This document shows, piece by piece, positions 1-52,894 of a stretch of DNA of 52,894 nt (position 1 is its first letter; every line of letters begins with the position of its first letter). The translations under genes were made by a program, and so were the position numbers. The stretch comes from Pseudomonadota bacterium (lineage in GTDB: Bacteria > Desulfobacterota > Desulfobacteria > Desulfobacterales > RPRI01): NCBI GenBank assembly GCA_018817425.1, contig JAHITX010000129.1:1-52894 (forward strand), given 5' to 3'. Below the pieces are notes generated by a model. That model made no database searches, was not told the DNA's origin, and worked only from the letters and a program-made list of their open reading frames with translations.

Positions 1-547
1 CTTCCAGCACCTGGGCATATGGTCGGTTGTGATCGACCAGGTAATTCGTAATGTTACCGCCTACTACTTTGGCTACCCGGATACCGTCTGAGTCATACCC
101 GTATGCGGTTGCCCCGGCTGCGGTGCTAACACCGACCAATCTGTTTTCAAAATCATAAGAGTAAAGCGTAGTATCTACGCCTTCGGTTTTGCTAAGGGTG
201 TTGCCGTTATCATCATAAGTGTAGGTGGCAATAGATGTTGGTCCGGCTTCCGAGAGCATACGATCGTTGGCATCATAAGTGTAGGAGATAGTACCACTTG
301 CATCGGTTTTGGTCAACCGGTTACCGAAATCATCATAGGTATAGCCGATTGTCTCATTGCCCAGGGCAGGATCTGTAATGGCTTCCTGAGTCAGGCGGTA
401 GAGGGCGTCATAGATGTAATTGACTGTTCTTCCGCTTTGTTCGACAACGGATAAACGGTTGCCCGCAGGTCCCAGGGCATAATAGTAACTCGATATCAGC
501 TCACCGCCGGACTTGTGGTCATTATTTTTATAATATTGATTATTGCC
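1..547 (-). pseudogene. RHS/YD-repeat protein fragment, 5' end lost
   Basis: The minus strand is open from 547 to the window edge and encodes about seven YD repeats spaced about 20 residues apart (for example YIYDALYRL, YTYDDFGNRL, YSYDFENRLV), the signature of RHS or wall-associated repeat proteins that form a secreted beta-cage around a toxin tip. An in-frame TGA at 548-550 and the absence of a start codon, signal peptide or earlier repeats show that the N-terminal part is missing. Recognisable YD sequence begins near 516, and the residues above it look like non-coding translation. The gene continues beyond base 1, so its C-terminus is not visible. The break lies next to a toxin-antitoxin pair, which suggests a rearrangement boundary. 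Family assignment is confident; calling it a pseudogene rather than a silent cassette is inference. Confidence 0.75.
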
Positions 548-571
548 TCAAGATATACTATAAATATTAAT

Positions 572-865
572 ATGAAAAAGGAAAAAGAAAAAGTATTAGC
601 TAAATTCAAACCGTTTTTATGGTCTTACGATTTAGGGAAGATCGATTTGGAAAAAGATAAAAAACGGATAATAACCAATGTTTTAAATCTTGGCACAAAA
701 GAAGCCACTGATTTATTATTTAAGATATATGACAAAGCTGAAATCAAAAAGCAGGTAGAAGAACCTCTACCTGGCGAATGGAGCGACAAATCATTAAATT
801 ACTGGTCGATTTATTTTGATATTAAACCGCAGCAGGCTAAAAATGTTTTACGGCATCTTGGATAA
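572..865 (+). CDS. Putative antitoxin of an AbiEii-type toxin-antitoxin pair (DUF6922-like)
   Basis: A 97-residue protein with the sequence FLWSYDLGKIDLEKDKK near its start and PGEWSDKSLNYWSIYF in the middle. This resembles small DUF6922-type proteins commonly encoded just before AbiEii nucleotidyltransferase toxins. I chose the ATG at 572 because the longer reading (from 515) adds a 19-residue hydrophobic stretch overlapping the RHS debris. The ribosome site is poor. The downstream gene overlaps its 3' end by 23 bp, the usual arrangement for this pair. Its proposed role is to neutralise the toxin and repress the operon. This is inferred from family and context; no DNA-binding motif was identified. 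Confidence 0.6.
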   Translation: MKKEKEKVLAKFKPFLWSYDLGKIDLEKDKKRIITNVLNLGTKEATDLLFKIYDKAEIKKQVEEPLPGEWSDKSLNYWSIYFDIKPQQAKNVLRHLG

Positions 866-1463
866 AAAAAGGCAAAACTTTTTGCCACAGCTCGTATCTC
901 TTAAAAATGAATTTTATTTAGCAGGAGGCACAGCCCTTGCTCTGCAAATTGGTCATCGGGACAGCATTGATTTTGATTTTTTCAAAACCGGTGATTTTGA
1001 CACTAAACTGCAGTTCCAAAAAATAAAAAAAGATCTAAACACTTACAAACTGACCAAAATCCAGGAAGAAAAAAATACGCTTACCATTCTGGTTGATAAT
1101 GAGATAGTGCTCAGTTTTTTCGGTTATAACTATCCGCTGATAAAAGAAGTAATAAATGAAAAATATCTTTGCCTGGCTGCGATAGAAGATATTGCAGCAA
1201 TGAAAATGTCAGCTATCTTAAGCAGGGCCAGCAACAAAGACTATATTGATTTGTATTTCATTCTGCAGATTCATAAACTAAAAGATTTATTGGAGCTGGC
1301 AGAAAAAAAATTCCCGGATATCGATATAAATCTGATTTTAAAAAGCCTTGTATATTTTGCGGACATTGCCATGGAACCTATAAAATTTAAATATGACAAA
1401 ACTGTTTACTTTGAAGATGTTAAAGCTTTTTTAATCAAAACCGTTAAGAATTTGAGTGCTTAA
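843..1463 (+). CDS. Nucleotidyltransferase AbiEii-type toxin
   Basis: A 206-residue protein with the nucleotidyltransferase signature at residues 27-46: the LAGGTALAL segment, then HRDSIDFDFF, giving the GG(S/T)...DxD catalytic pattern of the AbiEii/DUF1814 family. In characterised members this toxin transfers nucleotides, for example onto tRNA acceptor stems, and causes abortive infection or growth arrest. I chose the ATG at 843 because MFYGILDKKR is the usual family opening; an in-frame alternative at 816 would lengthen the overlap with the antitoxin. The gene overlaps the preceding antitoxin by 23 bp, so the two are translationally coupled. The length is normal for the family and no truncation is visible. 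Confidence in the family is high; the biochemical target is unknown. Confidence 0.8.
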   Translation: MFYGILDKKRQNFLPQLVSLKNEFYLAGGTALALQIGHRDSIDFDFFKTGDFDTKLQFQKIKKDLNTYKLTKIQEEKNTLTILVDNEIVLSFFGYNYPLIKEVINEKYLCLAAIEDIAAMKMSAILSRASNKDYIDLYFILQIHKLKDLLELAEKKFPDIDINLILKSLVYFADIAMEPIKFKYDKTVYFEDVKAFLIKTVKNLSA

Positions 1464-1727
1464 TCAAAAATAGCTCTCGGTTGTCCTATCAGATCCATAT
1501 ATAGTTGAATTAAACAATCGACGCCATATGAATTTTTCCATTCAATCTTAAAATGAGGCCAGCCCATAGAATAATAAATGTCTTCTAAGTTTCGTTCCTT
1601 CGCAAATAGGTCTACTTTAGCTTTTACTGCTTTGCAAACAATCGTTACCGATAGATTGAAGCTCACCGCTTATAGCATCGGGGAATGCATTTAAATCAAA
1701 TGATAAAATTAATCCGGATGCTTTCAT
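1460..1727 (-). pseudogene. Small frameshifted gene of unknown function
   Basis: Two overlapping minus-strand frames seem to form one broken gene. The first starts at ATG 1727 (MKASGLILSFDLNAF...) and stops at 1617. The second, readable to the stop at 1460, continues with KAVKAKVDLFAKERNLEDIY and ends in GQPRAIFD. Joining them near 1635-1660 would give a protein of about 85 residues. The 3' end converges with the toxin gene and overlaps its stop by 4 bp. No family is recognised. Alternatively only the 68-residue downstream frame is translated. The split could also be a sequencing error. Confidence 0.35.
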
Positions 1728-1861
1728 TTTTAATCTATGAAAACAAATGGATATAATTCATATAGATATTTTACTATCTTTTTTACGGATAATTGCGTAT
1801 TCTTGCTATGTTCAATTGAGCAAATGGATAATATTTAATAGTTTTTTAGAAAAGAGAAAAA

Positions 1862-3505
1862 ATGACAGAAAAAAAGACATTTAAGGATTTTGGGCTTTCG
1901 GCAAAAGTGCTGGAGGCAATAAATAAAAAAGGGTTTGAAGAGCCAACCCCGATTCAGGTTATGGCTATTCCAATGATGCTAAGAGATGATACGAATATCA
2001 TCGTTCAGGCCCAGACAGGTACAGGCAAAACTGCTGCATTCGGACTGCCTCTTGTAGAAATGGTCAACACTGACTCCGCAGCAGTTCAGGCGCTTATTCT
2101 GGCTCCTACGCGTGAGCTGGCCATTCAGGTAGCGGAAGAAATCAATTCGCTTAAAGGAAACAGGGATATCATAATAACGCCGATATATGGTGGCCAATCT
2201 ATTGATATGCAGTTACAAAGACTGAAAAAAGGTGTGCATATTGTAGTCGGAACTCCGGGCAGGGTGATTGATCATCTTAACAGAAAGACTCTAAAGCTTG
2301 AAAAAATTGAGCATCTTATACTTGATGAAGCGGATGAAATGCTTAATATGGGATTTGTCGAAGATATTGAAGAAATAATGAAGCATACAAATCCGGACAA
2401 AAGAACGCTGTTATTTTCTGCTACAATGCCGGAAAGAATAAAGGCTCTTGCGCACAAATATATGAAGGGTTATGAATTTATTAAAGTTAAAAAAGAGCAA
2501 CTTACAACTAATCTAACCGAGCAGATATATTTTGAGGTAAAAGCCACCGACAAATTTGAGGCGCTATGCAGGATAATTGATATTAAAGATGCTTTTTATG
2601 GTTTGGTTTTTTGCCGGACCAAGATTGATGTTGATTCTGTTGCAACTCATTTAATGGATAGAGGTTATGATGCGGAAGCAATTCATGGAGATATATCACA
2701 GACTCAAAGAGAAAGAACTCTGGAAAAATTTAAGAAAAAAAGAGTCACTATTCTTGTAGCAACAGATGTGGCGGCTCGTGGAATTGATGTTAACAACCTC
2801 ACCCATGTTATAAACTATTCACTGCCTGAAGATACAGAGTCATATGTTCATAGAATAGGGCGTACCGGAAGAGCCGGAAATCTTGGTACCGCTATCACAT
2901 TTATTACTCCCAGTGAATATAAAAGATTGATGTTTATACAACGTGTAGCAAAGACTGATATTAAGAAATCGAAAGTACCTAAGGTTAAAGATATTATCAA
3001 AGCCAAAAAGAAAAAGATTTACGAAGATTTGACTACTATTCTTAAAGAGAAAATAGATGCTGATTATCTAAGCTGGGCTGATAGAATGCTTAAGGACAAT
3101 AATCCCGAAGAGATATTAGCCGCCGTACTTAATTATTGTTTTGAAGAAGAACTCAATCCTGATGTCTATGGTGAAATAGAAGAGATCGGTTCAAAACCAA
3201 AACCGCTTGATAAACATGGTAAGGCAAGGCTTTTTGTTGCACTTGGGAAAAAAGATAAGATTAATGCCGAAAAACTTGTTGAGCTTATCGGAAGCAAAGC
3301 CTCGGTTAAGTCTAAAGATATCAGTGAAATTCAGATAATGGACAAATTCTCTTTCATTACCGTTCCTTTTGAAAAAGCCGAAAAAATTGTTGTTAGCTTT
3401 AGAGAAAAAGGGCGAAAACCACTGATTTCACATGCTAATAAAAATGGACAAAGCGCATTTAAAGTCAGGGGTTCTAATAAAACTAAGTCGCATTCAAAAA
3501 GATAG
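1862..3505 (+). CDS. deaD: DEAD-box ATP-dependent RNA helicase (DeaD/CsdA-like)
   Basis: A 547-residue SF2 RNA helicase with all motifs: a Q-motif (FKDFGLS...PTPIQ) at residues 7-32, motif I AQTGTGKT at 50-57, PTRELAIQ, the DEAD box at 155-158, SAT, and HRIGRTGR near 330. After the helicase core comes a linker and a DbpA-type RNA-binding fold (about 455-535, beginning RLFVALGKKDKIN), typical of DeaD/CsdA proteins that unwind rRNA during ribosome assembly or in the cold. Translation starts at an ATG preceded by a purine-rich AAGAGAAAA. The 5' leader is AT-rich with no clear promoter. The last codons (KSHSKR and stop) lie inside the left terminal repeat of an inserted repeat element at 3485, so the original C-terminus may have been replaced. 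Confidence 0.93.
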   Translation: MTEKKTFKDFGLSAKVLEAINKKGFEEPTPIQVMAIPMMLRDDTNIIVQAQTGTGKTAAFGLPLVEMVNTDSAAVQALILAPTRELAIQVAEEINSLKGNRDIIITPIYGGQSIDMQLQRLKKGVHIVVGTPGRVIDHLNRKTLKLEKIEHLILDEADEMLNMGFVEDIEEIMKHTNPDKRTLLFSATMPERIKALAHKYMKGYEFIKVKKEQLTTNLTEQIYFEVKATDKFEALCRIIDIKDAFYGLVFCRTKIDVDSVATHLMDRGYDAEAIHGDISQTQRERTLEKFKKKRVTILVATDVAARGIDVNNLTHVINYSLPEDTESYVHRIGRTGRAGNLGTAITFITPSEYKRLMFIQRVAKTDIKKSKVPKVKDIIKAKKKKIYEDLTTILKEKIDADYLSWADRMLKDNNPEEILAAVLNYCFEEELNPDVYGEIEEIGSKPKPLDKHGKARLFVALGKKDKINAEKLVELIGSKASVKSKDISEIQIMDKFSFITVPFEKAEKIVVSFREKGRKPLISHANKNGQSAFKVRGSNKTKSHSKR

Positions 3506-3599
3506 CAAGGCGGCAAGGAGGTTTTTCCGCAGGCGTATATGTAATACGCCGGGGACAGAACCTTTGATGCCAACGCAGATAGAATTTGAATAGCGACTT
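3485..3599. repeat. Small inverted-repeat element (divergent member of the window's dispersed family)
   Basis: A segment of about 115 bp bounded by imperfect terminal inverted repeats: AAGTCGCATTCAAAA at the left and the complement of AAGTCGCTATTCAAAT at the right. Inside are CAAGGCGG, a GCGTA...TACGC palindrome and CCAACGCAGA. The same ordered boxes, with different sequence between them, occur in the 142-bp elements at 40400 and 41659. It starts inside the deaD coding end and stops just before the copA stop codon, filling the space between the two convergent genes. There is no room for a transposase, so this is a non-autonomous MITE-like or REP-like element. Confidence 0.6.
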
Positions 3600-3603
3600 G
3601 GTA

Positions 3604-6060
3604 TCAGTTAATTTTGGTGTGCTGAAGGCGAAGGCTGTTTGCGACAACCGATATACTGCTTAAGGCCATTGCACCAGCTGCAAGCATAGGATGAAGCTGT
3701 CTTAAGAAATCTGGGAAAAATGAAAAAGGATGCAAGATACCTGCTGCAACAGGGATAAGTATTATATTGTAAAAAAATGCCCAGAATAGATTCTGTTTTA
3801 TGGTAGTCATTGTTGCCTTGCCAAGCATGATTGCCTTTGGCACCCCAAGCAGATTGCCGCCTGAAAGAATAATATCGGCTGTTTCAATAGCAACATCTGT
3901 TCCGCTTCCTATTGCAATTCCGACATCCGCCTGTGCAAGAGCAGGAGCGTCGTTTATTCCGTCACCTACCATCCCTACTTTTGCATTACTTTTTTGAAGT
4001 TCTTTGACTTTAAGTGATTTTTCTTCCGGTTTAACTTCCGCAAAGATCTTCTTTATACCTGCATCGGATGCAATAGCTTTTGCTGTCATTTTGTTATCTC
4101 CTGTAAGCATAACAACTTCGATACCAAGGTCGAAAAGCTTTTTAACTGCTTTGGCCGATTCGGGTTTTACCTTGTCTGCCACAGAGATTAGTCCTAAAAT
4201 CTCATTTTCAGTGGCAACCACTATCACAGTTTTTCCTTCAGATTGAAGAAGGCTGATTTGATTTTCAGCCATTTTTGTATTTAGTACTGATGATTTGAAC
4301 CAATCCGGTTTTCCTATCATTATAAACTTGCCATTCACAGATGCTTCAACCCCGATACCTCCGGTTGATTTAAATCTTTGAGGCTCTGAAAGTATTATTT
4401 CCCTTTGTTTTGCTTCATTTACAATTGCTTTTCCAATGGGGTGTTCGGAACCTTTTTCTACAGAAGCTGCAATTTGTAAAAGCTCGTCTATACTTTTACA
4501 TGCCGGATCAAAATGAAGTATATCTATTACGGAAGGCTTGCCGGTTGTTATGGTTCCTGTCTTGTCTAAAATGATTATATCAAGTTTTGATGCCGTTTCT
4601 AGTGCTTCACTGTTTTTATAAAGGACTCCATTTTCAGCTCCCTTTCCGGTTCCGGCCATGATAGCTGTAGGAGTTGCAAGACCCAAAGCGCAGGGGCAGG
4701 CAATAACAAGTACTGCAACAAATCTGATCATGGCATTCACAAAACTGCCATCAATTGACCACCATAATAAAAAAGCTGCCAGTGCGGCAACAAGAACAAA
4801 AGGTACAAATACGGATGCAACACGGTCTGCAAGCGCCTGAACAGGTGCTTTACTCCCCTGCGCCTGTTGAACAAGTCTGATAATCTGGGCAAGTACGGTC
4901 TCTTTTCCTACACGAATTGCCCTGATTTTCAACAAACCTTCTGTGTTGATTGTGCCTCCTGTGACATTATCATTTATTTGTTTGTCTACAGGTATTGATT
5001 CACCACTTATCATAGATTCATCAACAGCCGATTCGCCATCTGTAACAATACCGTCAACGGGAATTTTTTCTCCCGGCCTGACAATAAGAATATCTTCTAC
5101 TTTTACATGAGCCAGAGCAATTGTCTTTTCTATGCCGTTTTCCAATATTGTTGCTGTTTTTGGCGATAGCTCCATAAGCCTTCGGATAGCTGCACCTGTT
5201 TTTCCCTTTGTGCGGGATTCAAGCATTTTGCCAAGTTTTATAAGAGTGATAATTACAGCTGATGTCGCAAAATAAACATGAGTGCCCGGAATAATAGAAA
5301 GCAGTACTGCAATAGAATAAAAATATGCAACAGACGAGCCCATAGCAACAAGAACATCCATGTTTGCGCTCTTATTTCTAAGGCTTTTGTATCCTCCTAT
5401 ATAATAGTCCCATCCTGTATAAAACTGAACCGGAGTGGAAAGTACAAAAAAAAGCCAGCTTACCCATGATGCATAACTCCATGCACCTGTCAGCTGAAAA
5501 TCTCTTCCCATACTTAAGAGAAAAAGTGGTATGGTAAAAACAAGCCCTGTTATAAATTTTTTAGTTTGATTTTTTATTTCTGCATCGCGCGCTTTTTGCT
5601 CATAATCATTTTCATCCGGTTTGTCGGACAGCAAATCCGGTGCTATTGCATCGTAACCGGCTTTTCTTATGGCAGATATAATATCTTTAATGGAAGTGAT
5701 TCCCGGCAGGTATTCTACATGAATACGTTCGGCAGCAAAATTAACATAAATATTAACTATGCCTGGTACTTTTTTATTAAGGGTTTTTTCTATATTGATG
5801 GCACAATTGACACATGACATGCCGGTTACCGGAAGTTCAGCTTTACTTGTAACAGCTTTGTAGCCTAAACCGCTTATCTTTTCGGTGATGTCTTTTAGTG
5901 AAATTCTGCCCGTATCATATGTAACATAAGCCTGTTCGGAGGCAAAATTAACAGAGACATCTATTACACCATCTGATTTTTTTAAACCTCTTTCGATATT
6001 TGCAGCGCAGTTTGCGCAGGTCATTCCGGAAACAGGTATAGCAAGCTTACGTTCTACCAT
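3604..6060 (-). CDS. copA: Copper-exporting P1B-type ATPase
   Basis: An 818-residue inner-membrane Cu(I) pump. Two N-terminal heavy-metal-binding domains carry GMTCANC (Cys15/Cys18) and GMSCVNC (Cys83/Cys86). Eight transmembrane segments follow, with the Cu(I)-type CPC motif at 455-457. The phosphorylation loop DKTGTIT has Asp499; GEKIPVDG (actuator), SEHPIG (nucleotide site) and [10 protein letters not shown] (hinge) are all present. The ATG at 6060 was chosen because AAAGGA sits 8 bases upstream; an upstream TTG at 6084 is open but lacks a ribosome site. The gene is downstream of a Fur-family regulator on the same strand (about 120 bp apart) but need not be controlled by it. CueR or CsoR genes are not in the window. 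Length and motifs are normal. Confidence 0.95.
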
Positions 6061-6183
6061 GAAAGATCGTCCTTTTAGCGGCAAGATAAAAACTAATCAA
6101 TGAAGGAATTGCAAATTATACTCTAAAGATAACAAACAACATTTAATATGCAGGCTGACTTTTTATTTACCCGGCATTCACAA

Positions 6184-6585
6184 TTAAGTGTCTTTTGATG
6201 AGCATTCAGGACAAATACCTATAAACTCAAGCCTGTGGGATATAATATTATAATCGGTAAACGAACGCATCTTTTTTTCAAGCCCGTTTTCAAGCTCAAA
6301 AGGAGCATCATCAATTCGTCCGCATATCATACATCTTAAATGATAATGATTTTCAGGATTACCATCAAAGCGTTTGAGATTTCCGGCAATTTCGATTTGT
6401 TGAATTTCTTTTAATTCAGACAAAACTTCGAGGTTTCTGTATACAGTACCAAGGCTTATACGGGGAAGAAGTTTTTTTACCATCCTGTAGACATCTTCCG
6501 CCGCCGGATGGTTTTTAACTTTTTTCAGCTCTTCTAAAATTACTTTCCGCTGTTGTGTAGTTCTATGATTTTGTTTTTGATGCAA
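6184..6585 (-). CDS. Fur-family transcriptional repressor (PerR/Fur-like)
   Basis: A 133-residue metal-dependent winged-helix repressor. The N-terminal helix-turn-helix region (RKVILEELKK ... LPRISLGTVYRNLEVL) is followed by a dimerisation domain with HYHLRCMICG and a C-terminal CPEC, giving the two CxxC pairs that hold structural zinc in Fur/PerR proteins. In the family it senses peroxide or iron and represses uptake or stress genes. The start is TTG at 6585, preceded by AAGGAG about 11 bases upstream; no ATG lies nearby in frame. It is divergent from lepA and followed by copA. Whether it is Fur, PerR or Zur cannot be settled by eye. Confidence 0.85.
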   Translation of the reverse strand: MHQKQNHRTTQQRKVILEELKKVKNHPAAEDVYRMVKKLLPRISLGTVYRNLEVLSELKEIQQIEIAGNLKRFDGNPENHYHLRCMICGRIDDAPFELENGLEKKMRSFTDYNIISHRLEFIGICPECSSKDT

Positions 6586-6822
6586 GCTTGCTCACACTCC
6601 TTCTTAACTTCTTTGCCGATCTTGACATAATTTGAATTTATCTGGTAAAAAGACAGGCTTTTTTATATACTATATGTTACATAATAAAAGGATTCAAGAA
6701 AGAATAATCACGAGATTCAAAAATTATATTTTATCTTTAAATTAATCAAAGTGTTAGATTAAAATAATTATTGATCTTAATAATTTCAGACAAACCACAA
6801 TTGTAAGCTTTGGGCATGGATA

Positions 6823-8619
6823 ATGAATAATATCAGAAATTTCAGCATAATTGCACATATAGATCACGGCAAATCAACACTTTCTGACCGCCTGATCCAG
6901 AAAACCGGTATGATTACCGACAGGGATTTCCATGACCAGATTTTAGATAATATGGATATTGAACGCGAAAGGGGCATTACTATAAAAAGTCAGACAGTGT
7001 GCCTTCCATATACTGCAAAAGACGGCAAAAAATATTCCTTGAATCTTATTGATACTCCAGGCCATGTTGATTTTTCATATGAAGTTTCAAGAGCACTTGC
7101 ATCCTGCGAAGGAGCACTGCTTATAATAGATGCCAGCCAGGGAGTTGAAGCACAAACCATAGCAAATCTCTATCTTGCTATGGAAAACAATCTTGTTATT
7201 ATCCCGGTTATAAACAAGATAGATCTTCCTTCCGCAGATATCGAGAGGGTAAAAGTACAAATAGAAGAAGACTTAGGCCTTGATCCGGAAATGGCAATAC
7301 TTGTATCTGCCAAGGAAGGCACAGGTATAGATAATGTGCTTGAAAGCATTGTTAATAATCTGCCCCCTCCTTTGGGTGACCCTGAAGCCCCTCTTAAGGC
7401 TTTGATATTCGATTCGTTTTATGACGCTTTCAGGGGAACTATTGTATATTTCAGGATTTTTGAAGGCAAGTTAAGAGTTGGAGATGTTATATCTTTCATG
7501 TCCAACAAGGCTTCATACAGGGCAGAAGAAATTGGAATATTTCAGTTAAAGCGGATACCTAAAAAAGAACTTTCGGCGGGCGAAGTCGGGTATATTATAG
7601 CAGGTATAAAGTCGGTAGTAGATACAAAATGTGGTGATACAATCACATTAAAAACCAGGCCTGCCGATAAGCCCATGCCTGGTTACAAGGATGCAAAACC
7701 TGTGGTTTTTTCGTCTATATATCCGGTTGCATCGGATGAATACGACGAACTTGCAATTGCTATAGACAAACTCAAACTTAACGATGCTTCCCTTGTGTAT
7801 GAAAAAGATACATCAGTTGCTTTGGGATTTGGTTTCAGGTGCGGTTTTTTAGGTCTTCTTCATCTTGAGGTTGTTCAGGAGCGACTTGAACGTGAATTTA
7901 ATCTTTCTCTTATACTTACCGCTCCTTCGGTTCAATACTCCCTTATAATGAGTAACGGAACTGAAATGATAATTGATAACCCAGCACTTTATCCTGATCC
8001 GACACAAATCGATAGCACACTGGAGCCTTATATCCGCGCATCTGTTATCGTACCCAACCGTTACATGGGAGCCGTTATGAAGCTTTGTCTCGACAGGCGA
8101 GGAATTAACAAAAATTACCAGTATCTTACAAGCGATCGGCTTGAGATGATATTTGAACTTCCGCTTGCTGAAGTAATTTTTGATTTTCATGATAAGCTTA
8201 AATCCATAACCCAGGGATATGGTTCTTTTGATTATGAAATAATCGAATTCAGGGAAACAGATCTTGTTAAGATGGATATACTTATAAATGGTGAACGTGT
8301 TGATGCTCTCTCTCAACTTGTTCATAGAGATAGGGCCGTGGAACGGGGAAGGCTTACATGTGAAAAGCTGAAAGAAGAAATACCGAAGCAAATGTTTAAA
8401 ATTGCCATACAGGGTGCAATCGGCGCCAAAATAATAGCAAGATCCACAGTTTCGGCTTTCAGAAAAGACGTAACTGCAAAATGTTACGGAGGTGACATTA
8501 CACGGAAAAGAAAGCTTCTGGAAAAACAGAAAAAAGGTAAAAAACGGATGAAGATGGTTGGAAAAGTTATGATTCCCCAATCCGCATTTCTATCCGTATT
8601 GAAAACCGATACTGATTGA
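6823..8619 (+). CDS. lepA: Elongation factor 4 (LepA), ribosome-associated GTPase
   Basis: A 598-residue translational GTPase. G1 is AHIDHGKST at residues 11-19, RGITIKSQ is the switch I region, DTPGH is G3, NKID is G4 and SAKEGTG is G5. The EF-G-like domains and the LepA-specific C-terminal domain follow ([19 protein letters not shown], then the basic [17 protein letters not shown] end). LepA acts on the 30S/70S ribosome in back-translocation or initiation quality control. The length is exactly that expected. Translation begins at ATG 6823; an overlapping ATG at 6816 is out of frame and stops at once. The leader shows no strong ribosome site. The gene is transcribed alone. Confidence 0.97.
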
Positions 8620-8694
8620 TATTGGAGGGATGCGCAAACCAGTCATTAATTGATTTTATTACGGAATTGTGATTTTATGTTATTTTATATACCC

Positions 8695-8793
8695 AAAAGG
8701 GTTCCAGGGGTCAAGGATTCGAGGGTTCAAATAAGGTGTATACTGTTTCCCACTCGAACCCTTGACCCCTCGAATCCTTGAATCCTTTTTTTT
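8695..8793. repeat. GGTTCAAGG-type palindromic repeat upstream of leuC
   Basis: Two arms of about 35 bp built from 7-8 bp units such as GGGTTC, AAGGATTC and GAGGGGTC face each other across a short centre (GGTGTATACTG). The right arm, complemented, reads AAAAGGATTCAAGGATTC and onward, closely matching the left arm. A second copy lies after leuC at 10126. It could form a long hairpin in the leuC leader. Internal tandem degeneracy suggests growth by slippage. No coding capacity. Confidence 0.7.
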
Positions 8794-8809
8794 ATTATTT
8801 GGAGAACAT

Positions 8810-10099
8810 ATGGGAAAAACTATAGCTCAAAAAATATTTGATTCGCATATTATAGATAATCCTTGTGAAGGTATTTATGCAATACGGCTTGACGCTGTTT
8901 TCTGTCACGAGATTACAACGCCTATTGCTATTAATGACCTTGTGAGCCGTGGCAAAGACCGTGTCTTTGATACATCCAAAATAAAGGCGGTTATCGATCA
9001 TGTTACTCCCGCCAAGGATTCAAAGACTGCTTTACAGGGAAAAATCTTAAGAGAATGGACAAGGCGCCACGAAATTAAGGATTTTTTTGATATTGGCCGA
9101 AACGGTGTATGTCATGCAATCTTTCCCGAAAAGGGCTTTGTAAGACCCGGCTATACCATAATTATGGGAGATTCCCATACTTGTACATACGGTGCTTTCG
9201 GGGCTTTCGGGGCAGGTGTAGGAACAACCGATCTTGAAGTAGGAATATTAAAAGGAGTTTGCGCATTTGGTTACCCTGAAACAATAAAGATAAATATCTG
9301 CGGGGAAATACCGGATGGTGTTTTTGCAAAAGATATCATTCTTTCCTTAATCGGTCTTATAGGTGTTAATGGAGCAACAAATAAAGTAATAGAATTTACA
9401 GGTCCTGTTGTCGAGAAAATGGGTATGGATGCCAGAATGACCCTATGCAATATGGCTATCGAAGCCGGTGCAACATGCGGAATTTGTGCGCCTGATATGA
9501 CTACGGTAGAATATTTATGGAATTTTATAAAAGATGAATATAAATCGAAAAAAGCAGCATACAATGATTTTGAAAAGTATTGTTCCGATCCTGATGCTTC
9601 ATATGAAAAGGTCATTGACCATTATGTGTCAGTCCTTGAACCCATGGTCACATTCGACTACAAACCGGACAATGTTAAGCCCGTAAGGGAGATGGAAGGC
9701 ACAAAAATAGACCAGGTTTACATAGGCTCATGCACAAACGGAAGAATTGAAGACTTAAGAGTTGCGGCAAAGATTTTAAAAGGAAATAAAATCAGCGATT
9801 CACTGCGGGGCATAGTTTCTCCGGCAACCACAGACATATACAAACAGGCTTTGGATGAAGGAATCATTGCTACTTTTCTTGAATCCGGATTTTGCGTTAC
9901 AAATCCTACCTGCGGAGCCTGTCTTGGCATGAGCAACGGAATAATAGCAGAAGGAGAAACCTGCGCTTCCACTACAAACAGAAATTTTAGCGGGCGTATG
10001 GGAAAAGGCGGCATGGTTCATCTTATGAGCCCGGCTACTGCTGCTGCAACAGCTATTGCAGGACATATTACAAATTCAAAATTATATAAGGTAAAGTAA
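8810..10099 (+). CDS. leuC: 3-isopropylmalate dehydratase-family large subunit (LeuC/HacA type)
   Basis: A 429-residue aconitase-superfamily hydro-lyase of the short archaeal-like LeuC class. [4Fe-4S] ligands are Cys308 (GSCTNGR), Cys368 and Cys371 (CGACLG). MGDSHTCTYGAFGAFG carries the substrate-loop residues near the first third. It should isomerise 2- to 3-isopropylmalate with the LeuD-like subunit. The related homoaconitase and 2,3-dimethylmalate dehydratase cannot be excluded, since no leuA or leuB is nearby. The start at ATG 8810 was chosen over an upstream in-frame codon at 8762 because GGAG lies just before it and the upstream part falls in the repeat. A 9-bp perfect hairpin begins at the stop codon. 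Confidence 0.85.
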   Translation: MGKTIAQKIFDSHIIDNPCEGIYAIRLDAVFCHEITTPIAINDLVSRGKDRVFDTSKIKAVIDHVTPAKDSKTALQGKILREWTRRHEIKDFFDIGRNGVCHAIFPEKGFVRPGYTIIMGDSHTCTYGAFGAFGAGVGTTDLEVGILKGVCAFGYPETIKINICGEIPDGVFAKDIILSLIGLIGVNGATNKVIEFTGPVVEKMGMDARMTLCNMAIEAGATCGICAPDMTTVEYLWNFIKDEYKSKKAAYNDFEKYCSDPDASYEKVIDHYVSVLEPMVTFDYKPDNVKPVREMEGTKIDQVYIGSCTNGRIEDLRVAAKILKGNKISDSLRGIVSPATTDIYKQALDEGIIATFLESGFCVTNPTCGACLGMSNGIIAEGETCASTTNRNFSGRMGKGGMVHLMSPATAAATAIAGHITNSKLYKVK

Positions 10100-10125
10100 A
10101 ACCATCGGCTAAAGCAGATGGTTTT
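10098..10125 (+). terminator. Hairpin at the end of leuC
   Basis: AAAACCATC and GATGGTTTT form a perfect 9-bp stem around a 10-base loop, ending in four T. It starts in the leuC stop codon. The terminal T run is within the stem, so termination is plausible but not strong. It may attenuate read-through into the leuD-like gene. Confidence 0.5.
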
Positions 10126-10225
10126 AGGATTCAAGGATTCAAGGATTCCAGGGGTCAAGGGTTCAAGTGAAAAACAACTTACATCCCACTTGAACCCTCG
10201 AATCCTCGACCCCTTGAACCCTTTT
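10126..10225. repeat. GGTTCAAGG-type palindromic repeat downstream of leuC
   Basis: Second copy of the element seen at 8695. The left arm has three AGGATTCA units, then CAGGGGTCAAGGGTTCAAGTG. The right arm complements it, beginning AAAAGGGTTCAAGGGGTC. The arms are separated by about 20 bases. Together the two copies bracket leuC and separate it from leuD. Confidence 0.7.
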
Positions 10226-10301
10226 AAATCATAAATAAGACTTTCCCCAAGGCTGAATATTTATCTTATAAACCTATAAAAATAAAGAGCATATAATAGC
10301 T

Positions 10302-10826
10302 ATGAAAAATTTTTCAGGAAAAGTACTTTTTCTTAACAGAGCAGATATCAACACAGATGAAATTATTCCGGCAAGATATCTTACCGAAAACACCAAAGAA
10401 GCTTTAAAGCCATATCTTCTTGAAGATATGAATCTGGAAGGTTTTGACAATAAGAAAGATATTGAAGGCAAAGCAGTAATAATCACAAGAGATAATTTCG
10501 GCTGCGGATCATCCAGAGAGCATGCCCCCTGGGCATTTGAAGTAAATGATATCAATCTTGTTATAGCCCCAAGTTTTGCAAGAATCTTTAAAAGAAATAT
10601 GTTTAATTGCGGTATGATGGCTGTTGAGCTTCCGGCTGAAACCATAGAAAAAATATTTTCAGTTTTCTCAAATCAAAATACTGATCTTGAAACAGTATTT
10701 AACGACGGTTCCTTTATCTTAAAAGCCGGTGATACCAAAGAATCATTTGAATTCAAGATTTCCGAATTCGACAAAGCGCTTGTTGAAGCTGGCGGATGGG
10801 TGGATTACGCCGATTGCAAATATTGA
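10302..10826 (+). CDS. leuD: 3-isopropylmalate dehydratase-family small subunit (LeuD type)
   Basis: A 174-residue aconitase swivel-domain protein. Its N-terminus has DINTDEIIPARYL and residues 67-75 are GCGSSREHA, the substrate-binding loop of LeuD. It pairs with the large subunit encoded 200 bp upstream to form the active hydro-lyase. The length fits archaeal-type LeuD/HacB/DmdB proteins. The gap containing a hairpin and a repeat is larger than usual for leuCD. The ribosome site before ATG 10302 is weak (AAAGAG further upstream). Substrate assignment rests on the large subunit. Confidence 0.87.
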   Translation: MKNFSGKVLFLNRADINTDEIIPARYLTENTKEALKPYLLEDMNLEGFDNKKDIEGKAVIITRDNFGCGSSREHAPWAFEVNDINLVIAPSFARIFKRNMFNCGMMAVELPAETIEKIFSVFSNQNTDLETVFNDGSFILKAGDTKESFEFKISEFDKALVEAGGWVDYADCKY

Positions 10827-10981
10827 TGTATTCGGAAAAAGTAAATTTATGCCATAGGCAAAAGTTAATCCTTGAAGTTATTTGCGATTATTATGCTTTT
10901 TTTAAAAAGATCTTTGTAAGCTCTTAAAATAAGTTGTGTGTTTTTAAGCTATAAATTTATGCTTCCACTGGAGATGAATGC

Positions 10982-11776
10982 GTGAATGAAAGACTGGCGA
11001 CATTAGTCTATGATAATCGGGAACAGCAGGTGTGTTGGCAGGGATATGAGCTGCTGGATAATGATGCATTTGACTCCTTCATGACGAAAAATGTAGCCGC
11101 TCGCCTAAATGATGATGAAGGTTCCATCGAATTTCAATCACACTTGCGAAGCCTTTCCTTAACCGGATTTGGAAAATCAAGCCTTGAAGCCGTATTAGAT
11201 GCCGATACCCCGGAAGAACGTGATTGGGCTGTGGGTGAAGCTTTTGCAGAAGCCTGGTTGAGTGACAAACATAAGATCATTTGGCCATGGAATATGGAGA
11301 GAGACAAACGAAATGCAAACGCCAGTCTGCCTGGGGCAGATCTTGTTGGTTTCGTTGTAAATGGCTCTGATACAAGGCTTGTACTGGGTGAAGTGAAGTC
11401 ATCCGGTCAAGATCAATATCCGCCGAATGTTTTGTATGGGCGTAGTGGTATGATTAACCAGATTGACAGATTGGCAGATGATCTCAAAACTATCCGAACA
11501 TTGCTGAGATGGCTTTTCTACCGCTGTAAGAACACAGTTTTTGAAACTTATTACAAAGCATCCGCTATTCTCTATTTTAATTCTGGTAACAAATCAGTGT
11601 CGCTTTTTGGCGTGCTGATTCGCGATACCGAAGCCAATGAGCTTGATTTAAAAAACCGTGGAAAAAATTTAGGCTATTCCCTGAATGCCCCAACCTCCTG
11701 TCATCTACTTGCGTTCTATCTGCCTTGCAAAATTGCGGAACTTCCTGAAAGAGTGAAAGGAGGTGTCGCATCATGA
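10982..11776 (+). CDS. hamA: Hachiman-like HamA nuclease (DUF1837-type), putative
   Basis: A 264-residue protein with a PD-(D/E)xK-like nuclease signature: Asp120 in PGADLVGF, then Glu137 and Lys139 in LGEVKSS. This layout, the length and the downstream helicase match the HamA (DUF1837) effectors of Hachiman and related AbpA/AbpB anti-phage pairs, where helicase sensing of damaged or foreign DNA releases the nuclease. GTG 10982 was chosen as start because GGAG lies 8 bases upstream; the nearby ATG at 10978 stops at once. It overlaps the helicase gene by 4 bp (ATGA), indicating tight coupling. Base composition is more GC-rich than the neighbouring housekeeping genes, consistent with acquisition by transfer. 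Naming as HamA is a family inference without a database search. Confidence 0.6.
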   Translation: MNERLATLVYDNREQQVCWQGYELLDNDAFDSFMTKNVAARLNDDEGSIEFQSHLRSLSLTGFGKSSLEAVLDADTPEERDWAVGEAFAEAWLSDKHKIIWPWNMERDKRNANASLPGADLVGFVVNGSDTRLVLGEVKSSGQDQYPPNVLYGRSGMINQIDRLADDLKTIRTLLRWLFYRCKNTVFETYYKASAILYFNSGNKSVSLFGVLIRDTEANELDLKNRGKNLGYSLNAPTSCHLLAFYLPCKIAELPERVKGGVAS

Positions 11777-14700
11777 ATCACTGGCTGTTAGACAATATCG
11801 GCGCCTCCCGTCTTGAGGCACTGAAACAGGCGGAACGAGTTCTAATTTATCGTGAGTTGCTGCATCATAAAATTGATGTTGACTTTGGACTGATTCAACG
11901 TACGGCAGAAGCTCTAGAACTGGCCACCCTTGATCTGATCCTTGAACGATTTGAAGAAGATGAAGAAAAAAGCAACGCTCTCAAACAGTGTGCTGCGGAT
12001 GCATTCCGACTTTATCGTATTCTCCCAGGAAGTGACAGTCCGATAGCCGATGGCATTCTGTTGTTACGGATGTGTGCGCTTGCCGTTCTTGGTGATATGG
12101 GCGCAGATGCCGCTCGCCTATTGCGTGAAATTGACTGGCCGCAATTATCTGTTGAATCTTCCGATTGGCATGACCGCACTTGGGCGGTAATTCTTGAAAC
12201 ATGGTTGAGGCTAATCCGGAAACAAGGCTGGACTGACCGTGATGCGGTATTGGAAAGCATTGCAGCTTTACGGAACGCCCAGCAGGAATTTGAAGAACAG
12301 TATCTGGAAGAGAGAGGAGGCATAGCTGCCAAGTCCATTGCACTCGAGCTAATTGGGCTGTATCATTTGGCTAAAGCAGCTGAGATTTTTGCACATTTTA
12401 TCACCGATGGTGTGGTTGACGGCAATTACCAAATCCATCAACTGCTGGAAACACATTTCGACCGAGTGTTTGCTGTATGCAAAACAACACAGTTGTTGGA
12501 ACTGGAGCCGTTAACCCGTTTGCTGTCAGCCTGCGCTTCACAGATGGTGGAAAATTCCATTTGGACAGTTACTCGTGCCGTAAACTCACGTGTAACGCAG
12601 TTTGTACGAAGTCTTGTGGATCAAGGTCGAGGCGACCGTGCCATATTTGATGTATTGCCTCCTCAGCGACGTACGCTGGCAGAAAAAGGTTTATTAGGCT
12701 CCAGCCGTCGTGCTGTGGTTGTCAGCCTGCCGACTTCAAGCGGTAAAACTCTGATTGCGCAGTTCAGAATTTTGCAGGCATTAAATCAGTTTGACTACGA
12801 ACAGGGTTGGGTGGCTTATCTTGCCCCGACACGTACTCTGGTCAATCAGATTGCCCGCCAACTGCGTCGTGATTTTGCTCCATTGGATATTCAAGTGGAA
12901 CAGGTCAGTCCTGCACTTGAGGTTGACAGCATCGAAATGGGCCTATTGCAAGAGCATGCTAGGGATCAGGCCTTCCGCGTTTTGGTGACCACTCCCGAGA
13001 AGTTGGATTTAATGTTGCGTCAGGACTGGGAAGAAAAAATTGGCAGACCGTTAACACTAGTAGTTGTTGACGAGGCACATAACATTCAAAATATTCGAAG
13101 AGGGCTAAAGCTTGAACTCCTGCTTTCAACCATAAACAAAGAGTGTCAACGTGCGCAGTTTTTATTGCTTACTCCTTTTATTGATAATGCCCGTGAAGTT
13201 GCCCGTTGGTTGGGTGGTCCAAATTCGGATGATGTAAGCCTTGCTCTTGACTGGCAGCCAAATGACCGTGTCGTTGGTGTTATCCAGGCTGAAAAAGGTA
13301 AGGTTCTGAAAGGACAAAGCTTTGATTACGATTTGAATCTTGAAACTGTTCATACGACCCGAAAAACATTGTCAGTGGATGGTTTGCTTTCATTTCCTAA
13401 ATCAGAGGAAATCGCAAAAACATATAGAGAAGTAACCAATCAGAGCACAATGGCCGCAGTCACGGCCCAACATCTTCAAGAACGCGGTCCGGTAATTGTA
13501 ATGCATACCCGCCCGGACTGGGTATGGTCGTTAGCAGAAAAATTAAAAATAGAGAAAAATATATGTAAAGATATCTCAGAAAATATCAGCCTCGTTCAGG
13601 ATTTTCTGACATTGGAATTTGGCAAAGATTTCCCATTAGTTGAGCTTCTCAATTACGGAATCGGAGTTCACCATGCGGGACTTTCTGATGACGTTCGTTT
13701 CCTTATGGAATGGCTGTTTGAAGAAAATGAACTAAAGTTTCTTGTGGCTACCACCACTATTGCGCAAGGTGTTAATTTTCCGGTTACCGGTGTGGTCATG
13801 GCTTCGCATCAGTATCCGTATGGTGAGGATATGCCTCCTGAGGATTTCTGGAATATTGCCGGTCGAGCAGGTCGTGTCGGTCAAGGAAGTCTCGGGGTTA
13901 TTGCGCTTGTGGCTGACACCAATGTAAAAGCTGAAACACTTAAAAAATTCATTAATAAGCAATCTGGTGATCTAAATTCTGCGTTATTGAAATTAGCAAC
14001 AGAAGCGGGTGATTTTCTGACTGATCTCGGTGGTATTGTTTATAAAATCCCAGAATGGTCGAGTTTTTTACAGTATCTGGCACACACCTATCGCCAGATG
14101 GGCCAACCAGAGACCTTTATTGAGCAGGTTGAACAGGTTTTACGAGGTACACTAGGCTTTGAAAAGCTTCGGGCTCACGATTCAACATTAGCGAATAAAC
14201 TATTAAGTGGCATTCAGACCTACACAGATTATCTGAAGCTCCCGAACCAGCCTCTTAAACTAGTGGATAGCACTGGGTTTTCGTTGCAGAGCATTAAAAC
14301 GGTGTTGAAACATAAGGGGAGTATCGATAGCTCTTCCTGGGATTCAGAGAATCTGTTTGAAACCGGAGGCAACACCCTTGAAGATATGATGGGAGTTCTA
14401 CTTCGTGTTCCTGAACTTAGGGAGAATCTTGAAGCAGCAACAGGTGGCAAATCTCCTGATGGTAACAAACTTGCGCTCATCATAAAAGATTGGGTGAACG
14501 GAAAGTCAATAGCGGATATCGCCAGCCTCCATTTTGACGGGAATATGACCAAATGCGGGCAGAATTTATTTGGGAAGTTAACACAAACTGCCTCTTGGGG
14601 CCTGGGCGCATTATTGTCCATTACCACAGGCGATTTACCGGAGGAACAATATAAACAGCTGAGCAATCTACCTTCCCGAGCGTTTTACGGGGTCAACGAT

Positions 14701-14910
14701 GACTCAGCCATCGTGTTAAGGCTTTTAGGTATTCCAAGAACAGCTGCGATGCTGTTAGCAAACTCAATGAGTGGTATTCTTAACCAACCTTTGCCGCAAG
14801 TTAGAAATGTTCTCAGAAACCTTCCAGATCAACGATGGACTGAGGCGCTTGGAGAAAACGCGATAGTTTACAAAAAGATCTGGCATATACTGGAGGGTAT
14901 TGAAGTATGA
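11773..14910 (+). CDS. hamB: Hachiman-like HamB helicase (Ski2-like SF2), putative
   Basis: A 1045-residue protein. The first 300 residues are helical with no recognised domain. Then come motif I PTSSGKT (320-326), DEAH in VVVDEAHNIQN (433-436), GVHHAGL (about 631-637), a motif V-like TIAQGVNFP and motif VI GRAGRVGQG (from 697). HHAG and GRAGR are typical of the Ski2/Hel308/Brr2 branch of SF2. In Hachiman the helicase partner holds the nuclease in check and scans DNA. Strong GGAGG precedes ATG 11773, which overlaps the stop of the nuclease gene. A C-terminal region of about 300 residues follows the helicase core. A terminator follows. Alternatives are AbpB-type or other two-gene helicase-nuclease defence systems. 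Confidence 0.65.
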   Translation: MNHWLLDNIGASRLEALKQAERVLIYRELLHHKIDVDFGLIQRTAEALELATLDLILERFEEDEEKSNALKQCAADAFRLYRILPGSDSPIADGILLLRMCALAVLGDMGADAARLLREIDWPQLSVESSDWHDRTWAVILETWLRLIRKQGWTDRDAVLESIAALRNAQQEFEEQYLEERGGIAAKSIALELIGLYHLAKAAEIFAHFITDGVVDGNYQIHQLLETHFDRVFAVCKTTQLLELEPLTRLLSACASQMVENSIWTVTRAVNSRVTQFVRSLVDQGRGDRAIFDVLPPQRRTLAEKGLLGSSRRAVVVSLPTSSGKTLIAQFRILQALNQFDYEQGWVAYLAPTRTLVNQIARQLRRDFAPLDIQVEQVSPALEVDSIEMGLLQEHARDQAFRVLVTTPEKLDLMLRQDWEEKIGRPLTLVVVDEAHNIQNIRRGLKLELLLSTINKECQRAQFLLLTPFIDNAREVARWLGGPNSDDVSLALDWQPNDRVVGVIQAEKGKVLKGQSFDYDLNLETVHTTRKTLSVDGLLSFPKSEEIAKTYREVTNQSTMAAVTAQHLQERGPVIVMHTRPDWVWSLAEKLKIEKNICKDISENISLVQDFLTLEFGKDFPLVELLNYGIGVHHAGLSDDVRFLMEWLFEENELKFLVATTTIAQGVNFPVTGVVMASHQYPYGEDMPPEDFWNIAGRAGRVGQGSLGVIALVADTNVKAETLKKFINKQSGDLNSALLKLATEAGDFLTDLGGIVYKIPEWSSFLQYLAHTYRQMGQPETFIEQVEQVLRGTLGFEKLRAHDSTLANKLLSGIQTYTDYLKLPNQPLKLVDSTGFSLQSIKTVLKHKGSIDSSSWDSENLFETGGNTLEDMMGVLLRVPELRENLEAATGGKSPDGNKLALIIKDWVNGKSIADIASLHFDGNMTKCGQNLFGKLTQTASWGLGALLSITTGDLPEEQYKQLSNLPSRAFYGVNDDSAIVLRLLGIPRTAAMLLANSMSGILNQPLPQVRNVLRNLPDQRWTEALGENAIVYKKIWHILEGIEV

Positions 14911-15034
14911 CCTTTAAGATCCAAAACAAAATCCAGCAAGCAAAAAAGAGCCCCAAAAAGGGGGTCCGCTTTTAGCTCTTGTGAGATTAAAAAGACAACA
15001 GTATCTTACCTATTAAAAAATTCGATACGAAACG

Positions 15035-15072
15035 GCGGTTGGAGATTTTTTCTTTAACCGCTTTTATTTTTT
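15035..15072 (+). terminator. Intrinsic terminator after the defence pair
   Basis: GCGGTT and AACCGC form a stem around a 15-base loop followed by TTTTATTTTTT, about 125 bp after the helicase stop. A second, more compact hairpin lies at 14946-14980 (AAGAGC outer stem, CCCC-AAAAA-GGGG inner stem) without a T run. Together they should insulate the caspase cluster from defence-gene transcription. The remaining intergenic bases to 15240 are AT-rich. Confidence 0.6.
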
Positions 15073-15135
15073 GGCGGGAATAGGGCTATTTAAGGGATGC
15101 ATTAAACTATTAAATATATTAAACCGATATACTGA

Positions 15136-15164
15136 TTGATAATAACCGCATGCAGTTGTGCTAT
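15136..15164 (+). promoter_or_regulatory. Possible sigma-70-type promoter of the caspase cluster
   Basis: TTGATA, 17 bases, then TGCTAT, about 75 bases before the first caspase gene. The -10 box is only a partial match. No other candidate with correct spacing was noticed between the terminator and the gene. Confidence 0.3.
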
Positions 15165-15240
15165 TACAAAACAATTCATTTACAAAACTGAAGGAATTAA
15201 CTAAAAATTCAGCAAATAATATATTCTTAACAAGGGTTCT

Positions 15241-16569
15241 ATGAAAAAATCTCTGATTTTTGTTTTTATATCTGCTGTGTTTTTTTCGTGTGCCGGTCTC
15301 ACTTTGACCGGATGTATTTCTTCATTGGCGACAGCGGCATACAACGGTAAAACCGAGGCGGTGCGGGAAATGCTGAATGGCAAAAATGTAGATATAAACG
15401 AAATATACGCATGCAGCATGACAAGCCCTACAATGGGTTATACACCTCTGATGTGTGCGGTTGAAAAAGGAAACATAGAAATTGTAAAACTTTTTATAGA
15501 AAACGGTGCTGATGTTAATATAAAAAGCGGCAGAGGCACAGCCCTGCACATCGCGGTAGAGTACGGGTATCCTGACATTGTCCGGCTTTTACTGGATAAA
15601 GGCGCAGAGGTCAGCATAGTTGGAAGTCCGGGGTCGGCAGCGGATTCTCCACAAGGCACCCCATTACAGATAGCAAAAGCTAAAGGGCAGACAGTACTTG
15701 TCCGTATGCTTACCAAAGCCGAAGAAATGCAGTCAACCAAATATGACAAAGATGCATATCCGGTTAAAAGTGAAACGCCGGTATCGGAAACTGTCAAATC
15801 CGATGTTGATGAAATTCCATCCTTAAAAACCGCTACAAATAAAAAGGCTTTTGCAATTGTCATCGGCATTGAAAATTATCGCCAGAATCTTCCCAAAGCA
15901 GACTATGCGTCTCAGGATGCCCGTCTTGTTGCCGACTATCTTATAAAAGCTATGGGCTACCCTGAAGAAAATGTAATTATGCTTTTAAATGACCGGGCAA
16001 CCAATGTTGATCTGGCAAAATACTTTGAGAAATGGTTGCCGAACAATGTTGAAAAAGGCAGTACAGTTTTTGTGTATTATTCCGGACATGGAGCGCCAAA
16101 TCCCAGGACCGGTGATGCCTTTCTTGTGCCCTATGACGGCGATCCGTCTTTTATAAACCAAACAGGATATTCTTTGAAAAGGATGTATGAAGCTTTGGGC
16201 AAACTCCCGGCTAAAGACATTGTCGTTGCCCTGGATTCCTGCTTTTCCGGTGCGGGCGGAAGATCAGTTCTGGCTGAGGGTACGCGGCCACTGGTAATGA
16301 ACCTGCAAAGTTCTTTTGCGGTATCCGGAAATATTAAAATAATGGCCGCTTCTTCCGGCAATCAGATCAGTTCGACCTATAAGGAAAAAGGACACGGCCT
16401 ATTCACCTACTTTCTGCTTAAAGGGATTAAAAATGAAGATGTAATCAAGCCGGATGGTTCAATTGTTGTAGGTGACTTGTATGATTACATCAAACCCCAA
16501 GTGGAACGCATTGCCCGAAAGCAGTATAATAACGAACAGACGCCCCAACTTATCCCATCAGGGGAATAG
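15241..16569 (+). CDS. Caspase-like (C14) lipoprotein 1, ankyrin repeats at N-terminus
   Basis: A 442-residue exported lipoprotein: signal peptide with lipobox LTGC (Cys25), then three to four ankyrin repeats (about residues 32-170; for example GYTPLMCAVEKGNIEIVKLF and GTALHIAVEYG), a linker containing SDVD (187-190) and a caspase-fold peptidase from about 200. His283 (YYSGHG) and Cys334 (LDSCFSG) are the catalytic dyad, 51 residues apart. The lipobox predicts anchoring in the envelope with the protease facing the periplasm or surface. Start ATG 15241 has AAGGG 5-6 bases upstream. It is first of five co-directional genes; the next begins 11 bp later. Substrate and function are unknown; ankyrin repeats suggest a protein-binding partner. 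Confidence 0.9.
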   Translation: MKKSLIFVFISAVFFSCAGLTLTGCISSLATAAYNGKTEAVREMLNGKNVDINEIYACSMTSPTMGYTPLMCAVEKGNIEIVKLFIENGADVNIKSGRGTALHIAVEYGYPDIVRLLLDKGAEVSIVGSPGSAADSPQGTPLQIAKAKGQTVLVRMLTKAEEMQSTKYDKDAYPVKSETPVSETVKSDVDEIPSLKTATNKKAFAIVIGIENYRQNLPKADYASQDARLVADYLIKAMGYPEENVIMLLNDRATNVDLAKYFEKWLPNNVEKGSTVFVYYSGHGAPNPRTGDAFLVPYDGDPSFINQTGYSLKRMYEALGKLPAKDIVVALDSCFSGAGGRSVLAEGTRPLVMNLQSSFAVSGNIKIMAASSGNQISSTYKEKGHGLFTYFLLKGIKNEDVIKPDGSIVVGDLYDYIKPQVERIARKQYNNEQTPQLIPSGE

Positions 16570-16580
16570 GAACTTTTTGA

Positions 16581-18101
16581 ATGTATGATTCAGGAAAAGA
16601 ATATAGAGAGTTACAGGTTTTACATAAAATGATGTGTATTATGAAAAAATGGGGCGGACTTGGTATGTTTTTATTGCTGTTTTTAACTGTGGGATGTGGC
16701 CATTACGACGTCCCTCTGGTAGATGTTACAGCTGCCCCGCCTGAAATTATCCAAAAATTGCCATTGAATGCGGCGATTCTTATAAGCAACGAGATGGAAC
16801 GTTATACATTCACGGGACAAACTCCACCTGCGCAAACATTTACCTTCCCCCTGGGGCAGCTTGTTAAAAATAATATTCTTAATATGCTGTCTCCTGCGTT
16901 TAATAAGGCGATGATAGTAAAAGGCGGGCCTTATCCACAGGATATCGATGTAATCGTCATCCCAAAGGTTGATAAATTCCAGTACTGGTTTGACAATCCC
17001 AGTGTTACAACAGGAAAGATTCTTGCTAAAATATCTATCCAAATTTCTGTTTATGATATGAAAGGAATGCTCGTATGGAAAGGAAGCATAAGTTCGCCTG
17101 TAGTCCCGGAGAAAACATATCCCGCCTATAGTGGTGAGGAATTTTTTAAAGCAACCGGGAGTGTGGCGGCAGAATCAGTCATAGGTGTTTTGGGGGAAGC
17201 CGCTAAAGCAATGACATCTTCACGTGAGATTCATGCCTTTGTTTCTTCAAAAGAAGTACCAGAAACAATTGCTTCAATAACTGCTCCAAAGGAATTTTCC
17301 ATCATCAAATCCGATGTTGATGAGCCGCCGGCCATTTTAATAAAACCGGATAAAAATGCCTATGCTATCGTGATTGGTATTGAACAGTATCGTCAGCAAC
17401 TTCCCAAAGCCGACTTTGCGGCTCATGATGCAAAGATAATATCAGCGTATTTAACAAAGATGATGGGCTATCCGGAAGAAAATGTAATTACACTGATAAA
17501 CGACAGAGCACTGAAAAGCGATATGGAGAAGTATTTCGGTCGCTGGCTGAGTAATAATGTGGAAAAAAACGGCAGAGTGTTTATATACTATTCCGGCCAC
17601 GGCACACCTGATCCCAAAACCGGGGGTGCTTACCTTGTTCCATATGATGGTGATCCCTCTTTTATTGCCGAAACCGGCTATTCTTTAAAACGAATGTATG
17701 ACGCTCTGGGTAAGCTTCCGGCGAAAGAGATCATCGTTGCTCTGGATTCATGCTTTTCCGGCGCAGGCGGCAGGTCAGTGCTTGCCAAGGGAGCTCGTCC
17801 ACTGGTGATGAATCTTCAGAGCGATACGGTTTTGTCAAGAAACATGACGGTTCTATCCGCTTCGGCGGGTGACCAGATCAGCTCCACCTATGATGACAAA
17901 GGCCACGGTCTTTTTACCTACTTCCTATTGAAAGGCGTTAAAGGCGAGGCAGATCTCAATGAAGACGGCAAAATAGAGGTGGAGGAATTATATAGCTACC
18001 TGAAGCCCCAAGTACAGAAAATCGCCCGGAAACTATACAACAACGAGCAATCGCCACAGCTAATTGCGCCGAATAAAAATAAAGAAATCATTATCCGATA
18101 G
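16581..18101 (+). CDS. Caspase-like (C14) lipoprotein 2, novel N-terminal module
   Basis: A 506-residue protein if started at ATG 16581, which has AGGAA 8 bases upstream. A second in-frame ATG at 16641 opens directly into a typical lipoprotein signal (MKKWGG... to LTVGC), so the mature protein probably begins at that Cys whichever start is used. The N-terminal module of about 200 residues is unlike those of its neighbours. It vaguely recalls envelope auxiliary lipoproteins (VYDMKGMLVWKGS region), but I do not recognise the family. SDVD occurs at 244-247, then the caspase domain with His340 and Cys391. Its domain end (KGEADLNEDGKIEVEEL) differs from the other three. Gap to the next gene is 9 bp. 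Confidence 0.88.
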   Translation: MYDSGKEYRELQVLHKMMCIMKKWGGLGMFLLLFLTVGCGHYDVPLVDVTAAPPEIIQKLPLNAAILISNEMERYTFTGQTPPAQTFTFPLGQLVKNNILNMLSPAFNKAMIVKGGPYPQDIDVIVIPKVDKFQYWFDNPSVTTGKILAKISIQISVYDMKGMLVWKGSISSPVVPEKTYPAYSGEEFFKATGSVAAESVIGVLGEAAKAMTSSREIHAFVSSKEVPETIASITAPKEFSIIKSDVDEPPAILIKPDKNAYAIVIGIEQYRQQLPKADFAAHDAKIISAYLTKMMGYPEENVITLINDRALKSDMEKYFGRWLSNNVEKNGRVFIYYSGHGTPDPKTGGAYLVPYDGDPSFIAETGYSLKRMYDALGKLPAKEIIVALDSCFSGAGGRSVLAKGARPLVMNLQSDTVLSRNMTVLSASAGDQISSTYDDKGHGLFTYFLLKGVKGEADLNEDGKIEVEELYSYLKPQVQKIARKLYNNEQSPQLIAPNKNKEIIIR

Positions 18102-18110
18102 GAAACCGCC

Positions 18111-19370
18111 ATGAAAAAAATGATATTTACAGGTATCTTCCTTATACTGATGTCGATGATGCAGGGATGCGGGGCAGGGATCATACATCGGACTACGGAA
18201 AAAGACCTGCAGGCAGTTACGTTTGATGAAACAAAAAATAAAGTGACAAAGATGTTTTTTGAGGGATTTCCTTCAATAGGAGTCTATTATACGAAGGCCT
18301 CTATAAAAATAAACGAGGAAGGATTCCAAGTCACCTCTGAAGACAATACCAGTCGAGCCCTTTGCAGTTTTGAAACAGGCGGGGACCCTGTTGTGACCGA
18401 TTATGGGCCTTTGGCTGCCCTACAGTTCGCAGTGTCGATCAATGGATGCAATGCAGCGGTATGGTTTGACCAAAAAGAATCCGCCGTCATGTTCGCGCAA
18501 TTGTTATACACGCTAAAGCATAAAGCGGCTGAAGTAAAAATTGCACAGAAGCTCCCCGTTACCACTGCCACTTCAGTTGGAGATAATAAAAAGATGATCA
18601 AATCGGATGTCGATATACTTCCTGAAAAAAAATCAACGCCCAACAAGCATGCTTATGCCATCGTCATCGGGATTGAGCGATATCGCCAGCAACTTCCCAA
18701 AGCTGCGTTTGCTGAAAATGATGCCCGGATTGTATCGGCGTATCTTACCCAAGTAATGGGCTATCCGGAAGAGAATGTCGTGACGCTTTTAAATGACAGG
18801 GCGTTAAAAAGTGACATGGAAAAATATTTTGAAAAGTGGCTGAGTAATAACGTTGAAAAAGACGGCACGGTTTTTGTCTATTTCTCCGGCCACGGCGCGC
18901 CAAATCCGCGTACGGGTGATGCTTATCTGGTTCCCTATGACGGCGATCCTTCGTTTATTGATCAGACAGGTTATTCTTTGAAAAATATGTATGAAGCTTT
19001 AGGCAAGCTCCCTGCAAGAAAAATTATCGTTGCTCTGGATTCCTGCTTTTCCGGAGCCGGTGGCCGGTCTGTTCTGGCGGAAGGCGCTCGCCCACTGGTA
19101 ATGAATTTACAGAAATCTTTTAATGTGCACAAAAATATGATGATACTGGCTGCCGCTTCCGGTGATCAGATCAGTTCAACCTATAAGGCCAAAGGCCACG
19201 GCCTTTTTACCTATTTCATGCTCAAGGGAATTAAATATGAAGATGTCATCAATCCGGATGGATCAATTGAGATCACTGACTTGTACAATTACATCAAACC
19301 TCAGGTTGAGCGCATCGCGCGGAAACAATTTAACAATGAACAGACACCACAGTTGATCAGGGGAAAATAA
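18111..19370 (+). CDS. Caspase-like (C14) lipoprotein 3, novel N-terminal module
   Basis: A 419-residue exported lipoprotein with signal peptide ending MMQGC (Cys20). An unassigned module of about 125 residues follows (containing SIGVYYTKASIKINEEGFQV), then SDVD at 165-168 and a caspase domain with His261 (YFSGHG) and Cys312 (LDSCFSG). The dyad spacing of 51 residues is identical to its paralogues. AGGAAA lies 5 bases before ATG 18111. Translation is coupled to the upstream gene by a 9-bp gap. The N-terminal part has an alternating pattern compatible with a beta-sheet fold, but no family was recognised. Its catalytic domain C-terminal half resembles paralogue 1, while its first half resembles paralogue 2. 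Confidence 0.88.
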   Translation: MKKMIFTGIFLILMSMMQGCGAGIIHRTTEKDLQAVTFDETKNKVTKMFFEGFPSIGVYYTKASIKINEEGFQVTSEDNTSRALCSFETGGDPVVTDYGPLAALQFAVSINGCNAAVWFDQKESAVMFAQLLYTLKHKAAEVKIAQKLPVTTATSVGDNKKMIKSDVDILPEKKSTPNKHAYAIVIGIERYRQQLPKAAFAENDARIVSAYLTQVMGYPEENVVTLLNDRALKSDMEKYFEKWLSNNVEKDGTVFVYFSGHGAPNPRTGDAYLVPYDGDPSFIDQTGYSLKNMYEALGKLPARKIIVALDSCFSGAGGRSVLAEGARPLVMNLQKSFNVHKNMMILAAASGDQISSTYKAKGHGLFTYFMLKGIKYEDVINPDGSIEITDLYNYIKPQVERIARKQFNNEQTPQLIRGK

Positions 19371-19388
19371 GGATGAAAAAGTGACTTT

Positions 19389-20705
19389 ATGAAGATCCGA
19401 ACAATAAATATAATGTTTATCATAATTGTAGCAGCATTGATTAATGCCTGCGCTTCCGTCCCGCTGGCTCCGCCGGAAGCGGATACCCAAATAAAGAATA
19501 TGCCACCGCCGCCGGATGAGGCGCTGCTATATGTTTACAGGGACTATCAGTTTGCCGGCTGTGCCGTTATGTTTAATATTTATATTGATGAAAATCGTGT
19601 TGACGGGTCGTTGGGCGTAAATAATTATTTAGTTGTAGCATTAGATCCGGGAGAGCATCGTTTTTCCTATGTCGCTACTCATCTCGCGCCTTCTGAGCTT
19701 CCTTCTTATCTGTCCGAGGGCTTCCTGCCTGTCCATGTCAATCCCGGTAATAAATACTACATCGGGATATCCTCCCAACATGGCCCGACCCGCACAAAGA
19801 TGGTAACCGCGCCCCCTAAAGGTTTTGCTAATTGCAAACTGATTTATAAAAGCCGGCAACCGTCAACAGTGGTGGCTACAAAAAAGAGGGAGGTCCTTTC
19901 TTCGACTGCTGAGCATCAGCAAACGATACGATCGGATGTGGACACCCTTCCAGCAGCAACGCTACGAATAAATAAAAATGCTTATGCAATCGTAATCGGC
20001 ATTGAACAATACCGTCAAAAACTCCCCAGTGCAGACTATGCCGTAAGCGACGCAATGCTCGTAAGTGAATATCTCACCAAAGTCATGGGCTATCTGGAAG
20101 AAAATGTTATTCTGCTCCAGAACGAATATGCAACCAACGTTGATTTTGTCAAATATTTCGAAAAGTGGTTGCCCAACAACGTAGAACCGGGCGGCACGGT
20201 CTTTGTTTACTTTTCGGGGCACGGTGCCCCAAATCCCAAGACGGGTGACGCCTATCTGGTCCCGTATGACGGCGACCCTTCTTTTATCGCCCAAACGGGA
20301 TACTCATTAAAAAGGATGTACGCCGCCCTGGGCAAACTTCAGGCCAAAGAAATCGTTGTCGCCCTGGATTCATGCTTTTCCGGGGCTGGCGGCAGGTCGG
20401 TGCTTGCCAAGGGGGCTCGCCCGCTGGTGATGAATCTTCAGAGCAATACGGTTCTGTCAAAAAACATGACGGTTCTTTCCGCTTCGGCAGGTGACCAGAT
20501 CAGTTCAACTTATGATGACAAAGGCCACGGGCTTTTTACCTACTTTCTGCTCAAAGGGATTAAAAATGAGGATGTCGTCAATCCGGATGGTTCCATTAAA
20601 ATGGACGACCTATTCGGCTACCTCGCACCCCAGGTGGAGCGCATCGCCCGCAAGCAGTACAATAATGAACAGATGCCGCAGTTGATTGACGCGAAAAAGA
20701 ATTAG
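19389..20705 (+). CDS. Caspase-like (C14) lipoprotein 4, DUF2846-like N-terminus
   Basis: A 438-residue lipoprotein with lipobox LINAC (Cys21). Residues 45-150 (ALLYVYRDYQFAGCAVMF, VDGSLGVNNYL, LDPGEHRFSY) match the DUF2846-type small lipoprotein beta fold. SDVD is at 182-185, followed by the caspase domain with His278 and Cys329. The gene is 18 bp after its predecessor. The C-terminal half is nearly the same as paralogue 2 from LAKGARPLVMN to STYDDKGHGLF, then switches to the KNEDV type of paralogues 1 and 3. Such switching suggests gene conversion. Role unknown; likely shares substrates or partners with the other three. Confidence 0.88.
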   Translation: MKIRTINIMFIIIVAALINACASVPLAPPEADTQIKNMPPPPDEALLYVYRDYQFAGCAVMFNIYIDENRVDGSLGVNNYLVVALDPGEHRFSYVATHLAPSELPSYLSEGFLPVHVNPGNKYYIGISSQHGPTRTKMVTAPPKGFANCKLIYKSRQPSTVVATKKREVLSSTAEHQQTIRSDVDTLPAATLRINKNAYAIVIGIEQYRQKLPSADYAVSDAMLVSEYLTKVMGYLEENVILLQNEYATNVDFVKYFEKWLPNNVEPGGTVFVYFSGHGAPNPKTGDAYLVPYDGDPSFIAQTGYSLKRMYAALGKLQAKEIVVALDSCFSGAGGRSVLAKGARPLVMNLQSNTVLSKNMTVLSASAGDQISSTYDDKGHGLFTYFLLKGIKNEDVVNPDGSIKMDDLFGYLAPQVERIARKQYNNEQMPQLIDAKKN

Positions 20706-20745
20706 GGGCCAATTACTTTTTAGAAAAATCCATCAGGAGGAAGGC

Positions 20746-21567
20746 TTGAAAAATATATCTTTATACGTTTTCATTTTTTTAATGCTTGTAGCGCATGCGG
20801 CATTTGCTGCTGAAAGCCCCTTATGGATTGAAGCGGAAGGCGAGGCGTATCTCGGTATTTACGACACACCCAAAGAGATTATAGAAAGAGCGAAACGGGA
20901 CGCGCAGAGCAAGGCCATAGAACAGGGTGTCGGTGTTTTTATAAAGTCGCACACACTTGTTTCAAACAGTCAGCTTGTGGATGACCTGATCTTTGCGGCG
21001 GTCCGGGGTAGTATTGAAAAAGTAGATATTATTAAAGAAGGCTGGGATGAAAACGACAGGAATCTATACAAAGTAAAATTGAAAGCGTTGATAAAGCCGG
21101 TTTATCCTGAAAAAGGCGAAGGGCTTTGGGCCAAGCTCCATCTTTCCAAAACAGATTTAAAAGAAGGAGATGAAGTTCAGATTTTCTATCAGGTAAGCAA
21201 AGATAGCTATGTCTATATTTTTTCGATTGCTGCCGATGGTTCTGTAACACTTCTTTTCCCCAATTCCAGCACACCGGAAAATTTTATCATGGCAGGAAAA
21301 CCATACCAGTTTCCACCGGCAGATAGTGGCATACATTTAAAGGCTATGTTTTTGCCAGACTTTAAAGATGTTTTGGCGGAAGAAAGAATAAAAATTATTG
21401 CAACCCGACACAAAGAAGGCTTACTTTCACTCGGCTTCCGGGAAGGTATCTTTCAGGTTTATGATGCAAAATCAACAGGCATGATAAGCGATCTTGTGCG
21501 ACGCCTCAACCAGATAGAACCGACAGACTGGACGGAAACTACGGCAATTTATTATTTAAGAAAATAA
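20746..21567 (+). CDS. Exported DUF4384-domain protein closing the caspase operon
   Basis: A 273-residue protein starting at TTG 20746, chosen because AGGAGGAAGGC lies directly before it and because a clean signal peptide (ending AHAAFA|AES) begins there; longer readings from 20686 add an unlikely N-terminal tail. After the signal comes a region resembling the LPP20/FlgT-N fold (AEGEAYLGIYDTPKEIIERA ... KVKLKALIKP), then DUF4384 (LSKTDLKEGDEVQIFYQVS, YVYIFSIAADGSVTLLFPN). DUF4384 is frequently found beside or fused to bacterial caspases, so this may be a partner or envelope sensor of the four proteases. It is 40 bp behind the last caspase gene. No catalytic motif was seen. Confidence 0.82.
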   Translation: MKNISLYVFIFLMLVAHAAFAAESPLWIEAEGEAYLGIYDTPKEIIERAKRDAQSKAIEQGVGVFIKSHTLVSNSQLVDDLIFAAVRGSIEKVDIIKEGWDENDRNLYKVKLKALIKPVYPEKGEGLWAKLHLSKTDLKEGDEVQIFYQVSKDSYVYIFSIAADGSVTLLFPNSSTPENFIMAGKPYQFPPADSGIHLKAMFLPDFKDVLAEERIKIIATRHKEGLLSLGFREGIFQVYDAKSTGMISDLVRRLNQIEPTDWTETTAIYYLRK

Positions 21568-21672
21568 TTTGTACCCGATATGTCTTTCGGCTGAATTTTT
21601 TATAATATTTTCAGGTGGCAATTGTCATTAGATAATGATACAGGAAATTAACCAGTTTTTAAAAGTTGTCTT

Positions 21673-21738
21673 TGAGCTTAAGCGATAGCTCAAAACGCCC
21701 AGAGGTTCACGCCTGTGCCGGGCATTTGGACTTTTTAA
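21673..21738 (+). other. Two hairpins between the caspase cluster and the radical SAM gene
   Basis: GAGCT-N8-AGCTC (21673-21690) is followed by GCCC...GGGC (21697-21723) with an inner AGG/CCT pair and, 9 bases later, TTTTT. It may be a weak terminator for the caspase operon or a structured leader of the next gene. No known riboswitch motif was matched. Confidence 0.4.
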
Positions 21739-21770
21739 TATTTAAAATTTCATGAAAGATTTTCTGCTAA

Positions 21771-23048
21771 ATGCTATTCCCACACTCAAATAACCTGTCT
21801 TTCAGTGTTGAAAAACAAAGCCCCATTACCATCACAAAAGCAAGCTTTCCGCTTCGCTATGGAAGATATTCTGAAATTAAAACATCCGAATGCGAATTTA
21901 TTTTTAATTTAAATGGTGAAATAAAGTTTGTCAGAGGTCTGAATACAAACTGGCCTCATCCGGCCGAGCAGCTCAAACGGACGGATGGCAATGACTGGTT
22001 GTATTATACGGTAGGTGATGTTGGCGGCGAAAAAGGAATTATCTCATGGGTGGGTGAATACTACCTGCCTTGTCTTCCTTATCCCAGCAACGCGGTTTGG
22101 GAAGTAAACTACTACAAAGATGCCAATATTATGAATGCATTTGCAGCCTGGTCTCAATTATATGCAAATCTTTATGGTATGAAAAAAGATGGCCTGCATT
22201 CAAGGATAAAAGACCTGATAAATCTTATTTTACAGAATCATGACGGCGTGCTGTATGAACGATCCCAGAAATTAAATTCAATCATAGGCGAGAGGGTGTC
22301 AGTTCTTCCACCAGATACACGTCATGTCGATTACGAAGTCATTCCAATAATTATAGCAGACGGTTGTCTTTATCACTGCGATTTTTGTTGCGTTAAATCC
22401 GCCCGAAAATTTCAACCACGATCTAAAGATAATATAATAGATCAGATTCAACAGCTAAAAGCTCACTATGGGCGCAATATAGAAAATTATAATGCTCTGT
22501 TTTTAGGCAATCATGATGCACTTGCAGCCGGAGAAGAATTGATATGTTATACAGCATCCGAAGCGTTCAAAGCTTTTTACTTAAAAGTCGCGCACAGTTC
22601 AACTCCATTTCTATATTTGTTTGGAAGTGTTGATTCCATGCTTAATTCTAAAAAAAAATTATTTGATAAACTCAACCAACTTCCCTATTATACCTATATT
22701 AACATTGGATTCGAATCTATAGACACACCAACTTTGAAACTCATTCAAAAACCGGTTGATACAGCAAAGGTTCAAGACGCTTTTTATAAAATGCTTGAAG
22801 TTAATACGAATTATTCAAACATCGAGATTACGGGCAATTTTTTAATAGGCGAACAGCTTTTGCCCGATCACTATCAGTCCCTGGCTGAATTACTCCGGAC
22901 AACTTCATCTAACACACTCAAAAAAGGGGCTATTTATCTTTCTCCGCTAAAGGACAGCCCTAAAAAGCGTGAATTGCTGCCGCAGTATTTCGAAATAAAA
23001 AATCAGAGCCAATTGCCGGTATATATGTATTTAATTCAGAGGCTATGA
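21771..23048 (+). CDS. Radical SAM protein of unknown function
   Basis: A 425-residue protein with a radical SAM cluster motif at Cys199, Cys203 and Cys206 (ADGCLYHCDFC, CX3CX2C), followed by a partial TIM-barrel with YINIGFESI and GNFLIGE resembling the SAM-binding strands. The 190-residue N-terminal part has no recognised domain (a GxVGGEKGI stretch near 83). It should bind a [4Fe-4S] cluster and cleave SAM in the cytoplasm; the substrate is unknown. ATG 21771 has no clear ribosome site; a nearby ATG at 21752 in another frame gives only 13 codons. It is 200 bp after the DUF4384 gene on the same strand, separated by hairpins, so functional linkage to the caspases is speculative. Confidence 0.78.
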   Translation: MLFPHSNNLSFSVEKQSPITITKASFPLRYGRYSEIKTSECEFIFNLNGEIKFVRGLNTNWPHPAEQLKRTDGNDWLYYTVGDVGGEKGIISWVGEYYLPCLPYPSNAVWEVNYYKDANIMNAFAAWSQLYANLYGMKKDGLHSRIKDLINLILQNHDGVLYERSQKLNSIIGERVSVLPPDTRHVDYEVIPIIIADGCLYHCDFCCVKSARKFQPRSKDNIIDQIQQLKAHYGRNIENYNALFLGNHDALAAGEELICYTASEAFKAFYLKVAHSSTPFLYLFGSVDSMLNSKKKLFDKLNQLPYYTYINIGFESIDTPTLKLIQKPVDTAKVQDAFYKMLEVNTNYSNIEITGNFLIGEQLLPDHYQSLAELLRTTSSNTLKKGAIYLSPLKDSPKKRELLPQYFEIKNQSQLPVYMYLIQRL

Positions 23049-23193
23049 TACAAGAGATAAGCTCAAACAATATTTAACCGCTATGCAGGTTTTGTTTGGG
23101 TCTGAATAATAATTAATTTTTGATAGAGACAGGGGAAATATTTTATATATAGTCAATTATTTTAAGAATTTAGTCAAGAGATAAAAGGCTCAA

Positions 23194-23638
23194 ATGTATT
23201 TCTGGAATATATATAAGTTAAAAAAAACTGGCTCTATCAGGATTAAACAGGCATAAAGCTTGGCTCTATTTGCTGGCAATTTTAATTGTCCAAATTGTGC
23301 CGTGCTTTTTTATTGATGAAAAGCCCGGTTTCTGGGATACTTTTGAAACCACAACTTTCTTTGTGCTTCTGATATCAGGTACGATATATTGTTATAAAGC
23401 AAATGGAGGGCCTAACAGGAAAATATATTTTGAACGATATATTTCATTAGCCTGGGTTTTTGGAATTCGCTATACTTTTATTGCGATGATACCAATTATC
23501 ATATTCTATATGATTTTGTATTTGGCCATTCCCGGTTCTGTAGAAGTAACTAATTGGTATGATGTAGCTATTGGATCTGTTTGGAGAGTAATTTTTTACT
23601 ATTTGCTTGCATACAGCTTATATTCGTATTCTAATTAA
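23194..23638 (+). pseudogene. Small membrane protein gene with a frameshift in an A8 run
   Basis: ATG 23194 (AAAGG 5 bases upstream) opens MYFWNIYKLKK and runs into an eight-A tract. Continuing in that frame gives a stop after 20 codons. Dropping one A joins it to a long open frame (LALSGLNRHKAWLYLLAILI to stop 23638) with three or four hydrophobic membrane segments, about 145 residues in all. The reconstructed protein is a plausible inner-membrane protein without a known family. The shift may be a mutation, a sequencing error or slippage at the homopolymer. No complete start exists for the downstream frame alone except a TTG at 23270 inside a membrane segment. Confidence 0.5.
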
Positions 23639-23756
23639 ACTGGTATTGGGAATAATCTCATTTTTTACTATTCCTTTTACAAAGAATAAAAGGGGGGTTC
23701 ATGATTTAGCGGCTGGATCAGTTGTTATATATGCAAACATAAGTGAAACTTCTTAA
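23625..23756 (+). pseudogene. RDD-family membrane protein remnant (C-terminal end only)
   Basis: Reading frame RILIKLVLGIISFFTIPFTK then KNKRGVHDLAAGSVVIY to a TAA at 23754-23756. The pattern of a last membrane helix followed by a basic stretch and HDLxAGxxVIY is typical of the end of RDD-family proteins. No N-terminal RDD sequence precedes it; the region upstream belongs to another gene. It is a leftover rather than a functional gene. Confidence 0.45.
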
Positions 23757-23863
23757 CCCTTTTCTTCAGCGAATTTGCGTCCATCGCCGGTGAGAAGTTA
23801 TGTGCCAAATACAAGTAAAACATGCAGTAATTAATCATAAATATACAACTAAAGGAGCTAAAA

Positions 23864-24190
23864 ATGGCAGAAGCAAAAGGATTGATGAAACCGGTAAAGT
23901 TAAAAAGTGAGCTGGCAGCGTTTCTTGGAGCAACAGAGCTTCCCAGGACAGAGATTACCAAAAAACTATGGGACTACATAAAAGCGAATAAGCTTCAGAC
24001 AAAGACCGAAAACGGAAAGCCGGAAAACGCCGGCAAGTTCATAGTTGCTGATGCTAAGCTGCTTTCGATCTTTAAAAACACAAACTCCAAAAGCAAATCA
24101 GGCAAGTTAACTGACCTTACAAATATGAAAGAAGGCCAGACGATCAACATGATGCAGATGGCCTCTGTTGTCAGCGCAAACATAGAATAA
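23864..24190 (+). CDS. SWIB/MDM2-domain protein
   Basis: A 108-residue cytoplasmic protein consisting almost wholly of a SWIB (BAF60b) domain: LMKPVKLKSELAAFLG, TEITKKLWDYIKANKLQ and KFIVADAKLLSIF follow the family pattern. SWIB domains are best known from eukaryotic chromatin remodellers; stand-alone versions occur in chlamydiae and other bacteria, sometimes linked to topoisomerase, with poorly defined roles. AAAGGAG lies 6 bases before ATG 23864. The C-terminal tail (LTDLTNMKEGQTINMMQMASV) extends past the domain. It is monocistronic, followed by a perfect hairpin at 24218. Confidence 0.85.
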   Translation: MAEAKGLMKPVKLKSELAAFLGATELPRTEITKKLWDYIKANKLQTKTENGKPENAGKFIVADAKLLSIFKNTNSKSKSGKLTDLTNMKEGQTINMMQMASVVSANIE

Positions 24191-24217
24191 GCTTAAAATG
24201 TAGCATAACAAATGAAC

Positions 24218-24262
24218 GCATCTTAAATCTTAACTGTATCATACAATTAAGATTTAAGATGC
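24218..24262. repeat. Perfect 16-bp inverted repeat after the SWIB gene
   Basis: GCATCTTAAATCTTAA and its exact complement flank a 13-base loop. There is no T run after it, so a bidirectional terminator for the SWIB gene is possible but not typical. It may be a mobile-element footprint or a protein site. Confidence 0.6.
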
Positions 24263-24349
24263 AAACCTAAAGCTACATAGAAAAATAATATTGCTCAATA
24301 GAAGACGTGTTCCAATCTTTCCCTGTTGACTTTCAAGGTAACCTCTAAA

Positions 24350-25570
24350 ATGATTAAATTAACGCATAATTGGTTTCGTTGGTCAGTTGTCTTCGCGTTT
24401 CTTTTGGTTACGGCCGGCTCAGTGCTTGCAATTGGCTTATCAAATATGGAGACATCCGGATCACTTGAATATACCCGCTCAGATGTTGTACTACTGATAG
24501 TATATATGCTGATGGCTTTGTTTTTCTCTTTTCTGTGCTCTGTGGCAGAAGCGGTTCTTTTGAGCATCACACCTTCTTTTATTGCCGGATTGCGAGAGAG
24601 TAAGCCGAAACTTGCAACTCTGCTTAATCGGTTGAAGCAGGAGAAGGTGGACCAATCGCTTGCGGCCATACTAACCTTAAACACCATCGCCCATACGGTT
24701 GGGGCAATTGGCTCCGGAGCCAAGGCTACGATCATATTCGGAAGTACCTGGTTCGGCCTGTTTTCTGCCATTATGACATTGATGATCCTGTTCCTTTCCG
24801 AAATTATTCCAAAAACTATAGGCGCAGTCTTCTGGCGAAAACTCGTACTTCCAACTGCGATCTTTGTGCGCAGTCTGATTTCGGCTCTTTTCCCATTGAT
24901 TTGGCTTTCTGAAAAGCTGACCAAACTGATAGCGCCCGAAAAGAACCCGCATATGTTCAGCCGGGATGAATTTGTCGCCATGGCGGGCATCGGAGAAAAA
25001 TCCGGACACATCAAAGAGAGCGAATCGCGGATCATCCGCAATCTATTCCGATTTGAATCAATCAAAGCAAAAGATATTATGACGCCACGTACCGTGATTG
25101 TTGCGTTTCGGCAGGATATGACGGTTGCGGAAGCGTTGGAAGTTAAATCGCATACCCCTTTCTCGCGCTTGTTGCTGTACCGAAGTAATATTGATGATGT
25201 TACCGGTTTTATCCTGAAATCCGACATGCTGCTATCCATGGCGCAAGATCAAAGTGAAACAAAACTCGATGCCTTAAAGCGGGATATTATGACCGTTTCT
25301 GGTGAGATGTCATTATCCGGTCTGCTGGAATTCCTGCTCGATCATCGTCAGCACATAGCGCTGGTCGTTAATGAATTCGGGGGAACTAAGGGGTTAGTCA
25401 CGTTCGAGGATGTGGTAGAAACACTGTTAGGGATGGAAATCATAGATGAGATGGACAAGGTAGAAGACATGCAGGCCATGGCCAGGTTGCAATGGACAAA
25501 ACGCGCCAAGGCGCTCGGCCTCGAAGTTGATACTTTGAACAAGAAAGAGACCGGGCCAAATACTCCATGA
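24350..25570 (+). CDS. CNNM (DUF21) and CBS-pair membrane protein
   Basis: A 406-residue inner-membrane protein. A CNNM/DUF21 domain with four membrane helices (SFLCSVAEAVLLSITPSFI, LAAILTLNTIAHTVGAIGSG, FLSEIIPKTIGA) is followed by two CBS domains (KDIMTPRTVIVAF; LVVNEFGGTKGLVTFEDVVE). Family members handle Mg2+/Co2+ transport or resistance. The usual C-terminal CorC_HlyC transporter-associated domain is missing, leaving a short tail (KVEDMQAMARLQWTKRAKAL). ATG 24350 (AAGGTAA upstream) was preferred to an in-frame TTG at 24326. Monocistronic. Substrate is not determinable from sequence. Confidence 0.85.
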   Translation: MIKLTHNWFRWSVVFAFLLVTAGSVLAIGLSNMETSGSLEYTRSDVVLLIVYMLMALFFSFLCSVAEAVLLSITPSFIAGLRESKPKLATLLNRLKQEKVDQSLAAILTLNTIAHTVGAIGSGAKATIIFGSTWFGLFSAIMTLMILFLSEIIPKTIGAVFWRKLVLPTAIFVRSLISALFPLIWLSEKLTKLIAPEKNPHMFSRDEFVAMAGIGEKSGHIKESESRIIRNLFRFESIKAKDIMTPRTVIVAFRQDMTVAEALEVKSHTPFSRLLLYRSNIDDVTGFILKSDMLLSMAQDQSETKLDALKRDIMTVSGEMSLSGLLEFLLDHRQHIALVVNEFGGTKGLVTFEDVVETLLGMEIIDEMDKVEDMQAMARLQWTKRAKALGLEVDTLNKKETGPNTP

Positions 25571-25921
25571 AAGTATAAATGCGTACCCTTCATATTTTAA
25601 ATTTTATCTTAATCCAAGTTCGACAAAAACAGATAAAAATATATAAAAGGTAAAAAATATATCCTGTTGCCGTATCCAGGAAGAAAACTTACAGCAATGA
25701 TTTTTGGGATGGCAGTATTAAAAAGGATTTGAAACTTTCGGATGGAGAAACCAAGCTGAAAGTAAAATTGGTTGAAAAAGACAAAGAAGCCTTTCTTTGA
25801 TAGCAAACAATAATGTAGTGAGGAAAATTTTAGCTAAAACATCCTATAATGTTGCTTTTATTCGTTATTCATAAAATTTTGTCTAACTTTTGTTAATAAT
25901 TCTTCTTGGCTCCTCGCTGTT
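25571..25921. other. Gene-poor stretch with a short open remnant
   Basis: No complete gene. The plus strand at 25654-25800 is open for 48 codons without a start, ending KLVEKDKEAFL; it may be the tail of a lost gene. The rest is AT-rich and unremarkable up to the transposase fragments. Confidence 0.3.
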
Positions 25922-26080
25922 TCATGTGGGTAACTCAAAATTCAGTTTGCCAGCGATGAGATAAATAATCGAAATGAGATTTCGTGTTGTTCTATAGCCT
26001 CGGGCTCTGGCTTTGGCGGCTTGAACCAAGCTGTTTATACCTTCCAGGATACCATTGGATATTCCGCTCAAATCGGCCAT
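25922..26080 (-). pseudogene. ISL3-family transposase C-terminal fragment
   Basis: A 52-codon minus-strand frame: NGILEGINSLVQAAKARARG, then YRTTRNLISIIYLIAGKL and a stop. This is the characteristic end of ISL3-family DDE transposases (NGxxEGxNxxIxxxKRxArG...). The catalytic core and N-terminus are absent, with an in-frame stop just upstream. No terminal repeats were identified. Confidence 0.8.
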
Positions 26081-26110
26081 TATTAGATTTTAGACGTAAA
26101 CCAGCGCAAA

Positions 26111-26471
26111 ATGCCAAAAGAGGAAGTTCCAACAATAGTCCAGTATTTTAAACAGGTAAAAGATCCAAGAAGAGTAAACAGAAGACACAAGCTATTACAT
26201 TTGCAGCATAGCAAATGATGCAAAATAATTTGGCAATGCCGTCCGTAGTCATTGGGGTATTGAAAATAGCCTTCATTGGGTATTAGATGTTTCTTTCCGG
26301 GAAGATGAGAGCAGAATTAGAATTGGCAATGCACCGGAAAATTTTGCTGTGCTCAGACATATTGCCTTGAATATGATTAAAAAAGAAGCAACACCGAAAA
26401 AGAGCATAAAATCAAAACGACTTAGGGCTGGTTGGGATAATGATTATCTTATGAAAGTCCTGGCAGGTTGA
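26111..26471 (+). pseudogene. ISAs1-family transposase, internally deleted
   Basis: The N-terminal piece MPKEEVPTIVQYFKQVKDPR...NRRHKLL ends at a stop near 26220. It is followed at 26238 by the C-terminal piece (VRSHWGIENSLHWVLDVSF, NFAVLRHIALNMIKKE) to the stop at 26471. Both pieces are typical of ISAs1/H-repeat transposases, but the middle of about 250 residues, including most of the DDE core, is lost. It abuts the ISL3 fragment in the opposite orientation, an insertion-sequence graveyard. From 26472 to 26652 nothing else is seen. Confidence 0.8.
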
Positions 26472-26652
26472 TTTCTAAATGCGGTTACCCTGAAATCATA
26501 ATAGAATTATCTTGACAAAGATTTATGCCTTAAGTAACGAATCTTATTTGTATAATATCTAAAAATTAATCTTCATATTCAAAGCAATCTGGCTTTTTAA
26601 GCATACAAAACATTCTGTTGAAGAATAATTATTAAATTGAGGGTTTTAATTT

Positions 26653-27684
26653 ATGAGAAAGATTATGAAAAAGGTTAGGGTTGAAGATGCGGTTGGGATG
26701 GTTTTGCCGCATGATATGACACGCATTATTCCCGGGAAATTTAAAGGAGTTGCTTTTAAAAAAGGCCATGTGTTGCGGGAAGAAGATATTCCGGAATTAC
26801 TCAAACTGGGAAAGCAAACGCTTTATGTCCTTAATCTTTCGGATAATTATGTTCATGAAGATGATGGTGCCTTGCGTATTGCTTCTTCAATCTGCGGTGA
26901 TGGAATCCGGTATACCAATCCCAGCGAGGGGAAATCAGCTATAATCTGTGAAACAGACGGACTTCTTAAAATTAATGTTACCGGGCTTCTTAAGATTAAT
27001 AAATTGGATAACATTATAATTTCAACCATTAGAACCAATTTCCCGTGTAAAAAAGATCAGATAGTGGGCGGAACACGGATAATACCTCTGATAGTATCCC
27101 GGAAGCAGATTGAACGGGTGGAGGCTATTGCAAAAAAACATGAACCCGTTATAAGTTTAATGCCATACAGAAAGCTTAAAGTTGGAGCAGTAGTTACAGG
27201 AAGCGAACTTTACGAAGGATTGATAAAAGATGAGTTTGATAAATTTGTTGGCAGTAAAGTCAGAGCTTTTGGTTCGGAAGTAGTAAAAAAGATACTGGTT
27301 CCGGACGATCTGAAAATGATTGCAGACGCTATTAACGAACTTGTTGCTTTCGGATGTGAACTTATTCTTACAACAGGAGGCCTGTCCGTTGATCCTGATG
27401 ATGTAACCAAGCAGGGTATAAAAAAAGCCGGAGGCAAAATTATTGTTTACGGTTCACCTATTCTTCCCGGTGCCATGTTCCTGCATGCGACTGTTAAAGA
27501 TGTTCCTATCCTTGGTCTTCCAGCTTGCGTTTATTATAATGCGACAACAATTTTCGATCTGGTTTTTCCCAGGGTGTTGGCGGCAGACAAAATAACAAAG
27601 GCAGAAATTGCGCAGATGGGCCACGGAGGTTTTTGCATGAATTGTAAAAAATGTCAGTATCCGGTTTGCCCGTTTGGTAAATAA
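26653..27684 (+). CDS. MoeA/MogA-like molybdopterin-binding protein with Cys-rich tail
   Basis: A 343-residue cytoplasmic protein. The N-terminal half resembles MoeA-like fold parts (VEDAVGMVLPHDMTRI, FKKGHVLREEDI). Residues about 175-320 form a MoCF-biosynthesis domain (KVGAVVTGSELYEG, LILTTGGLSVDPDDVTKQGI, GSPILPGAMFL) that binds molybdopterin. The last 13 residues have CMNCKKCQYPVCPFGK-type Cys spacing, a possible metal or cluster site not found in MoeA itself. It is followed after 16 bp by yqeB, so the two probably act together in maturing a molybdenum hydroxylase. ATG 26653 is preceded by GAGGG. The hydroxylase itself is not in the window. Confidence 0.82.
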   Translation: MRKIMKKVRVEDAVGMVLPHDMTRIIPGKFKGVAFKKGHVLREEDIPELLKLGKQTLYVLNLSDNYVHEDDGALRIASSICGDGIRYTNPSEGKSAIICETDGLLKINVTGLLKINKLDNIIISTIRTNFPCKKDQIVGGTRIIPLIVSRKQIERVEAIAKKHEPVISLMPYRKLKVGAVVTGSELYEGLIKDEFDKFVGSKVRAFGSEVVKKILVPDDLKMIADAINELVAFGCELILTTGGLSVDPDDVTKQGIKKAGGKIIVYGSPILPGAMFLHATVKDVPILGLPACVYYNATTIFDLVFPRVLAADKITKAEIAQMGHGGFCMNCKKCQYPVCPFGK

Positions 27685-27700
27685 TACAAGGGAAATTTAT

Positions 27701-28513
27701 ATGTCTCAGGCTATATTAAATCAACTGACAATAGGCATCAAAGGTGCAGGAGATATGGCCAGTGCTGTTGCATGGCGGCTTTACATGGCCAATTTTAAAA
27801 AGATTTTCATGATGGAAATTCCCTACCCTCTTGCAGTAAGAAGAGGCGTGTGTTTTTGCGAAGCTGTTCATGAAGGACAAAAAACTATAGAAGGTGTCCA
27901 GGCTTTAAAAGCAAGTAGTTTTGAAGAGATTCGAAAAATTTGGGATAAGGGAAAAATTGCCGTTGTAGTTGATCCTGAATGGAAGACTTTACAGAAACTA
28001 CAACCGGATGTTTTAGTGGATGCTATTCTTGCTAAGAAGAACATAGGAACAAAAAAATCCGAAGCTACTCTCGTATTAGGACTTGGTCCGGGTTTTTGTG
28101 CCGGAGATGATGTTCACATGGCTATAGAAACAAAAAGGGGCCATTACTTGGGACGCATTATTACTTCCGGCAAACCCATACCTGATACCGGAATACCAGG
28201 AAATATCGGCGGATATACCGCAGAAAGATTATTAAGAGCACCTGCAGAGGGTGTATTTGAAGCAAGACACGACATCGGAGATATAGTAAAAAGCGGAGAA
28301 GTAATTGCAAATGTTGGCGGTGCTGGGCTTGTGGCCGGTATCGACGGTGTAATTCGCGGGCTTATCCGTCCGGGCACGAAAGTAACCAAAAACATGAAAG
28401 TAGGAGATATAGACCCAAGATCAGACATTGGTTACTGCGATACGATCTCAGATAAAGCTATGGCTATCGCCGGTTCCGTGATAGAAGCTGTTATGAGGAC
28501 TTATAATAAATAA
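27701..28513 (+). CDS. yqeB: YqeB/EF2563-type selenium-dependent molybdenum hydroxylase system protein
   Basis: A 270-residue protein with an N-terminal Rossmann-like GIKGAGDMASAVAWRLYMANF motif and the conserved blocks VRRGVCFCEAVHEG, LGLGPGFCAGDDVHMAIET and RGHYLGRII of the EF2563/YqeB family. Family members accompany selenium-dependent molybdenum hydroxylases (xanthine- or nicotinate-dehydrogenase-like) and are thought to help insert labile selenium. The C-terminal half carries a lipoyl/biotinyl-like hammerhead (DIVKSGEVIANVGG). ATG 27701 was chosen (AAGGGAA 6 bases upstream) over an in-frame TTG at 27674 that overlaps the preceding gene. Operonic with the molybdopterin-binding protein. 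Confidence 0.85.
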   Translation: MSQAILNQLTIGIKGAGDMASAVAWRLYMANFKKIFMMEIPYPLAVRRGVCFCEAVHEGQKTIEGVQALKASSFEEIRKIWDKGKIAVVVDPEWKTLQKLQPDVLVDAILAKKNIGTKKSEATLVLGLGPGFCAGDDVHMAIETKRGHYLGRIITSGKPIPDTGIPGNIGGYTAERLLRAPAEGVFEARHDIGDIVKSGEVIANVGGAGLVAGIDGVIRGLIRPGTKVTKNMKVGDIDPRSDIGYCDTISDKAMAIAGSVIEAVMRTYNK

Positions 28514-28545
28514 GATGACATATAGTGTTTAGCATAGATTAGGAA

Positions 28546-28579
28546 GTAAAAAGCCGCCTGCTTTTATTGGACAGGCGGC
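28546..28579 (-). terminator. Intrinsic terminator (minus strand)
   Basis: On the minus strand GCCGCCTG, 11-base loop, CAGGCGGC, then TTTTTA. It serves the small exported-protein gene at 28675. Read from the plus strand it could also slow transcription leaving yqeB. Confidence 0.75.
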
Positions 28580-28674
28580 CAATGTTGGCTTAAGAGGGAG
28601 CCTTCGCTATTTGCCGAAGTTGTTTTGGATACCCTCGGCCTGTCCCTTTTAATAAACTTTCCACTAGTACATAA
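28580..28674 (-). other. Hairpin-rich 3' untranslated region
   Basis: Between the stop of the 28675 gene and its terminator, the minus strand can form several short stems, including CTTCG-N8-CGAAG, GGCT-N8-AGCC and GCCAA-TG-TTGGC. It may be a 3'UTR-derived small RNA. No known RNA family was recognised. Confidence 0.3.
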
Positions 28675-29019
28675 TTACCTGTTACGGGGTCTTTTTTCAC
28701 GATAACCATTGTTATGGTCATATCTATTTTGCCTCTCTTCTTGCTTGTTATATCCGTGCCCTTTACCACGGTATTTATGATCTCTGTAGTTTTGAAAGCG
28801 CGTTCTATTAGTATATGCTTTTCGATAATATGAGCGATTATTATAAAATGCCCACGGTGGAGGTGGTGGAGAGGGTAGTGCGTGGTAGACTTTTAAGAAA
28901 GGAACAGGTATGCCCAAAGAAATTCCCACCGATACATCGCGAGCCGAACTGGTTTTCGGGAATATCCCAATTGCTATTCCAAACATTACTGTTATTATAA
29001 TTGCTTTGGCTATTCTCAT
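28675..29019 (-). CDS. Small exported basic protein, sigma-54 promoted
   Basis: A 114-residue protein with a signal peptide (IIITVMFGIAIGIFPKTSSA), a short hydrophobic stretch (VGISLGIPVPFLKV), a proline run (SPPPPPW) and a tail rich in Arg, Lys, Asn and Tyr (about residues 60-114). It is probably periplasmic or surface-exposed and cationic. No family is recognised. GGAGGTG lies 5 bases before ATG 29019. A consensus sigma-54 promoter sits about 62 bases upstream and an intrinsic terminator follows, so it is a self-contained transcription unit. Its tail might bind anionic envelope polymers, but this is only inferred from charge. Confidence 0.7.
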   Translation of the reverse strand: MRIAKAIIITVMFGIAIGIFPKTSSARDVSVGISLGIPVPFLKVYHALPSPPPPPWAFYNNRSYYRKAYTNRTRFQNYRDHKYRGKGHGYNKQEERQNRYDHNNGYREKRPRNR

Positions 29020-29080
29020 AAATTCACCTCCTTGTTTCCATATGGTTTAAAGTTTATTCGTGTCTTTAGTATAAGGTATG

Positions 29081-29096
29081 AGCAACTGTCATGCCA
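29081..29096 (-). promoter_or_regulatory. Sigma-54 (-24/-12) promoter
   Basis: Minus strand TGGCATGACAGTTGC: GG and GC elements at the exact spacing of the TGGCAYRNNNNTTGC consensus. Predicted start near 29070, about 50 bases before ATG 29019. Confidence 0.7.
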
Positions 29097-29097
29097 T

Positions 29098-29440
29098 TAG
29101 GGTAGTTTTTATAAAAACTTATGGAAAATCAAGAGGATATAAATTTCAAGCTTCGGAAACAACATGGAGGATATGTGTACAAAGTAGCCAATCGGAAATA
29201 GCTACGTATGAATAAAATATACAATTCCAAGGGGGGAAACAATCTGTTTATTTAATATGGAAGTTTAGAAGGATTAAAGATACAAGATTCATTCAGATCC
29301 AAACAAATTATCATTGTTTAAAATGATTTTTTGTTGAGAACTTTTTTCTGTATCAAACCAAGTGAACCAATAATAACCTTTAGCGGATTTTCCTGCCTTT
29401 TTAGAAGTATTTGCCAAAAGGGCATATTTACTACTCTCAA
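29098..29440. other. Intergenic region without recognised features
   Basis: AT-rich. It would hold the activator sites for the minus-strand sigma-54 promoter at 29081 if these lie upstream. No gene, terminator or repeat was seen. Confidence 0.3.
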
Positions 29441-29677
29441 TTAATTCCCGGTTGTTTTCTTTATATCTTTAGCGGCCTTTTTCCAGAGCGTTTTGGCTTT
29501 CTTGTCAATGGCCTTAACACCTTTTGTGGCCTTCTTGTCCACTGAATTCGTAATCTTCTTCAAACCCCGGTGAATATCTTTAAAGCCTTCCTTTGCGGTT
29601 TGCGCCTCATTGGCACAAAGCATTGAAGGCAAAACAAGTAACCATAATAAGGTTAGCAAAATACAAAACAAACGCAT
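29441..29677 (-). CDS. Small exported Lys/Ala-rich protein
   Basis: A 78-residue protein: signal peptide (LLTLLWLLVLPSMLCA) followed by a mature part of about 55 residues rich in Lys, Ala and Thr, arranged in repeated KKATKGVKAIDKKAKT-like heptads predicted to be helical. TAGGAGGATAAA stands immediately before ATG 29677, a strong ribosome site. It lies 20 bp after the stop of the 29698 gene, so the two may be co-transcribed. The mature sequence loosely resembles small periplasmic amphipathic or histone-like proteins. Function is unknown. Confidence 0.65.
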   Translation of the reverse strand: MRLFCILLTLLWLLVLPSMLCANEAQTAKEGFKDIHRGLKKITNSVDKKATKGVKAIDKKAKTLWKKAAKDIKKTTGN

Positions 29678-29697
29678 TTTATCCTCCTAGTATCTTT

Positions 29698-30189
29698 TTA
29701 TACTATATCTTCCAGGACTCTTTTGTGAATCTCATCGCGAACATAATCTGCCAGTTCCACTGAACTCATGCCTCTATGTTGAGTTTCCTCTTTTATCCAT
29801 TTCAACATCAAATGCATTTGTGAAATCGGCATACCTCCGGTGGTAAGTGCCAGCGTGGTGCCACAAGCACAGTTTGCAAGTGCCACAGCACCGATCGGCT
29901 GAGTTGTTTCCCAATTTTCTAATTCTGCATCATAAAAGATTGTTGCTCCGATGCGTTTGGTATTCAGTATGTATTCCTTAAGCGTTGCAAAACGACGGCC
30001 GCATAGAGTGCAGACTTTTGGAAAAAGACCCTCAAAGTGTTCCTGCATTATTTGTATAATTACATTGTCGTTCATGGTGCAAATATTGTATCCTATTTGG
30101 TTGAGGATTCGTCCTGAACAACTTTCTTTTAAAAGAGCATAGTTGCTGTATTTTAAGGAGAGTCGCGATATATTTGGTATTCGTTCCAT
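29698..30189 (-). CDS. Cysteine-containing protein of unknown function
   Basis: Up to 163 residues. A treble of Cys motifs, CTLCGRRF (about residue 60) and NCACGTTLAL (about 107), suggests a zinc-binding fold. The C-terminal third is helical (HLMLKWIKEETQHRGMSSVE). The first 38 residues look unlike real protein, so ATG 30075 (MNDNVIIQIMQEHFEG) may be the true start; neither start has a good ribosome site. There is no signal peptide, so it is probably cytoplasmic. I do not recognise the family. Confidence 0.5.
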   Translation of the reverse strand: MERIPNISRLSLKYSNYALLKESCSGRILNQIGYNICTMNDNVIIQIMQEHFEGLFPKVCTLCGRRFATLKEYILNTKRIGATIFYDAELENWETTQPIGAVALANCACGTTLALTTGGMPISQMHLMLKWIKEETQHRGMSSVELADYVRDEIHKRVLEDIV

Positions 30190-30358
30190 TTGTAGCTTTC
30201 AATACCGATTGCTTGTTTATCTTCAACATCACATTTATACTTTGAATCGCAACCTCTCATGTGAGGTTTTCCCCTTATTGTATCATCCACTATGAGCCGA
30301 CGAACAGAAATAGGCTCATTGTTGTATAATTAAGTTTTTTCTGCTGGGAGAGTATTTC

Positions 30359-30398
30359 TAATCTAATCTAATCTAATCTAATCTAATCTAATCTGATC
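30359..30398. repeat. Pentanucleotide microsatellite (TAATC)7
   Basis: Seven perfect tandem TAATC units followed by one variant, TGATC. Intergenic, 170 bp upstream of the 29698 gene on its transcribed strand and about 450 bp before the PAS gene. Length changes could alter promoter spacing. Confidence 0.95.
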
Positions 30399-30526
30399 AA
30401 TGGAATTGCTTGCGTAAGTTTAGTTTAAAAATAATCTATAAACAGAGCTAAGTCAATGTTAAAAAACGTAATTCATTAGGCTCTAACCTACTGTTGCTGT
30501 TTAATGCAGTAAAGTTCTCATTTCCT

Positions 30527-30653
30527 AATCGGTTGCGGGTATTTTAGCCGGATACGGATAAGCTATCGAAAAATTGCCGCCTTTAATCAGCATAGCAATC
30601 TTATAAGAATCTATCTTGTCCTTTTTTGTTTTGCCACCGTGGATACTTTTCAT
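30527..30653 (-). pseudogene. IS110-family transposase fragment
   Basis: A minus-strand frame of about 42 codons, KSIHGGKTKKDKIDSYKIAM then LIKGGNFSIAYPYP, matching the N-terminal RuvC-like part of IS110 transposases (K..D..D..KIA.LL..G..P.aY.yP). Both ends are missing. The remainder of 30190-30846 has no gene; 30654-30846 is AT-rich leader to the PAS gene. Confidence 0.65.
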
Positions 30654-30846
30654 GTATAATGCTTATATGAGAATCAAAAAGATTTTGTATTTGTTACAGA
30701 ACACAGAGATCTATTACCAGCAGAAAACTCGATTAATAGAGAGAATGATATTTTTCAGATACGGTGAGACTATTTCTAAAAGCATTTCGGTGTCTGGATT
30801 AATATGATGTGTTGTCAAAACACTTCACATAATCGGAGGGGCTGCA

Positions 30847-31599
30847 ATGATCAGCAAGCTAAACAAAGAAGAATTGGAGCACAGGATTCAGGAGTTGGAG
30901 AGACAACTTGCCTGCCTAAAGCAAATGGAGATAGATATAATAATTGAGAGAAACTTCTCTAATAGTGTACTTGATTGTCTTCCCGGGATTTTTTATCTCT
31001 ATGATGAGGATGGAAACATCATTCGCTGGAACAAGAACCATGAAGATTTAACCGGGTTTTCCGCTGAAGAGATTAAACAAAGAAAAAATTTAGACTGGTT
31101 TGATGGCTCGGATAAGGATCTAATTGCAGATAGAGCAAAAGAGTGCTTTGTTAAAGGCAAATCTTATGCACAAGCTGATCTTATAATCAAAAATGGCTCA
31201 AAAGTACCATTTTATTTTACCGCTTTTCGCATGACAATCAATGATAAAAATTTTCTGATAGGGATGGGGATAGATATAACTACCCTCAAGCAGACTGAGG
31301 AAGAACTGAAAAAAGCACATGCTGAATTGGAGAATAGAGTTGAGGAACGTACACTTGAGTTAATGCAAGCAAATGCACGGTTATCTAAGGAGATAGAAGA
31401 TCGTAATAAAGCCGAAGAAAAACTGAAAATCCTGCGAGGCCTCCTGCCGATTTGTGCTAACTGTAAAAAAATACGTGACGATAAGGGCTCCTGGAACCAA
31501 ATTGAAACATACATTAAGAATCACTCTGAGGCCGAATTCACTCACGGCATTTGCCAAGATTGTGCCAAATTGCTATATCCTGATTTTGCAGAATACTAA
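30847..31599 (+). CDS. PAS-domain protein with Cys-rich C-terminal motif
   Basis: A 250-residue cytoplasmic protein: N-terminal coiled coil (residues 1-35), a PAS domain (about 40-150, with GIFYLYDEDGNIIRWN and MGIDIT), a second coiled coil (150-195), and a terminal segment LLPICANCKKIRDDKGSW ... HGICQDCAKLLYPD with two CxxC pairs. This tail is common at the ends of deltaproteobacterial PAS sensor proteins and may bind a metal. There is no kinase, cyclase or HD domain, so it is a stand-alone sensor or adaptor. GGAGGGG is 6 bases before ATG 30847. Confidence 0.8.
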   Translation: MISKLNKEELEHRIQELERQLACLKQMEIDIIIERNFSNSVLDCLPGIFYLYDEDGNIIRWNKNHEDLTGFSAEEIKQRKNLDWFDGSDKDLIADRAKECFVKGKSYAQADLIIKNGSKVPFYFTAFRMTINDKNFLIGMGIDITTLKQTEEELKKAHAELENRVEERTLELMQANARLSKEIEDRNKAEEKLKILRGLLPICANCKKIRDDKGSWNQIETYIKNHSEAEFTHGICQDCAKLLYPDFAEY

Positions 31600-31779
31600 A
31601 ATAAAGTGCACTAAATTCCCTTCAGTGTAATAATATATTATTTCAATTATTTATTTTATTATCTCTCCTTTTTGATTCTTTTGCCTGTACTAAAAACAAT
31701 ACAAAACACTCCTGCCCGAATTTGATTTTATTCAGCTATTTATCCTATATATCAATAATTTAATACAAACACCCGAATC

Positions 31780-31794
31780 TGGCATACCATTTGC
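31780..31794 (+). promoter_or_regulatory. Sigma-54 (-24/-12) promoter of the Pal-like gene
   Basis: TGGCATACCATTTGC, preceded by C and followed by C: a full match to the consensus with correct GG to GC spacing. Predicted start near 31806, about 87 bases before ATG 31893. The rest of 31600-31779 is AT-rich with no other gene. Confidence 0.75.
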
Positions 31795-31892
31795 CTGTTA
31801 CCAAAGAATATCCGGCAACAGACACGACAGGAAAATATGCTCCGGTCTTTTTGTAAAAAAGTTATGGGGTAATCAATCAAAGGAGGAAAGAG

Positions 31893-32546
31893 ATGAGTAA
31901 AAAATTTGTAAATTTATTTATGGTCTTTTTTATAATGATGCTGTTTTCAATATTTATGCATGCATGCACAAAAAATATTGTAACGGAAGATAAATTAATT
32001 GAACCAAATATTGAAGAACTTAGCAGCACAGATGATACATCCGTTTCGGCAGAAGATGAAGATATTCGCCTTAATGCTGAGCAGGAACAAGTAAAAAGAG
32101 AAGCACGATTAAAAGAAGATGCCTTAAAGGCACAAAAAGAAAAAGAAGAAGCTGATAAAATAGAAGCAATGCACAGAAAGGAATTCGAGAAAGAAGATGT
32201 TTATTTCAATTATGATAGTGCGGTTCTTGATGAATCCGCACAAAATATTCTTAAAAATAAAGCTGTTTATCTTGAAAAAAATTCCGGGATTAGTGTAAAT
32301 ATAGAGGGGTATTGTGATGAACGTGGAACTAATGAGTATAATCTTGTATTAGGCGAAAAGCGTGCCCAAAGCGTAAAAAATTTCCTTATTAAATCAGGAA
32401 TTCTTTTCTCACGTTTAAAAATAATCAGCTACGGCGAAGAAGCTCCGCTTGATTCCGGCCATAACGAAGCGTCCTGGGCAAAGAACAGAAGGGCCCATTT
32501 TAAAATAAACTATCAAACAAAAAATATTTATTCTCAAGTAAGATAA
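31893..32546 (+). CDS. Pal-like OmpA-family lipoprotein
   Basis: A 217-residue outer-membrane lipoprotein: signal peptide with lipobox FMHAC (Cys25), a charged linker of about 75 residues predicted as coiled coil (KREARLKEDALKAQKEKEE), and an OmpA/Pal peptidoglycan-binding domain (about 105-212: VYFNYDSAVLDE, NIEGYCDERGTNEYNLVLG, RLKIISYGEE, NRRAHF). It should tether the outer membrane to peptidoglycan. No tol genes adjoin, so it is probably an accessory Pal rather than the core one. AAAGGAGG lies 7 bases upstream. The sigma-54 promoter at 31780 suggests induction by an NtrC-type activator. Confidence 0.87.
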   Translation: MSKKFVNLFMVFFIMMLFSIFMHACTKNIVTEDKLIEPNIEELSSTDDTSVSAEDEDIRLNAEQEQVKREARLKEDALKAQKEKEEADKIEAMHRKEFEKEDVYFNYDSAVLDESAQNILKNKAVYLEKNSGISVNIEGYCDERGTNEYNLVLGEKRAQSVKNFLIKSGILFSRLKIISYGEEAPLDSGHNEASWAKNRRAHFKINYQTKNIYSQVR

Positions 32547-32864
32547 ACACTTAATATGTCTAATTTGCAATACGGTCATAATCTGTTCTCGACTGGTCTG
32601 TGGTCTGTCTATAACTGTTATCCGGTGCCAAAAACCTATCGTATATATAATGCAGGCCGCATACCTCTAAACTTTTCCAACGATCGTATTGCATTTCGCA
32701 TCGTGTTATAATCTGAACTGTTGTAAAATGGCGGATGGTTTTTTACAAAGTTTTACTGGTGCCTGCATAACGCAGACAGCAGTACATATAGAACTTCTTT
32801 TGCACAAGGAAGTAATTATAGTAAACTTCGCAAGCTATGTGTGCCAAAAAAGGCCAATCTCATT
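32547..32864. other. Intergenic region without recognised genes
   Basis: No convincing coding region or RNA. Short open frames here lack ribosome sites. It ends in the degraded left half of the repeat element at 32865. Confidence 0.3.
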
Positions 32865-32990
32865 AGGAATACATTAAGTATTTCGAGGATAGCGCTAAAG
32901 GTAAGCGCTATGCTTCACTACGTGTCACTTCGTGCGAAATTTGAGTCTAACACAGAGATCGGCCAAAATGGGGCGTTTTGAAACTGGCTC
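32865..32990 (+). repeat. Partial 142-bp-family element with a 45-bp insertion
   Basis: Right half of the element described at 40400: AGGAATACATTAAGTATTTC, then GAGGAT, an unrelated insert of about 45 bp (AGCGCTAAAGGTAAGCGCT hairpin and more), then GAAATTTGAGTCTAACACAG and the conserved right end GGGGCGTTTTGAAACTGGCTC region. The left terminal repeat is missing or degraded. Confidence 0.8.
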
Positions 32991-33002
32991 ATAAAAAATA
33001 AT

Positions 33003-33030
33003 CAGGGTGAAGTTAAAAACCTTCACCCTG
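33003..33030 (-). terminator. Terminator of the small exported-protein gene
   Basis: CAGGGTGAAG and its exact complement around an 8-base loop; on the minus strand it is followed by ATTATTTTTTAT. It lies 50 bp after the stop of the 33080 gene. Confidence 0.75.
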
Positions 33031-33079
33031 TAAACTTTACAAACACTTTATTTTAATTGCCGAGATAATTCTGGTGCAG

Positions 33080-33331
33080 TTAACTGCTTTCCTTTTTTTG
33101 CACCTCACCATCTTTTACTTCAACTATGTCGCCGACCTTTATATCCTTTATTGTTTCAATATTTTTAACATCGACTTTTACTTCTTTGCCGGTCTCATCC
33201 ATAATAGTCAATGTATTTGCCTTAATATCAATTATGGACCCATTTATCTGTTGTGCCGAAAAGCCTATCCCGGCAGTCCCAAGGGTTAAAATCGAAACCA
33301 CTAATAATACCATCAATTTTTTCGCCAGCAT
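33080..33331 (-). CDS. Small exported OB-fold-like protein, sigma-54 promoted
   Basis: An 83-residue protein with a signal peptide (KKLMVLLVVSILTLGTAGIGFSA cleaved near AQQ) and a beta-rich domain of about 55 residues (INGSIIDIKANTLTIMDETG, VGDIVEVKDGEV) resembling small periplasmic OB-like or DUF5666-type folds. ATG 33331 was chosen (AAGGAGG 8 bases upstream) in preference to an in-frame start at 33367. A sigma-54 promoter matching the consensus lies about 245 bp upstream, with a perfect 10-bp inverted repeat in the leader. Function unknown; a role in envelope stress or ligand binding is inferred from export and regulation. Confidence 0.75.
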   Translation of the reverse strand: MLAKKLMVLLVVSILTLGTAGIGFSAQQINGSIIDIKANTLTIMDETGKEVKVDVKNIETIKDIKVGDIVEVKDGEVQKKESS

Positions 33332-33440
33332 AAAATTTACCTCCTTTTTAAAATCATTGCTTAACATTAATGTATTCTACTCTCACCTTGCGAACTCATC
33401 GTGTTGTGCGCTTTTTATCCACCCCCCTTCATTGAGAAAT

Positions 33441-33469
33441 ACTGCTGTATCAGATTCGAATACAGCAGT
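33441..33469. promoter_or_regulatory. Perfect inverted repeat in the 5' leader
   Basis: ACTGCTGTAT, 9 bases, ATACAGCAGT. It sits between the sigma-54 promoter at 33574 and the gene start at 33331, so it would be a hairpin in the mRNA leader or an operator. Confidence 0.5.
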
Positions 33470-33573
33470 TTCGGAGAAGAAATTATAGTAATGATAAACA
33501 ATCTGTTCCGTTTGATGATAACAAGAATCGAAACATTGTTTTGGCAATCACTATAACTATGTTTGTGATAGTA

Positions 33574-33588
33574 GCAAACGACGTGCCA
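33574..33588 (-). promoter_or_regulatory. Sigma-54 (-24/-12) promoter
   Basis: Minus strand TGGCACGTCGTTTGC, an exact match to TGGCACGNNNNTTGC. Predicted start near 33562, giving a leader of about 230 bases to ATG 33331. Lies in the gap after the glrR-like gene, which also reads leftward. Confidence 0.78.
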
Positions 33589-33745
33589 GGTTGAGCTACG
33601 AATACTAAAGGCTTGATATTTAAGGAGAAGTGTATGTGATAAACAGTCTAACCATTTTAAATGGAATTTCTTATGTATGAATTAACATGCATAAAAATGA
33701 TACTGAATGTATGGAATTTTTTAAAAAAAGCAAATATATCTTAAG

Positions 33746-35128
33746 CTACTTTTTTTTAGTGGGGGTTTTAAATTGCTCAGGTTTGAGATAATGCTTCTTG
33801 ATAAGATTGTAAAAATCGGCTCTGTATCTTCCCGACAGTTCTGCCGCCTTGCTCACATTGCCCTTAGTAAACTCAAGGAGGCGAACAAGATATCCCCTCT
33901 CAAATTCGTTTTTCGCCTCTTTGAGAGGTTTTAACGGTTCTACGGGCAAAGTCTTTGCGGGAAGAATAATCTGTTCACTTATGACACTATGCTGGCTTAC
34001 TGCCACTGCGTACTCGATTGTGTTCTCCAGTTCCCGCACATTTCCGGGCCAGTCATGAAGCATAAGTTTTTGCATAGCCAAAGCGGATATGTCTTTTATA
34101 TCCTTTTTCATCCTCCCGCTAACTTCCTTAAGGAAATGTTCAGTTAGAAGGGGTATGTCCTCTTTTCTTTTACGCAAGGGAGGAAGTTCGATAGGAACTA
34201 CATGTATTCTATAGAAGAGATCTTCACGAAAGGAGCCGTTTTTAATCTCAGTCTCCAAGTCCTTGTTAGTAGCTACAATGACCCTGGCATCCACCTTTAC
34301 CGGCCTTTCGCTGCCCAATGGATAAAACTTCTTTTCCTGAAGAACCCTGAGAAGTTTTGCTTGAATAGATAGAGCCATGTCTCCGATTTCATCGAGGAAA
34401 ATGGTTCCTTGATGAGATTGGACAAATAATCCGGCATAGCTTTTTTTTGCATCAGTAAATGCCCCTTTTTCATAACCGAAAAGTTCGCTCTCCAAAAGGG
34501 TTTCAGGAATGGCTGCACAATTGATAGTAACAAATAGTTTATCTCTTCTATCGCTGGCAAGATGGATTGCTTTTGCAACCAACTCCTTGCCCGTACCGCT
34601 TTCTCCTGAGATGTGAATTGTGGAATCGGTTTTGGCAATACGTGATACCAGATCAAGAATTTTCAACATTTTGTCAGACCTTGTAATAATATTCTTGAAA
34701 TCATATCTTTCTTTTAAAAGTCCCTCAAGCCATCTTACCTCTGAAACAAGCCTTTGGTTTTCTATCGCTTTTTCTATCTGCAATAAAAGCTCTCCCGGAT
34801 GAAAGGGTTTATTAAGAAAGTTGAAAGCACCCTTTTTCGTGGCCTCCACAGCACTTTCGATACTTCCGTGAGCAGTAAGAATTATAATTGGCATATAGGG
34901 ATTGATCGAATGCATTTCTTCCATCAAAGATATTCCATCACTGTGAACGAGCTTGAGGTCAACAATGGAAATGGCAAATGACATTTCTTTAACTTTGGCT
35001 AACGCGTCATCTTCGTTTTGAGCCGTAACTACTTCATAGCCTGCCAGCTCAAGCCTTATTCTGATAAGTTTTAAAAAGTTTGCATCATCATCCACTGCCA
35101 ATATCTTTACAGAAGATTTGCCGGTCAT
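33746..35128 (-). CDS. glrR: GlrR/QseF-like sigma-54-dependent response regulator
   Basis: A 460-residue NtrC-family activator. The receiver domain has Asp57 as phospho-acceptor (SIVDLKL). The AAA+ domain has GESGTGKE (Walker A), an altered sigma-54-contact loop GAFTDA at 222-227 in place of GAFTGA, LDEIGD (Walker B) and the arginine-finger region. A Fis-type helix-turn-helix ends the protein (GNVSKAAELSGRYRADFYNL), with the GRxRxxFYxLxxxH ending typical of GlrR. ATG overlaps the preceding lipoprotein gene by 4 bp. Operon order kinase-lipoprotein-regulator equals glrK-qseG-glrR of enterobacteria. It probably drives sigma-54 promoters, perhaps those at 33574, 31780, 29081 and 40753. Confidence 0.85.
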   Translation of the reverse strand: MTGKSSVKILAVDDDANFLKLIRIRLELAGYEVVTAQNEDDALAKVKEMSFAISIVDLKLVHSDGISLMEEMHSINPYMPIIILTAHGSIESAVEATKKGAFNFLNKPFHPGELLLQIEKAIENQRLVSEVRWLEGLLKERYDFKNIITRSDKMLKILDLVSRIAKTDSTIHISGESGTGKELVAKAIHLASDRRDKLFVTINCAAIPETLLESELFGYEKGAFTDAKKSYAGLFVQSHQGTIFLDEIGDMALSIQAKLLRVLQEKKFYPLGSERPVKVDARVIVATNKDLETEIKNGSFREDLFYRIHVVPIELPPLRKRKEDIPLLTEHFLKEVSGRMKKDIKDISALAMQKLMLHDWPGNVRELENTIEYAVAVSQHSVISEQIILPAKTLPVEPLKPLKEAKNEFERGYLVRLLEFTKGNVSKAAELSGRYRADFYNLIKKHYLKPEQFKTPTKKK

Positions 35129-35613
35129 TTCAAGAGTTCCTTCTTCTTTTCGTCAATCTCTATATCAATTTGTTTTGATTTGTTTATAACCTGATTCAAT
35201 TCTTTAATTACCACGTTTAATCTCATATTTTCGCGGAGTATCTCAATCCATATTTTCGCCTCTCCGGCCAAGGGGCTTTGAGGATAAACCTTCACCAGTT
35301 TTTTGAAATAATCAAGGGCTTTATGATAATCCTTTTTGGGATATCCATAATGGGCATAGATAAGCCCTGTATTAAAAAGGCCCTCATCTCCGGGAGGATT
35401 ACTTTTACACAATGATATGGCTTTCATATTTTCTTTCAAAGCTCCTTCATAATCTCCCTGATCAAGAAGCTTTTGTCCGGTAATTATGTACTCACCGGCA
35501 TCTTTTCCTGCTTCTACTCTTTTGTTGACAGCACAGCCGACAAAAAAGATTAAGATCATGCAGGCAATAAAAAGATAAAAGTACTTCCTTGTCCTGTTTC
35601 GCTCTCTGCCCAA
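35125..35613 (-). CDS. QseG-like lipoprotein between kinase and regulator
   Basis: A 162-residue lipoprotein: N-terminal basic stretch, hydrophobic signal and lipobox FFVGC (Cys27), then tetratricopeptide-like helices (GDYEGALKENMKAISLC, KDYHKALDYFKKLVKVYP) and a C-terminal coiled coil. TTG 35613 was selected because GGAGG lies about 6 bases upstream; the first 58 bp overlap the kinase gene. The position inside a GlrK-GlrR operon equals that of QseG, an outer-membrane lipoprotein that modulates the kinase in E. coli. Sequence similarity to QseG itself cannot be confirmed by eye, so the assignment rests on synteny and topology. Confidence 0.75.
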   Translation of the reverse strand: MGRERNRTRKYFYLFIACMILIFFVGCAVNKRVEAGKDAGEYIITGQKLLDQGDYEGALKENMKAISLCKSNPPGDEGLFNTGLIYAHYGYPKKDYHKALDYFKKLVKVYPQSPLAGEAKIWIEILRENMRLNVVIKELNQVINKSKQIDIEIDEKKKELLK

Positions 35614-37001
35614 ACCTTACCTCCATGAGCGTTTATAGTATGTTTAACAATAGCAAGCCCAAGCCCTGTTCCCTTAATTTCATTAAAACCCGTCATGGTG
35701 ACCTGCTGAAACTTATCAAAAATCACATTTAAATCTTCTTTGGGTATGCCGGGTCCGGTATCCGCCACTGAAACACTTACCCCGCTTTCCGTTAGTTGAG
35801 TGGATATCGCTACATGGCCGCCTCCCGGTGTAAATTTAACAGCATTTCCGATCAAATTCCTAAGTACCTGAAGAATTCTTTCTTCATCTACTTTTAGATA
35901 AGGCAGGCCCTGCCGTATGTCCACTTTTATATTTACACTTTTGGTCATCGCCAAAGGAGCAATCCCTGAAACGACTTTATTAATAAGAGCATGTATATCG
36001 GATTTTTCAAGATTAAGTGTTATCATCCCCTCTTCCATTTTTTTCAAATCCAGCAAAGAATTGACCAGGTCGGTCAACCGGTTGCTCTCTTCTGCTATGA
36101 TCGTAAGGACCTCTTTCCCTGTTTCTTTATTATCATCTCCTATACCTTCCATCAAAAGATTGGTCCCTTCCTTTATAGAGGCAAGAGGCGTACGCAGTTC
36201 GTGAGCCATCAACGAAAAGAAATCAGATTTCATTTTATCCATTTGCTTCAGCTTATTGCACATAAGATTAAAATCCTGCGCAAGCTCCCCTATCTCGGGC
36301 GGAGAAGATAAATCCAAACTCACATCAAAATCTCCTTTTGCAACTTGCCTCGTTTTTTTCCTCATAAAGTTAAGAGGTCTGGTGATGCTCCTGGTAATAA
36401 ATATAGCAATTATGACTCCTGAAAAGATAAAACAGGCCCCGGCTACCATTGAAATTCTATTTGCCTTTTCCCCTGATTCTCTAAGATGTTTAATTTTTTC
36501 ATAGGTATCCTGCTCTGAAAAAAGTTTTAGATTTTTCAGCTCCCCCAGGATCTTATCTACTACCTTTTCTTTTTTCTCTCTGAAGTCATCCTGAAGATAA
36601 GCTTGGGGAGTTTTAATAAATTCTACTTCCTCATTAAATATAGAGTGGTAGTGTTTATAGTAATCTTTTACCCTGGTTAATGTTTTTCTCTTACGTGGGG
36701 TATCTGCTATTGATATTGCCTCGTTAATGCGAATATTTATGTCTTTCTCTGCTATCATATACTGTTTATGGAGTTCTTTATCTCCTGTGATGATATATTT
36801 TTTTTCATAGCGTGTTTGTGCGAGAATGGATTCTGCAAGACCTTGTTCAATCTCCCTCATGCGATTGTCGATCAGCAAAATATCGCTTATTACTTTACGA
36901 AACAAAGAAAGTTGTGAAAAAGCATATGCACTCACTGCTACCACGGGAATGAATATGGCAAGATAACCAATAACTATACGGACAAGGATAGTTGATCTCA
37001 T
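35556..37001 (-). CDS. glrK: GlrK/QseE-like sensor histidine kinase
   Basis: A 481-residue inner-membrane kinase: TM1 (about 8-28), a periplasmic helical sensor of about 150 residues, TM2 (about 180-200), HAMP (ITRPLNFMRKKTRQVAKGDF), HisKA with His267 (MAHELRTPLASI) and HATPase (NLIGNAVKF, DTGPGIP, GTGLGLAIV). It should phosphorylate the regulator encoded at the other end of the operon. ATG 37001 opens MRSTILVRIV; the upstream ribosome site is weak. All catalytic boxes are intact. The cognate signal is unknown; in enterobacteria the homologue responds to envelope state. Confidence 0.87.
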   Translation of the reverse strand: MRSTILVRIVIGYLAIFIPVVAVSAYAFSQLSLFRKVISDILLIDNRMREIEQGLAESILAQTRYEKKYIITGDKELHKQYMIAEKDINIRINEAISIADTPRKRKTLTRVKDYYKHYHSIFNEEVEFIKTPQAYLQDDFREKKEKVVDKILGELKNLKLFSEQDTYEKIKHLRESGEKANRISMVAGACFIFSGVIIAIFITRSITRPLNFMRKKTRQVAKGDFDVSLDLSSPPEIGELAQDFNLMCNKLKQMDKMKSDFFSLMAHELRTPLASIKEGTNLLMEGIGDDNKETGKEVLTIIAEESNRLTDLVNSLLDLKKMEEGMITLNLEKSDIHALINKVVSGIAPLAMTKSVNIKVDIRQGLPYLKVDEERILQVLRNLIGNAVKFTPGGGHVAISTQLTESGVSVSVADTGPGIPKEDLNVIFDKFQQVTMTGFNEIKGTGLGLAIVKHTINAHGGKVWAESETGQGSTFIFLLPA

Positions 37002-37393
37002 GTAAACAGGGAGGACCTTTTTTGATTTATTCTTCTTGATTGCTCTCTGTTAGCGAGAGAGATTTTGTCATAATATTTGCCAATCTTTTGATTGTCAACA
37101 AATTATATAAATACAAATTGTATAAATATGGCATTTTACTATAATTTATGCTTTGGTAATAAATCCAGCTTTTTCATCCTGTTTGTAAGGGTCATCCTGA
37201 TAAAGATGATTCGGTTTTAAAACGCAAGTCACACTATGCCCTATCACAGCTTCGGTTTGCCCGAAAACTAACCTGATCCAAACAACCACGGCCGGAAGTT
37301 TATATTGACATATACAGCTTTTGAAGGTACCCGTTTTCCAGTATTCATTAAGATTATGTCAAATTTCATATTATAGATTTCAGGAGGAGATTC
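37002..37393. other. Divergent intergenic region
   Basis: Between the glrK-like gene (leftward) and the sulfite reductase gene (rightward). AT-rich, with no sigma-54 consensus, repeat or RNA recognised. GGAGGAGATTC precedes the sulfite reductase start. Confidence 0.3.
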
Positions 37394-38050
37394 ATGCTTA
37401 AACTCGGCGAAAAAGGTGCAATTATACAAAGAGATAATGAAACTTATGCTATTGCGGCACATACACCCTGCGGCATAGTAACACCGGAAATATTGCGAAA
37501 ACTTGCTGATGTGGCTGAAAAATACAAAGTGCAGGCCATGAAAATTACCGGTGCAACGCGAATTGCTCTGGTAGGAATCCGGGAAGAAGATATTGACAAT
37601 GTATGGACAGATCTGGGCTTAAAACCAGGTGCGGCTGTTGGGCTTTGCGTGCGAAGTGTTCGTACTTGCCCCGGAACAACTTTTTGCAAAGTTGGCCAGC
37701 AGGACTCATTAGGAATGGGTATGAAGCTTGATGAAATTTATCACGGGATGCAACTTCCCGGAAAATTCAAAATGGCCGTATCCGGATGTAATATCAATTG
37801 TGCCGAATCATGGGTTCGTGATGTTGGCCTTTTCGGAAAAGCTAAAGGCTGGACTCTTGTTATAGGTGGAAATGTTGGCGCAAAACCTAGAATTGCCCAG
37901 GAATTGTTGACTGAATTAAGTGATGATGAAGCCCTTTTGGCCATTGAGAAAGTAATCAAGTATTATTCGGAAAATGCCAAAAAAGGCGAACGTCTTGGAA
38001 AAATGATTGAACGGATAGGTTTTGAAGCGGTAAAAGACGCGCTGGTGTAA
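37394..38050 (+). CDS. Low-spin, small siroheme sulfite reductase
   Basis: A 218-residue cytoplasmic protein of the nitrite/sulfite reductase fold with Cys92-X5-Cys98 (TCPGTTFC) and Cys132-X3-Cys136 (GCNINC), the ligands of a coupled siroheme-[4Fe-4S] centre. Length and motif spacing are those of the monomeric assimilatory-type low-spin sulfite reductase (P590) of Desulfovibrio vulgaris. It would reduce sulfite to sulfide by six electrons; its physiological role beside the dissimilatory enzyme is unsettled. GGAGGAGA is 5 bases before ATG 37394. Transcribed with a PEP mutase-family gene and a rubredoxin, which might be its electron donor. Confidence 0.87.
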   Translation: MLKLGEKGAIIQRDNETYAIAAHTPCGIVTPEILRKLADVAEKYKVQAMKITGATRIALVGIREEDIDNVWTDLGLKPGAAVGLCVRSVRTCPGTTFCKVGQQDSLGMGMKLDEIYHGMQLPGKFKMAVSGCNINCAESWVRDVGLFGKAKGWTLVIGGNVGAKPRIAQELLTELSDDEALLAIEKVIKYYSENAKKGERLGKMIERIGFEAVKDALV

Positions 38051-38081
38051 GCAAAAATAATACGGGAGATTTGAGCAGCCC

Positions 38082-38954
38082 ATGTCCAGGCAGGCTAAAG
38101 CTGTTAAACAGCTGAGAGAGCTTTTAAACTCTGACAAATTTATCATTATGCCTTGCTGTTATGATGGCTTGAGTGCAAAATTGACAGGTCAAAGCGGTTT
38201 TGAAGTTACCTTTATGAGCGGTTTCGGTGTTTCGGCGGCTCGGCTGGGACTTCCTGATACCGGATTGATTTCATATGCAGAAATGGCTGATCAGGCACAA
38301 AATGTCTGCAATGCCACAGATATTCCTGTTATCTGTGATGGAGATACAGGATATGGCAATCCTGTTAATATCAAACGAACGGTGCACGGATATATCCGCG
38401 CAGGTGCTGCCGGAATCATGATTGAAGATCAGGTCAGTCCCAAACGATGCGGGCATACCAGGGGAAAAGCTGTGGTTGACCGCGATACGGCATTTAACAG
38501 GATCAAAGCCGCCACAGAGGCCAGAAACGAAGCAAGACAAAATAACGAAGATATTGTTCTTATGGCCCGAACGGATGCCCTGGCCACTTTAGGACTCGAC
38601 GAAGCTCTTTTCCGTGCCGAAACTTTTATAAATCTGGGTGCAGATATCATCTTTGTTGAAGCTCCCCGTAATAAAAAAGAAATGAAAATAATCGCTAAAC
38701 TGGGTGGCTGTCAGATGGCTAATATAGTTGAACACGGCGTAACACCGGTTTTGCCGCCGAAAGAACTTGCATCAATGGGCTACCGCATTGCAGCTTATCC
38801 CTTAACACTGCTTTCTGCTGCAACTTATGCCATGAAAAAGGCCCTTGATTGCCTTAAAAAAGGTGAGATTCCTGAGGAGATACTGGAGTTTACAGAACTC
38901 CAGTCCATAGTTGGATTTCCCGAATATGACAAAACACTGAAACGGCTTTCTTAG
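38082..38954 (+). CDS. Isocitrate lyase/PEP mutase superfamily enzyme
   Basis: A 290-residue TIM-barrel enzyme of the PrpB/carboxyphosphonoenolpyruvate mutase group. Conserved blocks are FMSGFGVSAARLGLPD, ICDGDTGYGNP (metal-binding Asp residues), IEDQVSPKRCGH (catalytic Cys loop, KRCGH) and LMARTDAL. Such enzymes cleave methylisocitrate, 2,3-dimethylmalate or oxaloacetate. KRCGH indicates lyase rather than phosphonomutase activity. Exact substrate is uncertain: methylisocitrate lyase and dimethylmalate lyase are both possible, and no other propionate or nicotinate pathway gene adjoins. It starts 31 bp after the sulfite reductase gene and ends 27 bp before the rubredoxin. Confidence 0.82.
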   Translation: MSRQAKAVKQLRELLNSDKFIIMPCCYDGLSAKLTGQSGFEVTFMSGFGVSAARLGLPDTGLISYAEMADQAQNVCNATDIPVICDGDTGYGNPVNIKRTVHGYIRAGAAGIMIEDQVSPKRCGHTRGKAVVDRDTAFNRIKAATEARNEARQNNEDIVLMARTDALATLGLDEALFRAETFINLGADIIFVEAPRNKKEMKIIAKLGGCQMANIVEHGVTPVLPPKELASMGYRIAAYPLTLLSAATYAMKKALDCLKKGEIPEEILEFTELQSIVGFPEYDKTLKRLS

Positions 38955-38981
38955 AATAAACATTCATTAAAGGAGATAGTT

Positions 38982-39161
38982 ATGGCAACCGAGAAAATGG
39001 CACGGTATCAAAGCCCTTGTGCCAAATATATTTACGATCCTGAAGCCGGAGACTACGAGCGCAATATCCCACCGGGAACATCTTTTGAAGACTTGCCCGA
39101 TGATTGGTGCTGTCCCAAATGCGGCGCAGAAAAAGAATTTTTTGAAGAAGTGGATGGCTAA
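38982..39161 (+). CDS. Rubredoxin-like protein with a rearranged first metal knuckle
   Basis: A 59-residue protein recognised by [20 protein letters not shown] and [13 protein letters not shown], the classical rubredoxin core. Rubredoxins bind one iron with four Cys in two CxxCG knuckles. Here the second knuckle is intact (Cys44, Cys47) but the first reads SPCAKY, leaving only Cys13. An extra Cys43 precedes the second knuckle, so four Cys remain in an unusual arrangement. AAAGGAG lies 8 bases upstream. The stop overlaps the start of the M48 protease gene (TAATG). It follows the small sulfite reductase and lyase genes in one operon, so an electron-transfer role is plausible, if iron is still bound. 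Confidence 0.82.
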
Positions 39162-40393
39162 TGCATAATACTGTTTTTTATATTTTTATCGCAATTATCC
39201 TTTTTGATTTTGTTCTGGAAAGAACGATTGATTATCTGAATTCAAAAACCTGGTCAGATAAACTGCCTGAAGAAGTTCGTGATGTTTATGATTCGGAAAA
39301 ATACAAAAAATCTCAGGAATATAAAAAAGTAAATGACAAATTTTCTATTCTTACAAGTAGCTTCAACCTTGTTTTGATTTTGCTGATGCTGTTTTTGGGC
39401 GGTTTTGCTTTTGTTGATTCGATGTCGCAAAGCCTTGTTCAAAGTTCTGTTGCAATTACTTTGGTGTTTTTTGCAATACTCATGTTTTGCTCTGATATTA
39501 TCAACACACCGTTTGCAGTATATGATACTTTTGTTATAGAAGAAAAATTCGGGTTTAACAAAACCACTCCTAAAATATTTATTTTAGATAAGCTTAAAGG
39601 CTGGCTACTTTCGGCAATCATAGGGGGAGGACTTCTTGCCCTGTTTGTAGTATTTTATCAGGCGGCCGGGAAAAATTTCTGGATTTACGCATGGATACTA
39701 TCAAGCGCTTTCATGATTTTTATGGCCATGTTTTATTCAACACTTATCGTGCCATTGTTTAATAAACAGACACCTCTTCAAGATGGTGAATTGAAAAATG
39801 CAATTGAAGAATTTGCGAAAAAAGCAGGTTTTAAGCTTGATAATGTCTTTGTTATAGACGGCTCCAAACGGTCATCAAAGGCAAATGCATATTTTAGCGG
39901 ACTTGGGGCAAAAAAGAGAATAGTATTGTTTGATACTTTAATCAATGATTTGACTACCGAAGAAATAGTTGCAGTACTTGCTCATGAAATAGGCCATTAC
40001 AAAAAGAAACATACCTTGACCGCCATGGGTATTTCTGTAATCCAGACAGGTCTTACGCTTTTTATTCTATCGCTTTTTATCGGCAGTCCAGCACTGTCAC
40101 AGGCATTAGGCTCTCAAAAAGCAAGTTTTCATATGGGGCTTATAGGCTTTGGCTTGTTGTACAGCCCGATTTCAGCTATCATCGGTTTGCTTATGAATGC
40201 ATTTTCAAGAAGAAACGAATATGAAGCAGATAATTATGCGAAAAGCTTTAATATGGGTGAAGAGCTTATAGAATCGCTAAAAAAACTCAGCCGAAATAAC
40301 CTGTCAAACCTGACTCCGCATCCGGCATATGTATTTTTCCACTACTCACATCCGACATTATTACAACGTATCCGGGCTATCAGAAAACACTAA
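39161..40393 (+). CDS. M48 family (Ste24-like) membrane zinc metalloprotease
   Basis: A 410-residue multispanning membrane protein with six to seven hydrophobic helices. The zinc motif is HEIGH at 275-279 and the third ligand glutamate lies in EYEADNYA near residue 355. The order and length match bacterial Ste24/CAAX-type M48A proteases, which process or degrade membrane proteins at the cytoplasmic face. KRSSKANAYFSGLGAKKRIV is the typical block before the active site. ATG overlaps the rubredoxin stop, so it is translationally coupled to that operon. A 142-bp repeat begins 6 bases after the stop. Confidence 0.9.
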   Translation: MHNTVFYIFIAIILFDFVLERTIDYLNSKTWSDKLPEEVRDVYDSEKYKKSQEYKKVNDKFSILTSSFNLVLILLMLFLGGFAFVDSMSQSLVQSSVAITLVFFAILMFCSDIINTPFAVYDTFVIEEKFGFNKTTPKIFILDKLKGWLLSAIIGGGLLALFVVFYQAAGKNFWIYAWILSSAFMIFMAMFYSTLIVPLFNKQTPLQDGELKNAIEEFAKKAGFKLDNVFVIDGSKRSSKANAYFSGLGAKKRIVLFDTLINDLTTEEIVAVLAHEIGHYKKKHTLTAMGISVIQTGLTLFILSLFIGSPALSQALGSQKASFHMGLIGFGLLYSPISAIIGLLMNAFSRRNEYEADNYAKSFNMGEELIESLKKLSRNNLSNLTPHPAYVFFHYSHPTLLQRIRAIRKH

Positions 40394-40399
40394 TCATTG

Positions 40400-40541
40400 G
40401 AGCCACTTTCAAAACGTTTCAGTTTGGTCAAGCTCAAGGCGGGAGAAAATTTCAACCACAGGAATACATTAAGTATTTCGAGGATTGAAATTTGAGCCTA
40501 ACGCAGAGATCGGCCAAAATGGGGCGTTTTGAAACTGGCTC
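40400..40541 (+). repeat. 142-bp inverted-repeat element, copy B
   Basis: Begins GAGCCACTTTCAAAACG and ends with the complement of GAGCCAGTTTCAAAACG, giving 17-bp terminal inverted repeats with one mismatch. The core holds CAAGGCGGGAGAAAATTTC, the palindrome GAATACATTAAGTATTTC and CCTAACGCAGAGATC. Identical to copy C (41659) at 139 of 142 positions when that copy is complemented. Non-coding and MITE-like. Confidence 0.92.
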
Positions 40542-40752
40542 AATTGTTATATTCCATTTTTTCCCTTGCTGCTGTTTTATAGTTTTCCATATTTAACGGG
40601 TCAATACTCATAGTATTGTAGGAATTATTTTCCTATTACCTGTTTTTTTATCGAATTAGCATACAAGCCTCTCAAAGCAAATTGATTTATAACAAATTGA
40701 TATTAATGCTTTAATCTGACCATATATTTTCTTAAAAGCATTCAATCCACTT

Positions 40753-40769
40753 TCGGCACGTCTTTTGCT
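40753..40769 (+). promoter_or_regulatory. Sigma-54 (-24/-12) promoter of the repeat-boxed gene
   Basis: CGGCACGTCTTTTGC followed by T: GG to GC spacing is exact and only the first T of the consensus differs. Predicted start near 40780, about 60 bases before ATG 40841. The rest of 40542-40840 is AT-rich with no other gene. Confidence 0.7.
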
Positions 40770-40840
40770 TAACTTGGCGTTATATTATAAATTGCTGTTG
40801 CGGTTCATCTTCTACCCCAAAGAGAAGGAGTCATATAGCT

Positions 40841-41659
40841 ATGAATACAGTAAGTGGTATATGCCAGTCTCAATTTTACGCGGTGAAAAGTTACGGGTCG
40901 GCTGCGCGTGCAAAGACATCAGTTGTACCGGTTGGAGAGGTGCCGACTACAGGTGATGCTGTTGAGATTTCAACTAAAGCTCAAAAAGCCCAGACATTGG
41001 ACGCAGCCTTGCAGCGGTCGGAAGAGCTTATGAGCGTTCGCGGTCTTGATGACAAAGAGATAGCTTCCTTTCGTGAGATCCTGTCATCTTATGAATCGTC
41101 CGGGATGAATGCAGCCGAGTTTCTTAAGTCGCTGTCAGGCGAGGAACGTAATTTGGTCAAGCGGGCTAACAGCTATGGCAGTAATCTAACGGATAATGTA
41201 ATAGGTAGCTTTTCGGAGGAAGGTGCCATTAACATGTTGCGAGAGCAGGATTATCGTTTTGCCGTTGATTTGAACGGGGACGATATCGTAGAGCATGGTG
41301 CCGGCAGAACCTTTGTTTTTCCGCCGCCCAATACGCCTGAAACGGTTATGGACGCCTGGGATACATATAGCCGTTCTCTGACCGGAGCGGAAGAAAGTCT
41401 TTTCAGTGCCCTTTTTCTCCCGATTGATGTTCCGGGATACCCGGATGCTACGACCATCAGGGGTTACAACATAAGCCAGCAAGGGTTTCCCCCAAATGAG
41501 GAAGGCTGGCTGGATCTTTTGGATAAGATCTATGATACTCTGGAATATAACAACAAAATAAGCAACGAGCAGCAAACCATCGAGCATAATAAAAAGGCTA
41601 TGCAGCAGCTTCGGGATTTTGCGGCCACTATTGAGCAGATGAAAATCCAATCAATATAG
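40841..41659 (+). CDS. Protein of unknown function, sigma-54 promoted, boxed by inverted repeats
   Basis: A 272-residue soluble protein without signal peptide or membrane segment. Residues 35-50 (PTTGDAVEISTKAQKAQ) resemble the D.VeiS.kA motif common near the N-termini of flagellum-associated proteins such as FlgM, the only functional hint. The middle is acidic and helical, with a possible metal-binding VDLNGDDIVEHG at about 143-154. The C-terminus is a predicted coiled coil. AAGGAG lies 10 bases before ATG. The TAG stop shares its last base with repeat copy C, and copy B lies 300 bp upstream in the opposite orientation. I do not recognise a family; motility or surface function is speculative. 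Confidence 0.75.
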   Translation: MNTVSGICQSQFYAVKSYGSAARAKTSVVPVGEVPTTGDAVEISTKAQKAQTLDAALQRSEELMSVRGLDDKEIASFREILSSYESSGMNAAEFLKSLSGEERNLVKRANSYGSNLTDNVIGSFSEEGAINMLREQDYRFAVDLNGDDIVEHGAGRTFVFPPPNTPETVMDAWDTYSRSLTGAEESLFSALFLPIDVPGYPDATTIRGYNISQQGFPPNEEGWLDLLDKIYDTLEYNNKISNEQQTIEHNKKAMQQLRDFAATIEQMKIQSI

Positions 41660-41800
41660 AGCCAGTTTCAAAACGCCCCATTTTGGCCGATCTCTGCGTT
41701 AGGCTCAAATTTCAATCCTCGAAATACTCAATGTATTCCTGCGGTTGAAATTTTCGCCCGCCTTGAGCTTGACCAAACTGAAACGTTTTGAAAGTGGCTC
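41659..41800 (-). repeat. 142-bp inverted-repeat element, copy C (opposite orientation)
   Basis: Reverse complement of copy B with three substitutions. Its first base is the last base of the upstream gene's TAG stop. With copy B it forms a pair of inverted repeats enclosing 1117 bp. Confidence 0.92.
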
Positions 41801-41877
41801 TATAATCTCAAATTATTCCTTGGAGTATTTGCTTCCCTGTTGTACTTTCATGATATTGTGCAACAAAAACGCAATGG

Positions 41878-42132
41878 TTATATAACGCCCATATCTTTAA
41901 GGTCATTTCTAAGCACATTTTCTACATATACTTTGCCGGGACGCCAGCATCCGTTAAATTCAAGTGTAGGCACAACCCAGTCATCGCCGCCATTTGCATC
42001 GATAATGAGTTGAATGGTTTCTTGCGGTTGTTCCTCTAATTCAATATAGTCAAACTTTATATTGTTGTCTTCAAGAAACTTAACTGTTTTTTTACAATGA
42101 GGGCACCAATTTGCTGCATATACTTTTAACAT
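41878..42132 (-). CDS. Glutaredoxin-like protein
   Basis: An 84-residue thioredoxin-fold protein with the dithiol active site Cys10-Pro-His-Cys13 (AANWCPHC) and the cis-Pro region VVPTLEFN. The C-terminal part GCWRPGKVYVENVL is typical of small bacterial glutaredoxin/NrdH-like proteins. It should reduce disulfides in the cytoplasm. A ribosome site (AAAGGAGTAAATT) precedes the ATG at 42132. It follows the isochorismatase-like gene by 21 bp on the same strand and is probably co-transcribed. Confidence 0.87.
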   Translation of the reverse strand: MLKVYAANWCPHCKKTVKFLEDNNIKFDYIELEEQPQETIQLIIDANGGDDWVVPTLEFNGCWRPGKVYVENVLRNDLKDMGVI

Positions 42133-42153
42133 AATTTACTCCTTTAATTCGGA

Positions 42154-42741
42154 TTATGCGATCAAACTCAAAAACTCATCAGTTGATATTATAGTAATAC
42201 CCATATTGTTCATGTCAAACAGATTTGCTTCGTGTACTTGCTGGGTTTGTGCGGCAGTAGCGTCTTTTAACAAAATAACATCATAATCATAACCAATAGC
42301 ATCAGTCACTGTTGAACGAATACAGTTTGGTGTCTGTACTCCGCAAATAACAAGTTTTTTTACTCCAAGTCTTGTCAAAACCAACTGCATATCTGTTTGA
42401 AAAAATCCGCTGAACCTTGCACCTTTTACCTGAAATTCACCTTCGGCAGGCTTTAATTCGGGCACTATTTGTGCACCTGGTGTTCCATCAACAAGATAGG
42501 GTTTCTGCTTAAACATTTCTACTCTGAACTTTTCAACATCAATTCCATCGGGACGCTGAATTCTTATTTTATGAATTACCGGAATGCTTTTGCTTCTACA
42601 GGTATCAAGAACACGTTTTATAACCGGTATGACCTGCATGCCGGGAGGAACAATATCCATAACATCATTTTGCATATCTATTATCAATAAAGCTGTTGTC
42701 TTTGGTGAAATATCCGATAGCACGATATTAACAGAATCCAT
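42154..42741 (-). CDS. Isochorismatase-like cysteine hydrolase
   Basis: A 195-residue cytoplasmic hydrolase with the family triad: Asp22 (LLIIDMQND), Lys106 (QVKGARFSGF) and Cys140 (GVQTPNCIRSTVTDA). Members hydrolyse amides such as nicotinamide, ureidoacrylate or N-carbamoyl compounds. The exact substrate is not predictable; the zinc-binding residues of nicotinamidase are not evident. AAAGGAG lies 8 bases before ATG 42741. Operonic with the glutaredoxin gene. Full-length with no anomalies. Confidence 0.85.
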   Translation of the reverse strand: MDSVNIVLSDISPKTTALLIIDMQNDVMDIVPPGMQVIPVIKRVLDTCRSKSIPVIHKIRIQRPDGIDVEKFRVEMFKQKPYLVDGTPGAQIVPELKPAEGEFQVKGARFSGFFQTDMQLVLTRLGVKKLVICGVQTPNCIRSTVTDAIGYDYDVILLKDATAAQTQQVHEANLFDMNNMGITIISTDEFLSLIA

Positions 42742-42785
42742 ATGTTCTCCTTTTATTAAAAAATATTGAAATTACTCAGGTTGTT

Positions 42786-42826
42786 AGGTTCACGGTTCAC
42801 GGTTGATTGCCTTGAACCGTGAACCT
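42786..42826. repeat. GGTTCACGG hairpin repeat
   Basis: AGGTTCACGGTTCA and its exact complement (14 bp) separated by 13 bases that contain a further GGTT unit. Lies just after the glycosyltransferase stop. It may act as a terminator-like hairpin or be another dispersed palindromic repeat, similar in style to the leuC-flanking family. Confidence 0.75.
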
Positions 42827-42832
42827 GAGTAG

Positions 42833-44080
42833 CTAAATATTATTATATCTTTTTAAAACTGTATAATATATTTGCTGAACCTTATTAAACACACCTGTCC
42901 ATGAATAAGAAGCTATTTTATCACTAATAACGGAGATGTCTATTCCTGGATTTTTTAATGAGGCTAAAATTTGAGTATTTAGAGCATGTGCCAGATTTTT
43001 TTCAAATAAATCTTCGTCTTCTTTATACGGAATATCTATATTAAGACGAGGAGTTTTTACCATGCTTATAAAATCGGCATTAATGTTTCCTAATAGTTCA
43101 CTTACACCCGGAAGATCGGTTGCAACTATCCTGCAGCCACAGGCAAGGCCTTCCAGTAAAACCAGAGGCAGTCCTTCATAGAAAGAGGGTAGTACAAAAA
43201 CATGAGACTGTTTCATAATATCTGCTAAATCTTTTTGTGAAACAGCTCCGTGGACAATAACCCGTTCGCCCAGATTTTTTGCAAGTTCTATGCAGTAATC
43301 GCGTTCTTCACCGCTTCCGCTTCCAACAAGATGCAAACGCCATGAAGGAAAGTCTACGGTAGATAGCGCCCTCAAAAGCCAGGGTACTCCTTTGGCATTG
43401 CTAAGCTTTCCGGCGTATACCAGTTGCACGGGATTCGGATCAGGCTTAGGCGCTGGGGTAAAAAGCTGTTCATTGTATCCGGCTCCGACAACAAAAATTT
43501 TATCTTCAGAAATATTATACAAATTGATGATATCTGTTTTTTGTGCCCCGTATAAAGCCATAACAGCATCTGTTTTGCGGCAGTCCTCCAAAACCATTTC
43601 CTGCAAGTGAGGACAATTATTAAATTGGCGCAGATCTGTTCCATGGCAGGTAGTTACAATCGGAATATTAGGGAAAAGTTGTCTGGCTAAAGAAGTTACA
43701 ATCCATAAATGATGGCTGTGTATGATATCCGGTTTAAAAGAAGCTACGGTTTTTTTAAGTTTTTCTGTAAACGATTTTAAATACTGGTTGATCTCTTTTG
43801 GTGAAAGACAGGAAAACCTTGAGCTTTCATAAGGCATAACATCGCTCATGCCTGGTATTTGGCAAGACACATCCGTATTGGAAAACTTAACAAATTCACA
43901 CCGGTTTTCTTTAATACAGTCAAGGTTGACAGGCTGGTCGGACTGTATGCCTGCTAATAAAAAATTTTGATGATTGCATAACAATGATTCACGAAGCATG
44001 GCCTGCAAATAGAAACCGCTTCCCGTTGAATCGGGACGCTGGCTTAGCAGATGAAGAATTTTAAGTTTTTTCTGTGGCAT
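42833..44080 (-). CDS. Glycosyltransferase family 4 (GT-B fold)
   Basis: A 415-residue cytoplasmic or membrane-associated glycosyltransferase. The N-terminal domain has LLSQRPDSTGSGFYL (acceptor-side glycine loop), HSHHLWI and TTCHGTDLRQF. The C-terminal domain has LVYAGKLSNAKGVPWLL and FVLPSFYEGLPLVLLEGLAC, the E-x7-E nucleotide-sugar site of GT4. The likely product is a cell-surface or small glycoside; the acceptor is unknown. ATG 44080 preferred to TTG 44083. It overlaps the methyltransferase gene by 20 bp and is the last gene of the minus-strand sdh-methyltransferase string. Confidence 0.87.
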   Translation of the reverse strand: MPQKKLKILHLLSQRPDSTGSGFYLQAMLRESLLCNHQNFLLAGIQSDQPVNLDCIKENRCEFVKFSNTDVSCQIPGMSDVMPYESSRFSCLSPKEINQYLKSFTEKLKKTVASFKPDIIHSHHLWIVTSLARQLFPNIPIVTTCHGTDLRQFNNCPHLQEMVLEDCRKTDAVMALYGAQKTDIINLYNISEDKIFVVGAGYNEQLFTPAPKPDPNPVQLVYAGKLSNAKGVPWLLRALSTVDFPSWRLHLVGSGSGEERDYCIELAKNLGERVIVHGAVSQKDLADIMKQSHVFVLPSFYEGLPLVLLEGLACGCRIVATDLPGVSELLGNINADFISMVKTPRLNIDIPYKEDEDLFEKNLAHALNTQILASLKNPGIDISVISDKIASYSWTGVFNKVQQIYYTVLKRYNNI

Positions 44081-45374
44081 CAATTTTATTGATTTCTTCC
44101 GAAACGACTTTAAACTTTTTAAGATATTTAAATGGAGCAGATTCGTCTATCTCCACCAGGTTTGTGCGAAGAAGATGAAGATTGATAAATGTTTTGTTTT
44201 TAAGATACAAATAGGAAAGAAGATAATTGTTTTCATCATATTCGGTTTGATCGGATTTTAAATAAAAGCTTTGTCCTTTCAATTTATCCTCAAGCCACTT
44301 AATGGCTTTTGCCTCCGACCCTGCTTTTGGTTTTATACCGATAAGCTTTACTGTGCTATCATTACTAAGCTCAATCACATTTGGGGAAATAACACGCCTT
44401 AATCTTAAATACTTAATTTTTTCTTTTTGCTTTGCGTCAATTTTTGAACCATATGTCTTTTTTCTCGGATCGCTTTTCTTTTCAAATTTAATCTTGTCAC
44501 AAAATATATATGGCAATTGATTTATTTTTTGCCCGTAGTCTGCAATATCACGTTTGGGTTTTTTGACTTTAATAGAAAAATCAGTAAAAATATCAGTTTG
44601 TTCAGCTCCCAATTTCTTTTTTATCACAGGCAAAAAGGATTCATTTATTTCGTATCCTATTGAATGCCTGTTAAGATTTTTGGCAGCAAGAGCTGTTGTT
44701 CCGCTTCCTAAAAAGGGATCAAGAACCGTTTCTTGTGCAAAACAAAACATCTTTATTAAGCGTTTGGGAAGTTCTTCAGGAAACATTGCAAGGTGTTTAT
44801 TCTGTTTTTCTCCCGGAAAAATCCAGTGCCCGGCAAAGTATTCGTTCCACTCCTTTGTGGATAATTTTGCTTTTTCTTTATTTTCTTTTTCCACAAAAGG
44901 AGGATCGCCGGGTTTTTTGAAAAGCAGAATAAATTCATAATCAATCTTTAAAATGCCATTTCGCGGGTAAGGGAATGACCCCATGATTGAAGCTCCTCCC
45001 GTTGTGTTACAGGTTGTAACTTTTTGCCAGATAATAGCTCCCATATAATCAAAACCGGCAGATTCGCAAAATTTTATTATTTCCGTTCTGATGGGAATGA
45101 CTTTATAGCGGCCATAATACGCAGCTCTTGCAAACTGGTCTCCGATATTAATGCACAACCGGCAACCTTCTTTTAAGACACGATGGCATTCTTTCCATAC
45201 CAGATTAAGGTTGTTGATATACTCTTCATATGTATCATAAAAACCAATCTGTCTGATATCGTCATAATCTTTTAGCTGCCAGTAGGGCGGGGAAGTAATA
45301 ACAAGATGAACGGATTCATCCGAAACTTCAGGCATTATACGGGAATCTGATATATAAATAGTATGGTTAGTCAT
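44061..45374 (-). CDS. DNA methyltransferase (N6-adenine/N4-cytosine) with SNase-like C-terminal domain
   Basis: A 437-residue fusion. Residues 1-260 form a beta-class amino-methyltransferase: motif IV SPPYW at 28-32 precedes motif I DPFLGSGTT at 219-227. Residues about 322-420 resemble a staphylococcal-nuclease fold (RLRRVISPNVIELSN, EAKAIKWLEDKLKGQSFYL, NNYLLSYLYLKNKTFINLHL), but the arginines and glutamate expected of an active SNase are not clearly conserved, so this part may be a DNA-binding or inactivated nuclease. No restriction enzyme gene adjoins: an orphan or self-contained modification enzyme. ATG begins 9 bp after the sdhB stop. Target sequence unknown. Confidence 0.8.
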   Translation of the reverse strand: MTNHTIYISDSRIMPEVSDESVHLVITSPPYWQLKDYDDIRQIGFYDTYEEYINNLNLVWKECHRVLKEGCRLCINIGDQFARAAYYGRYKVIPIRTEIIKFCESAGFDYMGAIIWQKVTTCNTTGGASIMGSFPYPRNGILKIDYEFILLFKKPGDPPFVEKENKEKAKLSTKEWNEYFAGHWIFPGEKQNKHLAMFPEELPKRLIKMFCFAQETVLDPFLGSGTTALAAKNLNRHSIGYEINESFLPVIKKKLGAEQTDIFTDFSIKVKKPKRDIADYGQKINQLPYIFCDKIKFEKKSDPRKKTYGSKIDAKQKEKIKYLRLRRVISPNVIELSNDSTVKLIGIKPKAGSEAKAIKWLEDKLKGQSFYLKSDQTEYDENNYLLSYLYLKNKTFINLHLLRTNLVEIDESAPFKYLKKFKVVSEEINKIDATEKT

Positions 45375-45383
45375 CAGCAGATA

Positions 45384-46148
45384 CTATTTTACATCTGAAA
45401 AGAACGATGCCTTAAAAAATTCCCTGTTCATTCGGGCAATGTTTACAATAGAAATTTCTTTCGGACATTCTGCTTCACATTCTCTTTCATTGGTGCAGTT
45501 TCCGAAACCAAGCTTATCCATTGTTCGAACCATTTCTATAGCCCGCTTTGCTGCTTCAGGTTTTCCCTGGGGAAGAAGCGCTAACTGTGAAATTTTAGCA
45601 CTTGTAAAAAGCATTGCAGAAGCATTTGGGCAGGCTGCCACACATGCTCCGCATCCTATGCATGCAGCGGCATCCATTGCTTTTTCTGCTATTTCCTGTG
45701 AAATCGGTATGGCATTAGCATCGGGAGCTCCGCCTGTATTAACGGAAACATAACCTCCGGCTTGGATTATTTTATCCAGCGCACTCCGGTCAACAGCAAG
45801 GTCTTTTATTATTTTAAAAGCTTTCGAACGCCAGGGTTCAATAAAAATAGTATCGCCGTCCGAAAAATGGCGCATATGAAGCTGGCACAATGTAGTTTCT
45901 TTTTCAGGGCCATGCGGACGGCCGTTTACAACAGCACCGCACATACCACAAATTCCTTCACGGCAGTCATGGTCAAAAGCTATTGGTTCCTTGCCTTCAA
46001 GGGTAAGCTGTTCATTTATAACATCTATCATTTCCAGAAAAGACATGTCAGTGGAAATATTTTTGGCATTATATGTTTCAAGTTTACCGACAGCGTCCGG
46101 GCCTTTCTGGCGCCAGACCTTGAGTGTCAAATTAAGAGTCTTTGTCAC
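45384..46148 (-). CDS. sdhB: Succinate dehydrogenase/fumarate reductase iron-sulfur subunit
   Basis: A 254-residue subunit with a plant-type [2Fe-2S] site [19 protein letters not shown] (about 62-80, plus Cys at about 88), then a [4Fe-4S]/[3Fe-4S] ferredoxin-like part ([30 protein letters not shown]). It passes electrons between the FAD subunit and the membrane cytochrome b. GTG 46148 was chosen: AAAGGAG is 8 bases upstream and GTGA overlaps the sdhA stop by 4 bp. Third gene of the sdhCAB operon. All cluster ligands appear present. Confidence 0.95.
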
Positions 46149-48058
46149 TTGTAACTCCTTTGTGTCAGTTTGACATTTTCAAAAGTAAGAGGTTCTTTAT
46201 TAAGAACGGGATCATTTCCATCTCCCTTATACTCCCATGCCGAAACATGGCAGAAATTATCATCATCACGCATTGCCTCATTTTCTTCAGTTTGATGAGC
46301 CTCATTAAAATGGCCACCACAGGATTCCTTGCGGGAAAGAGCATCTATTACCAACAATTCACCGAATTCAAGAAAATCTGCAACACGGCCGGCCTTTTCA
46401 AGACTTTGGTTAAACTCCATGCCGGAACCCGGTACAACAACATTTTTCCAGAATTCTCCCCTTAACTCCTGTATAAGCTTTCGTGCTTTTTCAAGCCCTG
46501 CGTCATTTCTGGACATGCCGCAATATTCCCACAAAATATTTCCAAGATGCCTGTGAAAATCATCTGCTGTACGCTTTCCTTTTATAGAAAGAAGCTTATT
46601 GGTAAAATCATTAATTTTTTTCTCGGATTCCTTAAATGCCGGATGATCGGTTTTTATCTCTTTTTTAGGTGTGGTAGCAAGATATCCGCCTATAGTATAA
46701 GGAATTACGAAATATCCATCCGCAAGGCCCTGCATGAGAGCACTTGCACCAAGACGATTTGCGCCATGGTCGGAAAAATTGGCTTCTCCCAGTACAAAAA
46801 GACCGTCTATGGTACTCATAAGATTATAGTCAACCCATAGTCCGCCCATAGCGTAATGGACGGCGGGGTAAATCATCATAGGCGTTTCATAGGGATTATC
46901 GGCTGTAATCTTTTCGTACATCTGGAAAAGGTTACCGTATTTTTTTGCTATAGTGTCTTTTCCGTCTCTTTTGATTGCATCTGCAAAATCAAGATAAACT
47001 GCAAGTCCTGTTTCGCCGACACCTTTTTTCTTATCGCACTGCTCTTTGGCATTTCGTGATGCAACATCGCGTGGAACAAGGTTTCCGAAACTTGGATATT
47101 TATTTTCAAGATAATAATCACGTTCACTTTCAGGTATCTCGGAAGGCTTTCTTTTATCTCCCGGTTTTTTGGGAACCCAGACCCGGCCATCATTTCTCAG
47201 GCTTTCACTCATCAATGTGAGTTTTGACTGATATGTTCCGTGAACGGGTATGCATGTTGGGTGTATCTGTGTAAAACAGGGGTTGGCGAAAAAAGCTCCT
47301 TTTTTATATGCTCTGTAAGTTGCAGTAACATTTGAGCCCATGGCATTTGTTGAAAGATAAAACACATTGCCGTAGCCGCCTGTGGCAAGAACAACCGCAT
47401 CTGCGGCATATTTTTCAATTTCACCTGAAACAAGATTGCGTACAACAATCCCTTTTGCATGACCGTCAATTACTACAATGTCCAGCATTTCCCTTCGGGC
47501 ATACATTTGTACTTTTTTCGCCGCAATCTGTCTTGAAAGCGCGCTGTATGCTCCTAAAAGAAGCTGCTGACCTGTCTGGCCCCGTGCATAAAAAGTTCTT
47601 GAAACCTGAGCACCGCCGAAACTTCTGTTTGCAAGCTGGCCTCCGTATTCGCGCGCAAACGGAACTCCCTGAGCAACACATTGATCGATAATGTTTCCGC
47701 TAAGCTGGGCAAGTCTGTAAACATTTGCTTCTCTTGCCCTGAAATCGCCGCCTTTTATAGTATCGTAAAAAAGGCGCCAATCGCTGTCACTGTCATTCTG
47801 ATAGTTTTTTGAAGCATTGATTCCGCCCTGAGCGGCAATACTGTGGGCGCGTCTCGGACTATCCTGTATGCAGAATGTCTTTACATTATATCCAAGTTCG
47901 GCAAGAGATGCTGACGCCGAACCTCCGGCAAGGCCGGTTCCAACAACGATTATGTTGTATTTTCTTTTATTTGCAGGGTTGACAAGCTTTAGCTCAAAAC
48001 GGTGTTTGTCCCATTTTTGTGCAAGTGGGCCTGCCGGTGTTTTTGCATCAAGCTGCAT
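46145..48058 (-). CDS. sdhA: Succinate dehydrogenase/fumarate reductase flavoprotein subunit
   Basis: A 637-residue FAD subunit. The dinucleotide fold is [17 protein letters not shown] (40-56). His72 in HSIAAQGG is the covalent FAD attachment site. HPTCIPVHG and the [12 protein letters not shown] and [20 protein letters not shown] blocks form the dicarboxylate site. It belongs to the B. subtilis/Wolinella-like class found in sulfate reducers, where it can run in either direction. ATG 48058 was chosen over an open upstream region to 48121 because AAGGAAGGA lies just before it and it leaves a 14-bp gap to sdhC. Confidence 0.96.
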
Positions 48059-48071
48059 ATTATATCCTTCC

Positions 48072-48713
48072 TTATGTTGTAAGCGAAATAAAAACCGGTA
48101 TGAAGCCGAAACCAAGTCCAACTAATATACTGAAGGCAATACCCGCCTTTCTGATAAAAGGCATATACTTGGGATGGTTTGCTCCAAGTGTTTGAAAAGC
48201 ACTCCAGAACCCGTGACTTACATGTACTGCAACCACAATCATGGCAAATATATATACTACTATATATACCGGATTTAAAAACGCATTCTTAACTATTTCA
48301 AATATTGTTGTGCCGGTTTTATCAATAAAATGAAAATTGATCAGATGCAGTATTATAAAAGCAATTAGTATCAAGCCGGTGTAAGGCATTGTAGCAGATC
48401 CTATTGTGCGGCCCCCGGCATTTTTTTTGACGGAGTATCTTACGGGTCTTGATTTCATATTTTGAATAAAAAGAACAAGGCCGGTTAAAATGTGAATTAT
48501 CCCAAAAAACAAAAGCCCTTTTTCACTTACAGATAAAAGCACTCCAAGAGAATGAAGATGCTCGGCATATGAATTAAAAGCATCTTTTCCTGCATAAAGA
48601 GTCAGGTTGCCTAATAGATGTGATGTAAGAAATCCGCAAAAACTAAGCCCTGTTATAGCCATAAGCCATTTTTTACCTATGGAACTTGTAAAGGTTTTTA
48701 TAAACCAGCCCAT
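48072..48713 (-). CDS. sdhC: Succinate dehydrogenase/fumarate reductase cytochrome b subunit
   Basis: A 213-residue integral membrane diheme cytochrome b of the five-helix, single-subunit type (class B). Helices lie near 15-35, 65-85, 105-125, 150-170 and 188-208. Likely heme ligands are histidines in [24 protein letters not shown] and [10 protein letters not shown]. It anchors SdhAB and exchanges electrons with menaquinone. GGAGG sits 5 bases before ATG 48713. First gene of the operon; the promoter must lie in 48714-48960, where no sigma-54 site was found. Confidence 0.93.
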
Positions 48714-48960
48714 CGTTTCCTCCGTTTAAGATATTTAAAAAATACCCTCTTTTGCATGCAAGTCTTGATTTTTATGTTTCAGGCAAAACAGAATATTTTC
48801 TGACTGCTTCGTTTTATTTTTGTACAATGTAAATATTGAGTTATAGCGCCAGAGTCAATAATAAATATTATTAAACAATAAAAATGGCCTTTAAACTATA
48901 AAAGGTGAAAATACCCTGGTTTGGGGTGAGCGTATAGCCTGTTAAATCGCAACAGCAAGC

Positions 48961-49055
48961 AAATTTCAACCAAAGGAATACATTAAGTATTTCGAGGATT
49001 AATCTTTGAGCCCAATGCAGAGATCTGCGAAAATGGGGCGTTTTGAAACTGGCTC
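48961..49055 (+). repeat. 142-bp-family element, partial copy D
   Basis: AAATTTCAACCAAAGGAATA, then CATTAAGTATTTCGAGGATT, CCCAATGCAGAGATCTG and the right end GGGGCGTTTTGAAACTGGCTC region. The left third and left terminal repeat are unrecognisable. It sits in the divergent gap between sdhC and the sensor-kinase gene. No gene or other signal was seen in the rest of 48714-49297. Confidence 0.8.
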
Positions 49056-49297
49056 TAAAGTATATATAATAGCGGATCAATATTAATAGAATAAATACTG
49101 TTATAGTAAAAATATTGGAAACTTAATGAATTTTATGAAAATAAATTATAAATTGACAGCATGAACTATTATATTTATCCTATAAATTAAGTATGAAAAT
49201 TATATAAAAGTATTCAGGGTTAGGATAAAATCAATCTATAGCGTTTCTAAAAACAACGTTCCAATTATTACAGATTTTTTATAGGAATAGATGCGGT

Positions 49298-50992
49298 ATG
49301 CTTAAATTAAAAAAAATGTATGTGCCTGCATATTCTATTGTTGCCGTTGTGCTTCTACTTCTCGTGCTTATCAGCATTTCCACTTACCGAAATTTGAACC
49401 GTGATAAAACGCGTGCTTTGGAATTTATTAATCGCCAGGGATTATCACTGATTCGAACAATAGAAGTTGGCGCAAGGGTTGGAATAAATCATTCCAAAAC
49501 ACAGGATAGTCATGACCTAATAGGCAGGCTTATTCATGAAGCAGGAAAAGATGAGGATATTGCATATATTTACTTGCTGGATGAAGGAGGCAATGTAATC
49601 AGTCATTCACAGACTTCTAATGAAGATTTGCCTTCTGATTTAACATTTCAACTAACTGACAATAATCAGGTGAAAAGCCGGATCAGGGAACTTTCAGACG
49701 GTTCCAAGGTATATGAACTTAACAAATGTTTTTTCCCTTTTCGAACTCCTGTTGATGGATTAAAATGCGACAGGTTTATTGTCCTTGCTTTGAAATTGTC
49801 GACCTTTGAAGAGGCGCGTCATACAGACTTTCATCATGCCTTGATCATGGCTGCCATTGTTGTTGCCTTAGGTTCCGGAGCGCTTTTTTTTATATTTGTT
49901 ATACAAAACTACTACCTTGTGGATAGGACACTCAAAGAAACTCAGGATTACGCCAGTCAAGTTGTGGCCAGCATGGCCAATGGCTTGCTGAGCGTTAACC
50001 GGGATGGGAAAGTGGCTTCTTACAACTTATTAGCACTGGAGTTACTCGATTTTAAGGAATCCGAGATCAGAGGCCTGGATTTGAAAGAATATATTGATTT
50101 TGAGAAAAGCGGCATTAATGAAACCCTTTCCTACTGCCGCTCAGTATTAGAAAGAGAAATTCTCTACCATAAGCAATCGGGAGAAGAAGTCGCTTTGGCA
50201 TTAAGCGTATCCCCGATTATGGCTGAAAAGGGGGAATGTAAAGCTGCTGTAATCGTACTTCGGGATCTGAGGGAAATCAAACGGTTGGAAGCAAAGATCA
50301 AGCGGTCGGAAAAACTTGCGGCAATCGGGAAACTGGCAGCCGGGGTAGCCCACGAGATCAGAAATCCCCTTGGCTCTATCAGGGGCTTTGCTCAGTTTCT
50401 AAAGCATGCCCTGAAAGATCGACCTCAGGAGCAGGAATATTCTGACACCATGATAAAGGAAATTGATAGAATTGATCGAGTTGTGACGGACTTACTTACT
50501 TTTGCCCGACCTTTGGAAGCCAGGTTATTTCCAGTTAATGTAAATGAATTAGTGGAACATACGTTACGATTGGTGCATGCGGATGCTCTGGTTCGAAATA
50601 TTGAAATCACAAAAAATATTCTGCCTGATTTGGGAGAGTTTCCTTTGGATGAGAACCAGATGACACAGGCTCTTCTCAATCTTTTATTGAACGCAATACA
50701 ATCTGTTGAGGCGGGCGGAACCATTGATGTTGGAGTGAATTTGAATGAACAAAGCAACCAGCTCAATATCTGGGTCGAAAGCGATGGTCCAGCCATTGTG
50801 CCCGAACAAAGAGAAAAAATTTTCGACCCTTTTTTTACTACCAGAAAAAAAGGCACCGGATTAGGATTGTCTATCGTCCACAAGATTGTGGAAAATCATG
50901 GTGGCGAAATAATTATAGAGAGTCCTCTTTCTGGCAAAAGCTATGGTTGCCGCTTTACCTTGAGCATTCCTATATATGCAGACAAAGCATGA
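49298..50992 (+). CDS. ZraS-like membrane sensor histidine kinase
   Basis: A 564-residue kinase: TM1 (about 11-28), periplasmic sensor of about 150 residues (LIRTIEVGARVGINH ... IAYIYLLDEGGNVISHSQ), TM2 (about 183-205), a PAS domain (about 218-325), HisKA with His352 (GVAHEIRNPLGSI) and HATPase (LLNLLLNAIQSV, FDPFFTTRKKGTGLGL). The sensor layout resembles ZraS, a zinc/envelope-stress kinase, but no metal ligand set is clear. ATG 49298 has GGAA about 10 bases upstream. It is 53 bp ahead of its response regulator and must phosphorylate it. Confidence 0.87.
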   Translation: MLKLKKMYVPAYSIVAVVLLLLVLISISTYRNLNRDKTRALEFINRQGLSLIRTIEVGARVGINHSKTQDSHDLIGRLIHEAGKDEDIAYIYLLDEGGNVISHSQTSNEDLPSDLTFQLTDNNQVKSRIRELSDGSKVYELNKCFFPFRTPVDGLKCDRFIVLALKLSTFEEARHTDFHHALIMAAIVVALGSGALFFIFVIQNYYLVDRTLKETQDYASQVVASMANGLLSVNRDGKVASYNLLALELLDFKESEIRGLDLKEYIDFEKSGINETLSYCRSVLEREILYHKQSGEEVALALSVSPIMAEKGECKAAVIVLRDLREIKRLEAKIKRSEKLAAIGKLAAGVAHEIRNPLGSIRGFAQFLKHALKDRPQEQEYSDTMIKEIDRIDRVVTDLLTFARPLEARLFPVNVNELVEHTLRLVHADALVRNIEITKNILPDLGEFPLDENQMTQALLNLLLNAIQSVEAGGTIDVGVNLNEQSNQLNIWVESDGPAIVPEQREKIFDPFFTTRKKGTGLGLSIVHKIVENHGGEIIIESPLSGKSYGCRFTLSIPIYADKA

Positions 50993-51045
50993 TTATTTGA
51001 CTCCTTATATGGGGCTCTTGGGGCACATAAGAAACGGAAAAACGA

Positions 51046-52404
51046 ATGAAAAAAAAGATACTAGTTGTTGATGATGAACAAACCCACCGACAGATGCTTA
51101 ATGTCGTTCTTTCGGAAGAAGGTTACGAAGTTGTTGAAGCTGATGATGGTGAGACCGCCATTGTTGCAGTAGAAGAACAGTTTTATGATCTAATTATTAT
51201 GGATATTCGCATGAGCAGAATAGAAGGTATCGAAGCCTTGAAAAGAATCAAGGAAATAAGTCCGGGCATTCCTATTATTATTATGACTGCATATGCTTCT
51301 GTGGATACGGCAATTGATGCTCTCAAAAAAGGAGCTTACGATTATCTGACAAAACCTCTTGACATAGATGAATTAAAAATACTGATTGAAAAGGCCTTGC
51401 GCCACCAGCAATTGGAGAAAGAGGATATTTTTCCTAATGAACAATTGGACGCTCGGTTTGACTTTTCAAATATCATCGGCCGAAGCCAGGCAATGCAAAA
51501 ACTTCTGGAAACCATTGCCATGGTGGCACCCACGGAAGCCACTGTTCTTATTACCGGTGGAAGCGGCACTGGAAAAGAACTTATTGCTAATGCCATTCAC
51601 CAAAACAGTCCTCGCCACAAGAAGCCCTTAATTAAAATAAATTGTGCCGCTCTGCCTGAAACTCTTCTGGAAAGTGAACTCTTCGGTCATGAGAAAGGCT
51701 CCTTCACAGGTGCGGTGTCTCAAAAGAAAGGACGGTTTCATCTGGCTCACACCGGTTCGATTTTTATGGATGAAATTGCTGAGATGTCAACTGTCACCCA
51801 GGCAAAGATCCTTAGGGTACTTCAGGAACGTCAGTTTGAACCCATAGGAAGTTCGACTACCGTTAATGTTGATACCCGGATCATTGCAGCTACCAACAGA
51901 GATTTAGAAGTAGAAATCCGGGAAGGCCGGTTTCGAGAAGATCTTTACTACCGCCTGAATGTTGTTAATTTGAGGGTTCCATCTTTACATGAACGACGCG
52001 ATGATATTCCTTTGCTGGCTGCTTTTTTTCTTAAACGGTATTCTGATAAAAATCAGCGGCTCATCAAAGGCTTTAATCCACGGGCTATTGATCTGCTCAT
52101 GCGTTACGAATGGCCTGGCAATGTCAGGGAGCTGGAAAATGTGGTGGAACGCGCTGTTATCATGACACGGGGAGAGATGATCACTCCGGAGGAATTTCCT
52201 GATGCATTTAAAAATCTAAGTGTTGATGATACAAACATAGAACTCGATTTATCCTCCGGAAGATCTCTAAAAGACGTAGAAAAAGATATGATTATTCGAA
52301 CACTTGATGAGGCTGGCGGAAACCGCACCCATGCCGCCGATATCCTTGGCATAAGCCGCCGCACTTTACAGTTAAAACTCAAAGAGTATGGTATCAATTT
52401 ATAG
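51046..52404 (+). CDS. ZraR/NtrC-like sigma-54-dependent response regulator
   Basis: A 452-residue activator: receiver domain with Asp53 (LIIMDIRMS), AAA+ sigma-54-interaction domain with GGSGTGKE, GSFTGA at 218-223 (normal sigma-54 loop with S in second place), FMDEIAEM and FREDLYYRL, and a Fis-type helix-turn-helix (GNRTHAADILGISRRTLQLK). It is the partner of the upstream kinase. Unlike the GlrR-like protein at 33746 its sigma-54-contact loop is standard, so it is a candidate activator for the local sigma-54 promoters. It ends 14 bp before a convergent gene with no visible terminator. Confidence 0.92.
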   Translation: MKKKILVVDDEQTHRQMLNVVLSEEGYEVVEADDGETAIVAVEEQFYDLIIMDIRMSRIEGIEALKRIKEISPGIPIIIMTAYASVDTAIDALKKGAYDYLTKPLDIDELKILIEKALRHQQLEKEDIFPNEQLDARFDFSNIIGRSQAMQKLLETIAMVAPTEATVLITGGSGTGKELIANAIHQNSPRHKKPLIKINCAALPETLLESELFGHEKGSFTGAVSQKKGRFHLAHTGSIFMDEIAEMSTVTQAKILRVLQERQFEPIGSSTTVNVDTRIIAATNRDLEVEIREGRFREDLYYRLNVVNLRVPSLHERRDDIPLLAAFFLKRYSDKNQRLIKGFNPRAIDLLMRYEWPGNVRELENVVERAVIMTRGEMITPEEFPDAFKNLSVDDTNIELDLSSGRSLKDVEKDMIIRTLDEAGGNRTHAADILGISRRTLQLKLKEYGINL

Positions 52405-52417
52405 CATCATTAAGTTT

Positions 52418-52873
52418 TCAGAATTCATATTTTATTTTAAGAGCAAGGGCACCATCATCATAGTGATTCAGGACCTCTCCCAGGCTGAATACTCCTCCGG
52501 AAATGGTGAAATGATCATTGACAACATAGGCTGCGACCACCGACCACCAGTCGTCTTCCGGTTCAACAAGCCCTGGAATTGAAGTATATGCATTCGGCTT
52601 TTGCCGGTACTCTGCCCCGATAGCAAGGCGATCCGTTGCAAATAATACAACGTTCCCCTCAAACACGAGTTTGCGATGCCCTGTAAAACCAAGAAGCCCA
52701 ATATGTGCAGCCTCGGTGTTGCGTGCCCCAACATTAAACAAAATCGGACGGGGAAAGCGGTGGTCGGGATTGTATGAACAGCAAAAATTGTTTTTTAAGT
52801 GGGTAAGCTGCTTATTCAAGCTGCTGTCTCTCTCTTGGGAAATGTCGCCCAATAAACCATATCCGGTGTTTTC
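52418..52873 (-). CDS. DUF3034-like beta-barrel protein, incomplete
   Basis: About 150 codons on the minus strand whose last 100 residues (FNVGARNTEAAHIGLLGFTG, FATDRLAIGAEYRQKPN, EDDWWSVVAAYVVNDHFTIS, ending LALKIKYEF) match the C-terminal strands of DUF3034-type predicted outer-membrane barrels, including a terminal aromatic residue. The frame has an in-frame stop at about 52874-52876, only 20 bp from the window edge, and no convincing start (a TTG at 52852 is available). The N-terminal 45 residues look abnormal, suggesting a frameshift or truncated gene; the start lies outside or is lost. Confidence 0.6.
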   Translation of the reverse strand, partial: ENTGYGLLGDISQERDSSLNKQLTHLKNNFCCSYNPDHRFPRPILFNVGARNTEAAHIGLLGFTGHRKLVFEGNVVLFATDRLAIGAEYRQKPNAYTSIPGLVEPEDDWWSVVAAYVVNDHFTISGGVFSLGEVLNHYDDGALALKIKYEF

Positions 52874-52894
52874 TTGTCAAGACTTTGATGCCGC

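Follow-up and report, generated by a model that had tools for sequence, protein, structure and literature searches.

Four tandem caspase-like genes in the window (the whole 52,894-nt stretch of DNA that was analyzed) are, as we propose with slightly less than even confidence, the form taken at this locus by a recombining repertoire of envelope lipoprotein proteases with exchangeable N-terminal modules. All of them lie on the forward strand and encode a lipobox-like signal, a module and a caspase domain: g1 (15241..16569) carries an ankyrin module identified with Pfam, followed by the caspase domain from the SDVD motif at 15799 with His283 and Cys334; g2 (16581..18101) carries module M2 and the domain from 17310 with His340 and Cys391; g3 (18111..19370) carries module M3 and the domain from 18603 with His261 and Cys312; and g4 (19389..20705) carries a DUF2846-like module and the domain from 19932 with His278 and Cys329. 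The gaps between them are 11, 9 and 18 bp. Downstream on the same strand follows g5 (20746..21567), a DUF4384 protein (PF14326, 73.7 bits, cut-off 27) with a hydrophobic N-terminus. The original prediction of four tandem caspase-like genes plus a DUF4384 gene had the coordinates right, and four unlike N-terminal modules indeed sit on one shared domain. The start of g2 is ambiguous (16581 or an internal ATG at 16641), and for g5, whose reading frame opens at 20686, the TTG at 20746 preceded by AGGAGG is the likelier start, which leaves a spacer of 40 bp after g4. The four genes are the sole C14 matches found in their own genome. An integron cassette array was rejected, as the intergenic spacers of the window, 9-18 bp long, are too small for attC sites, whose size we take to be larger than that.

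The C-terminal parts shared by g1-g4 are 68-77% identical at the protein level, and the identity of the N-terminal modules is 17-27%. All four match Peptidase_C14 (Pfam PF00656) with 48.9-59.4 bits at a cut-off of 21.4, and fold searches returned MALT1 and metacaspases as the best matches listed. Their top NCBIfam match is NF047832 (caspase_w_EACC1) with 79.2-90.5 bits, yet its cut-off of 140 is not reached, and the EACC1 model was absent from the Pfam and NCBIfam matches of the ten genes scanned. The spacing of 51 residues between His and Cys is exact in all four proteins, as originally noted, but it is not special to the array: 105 of 108 family domains (window counted) share it, and it is therefore a family trait. 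The catalytic His and Cys are invariant in 108/108 aligned rows, among them the four of the window, and the same is true for both equivalents of the S1 Asp residues. For the latter we assume the TbMCA2 numbering Asp95/Asp211; the Asp95 column was placed by alignment to yeast-type metacaspases and the Asp211 equivalent was set by its position two residues ahead of the Cys. According to the available parts of two publications, these Asp residues accommodate basic residues in TbMCA2 (PMC4357240; PMC6426788). Given the full conservation of the dyad and of the S1 acids, we predict from the sequences that g1-g4 are probably active enzymes with a metacaspase-like preference for Arg/Lys. A C14A caspase, which has a basic S1 pocket and cuts after Asp, does not fit the invariant acidic S1 positions as judged from the alignment.

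The SDVD motif, which had escaped the original prediction, is located exactly 96 residues ahead of the catalytic His in g1-g4 (15799..15810 in g1, forward strand; by alignment, the equivalents start at 17310 in g2, 18603 in g3 and 19932 in g4). It is modelled with fair confidence, the ten-residue means starting from 80 in the g3 model and from 81 in the g2 model. Caspase-like self-cleavage at this motif with Asp in P1 was set aside, since the invariant S1 acids predict a basic P1 residue.

The N-terminal modules are far more diverse. Modules of g2 and g3 had no Pfam match at E<=10. The g4 module scores 30.4 bits against DUF2846 (PF11008) within the whole protein and 32.8 bits alone, at a cut-off of 34.3; homologous modules in the related loci L035 and L015 reach 48.2 and 43.3 bits. 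The model of M2 is a confident mixed alpha/beta structure, and that of M3, built from an alignment of two sequences, shows strands followed by a helix with low confidence. In the fold searches with g2 the caspase domain fills the matches listed; judging from secondary structure and sequence, the g3 module may be PH-like and the g2 module may be YajG/LptE-like. Lipobox-like ends are readable in the four caspase proteins (LTGC, TVGC, MQGC, INAC), and a simple in-house rule detected such a pattern in 95 of 128 N-terminal modules. Anchoring of g1-g4 in the envelope by an N-terminal lipid is predicted from their lipobox-like ends.

DNA comparisons with related loci, from which the near-duplicates L114, L116, L117, L129 and L073 had been removed, suggest that modules have repeatedly been recombined with different catalytic domains. 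Of 52 genes whose module has a match at the DNA level (matches in other loci only, covering at least half of the module), 38 have different best partners for the module and for the catalytic domain; no fewer than 4 of these are uninformative, namely two from a co-linear trio (L012 and L016, both Nitrospirota, and L019) as well as g2 and g4, whose best catalytic partner L017 has its module on a different contig. Modules with 84-99% DNA identity were found at separate loci, and this near-identity is best read as swapping, not as a demonstration of adaptive diversification. In 16 of 28 module-matched pairs the identity of the catalytic DNA falls short of that of the module by 5 points or more, and in 10 it equals or exceeds it, in a set that is biased to lower catalytic identity by selection on module similarity and that relates BLAST identity of modules to global identity of domains. 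Module similarity was undetectable in 23 of 54 pairs with at least 80% identical catalytic DNA, 10 of the 23 involving L018 or L027_6353 with their very short N-terminal parts (53-56 aa). Identity breaks appeared in 7/7 hand-picked pairs and in none of 4 co-linear pairs. In the chosen pairs the abrupt drop lies no more than about 250 nt from SDVD, and breaks mostly fall early in the catalytic domain, within its first third; the L041/L043 pair, outside this set of 7, drops 60-90 nt ahead of SDVD.

All four window genes take part in these signs of exchange. The single gene at the corresponding locus of the sister genome is a g1/g4 hybrid, with a ratio of g1-like to g4-like sites of 107:4 before and 17:81 after the break; by site comparison the switch maps to position 16176 in g1 (20309 in g4, forward strand). 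A segment-score test revealed a probable gene-conversion tract between g2 (17768..17921) and g4 (20390-20543), on the forward strand, with 92% identity inside and 66% outside and a score matched in 0/5000 permutations; for g1/g4 the test gave p 0.024, which fails after six comparisons. The longest exact-run test for gene conversion was significant for none of the six window gene pairs, and a PHI-type test of 70 rows across the full domain was not significant (43/500 permutations). The possibility that all four genes were recently duplicated in place was also considered; a tree of 108 domains (>=200 aa and >230 bits), in which 46 of 105 inner branches have support below 80, sets each gene beside different relatives. 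The domains of L068 (M2) and L035_4629 (DUF2846) form long branches of unsure position in this tree. Taken in an evolutionary sense, the earlier picture of one scaffold with interchangeable modules gains support from the DNA breakpoints and the decoupled ancestry of modules and catalytic domains.

Nearly all relatives are metagenome assemblies, where tandem paralogues can be mis-joined, and the sister gene sits where two contigs join, with an exact overlap of 141 nt. Hybrids and breakpoints could be assembly artefacts of tandem repeats, but we regard this as very improbable: the g1/g4 switch is located inside one contig, g1 and g4 are about 70-80% alike and therefore too different for joining by long shared words, the breaks recur across separate assemblies, and the g2/g4 tract lies within one contig.

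The exact order of four caspase genes and a DUF4384 gene was seen nowhere besides the window, so that the expected conservation of the five-gene order did not hold; the general architecture, in which a variable number of caspase genes precedes a DUF4384 gene, does recur among relatives. A DUF4384-type gene is located just downstream in 29 of 52 arrays and none was found in the other 23. With 25 of 56 arrays (window counted) holding 2-6 caspase genes, the view that such proteases occur mostly as single genes has to be revised; multi-metacaspase operons were already published in 2012 (PMC3501461). As far as the accessible part of that study goes, 20 such operons with a maximum of three genes, in Desulfococcus oleovorans Hxd3, are reported; several C14 genes per operon are common to both, whereas the window has four and its relatives up to six. 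The word "ankyrin" is missing from the main text and module exchange is not described in the part at hand. C14 arrays are present in 4/10 genomes of the genus (own counted; one by a distant match only) and in 39/291 genomes of the class (own counted).

Neutral evolution has to be considered here. Arrays of 1-6 genes and hybrid genes are what neutral unequal crossing-over would produce, and the lipoprotein proteases, their modules selecting the substrates, might simply process or turn over surface proteins as part of envelope housekeeping, a role that lipobox, intact dyad and binding modules would suit equally. PDZ and S41, families known from protein quality control, were detected in 9/127 and 3/127 N-terminal modules (Pfam scan of 127 modules; L073 omitted from the set of 128). 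Patchy presence in the genus is atypical for housekeeping, however, as are near-identical modules at different loci on dissimilar catalytic domains, and we consider it rather unlikely.

Directly upstream of the array are PDC-M23A and PDC-M23B, a Hachiman-like candidate defence pair. Bacterial caspase homologues are usually treated singly and as cell-death proteins. The cell-death framing is also found in the parts of PMC3501461 available to us, and periplasmic caspases tied to this pair might act as executioners in programmed death or abortive infection, with cell killing triggered once a module detects an attack. We think this improbable, as the caspases look exported and the upstream helicase seemingly cytoplasmic. 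Moreover, a terminator-like hairpin (15034..15062, forward strand; a pattern match equally frequent in shuffled sequences) separates the PDC-M23B gene from the array, the window resembles the sister locus from 15105 onwards, plus a short segment that starts at 14976, and the PDC-M23 pair is missing from the 7.4 kb of flanking sequence examined beside that locus.

Toxin-antitoxin-type proteins are among the upstream neighbours in relatives and also occupy gaps of their arrays, where 7 of 10 gap proteins matched toxin-antitoxin-type families in Pfam and 3 had no match. PIN genes were found upstream of 6/50 arrays, a case set including related loci, versus at most 2/110 controls (Fisher p 0.012 at 2/110), the bound of 2 being taken from the last entry of a member-ordered list among the best 25 of 51 and 25 of 205 families. 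As controls, 110 were drawn at random from 125 (128 minus three of >800 aa). A seed-based tally of 13/50 cases versus 0/110 controls is biased to cases because the seeds came from the case set, and the PIN count, taken from Pfam, is the fairer of the two. These genes could indicate a mobile cluster stabilised by addiction, with toxin-antitoxin pairs keeping the arrays and an arbitrary role for the protease. We give this little credence: the window array contains no toxin-antitoxin gene, none was noticed in the sister flanks read as ORFs only, 50,697 phage records gave no match at 1e-10, none of 27 stretches in viral contigs that fitted a search pattern was confirmed, and plasmids yielded one distant match (28.6% identity).

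We return to the recombining repertoire. Each protein would be a cysteine protease of metacaspase-like type with probable cleavage after Arg/Lys, exported and held in the envelope by a lipid at its N-terminus. Its N-terminal module, one out of a large set of unrelated ones, would sense or capture a target and steer the protease to it. The DUF4384 protein may serve as shared partner of the proteases in the array. Nothing in the analysis favours the surface proteolytic cascade that had been suggested. It is possible, and we put it forward tentatively, that the arrays form an envelope surveillance repertoire, with sensors exchanged across arrays and phyla at the SDVD end, one proteolytic output and a shared DUF4384 partner. 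The sensors in this surveillance reading comprise ankyrin, PDZ, TPR, DUF2846 and further modules, and the set is distinct per genome. Module diversity might then be favoured by varying targets rather than being neutral, and the array may have a role in envelope defence or competition, to which the toxin-antitoxin-type neighbours in relatives and the candidate defence pair upstream of the array point indirectly.

Bacterial metacaspases and orthocaspases resemble the array in the C14 domain, the HC dyad, the two acidic S1 residues and the metacaspase/paracaspase fold, but the array differs from them by probable exported lipoproteins, swappable N-terminal modules and recombination. No paper on such recombining caspase lipoprotein arrays was found in titles and abstract openings. 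In polymorphic toxin systems, as outlined in the accessible part of PMC3482391, a constant part is likewise joined by recombination to changing modules; there the N-terminus is constant and the C-terminal toxin varies, whereas the array is reversed, with a constant C-terminal enzyme and N-terminal modules. The array was thus not assigned to these systems. The new result concerns how the array genes evolve, apparently by swapping recognition parts and keeping the enzyme, a mode otherwise known from conflict systems. It predicts that one and the same protease would be directed to different proteins depending on its module, and, if this is true, the specificity for substrate or challenge should track the module rather than the catalytic domain.

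The window array consists of four consecutive caspase genes on one strand, g1 to g4 (15241-16569, 16581-18101, 18111-19370 and 19389-20705, forward strand), with intergenic distances of 11, 9 and 18 bp; the DUF4384 gene g5 follows (probably 20746-21567, in an ORF opening at 20686). The original prediction of unlike N-terminal modules joined to the same caspase domain, with His and Cys 51 residues apart in all four, was confirmed: every gene encodes a Peptidase_C14 domain (48.9-59.4 bits, Pfam cut-off 21.4) with this spacing, and the DUF4384 domain of g5 scores 73.7 bits (cut-off 27). An SDVD motif, located exactly 96 residues N-terminal of the catalytic His, marks the start of the shared part, and protein identity among g1-g4 is 68-77% in the shared parts versus 17-27% in the N-terminal parts. 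The g1 module consists of ankyrin repeats according to Pfam, the modules of g2 and g3 (M2 and M3) gave no Pfam match at E ≤ 10, and that of g4 scores just below the DUF2846 cut-off, which homologous modules of two other loci exceed. All four N-termini contain a hydrophobic stretch that, read from the sequence, ends in a lipobox-like motif (LTGC, TVGC, MQGC and INAC). g1-g4 are the sole C14 matches across the 5.1-Mb, 99%-complete genome, in which DUF4384 was found twice. Near the C-terminus of g2 (residues 456-475, window 17946-18005) we noted an EF-hand-like loop, DLNEDGKIEVEE, which scores 17 bits, below the Pfam cut-off of 25.9, and could hint at calcium dependence.

The main new result is sequence evidence suggesting recombination between modules and catalytic domains. 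The equivalent locus of a sister genome, split over contigs L074 and L017, matches the window on both flanks and shows a single caspase gene, with the DUF4384 gene immediately behind it; as the caspase gene spans the junction of the two contigs, an exact 141-nt overlap upstream of the break described here, copy number there is not certain. At the 223 sites at which g1 and g4 differ, this gene is g1-like before the break (107 sites, 4 g4-like, 1 neither) and mainly g4-like after it (81 sites, 17 g1-like, 13 neither), a switch between the His and Cys codons that none of 5000 permutations equalled. A dispersed repeat of about 50-170 bp (window 32867-32990, 40397-40541, 41659-41802 and 49005-49054) also adjoins the array in both sister contigs.

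Further signs of recombination were found in other comparisons. g2 and g4 have a common 154-nt tract with 92% identity inside versus 66% outside (0 of 5000 permutations), and g2 compared with locus L040 drops from 76 to 67% (p 0.0025). Locus L112, the only other locus with a match to M3, carries a homologue 90% identical to g3 across the module and the first 240 nt of the domain and 72% thereafter; beyond that point g3 most resembles g1 in the same array (77.5%), and the L112 gene is closest, though only slightly, to L017 and g4 (about 80-81%). The module of L016_10181 shares 95% identity with that of L012_10981, but the two genes share 72% in the catalytic domain, in which L016_10181 is 91% identical to L012_13213. 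Of seven hand-picked pairs, six have their break 72-254 nt downstream of the SDVD codon and one has it 57 nt upstream; none of four co-linear pairs has a break. The best catalytic partner differs from the module partner in 38 of the 52 genes with a DNA-level module match (at least 4 of the 38 are uninformative), and in 23 of 54 pairs with at least 80% catalytic DNA identity the modules lack detectable similarity, 10 of these 23 involving two genes with very short N-terminal parts. In the domain tree, the three DUF2846 modules fall on separate branches, as do the four M2 modules, and the starred branches force at least two changes for each module type. Speaking against recombination, a PHI-type test over the whole catalytic domain and an exact-run gene-conversion test were not significant.

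His, Cys and the positions aligned with Asp95 and Asp211 of the reference metacaspase TbMCA2 are invariant in all 108 rows of the family alignment, the spacing of 51 is kept in 105 of 108 rows, and 54 of the 75 close rows have the SDVD motif. PMC4357240 places the equivalent TbMCA2 residues in a potential S1 pocket, and PMC6426788 rates the two S1 Asp as highly important for basic substrate residues. Foldseek matched the predicted models of g3 and g2 to MALT1 and metacaspases, and the g2 model also matched Arabidopsis metacaspase 4 (Z 24.0, rmsd 2.9, 222 aligned). From the invariant residues and the metacaspase-type fold, cleavage after Arg or Lys, not Asp, is expected for these enzymes.

Scanning the genome contigs of GTDB identified 69 loci, the majority of which, judged by title, belong to assemblies of Deltaproteobacteria/Thermodesulfobacteriota, Nitrospirota and Nitrospinota. 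Presence is patchy, with 4 of 10 genomes in the genus at 1e-20 (one of them a distant match only) and 39 of 291 in the class at 1e-30, 8 of these at 1e-110 or better, both counts including the window's own genome. With regions from further genomes added, there are 56 arrays, counting that of the window, with one or more close caspases; 31 have one caspase gene, 14 two, 6 three, 3 four and 2 six, and contig ends may have shortened some of them. The five-gene order, earlier singled out for a search in other genomes, was not found exactly in any other related array, whereas multi-gene caspase arrays with a DUF4384-type gene behind them recur; of the 52 arrays with sufficient sequence, 29 have such a gene no more than 1 kb downstream, as do 17 of 24 multi-gene arrays. 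The best 25 of 103 families matching the 127 N-terminal modules include ankyrin (59), PDZ (9), TPR (6), CARDB (4), S41 (3), DUF2846 (3) and WD40 (2). Dissimilar modules from different phyla share a near-constant NLISLISVIFILLVGMAMTGC-like signal peptide ahead of them (L034 7269, L044 342, L043 3474, L041 9627, L012 13213), and a very similar leader stands ahead of a protein that is thioredoxin-like by eye (L027 5992). At L033 2873-3562 a separate M2-like protein overlaps the start of a caspase gene, which looks like a module separated from its protease. Immediately upstream of each of three more distant caspase genes (L123 5499, L124 5642, L128 7248) lies a related protein that has a signal-like N-terminus.

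Same-strand genes of toxin-antitoxin type, namely YafQ, PIN with RHH, and nucleotidyltransferase with HEPN, often occupy the intervals between the caspase or DUF4384 genes of related arrays. They were assigned by Pfam at L063 1676-2178, L029 2853-3508, L012 10320-10814 and 12472-13226, and L041 11266-11990, and by likeness at L043 1488-1983, L045 6802-7469 and L049 2097-2845; of ten gap proteins, seven matched Pfam families (YafQ, PIN, ribbon-helix-helix, nucleotidyltransferases, HEPN, DUF3368), and the other three had no match. Directly upstream of the window array lie PDC-M23A and PDC-M23B (10982-14910), PADLOC candidate defence proteins with a HamB-like helicase. Because a terminator-like pattern intervenes and the pair is absent from the 7.4 kb of sister flank examined, we left it out of the caspase system.

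The anatomy, conservation and recurrence of the arrays and the sequence evidence of recombination are established. We further propose, in order of decreasing support, that the caspase proteins are probably lipid-anchored in the envelope, that their domains are likely active proteases, that the N-terminal module may direct the protease to its target, that the DUF4384 protein might have a shared role for the array, and that selection could conceivably favour variety among the targets, for example phage, toxins or competitors. The main rival explanation is that the proteins serve housekeeping processing. A study from 2012 described 20 multi-metacaspase operons of at most three genes each and proposed horizontal transfer for the scattered distribution (PMC3501461). 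Judged by titles and the beginnings of abstracts, in a coverage outside which most subscription journals fall, we found no published description of module exchange in tandem caspase arrays. By recombination between modules and catalytic domains, these arrays would evolve in an unusual way that can be tested.
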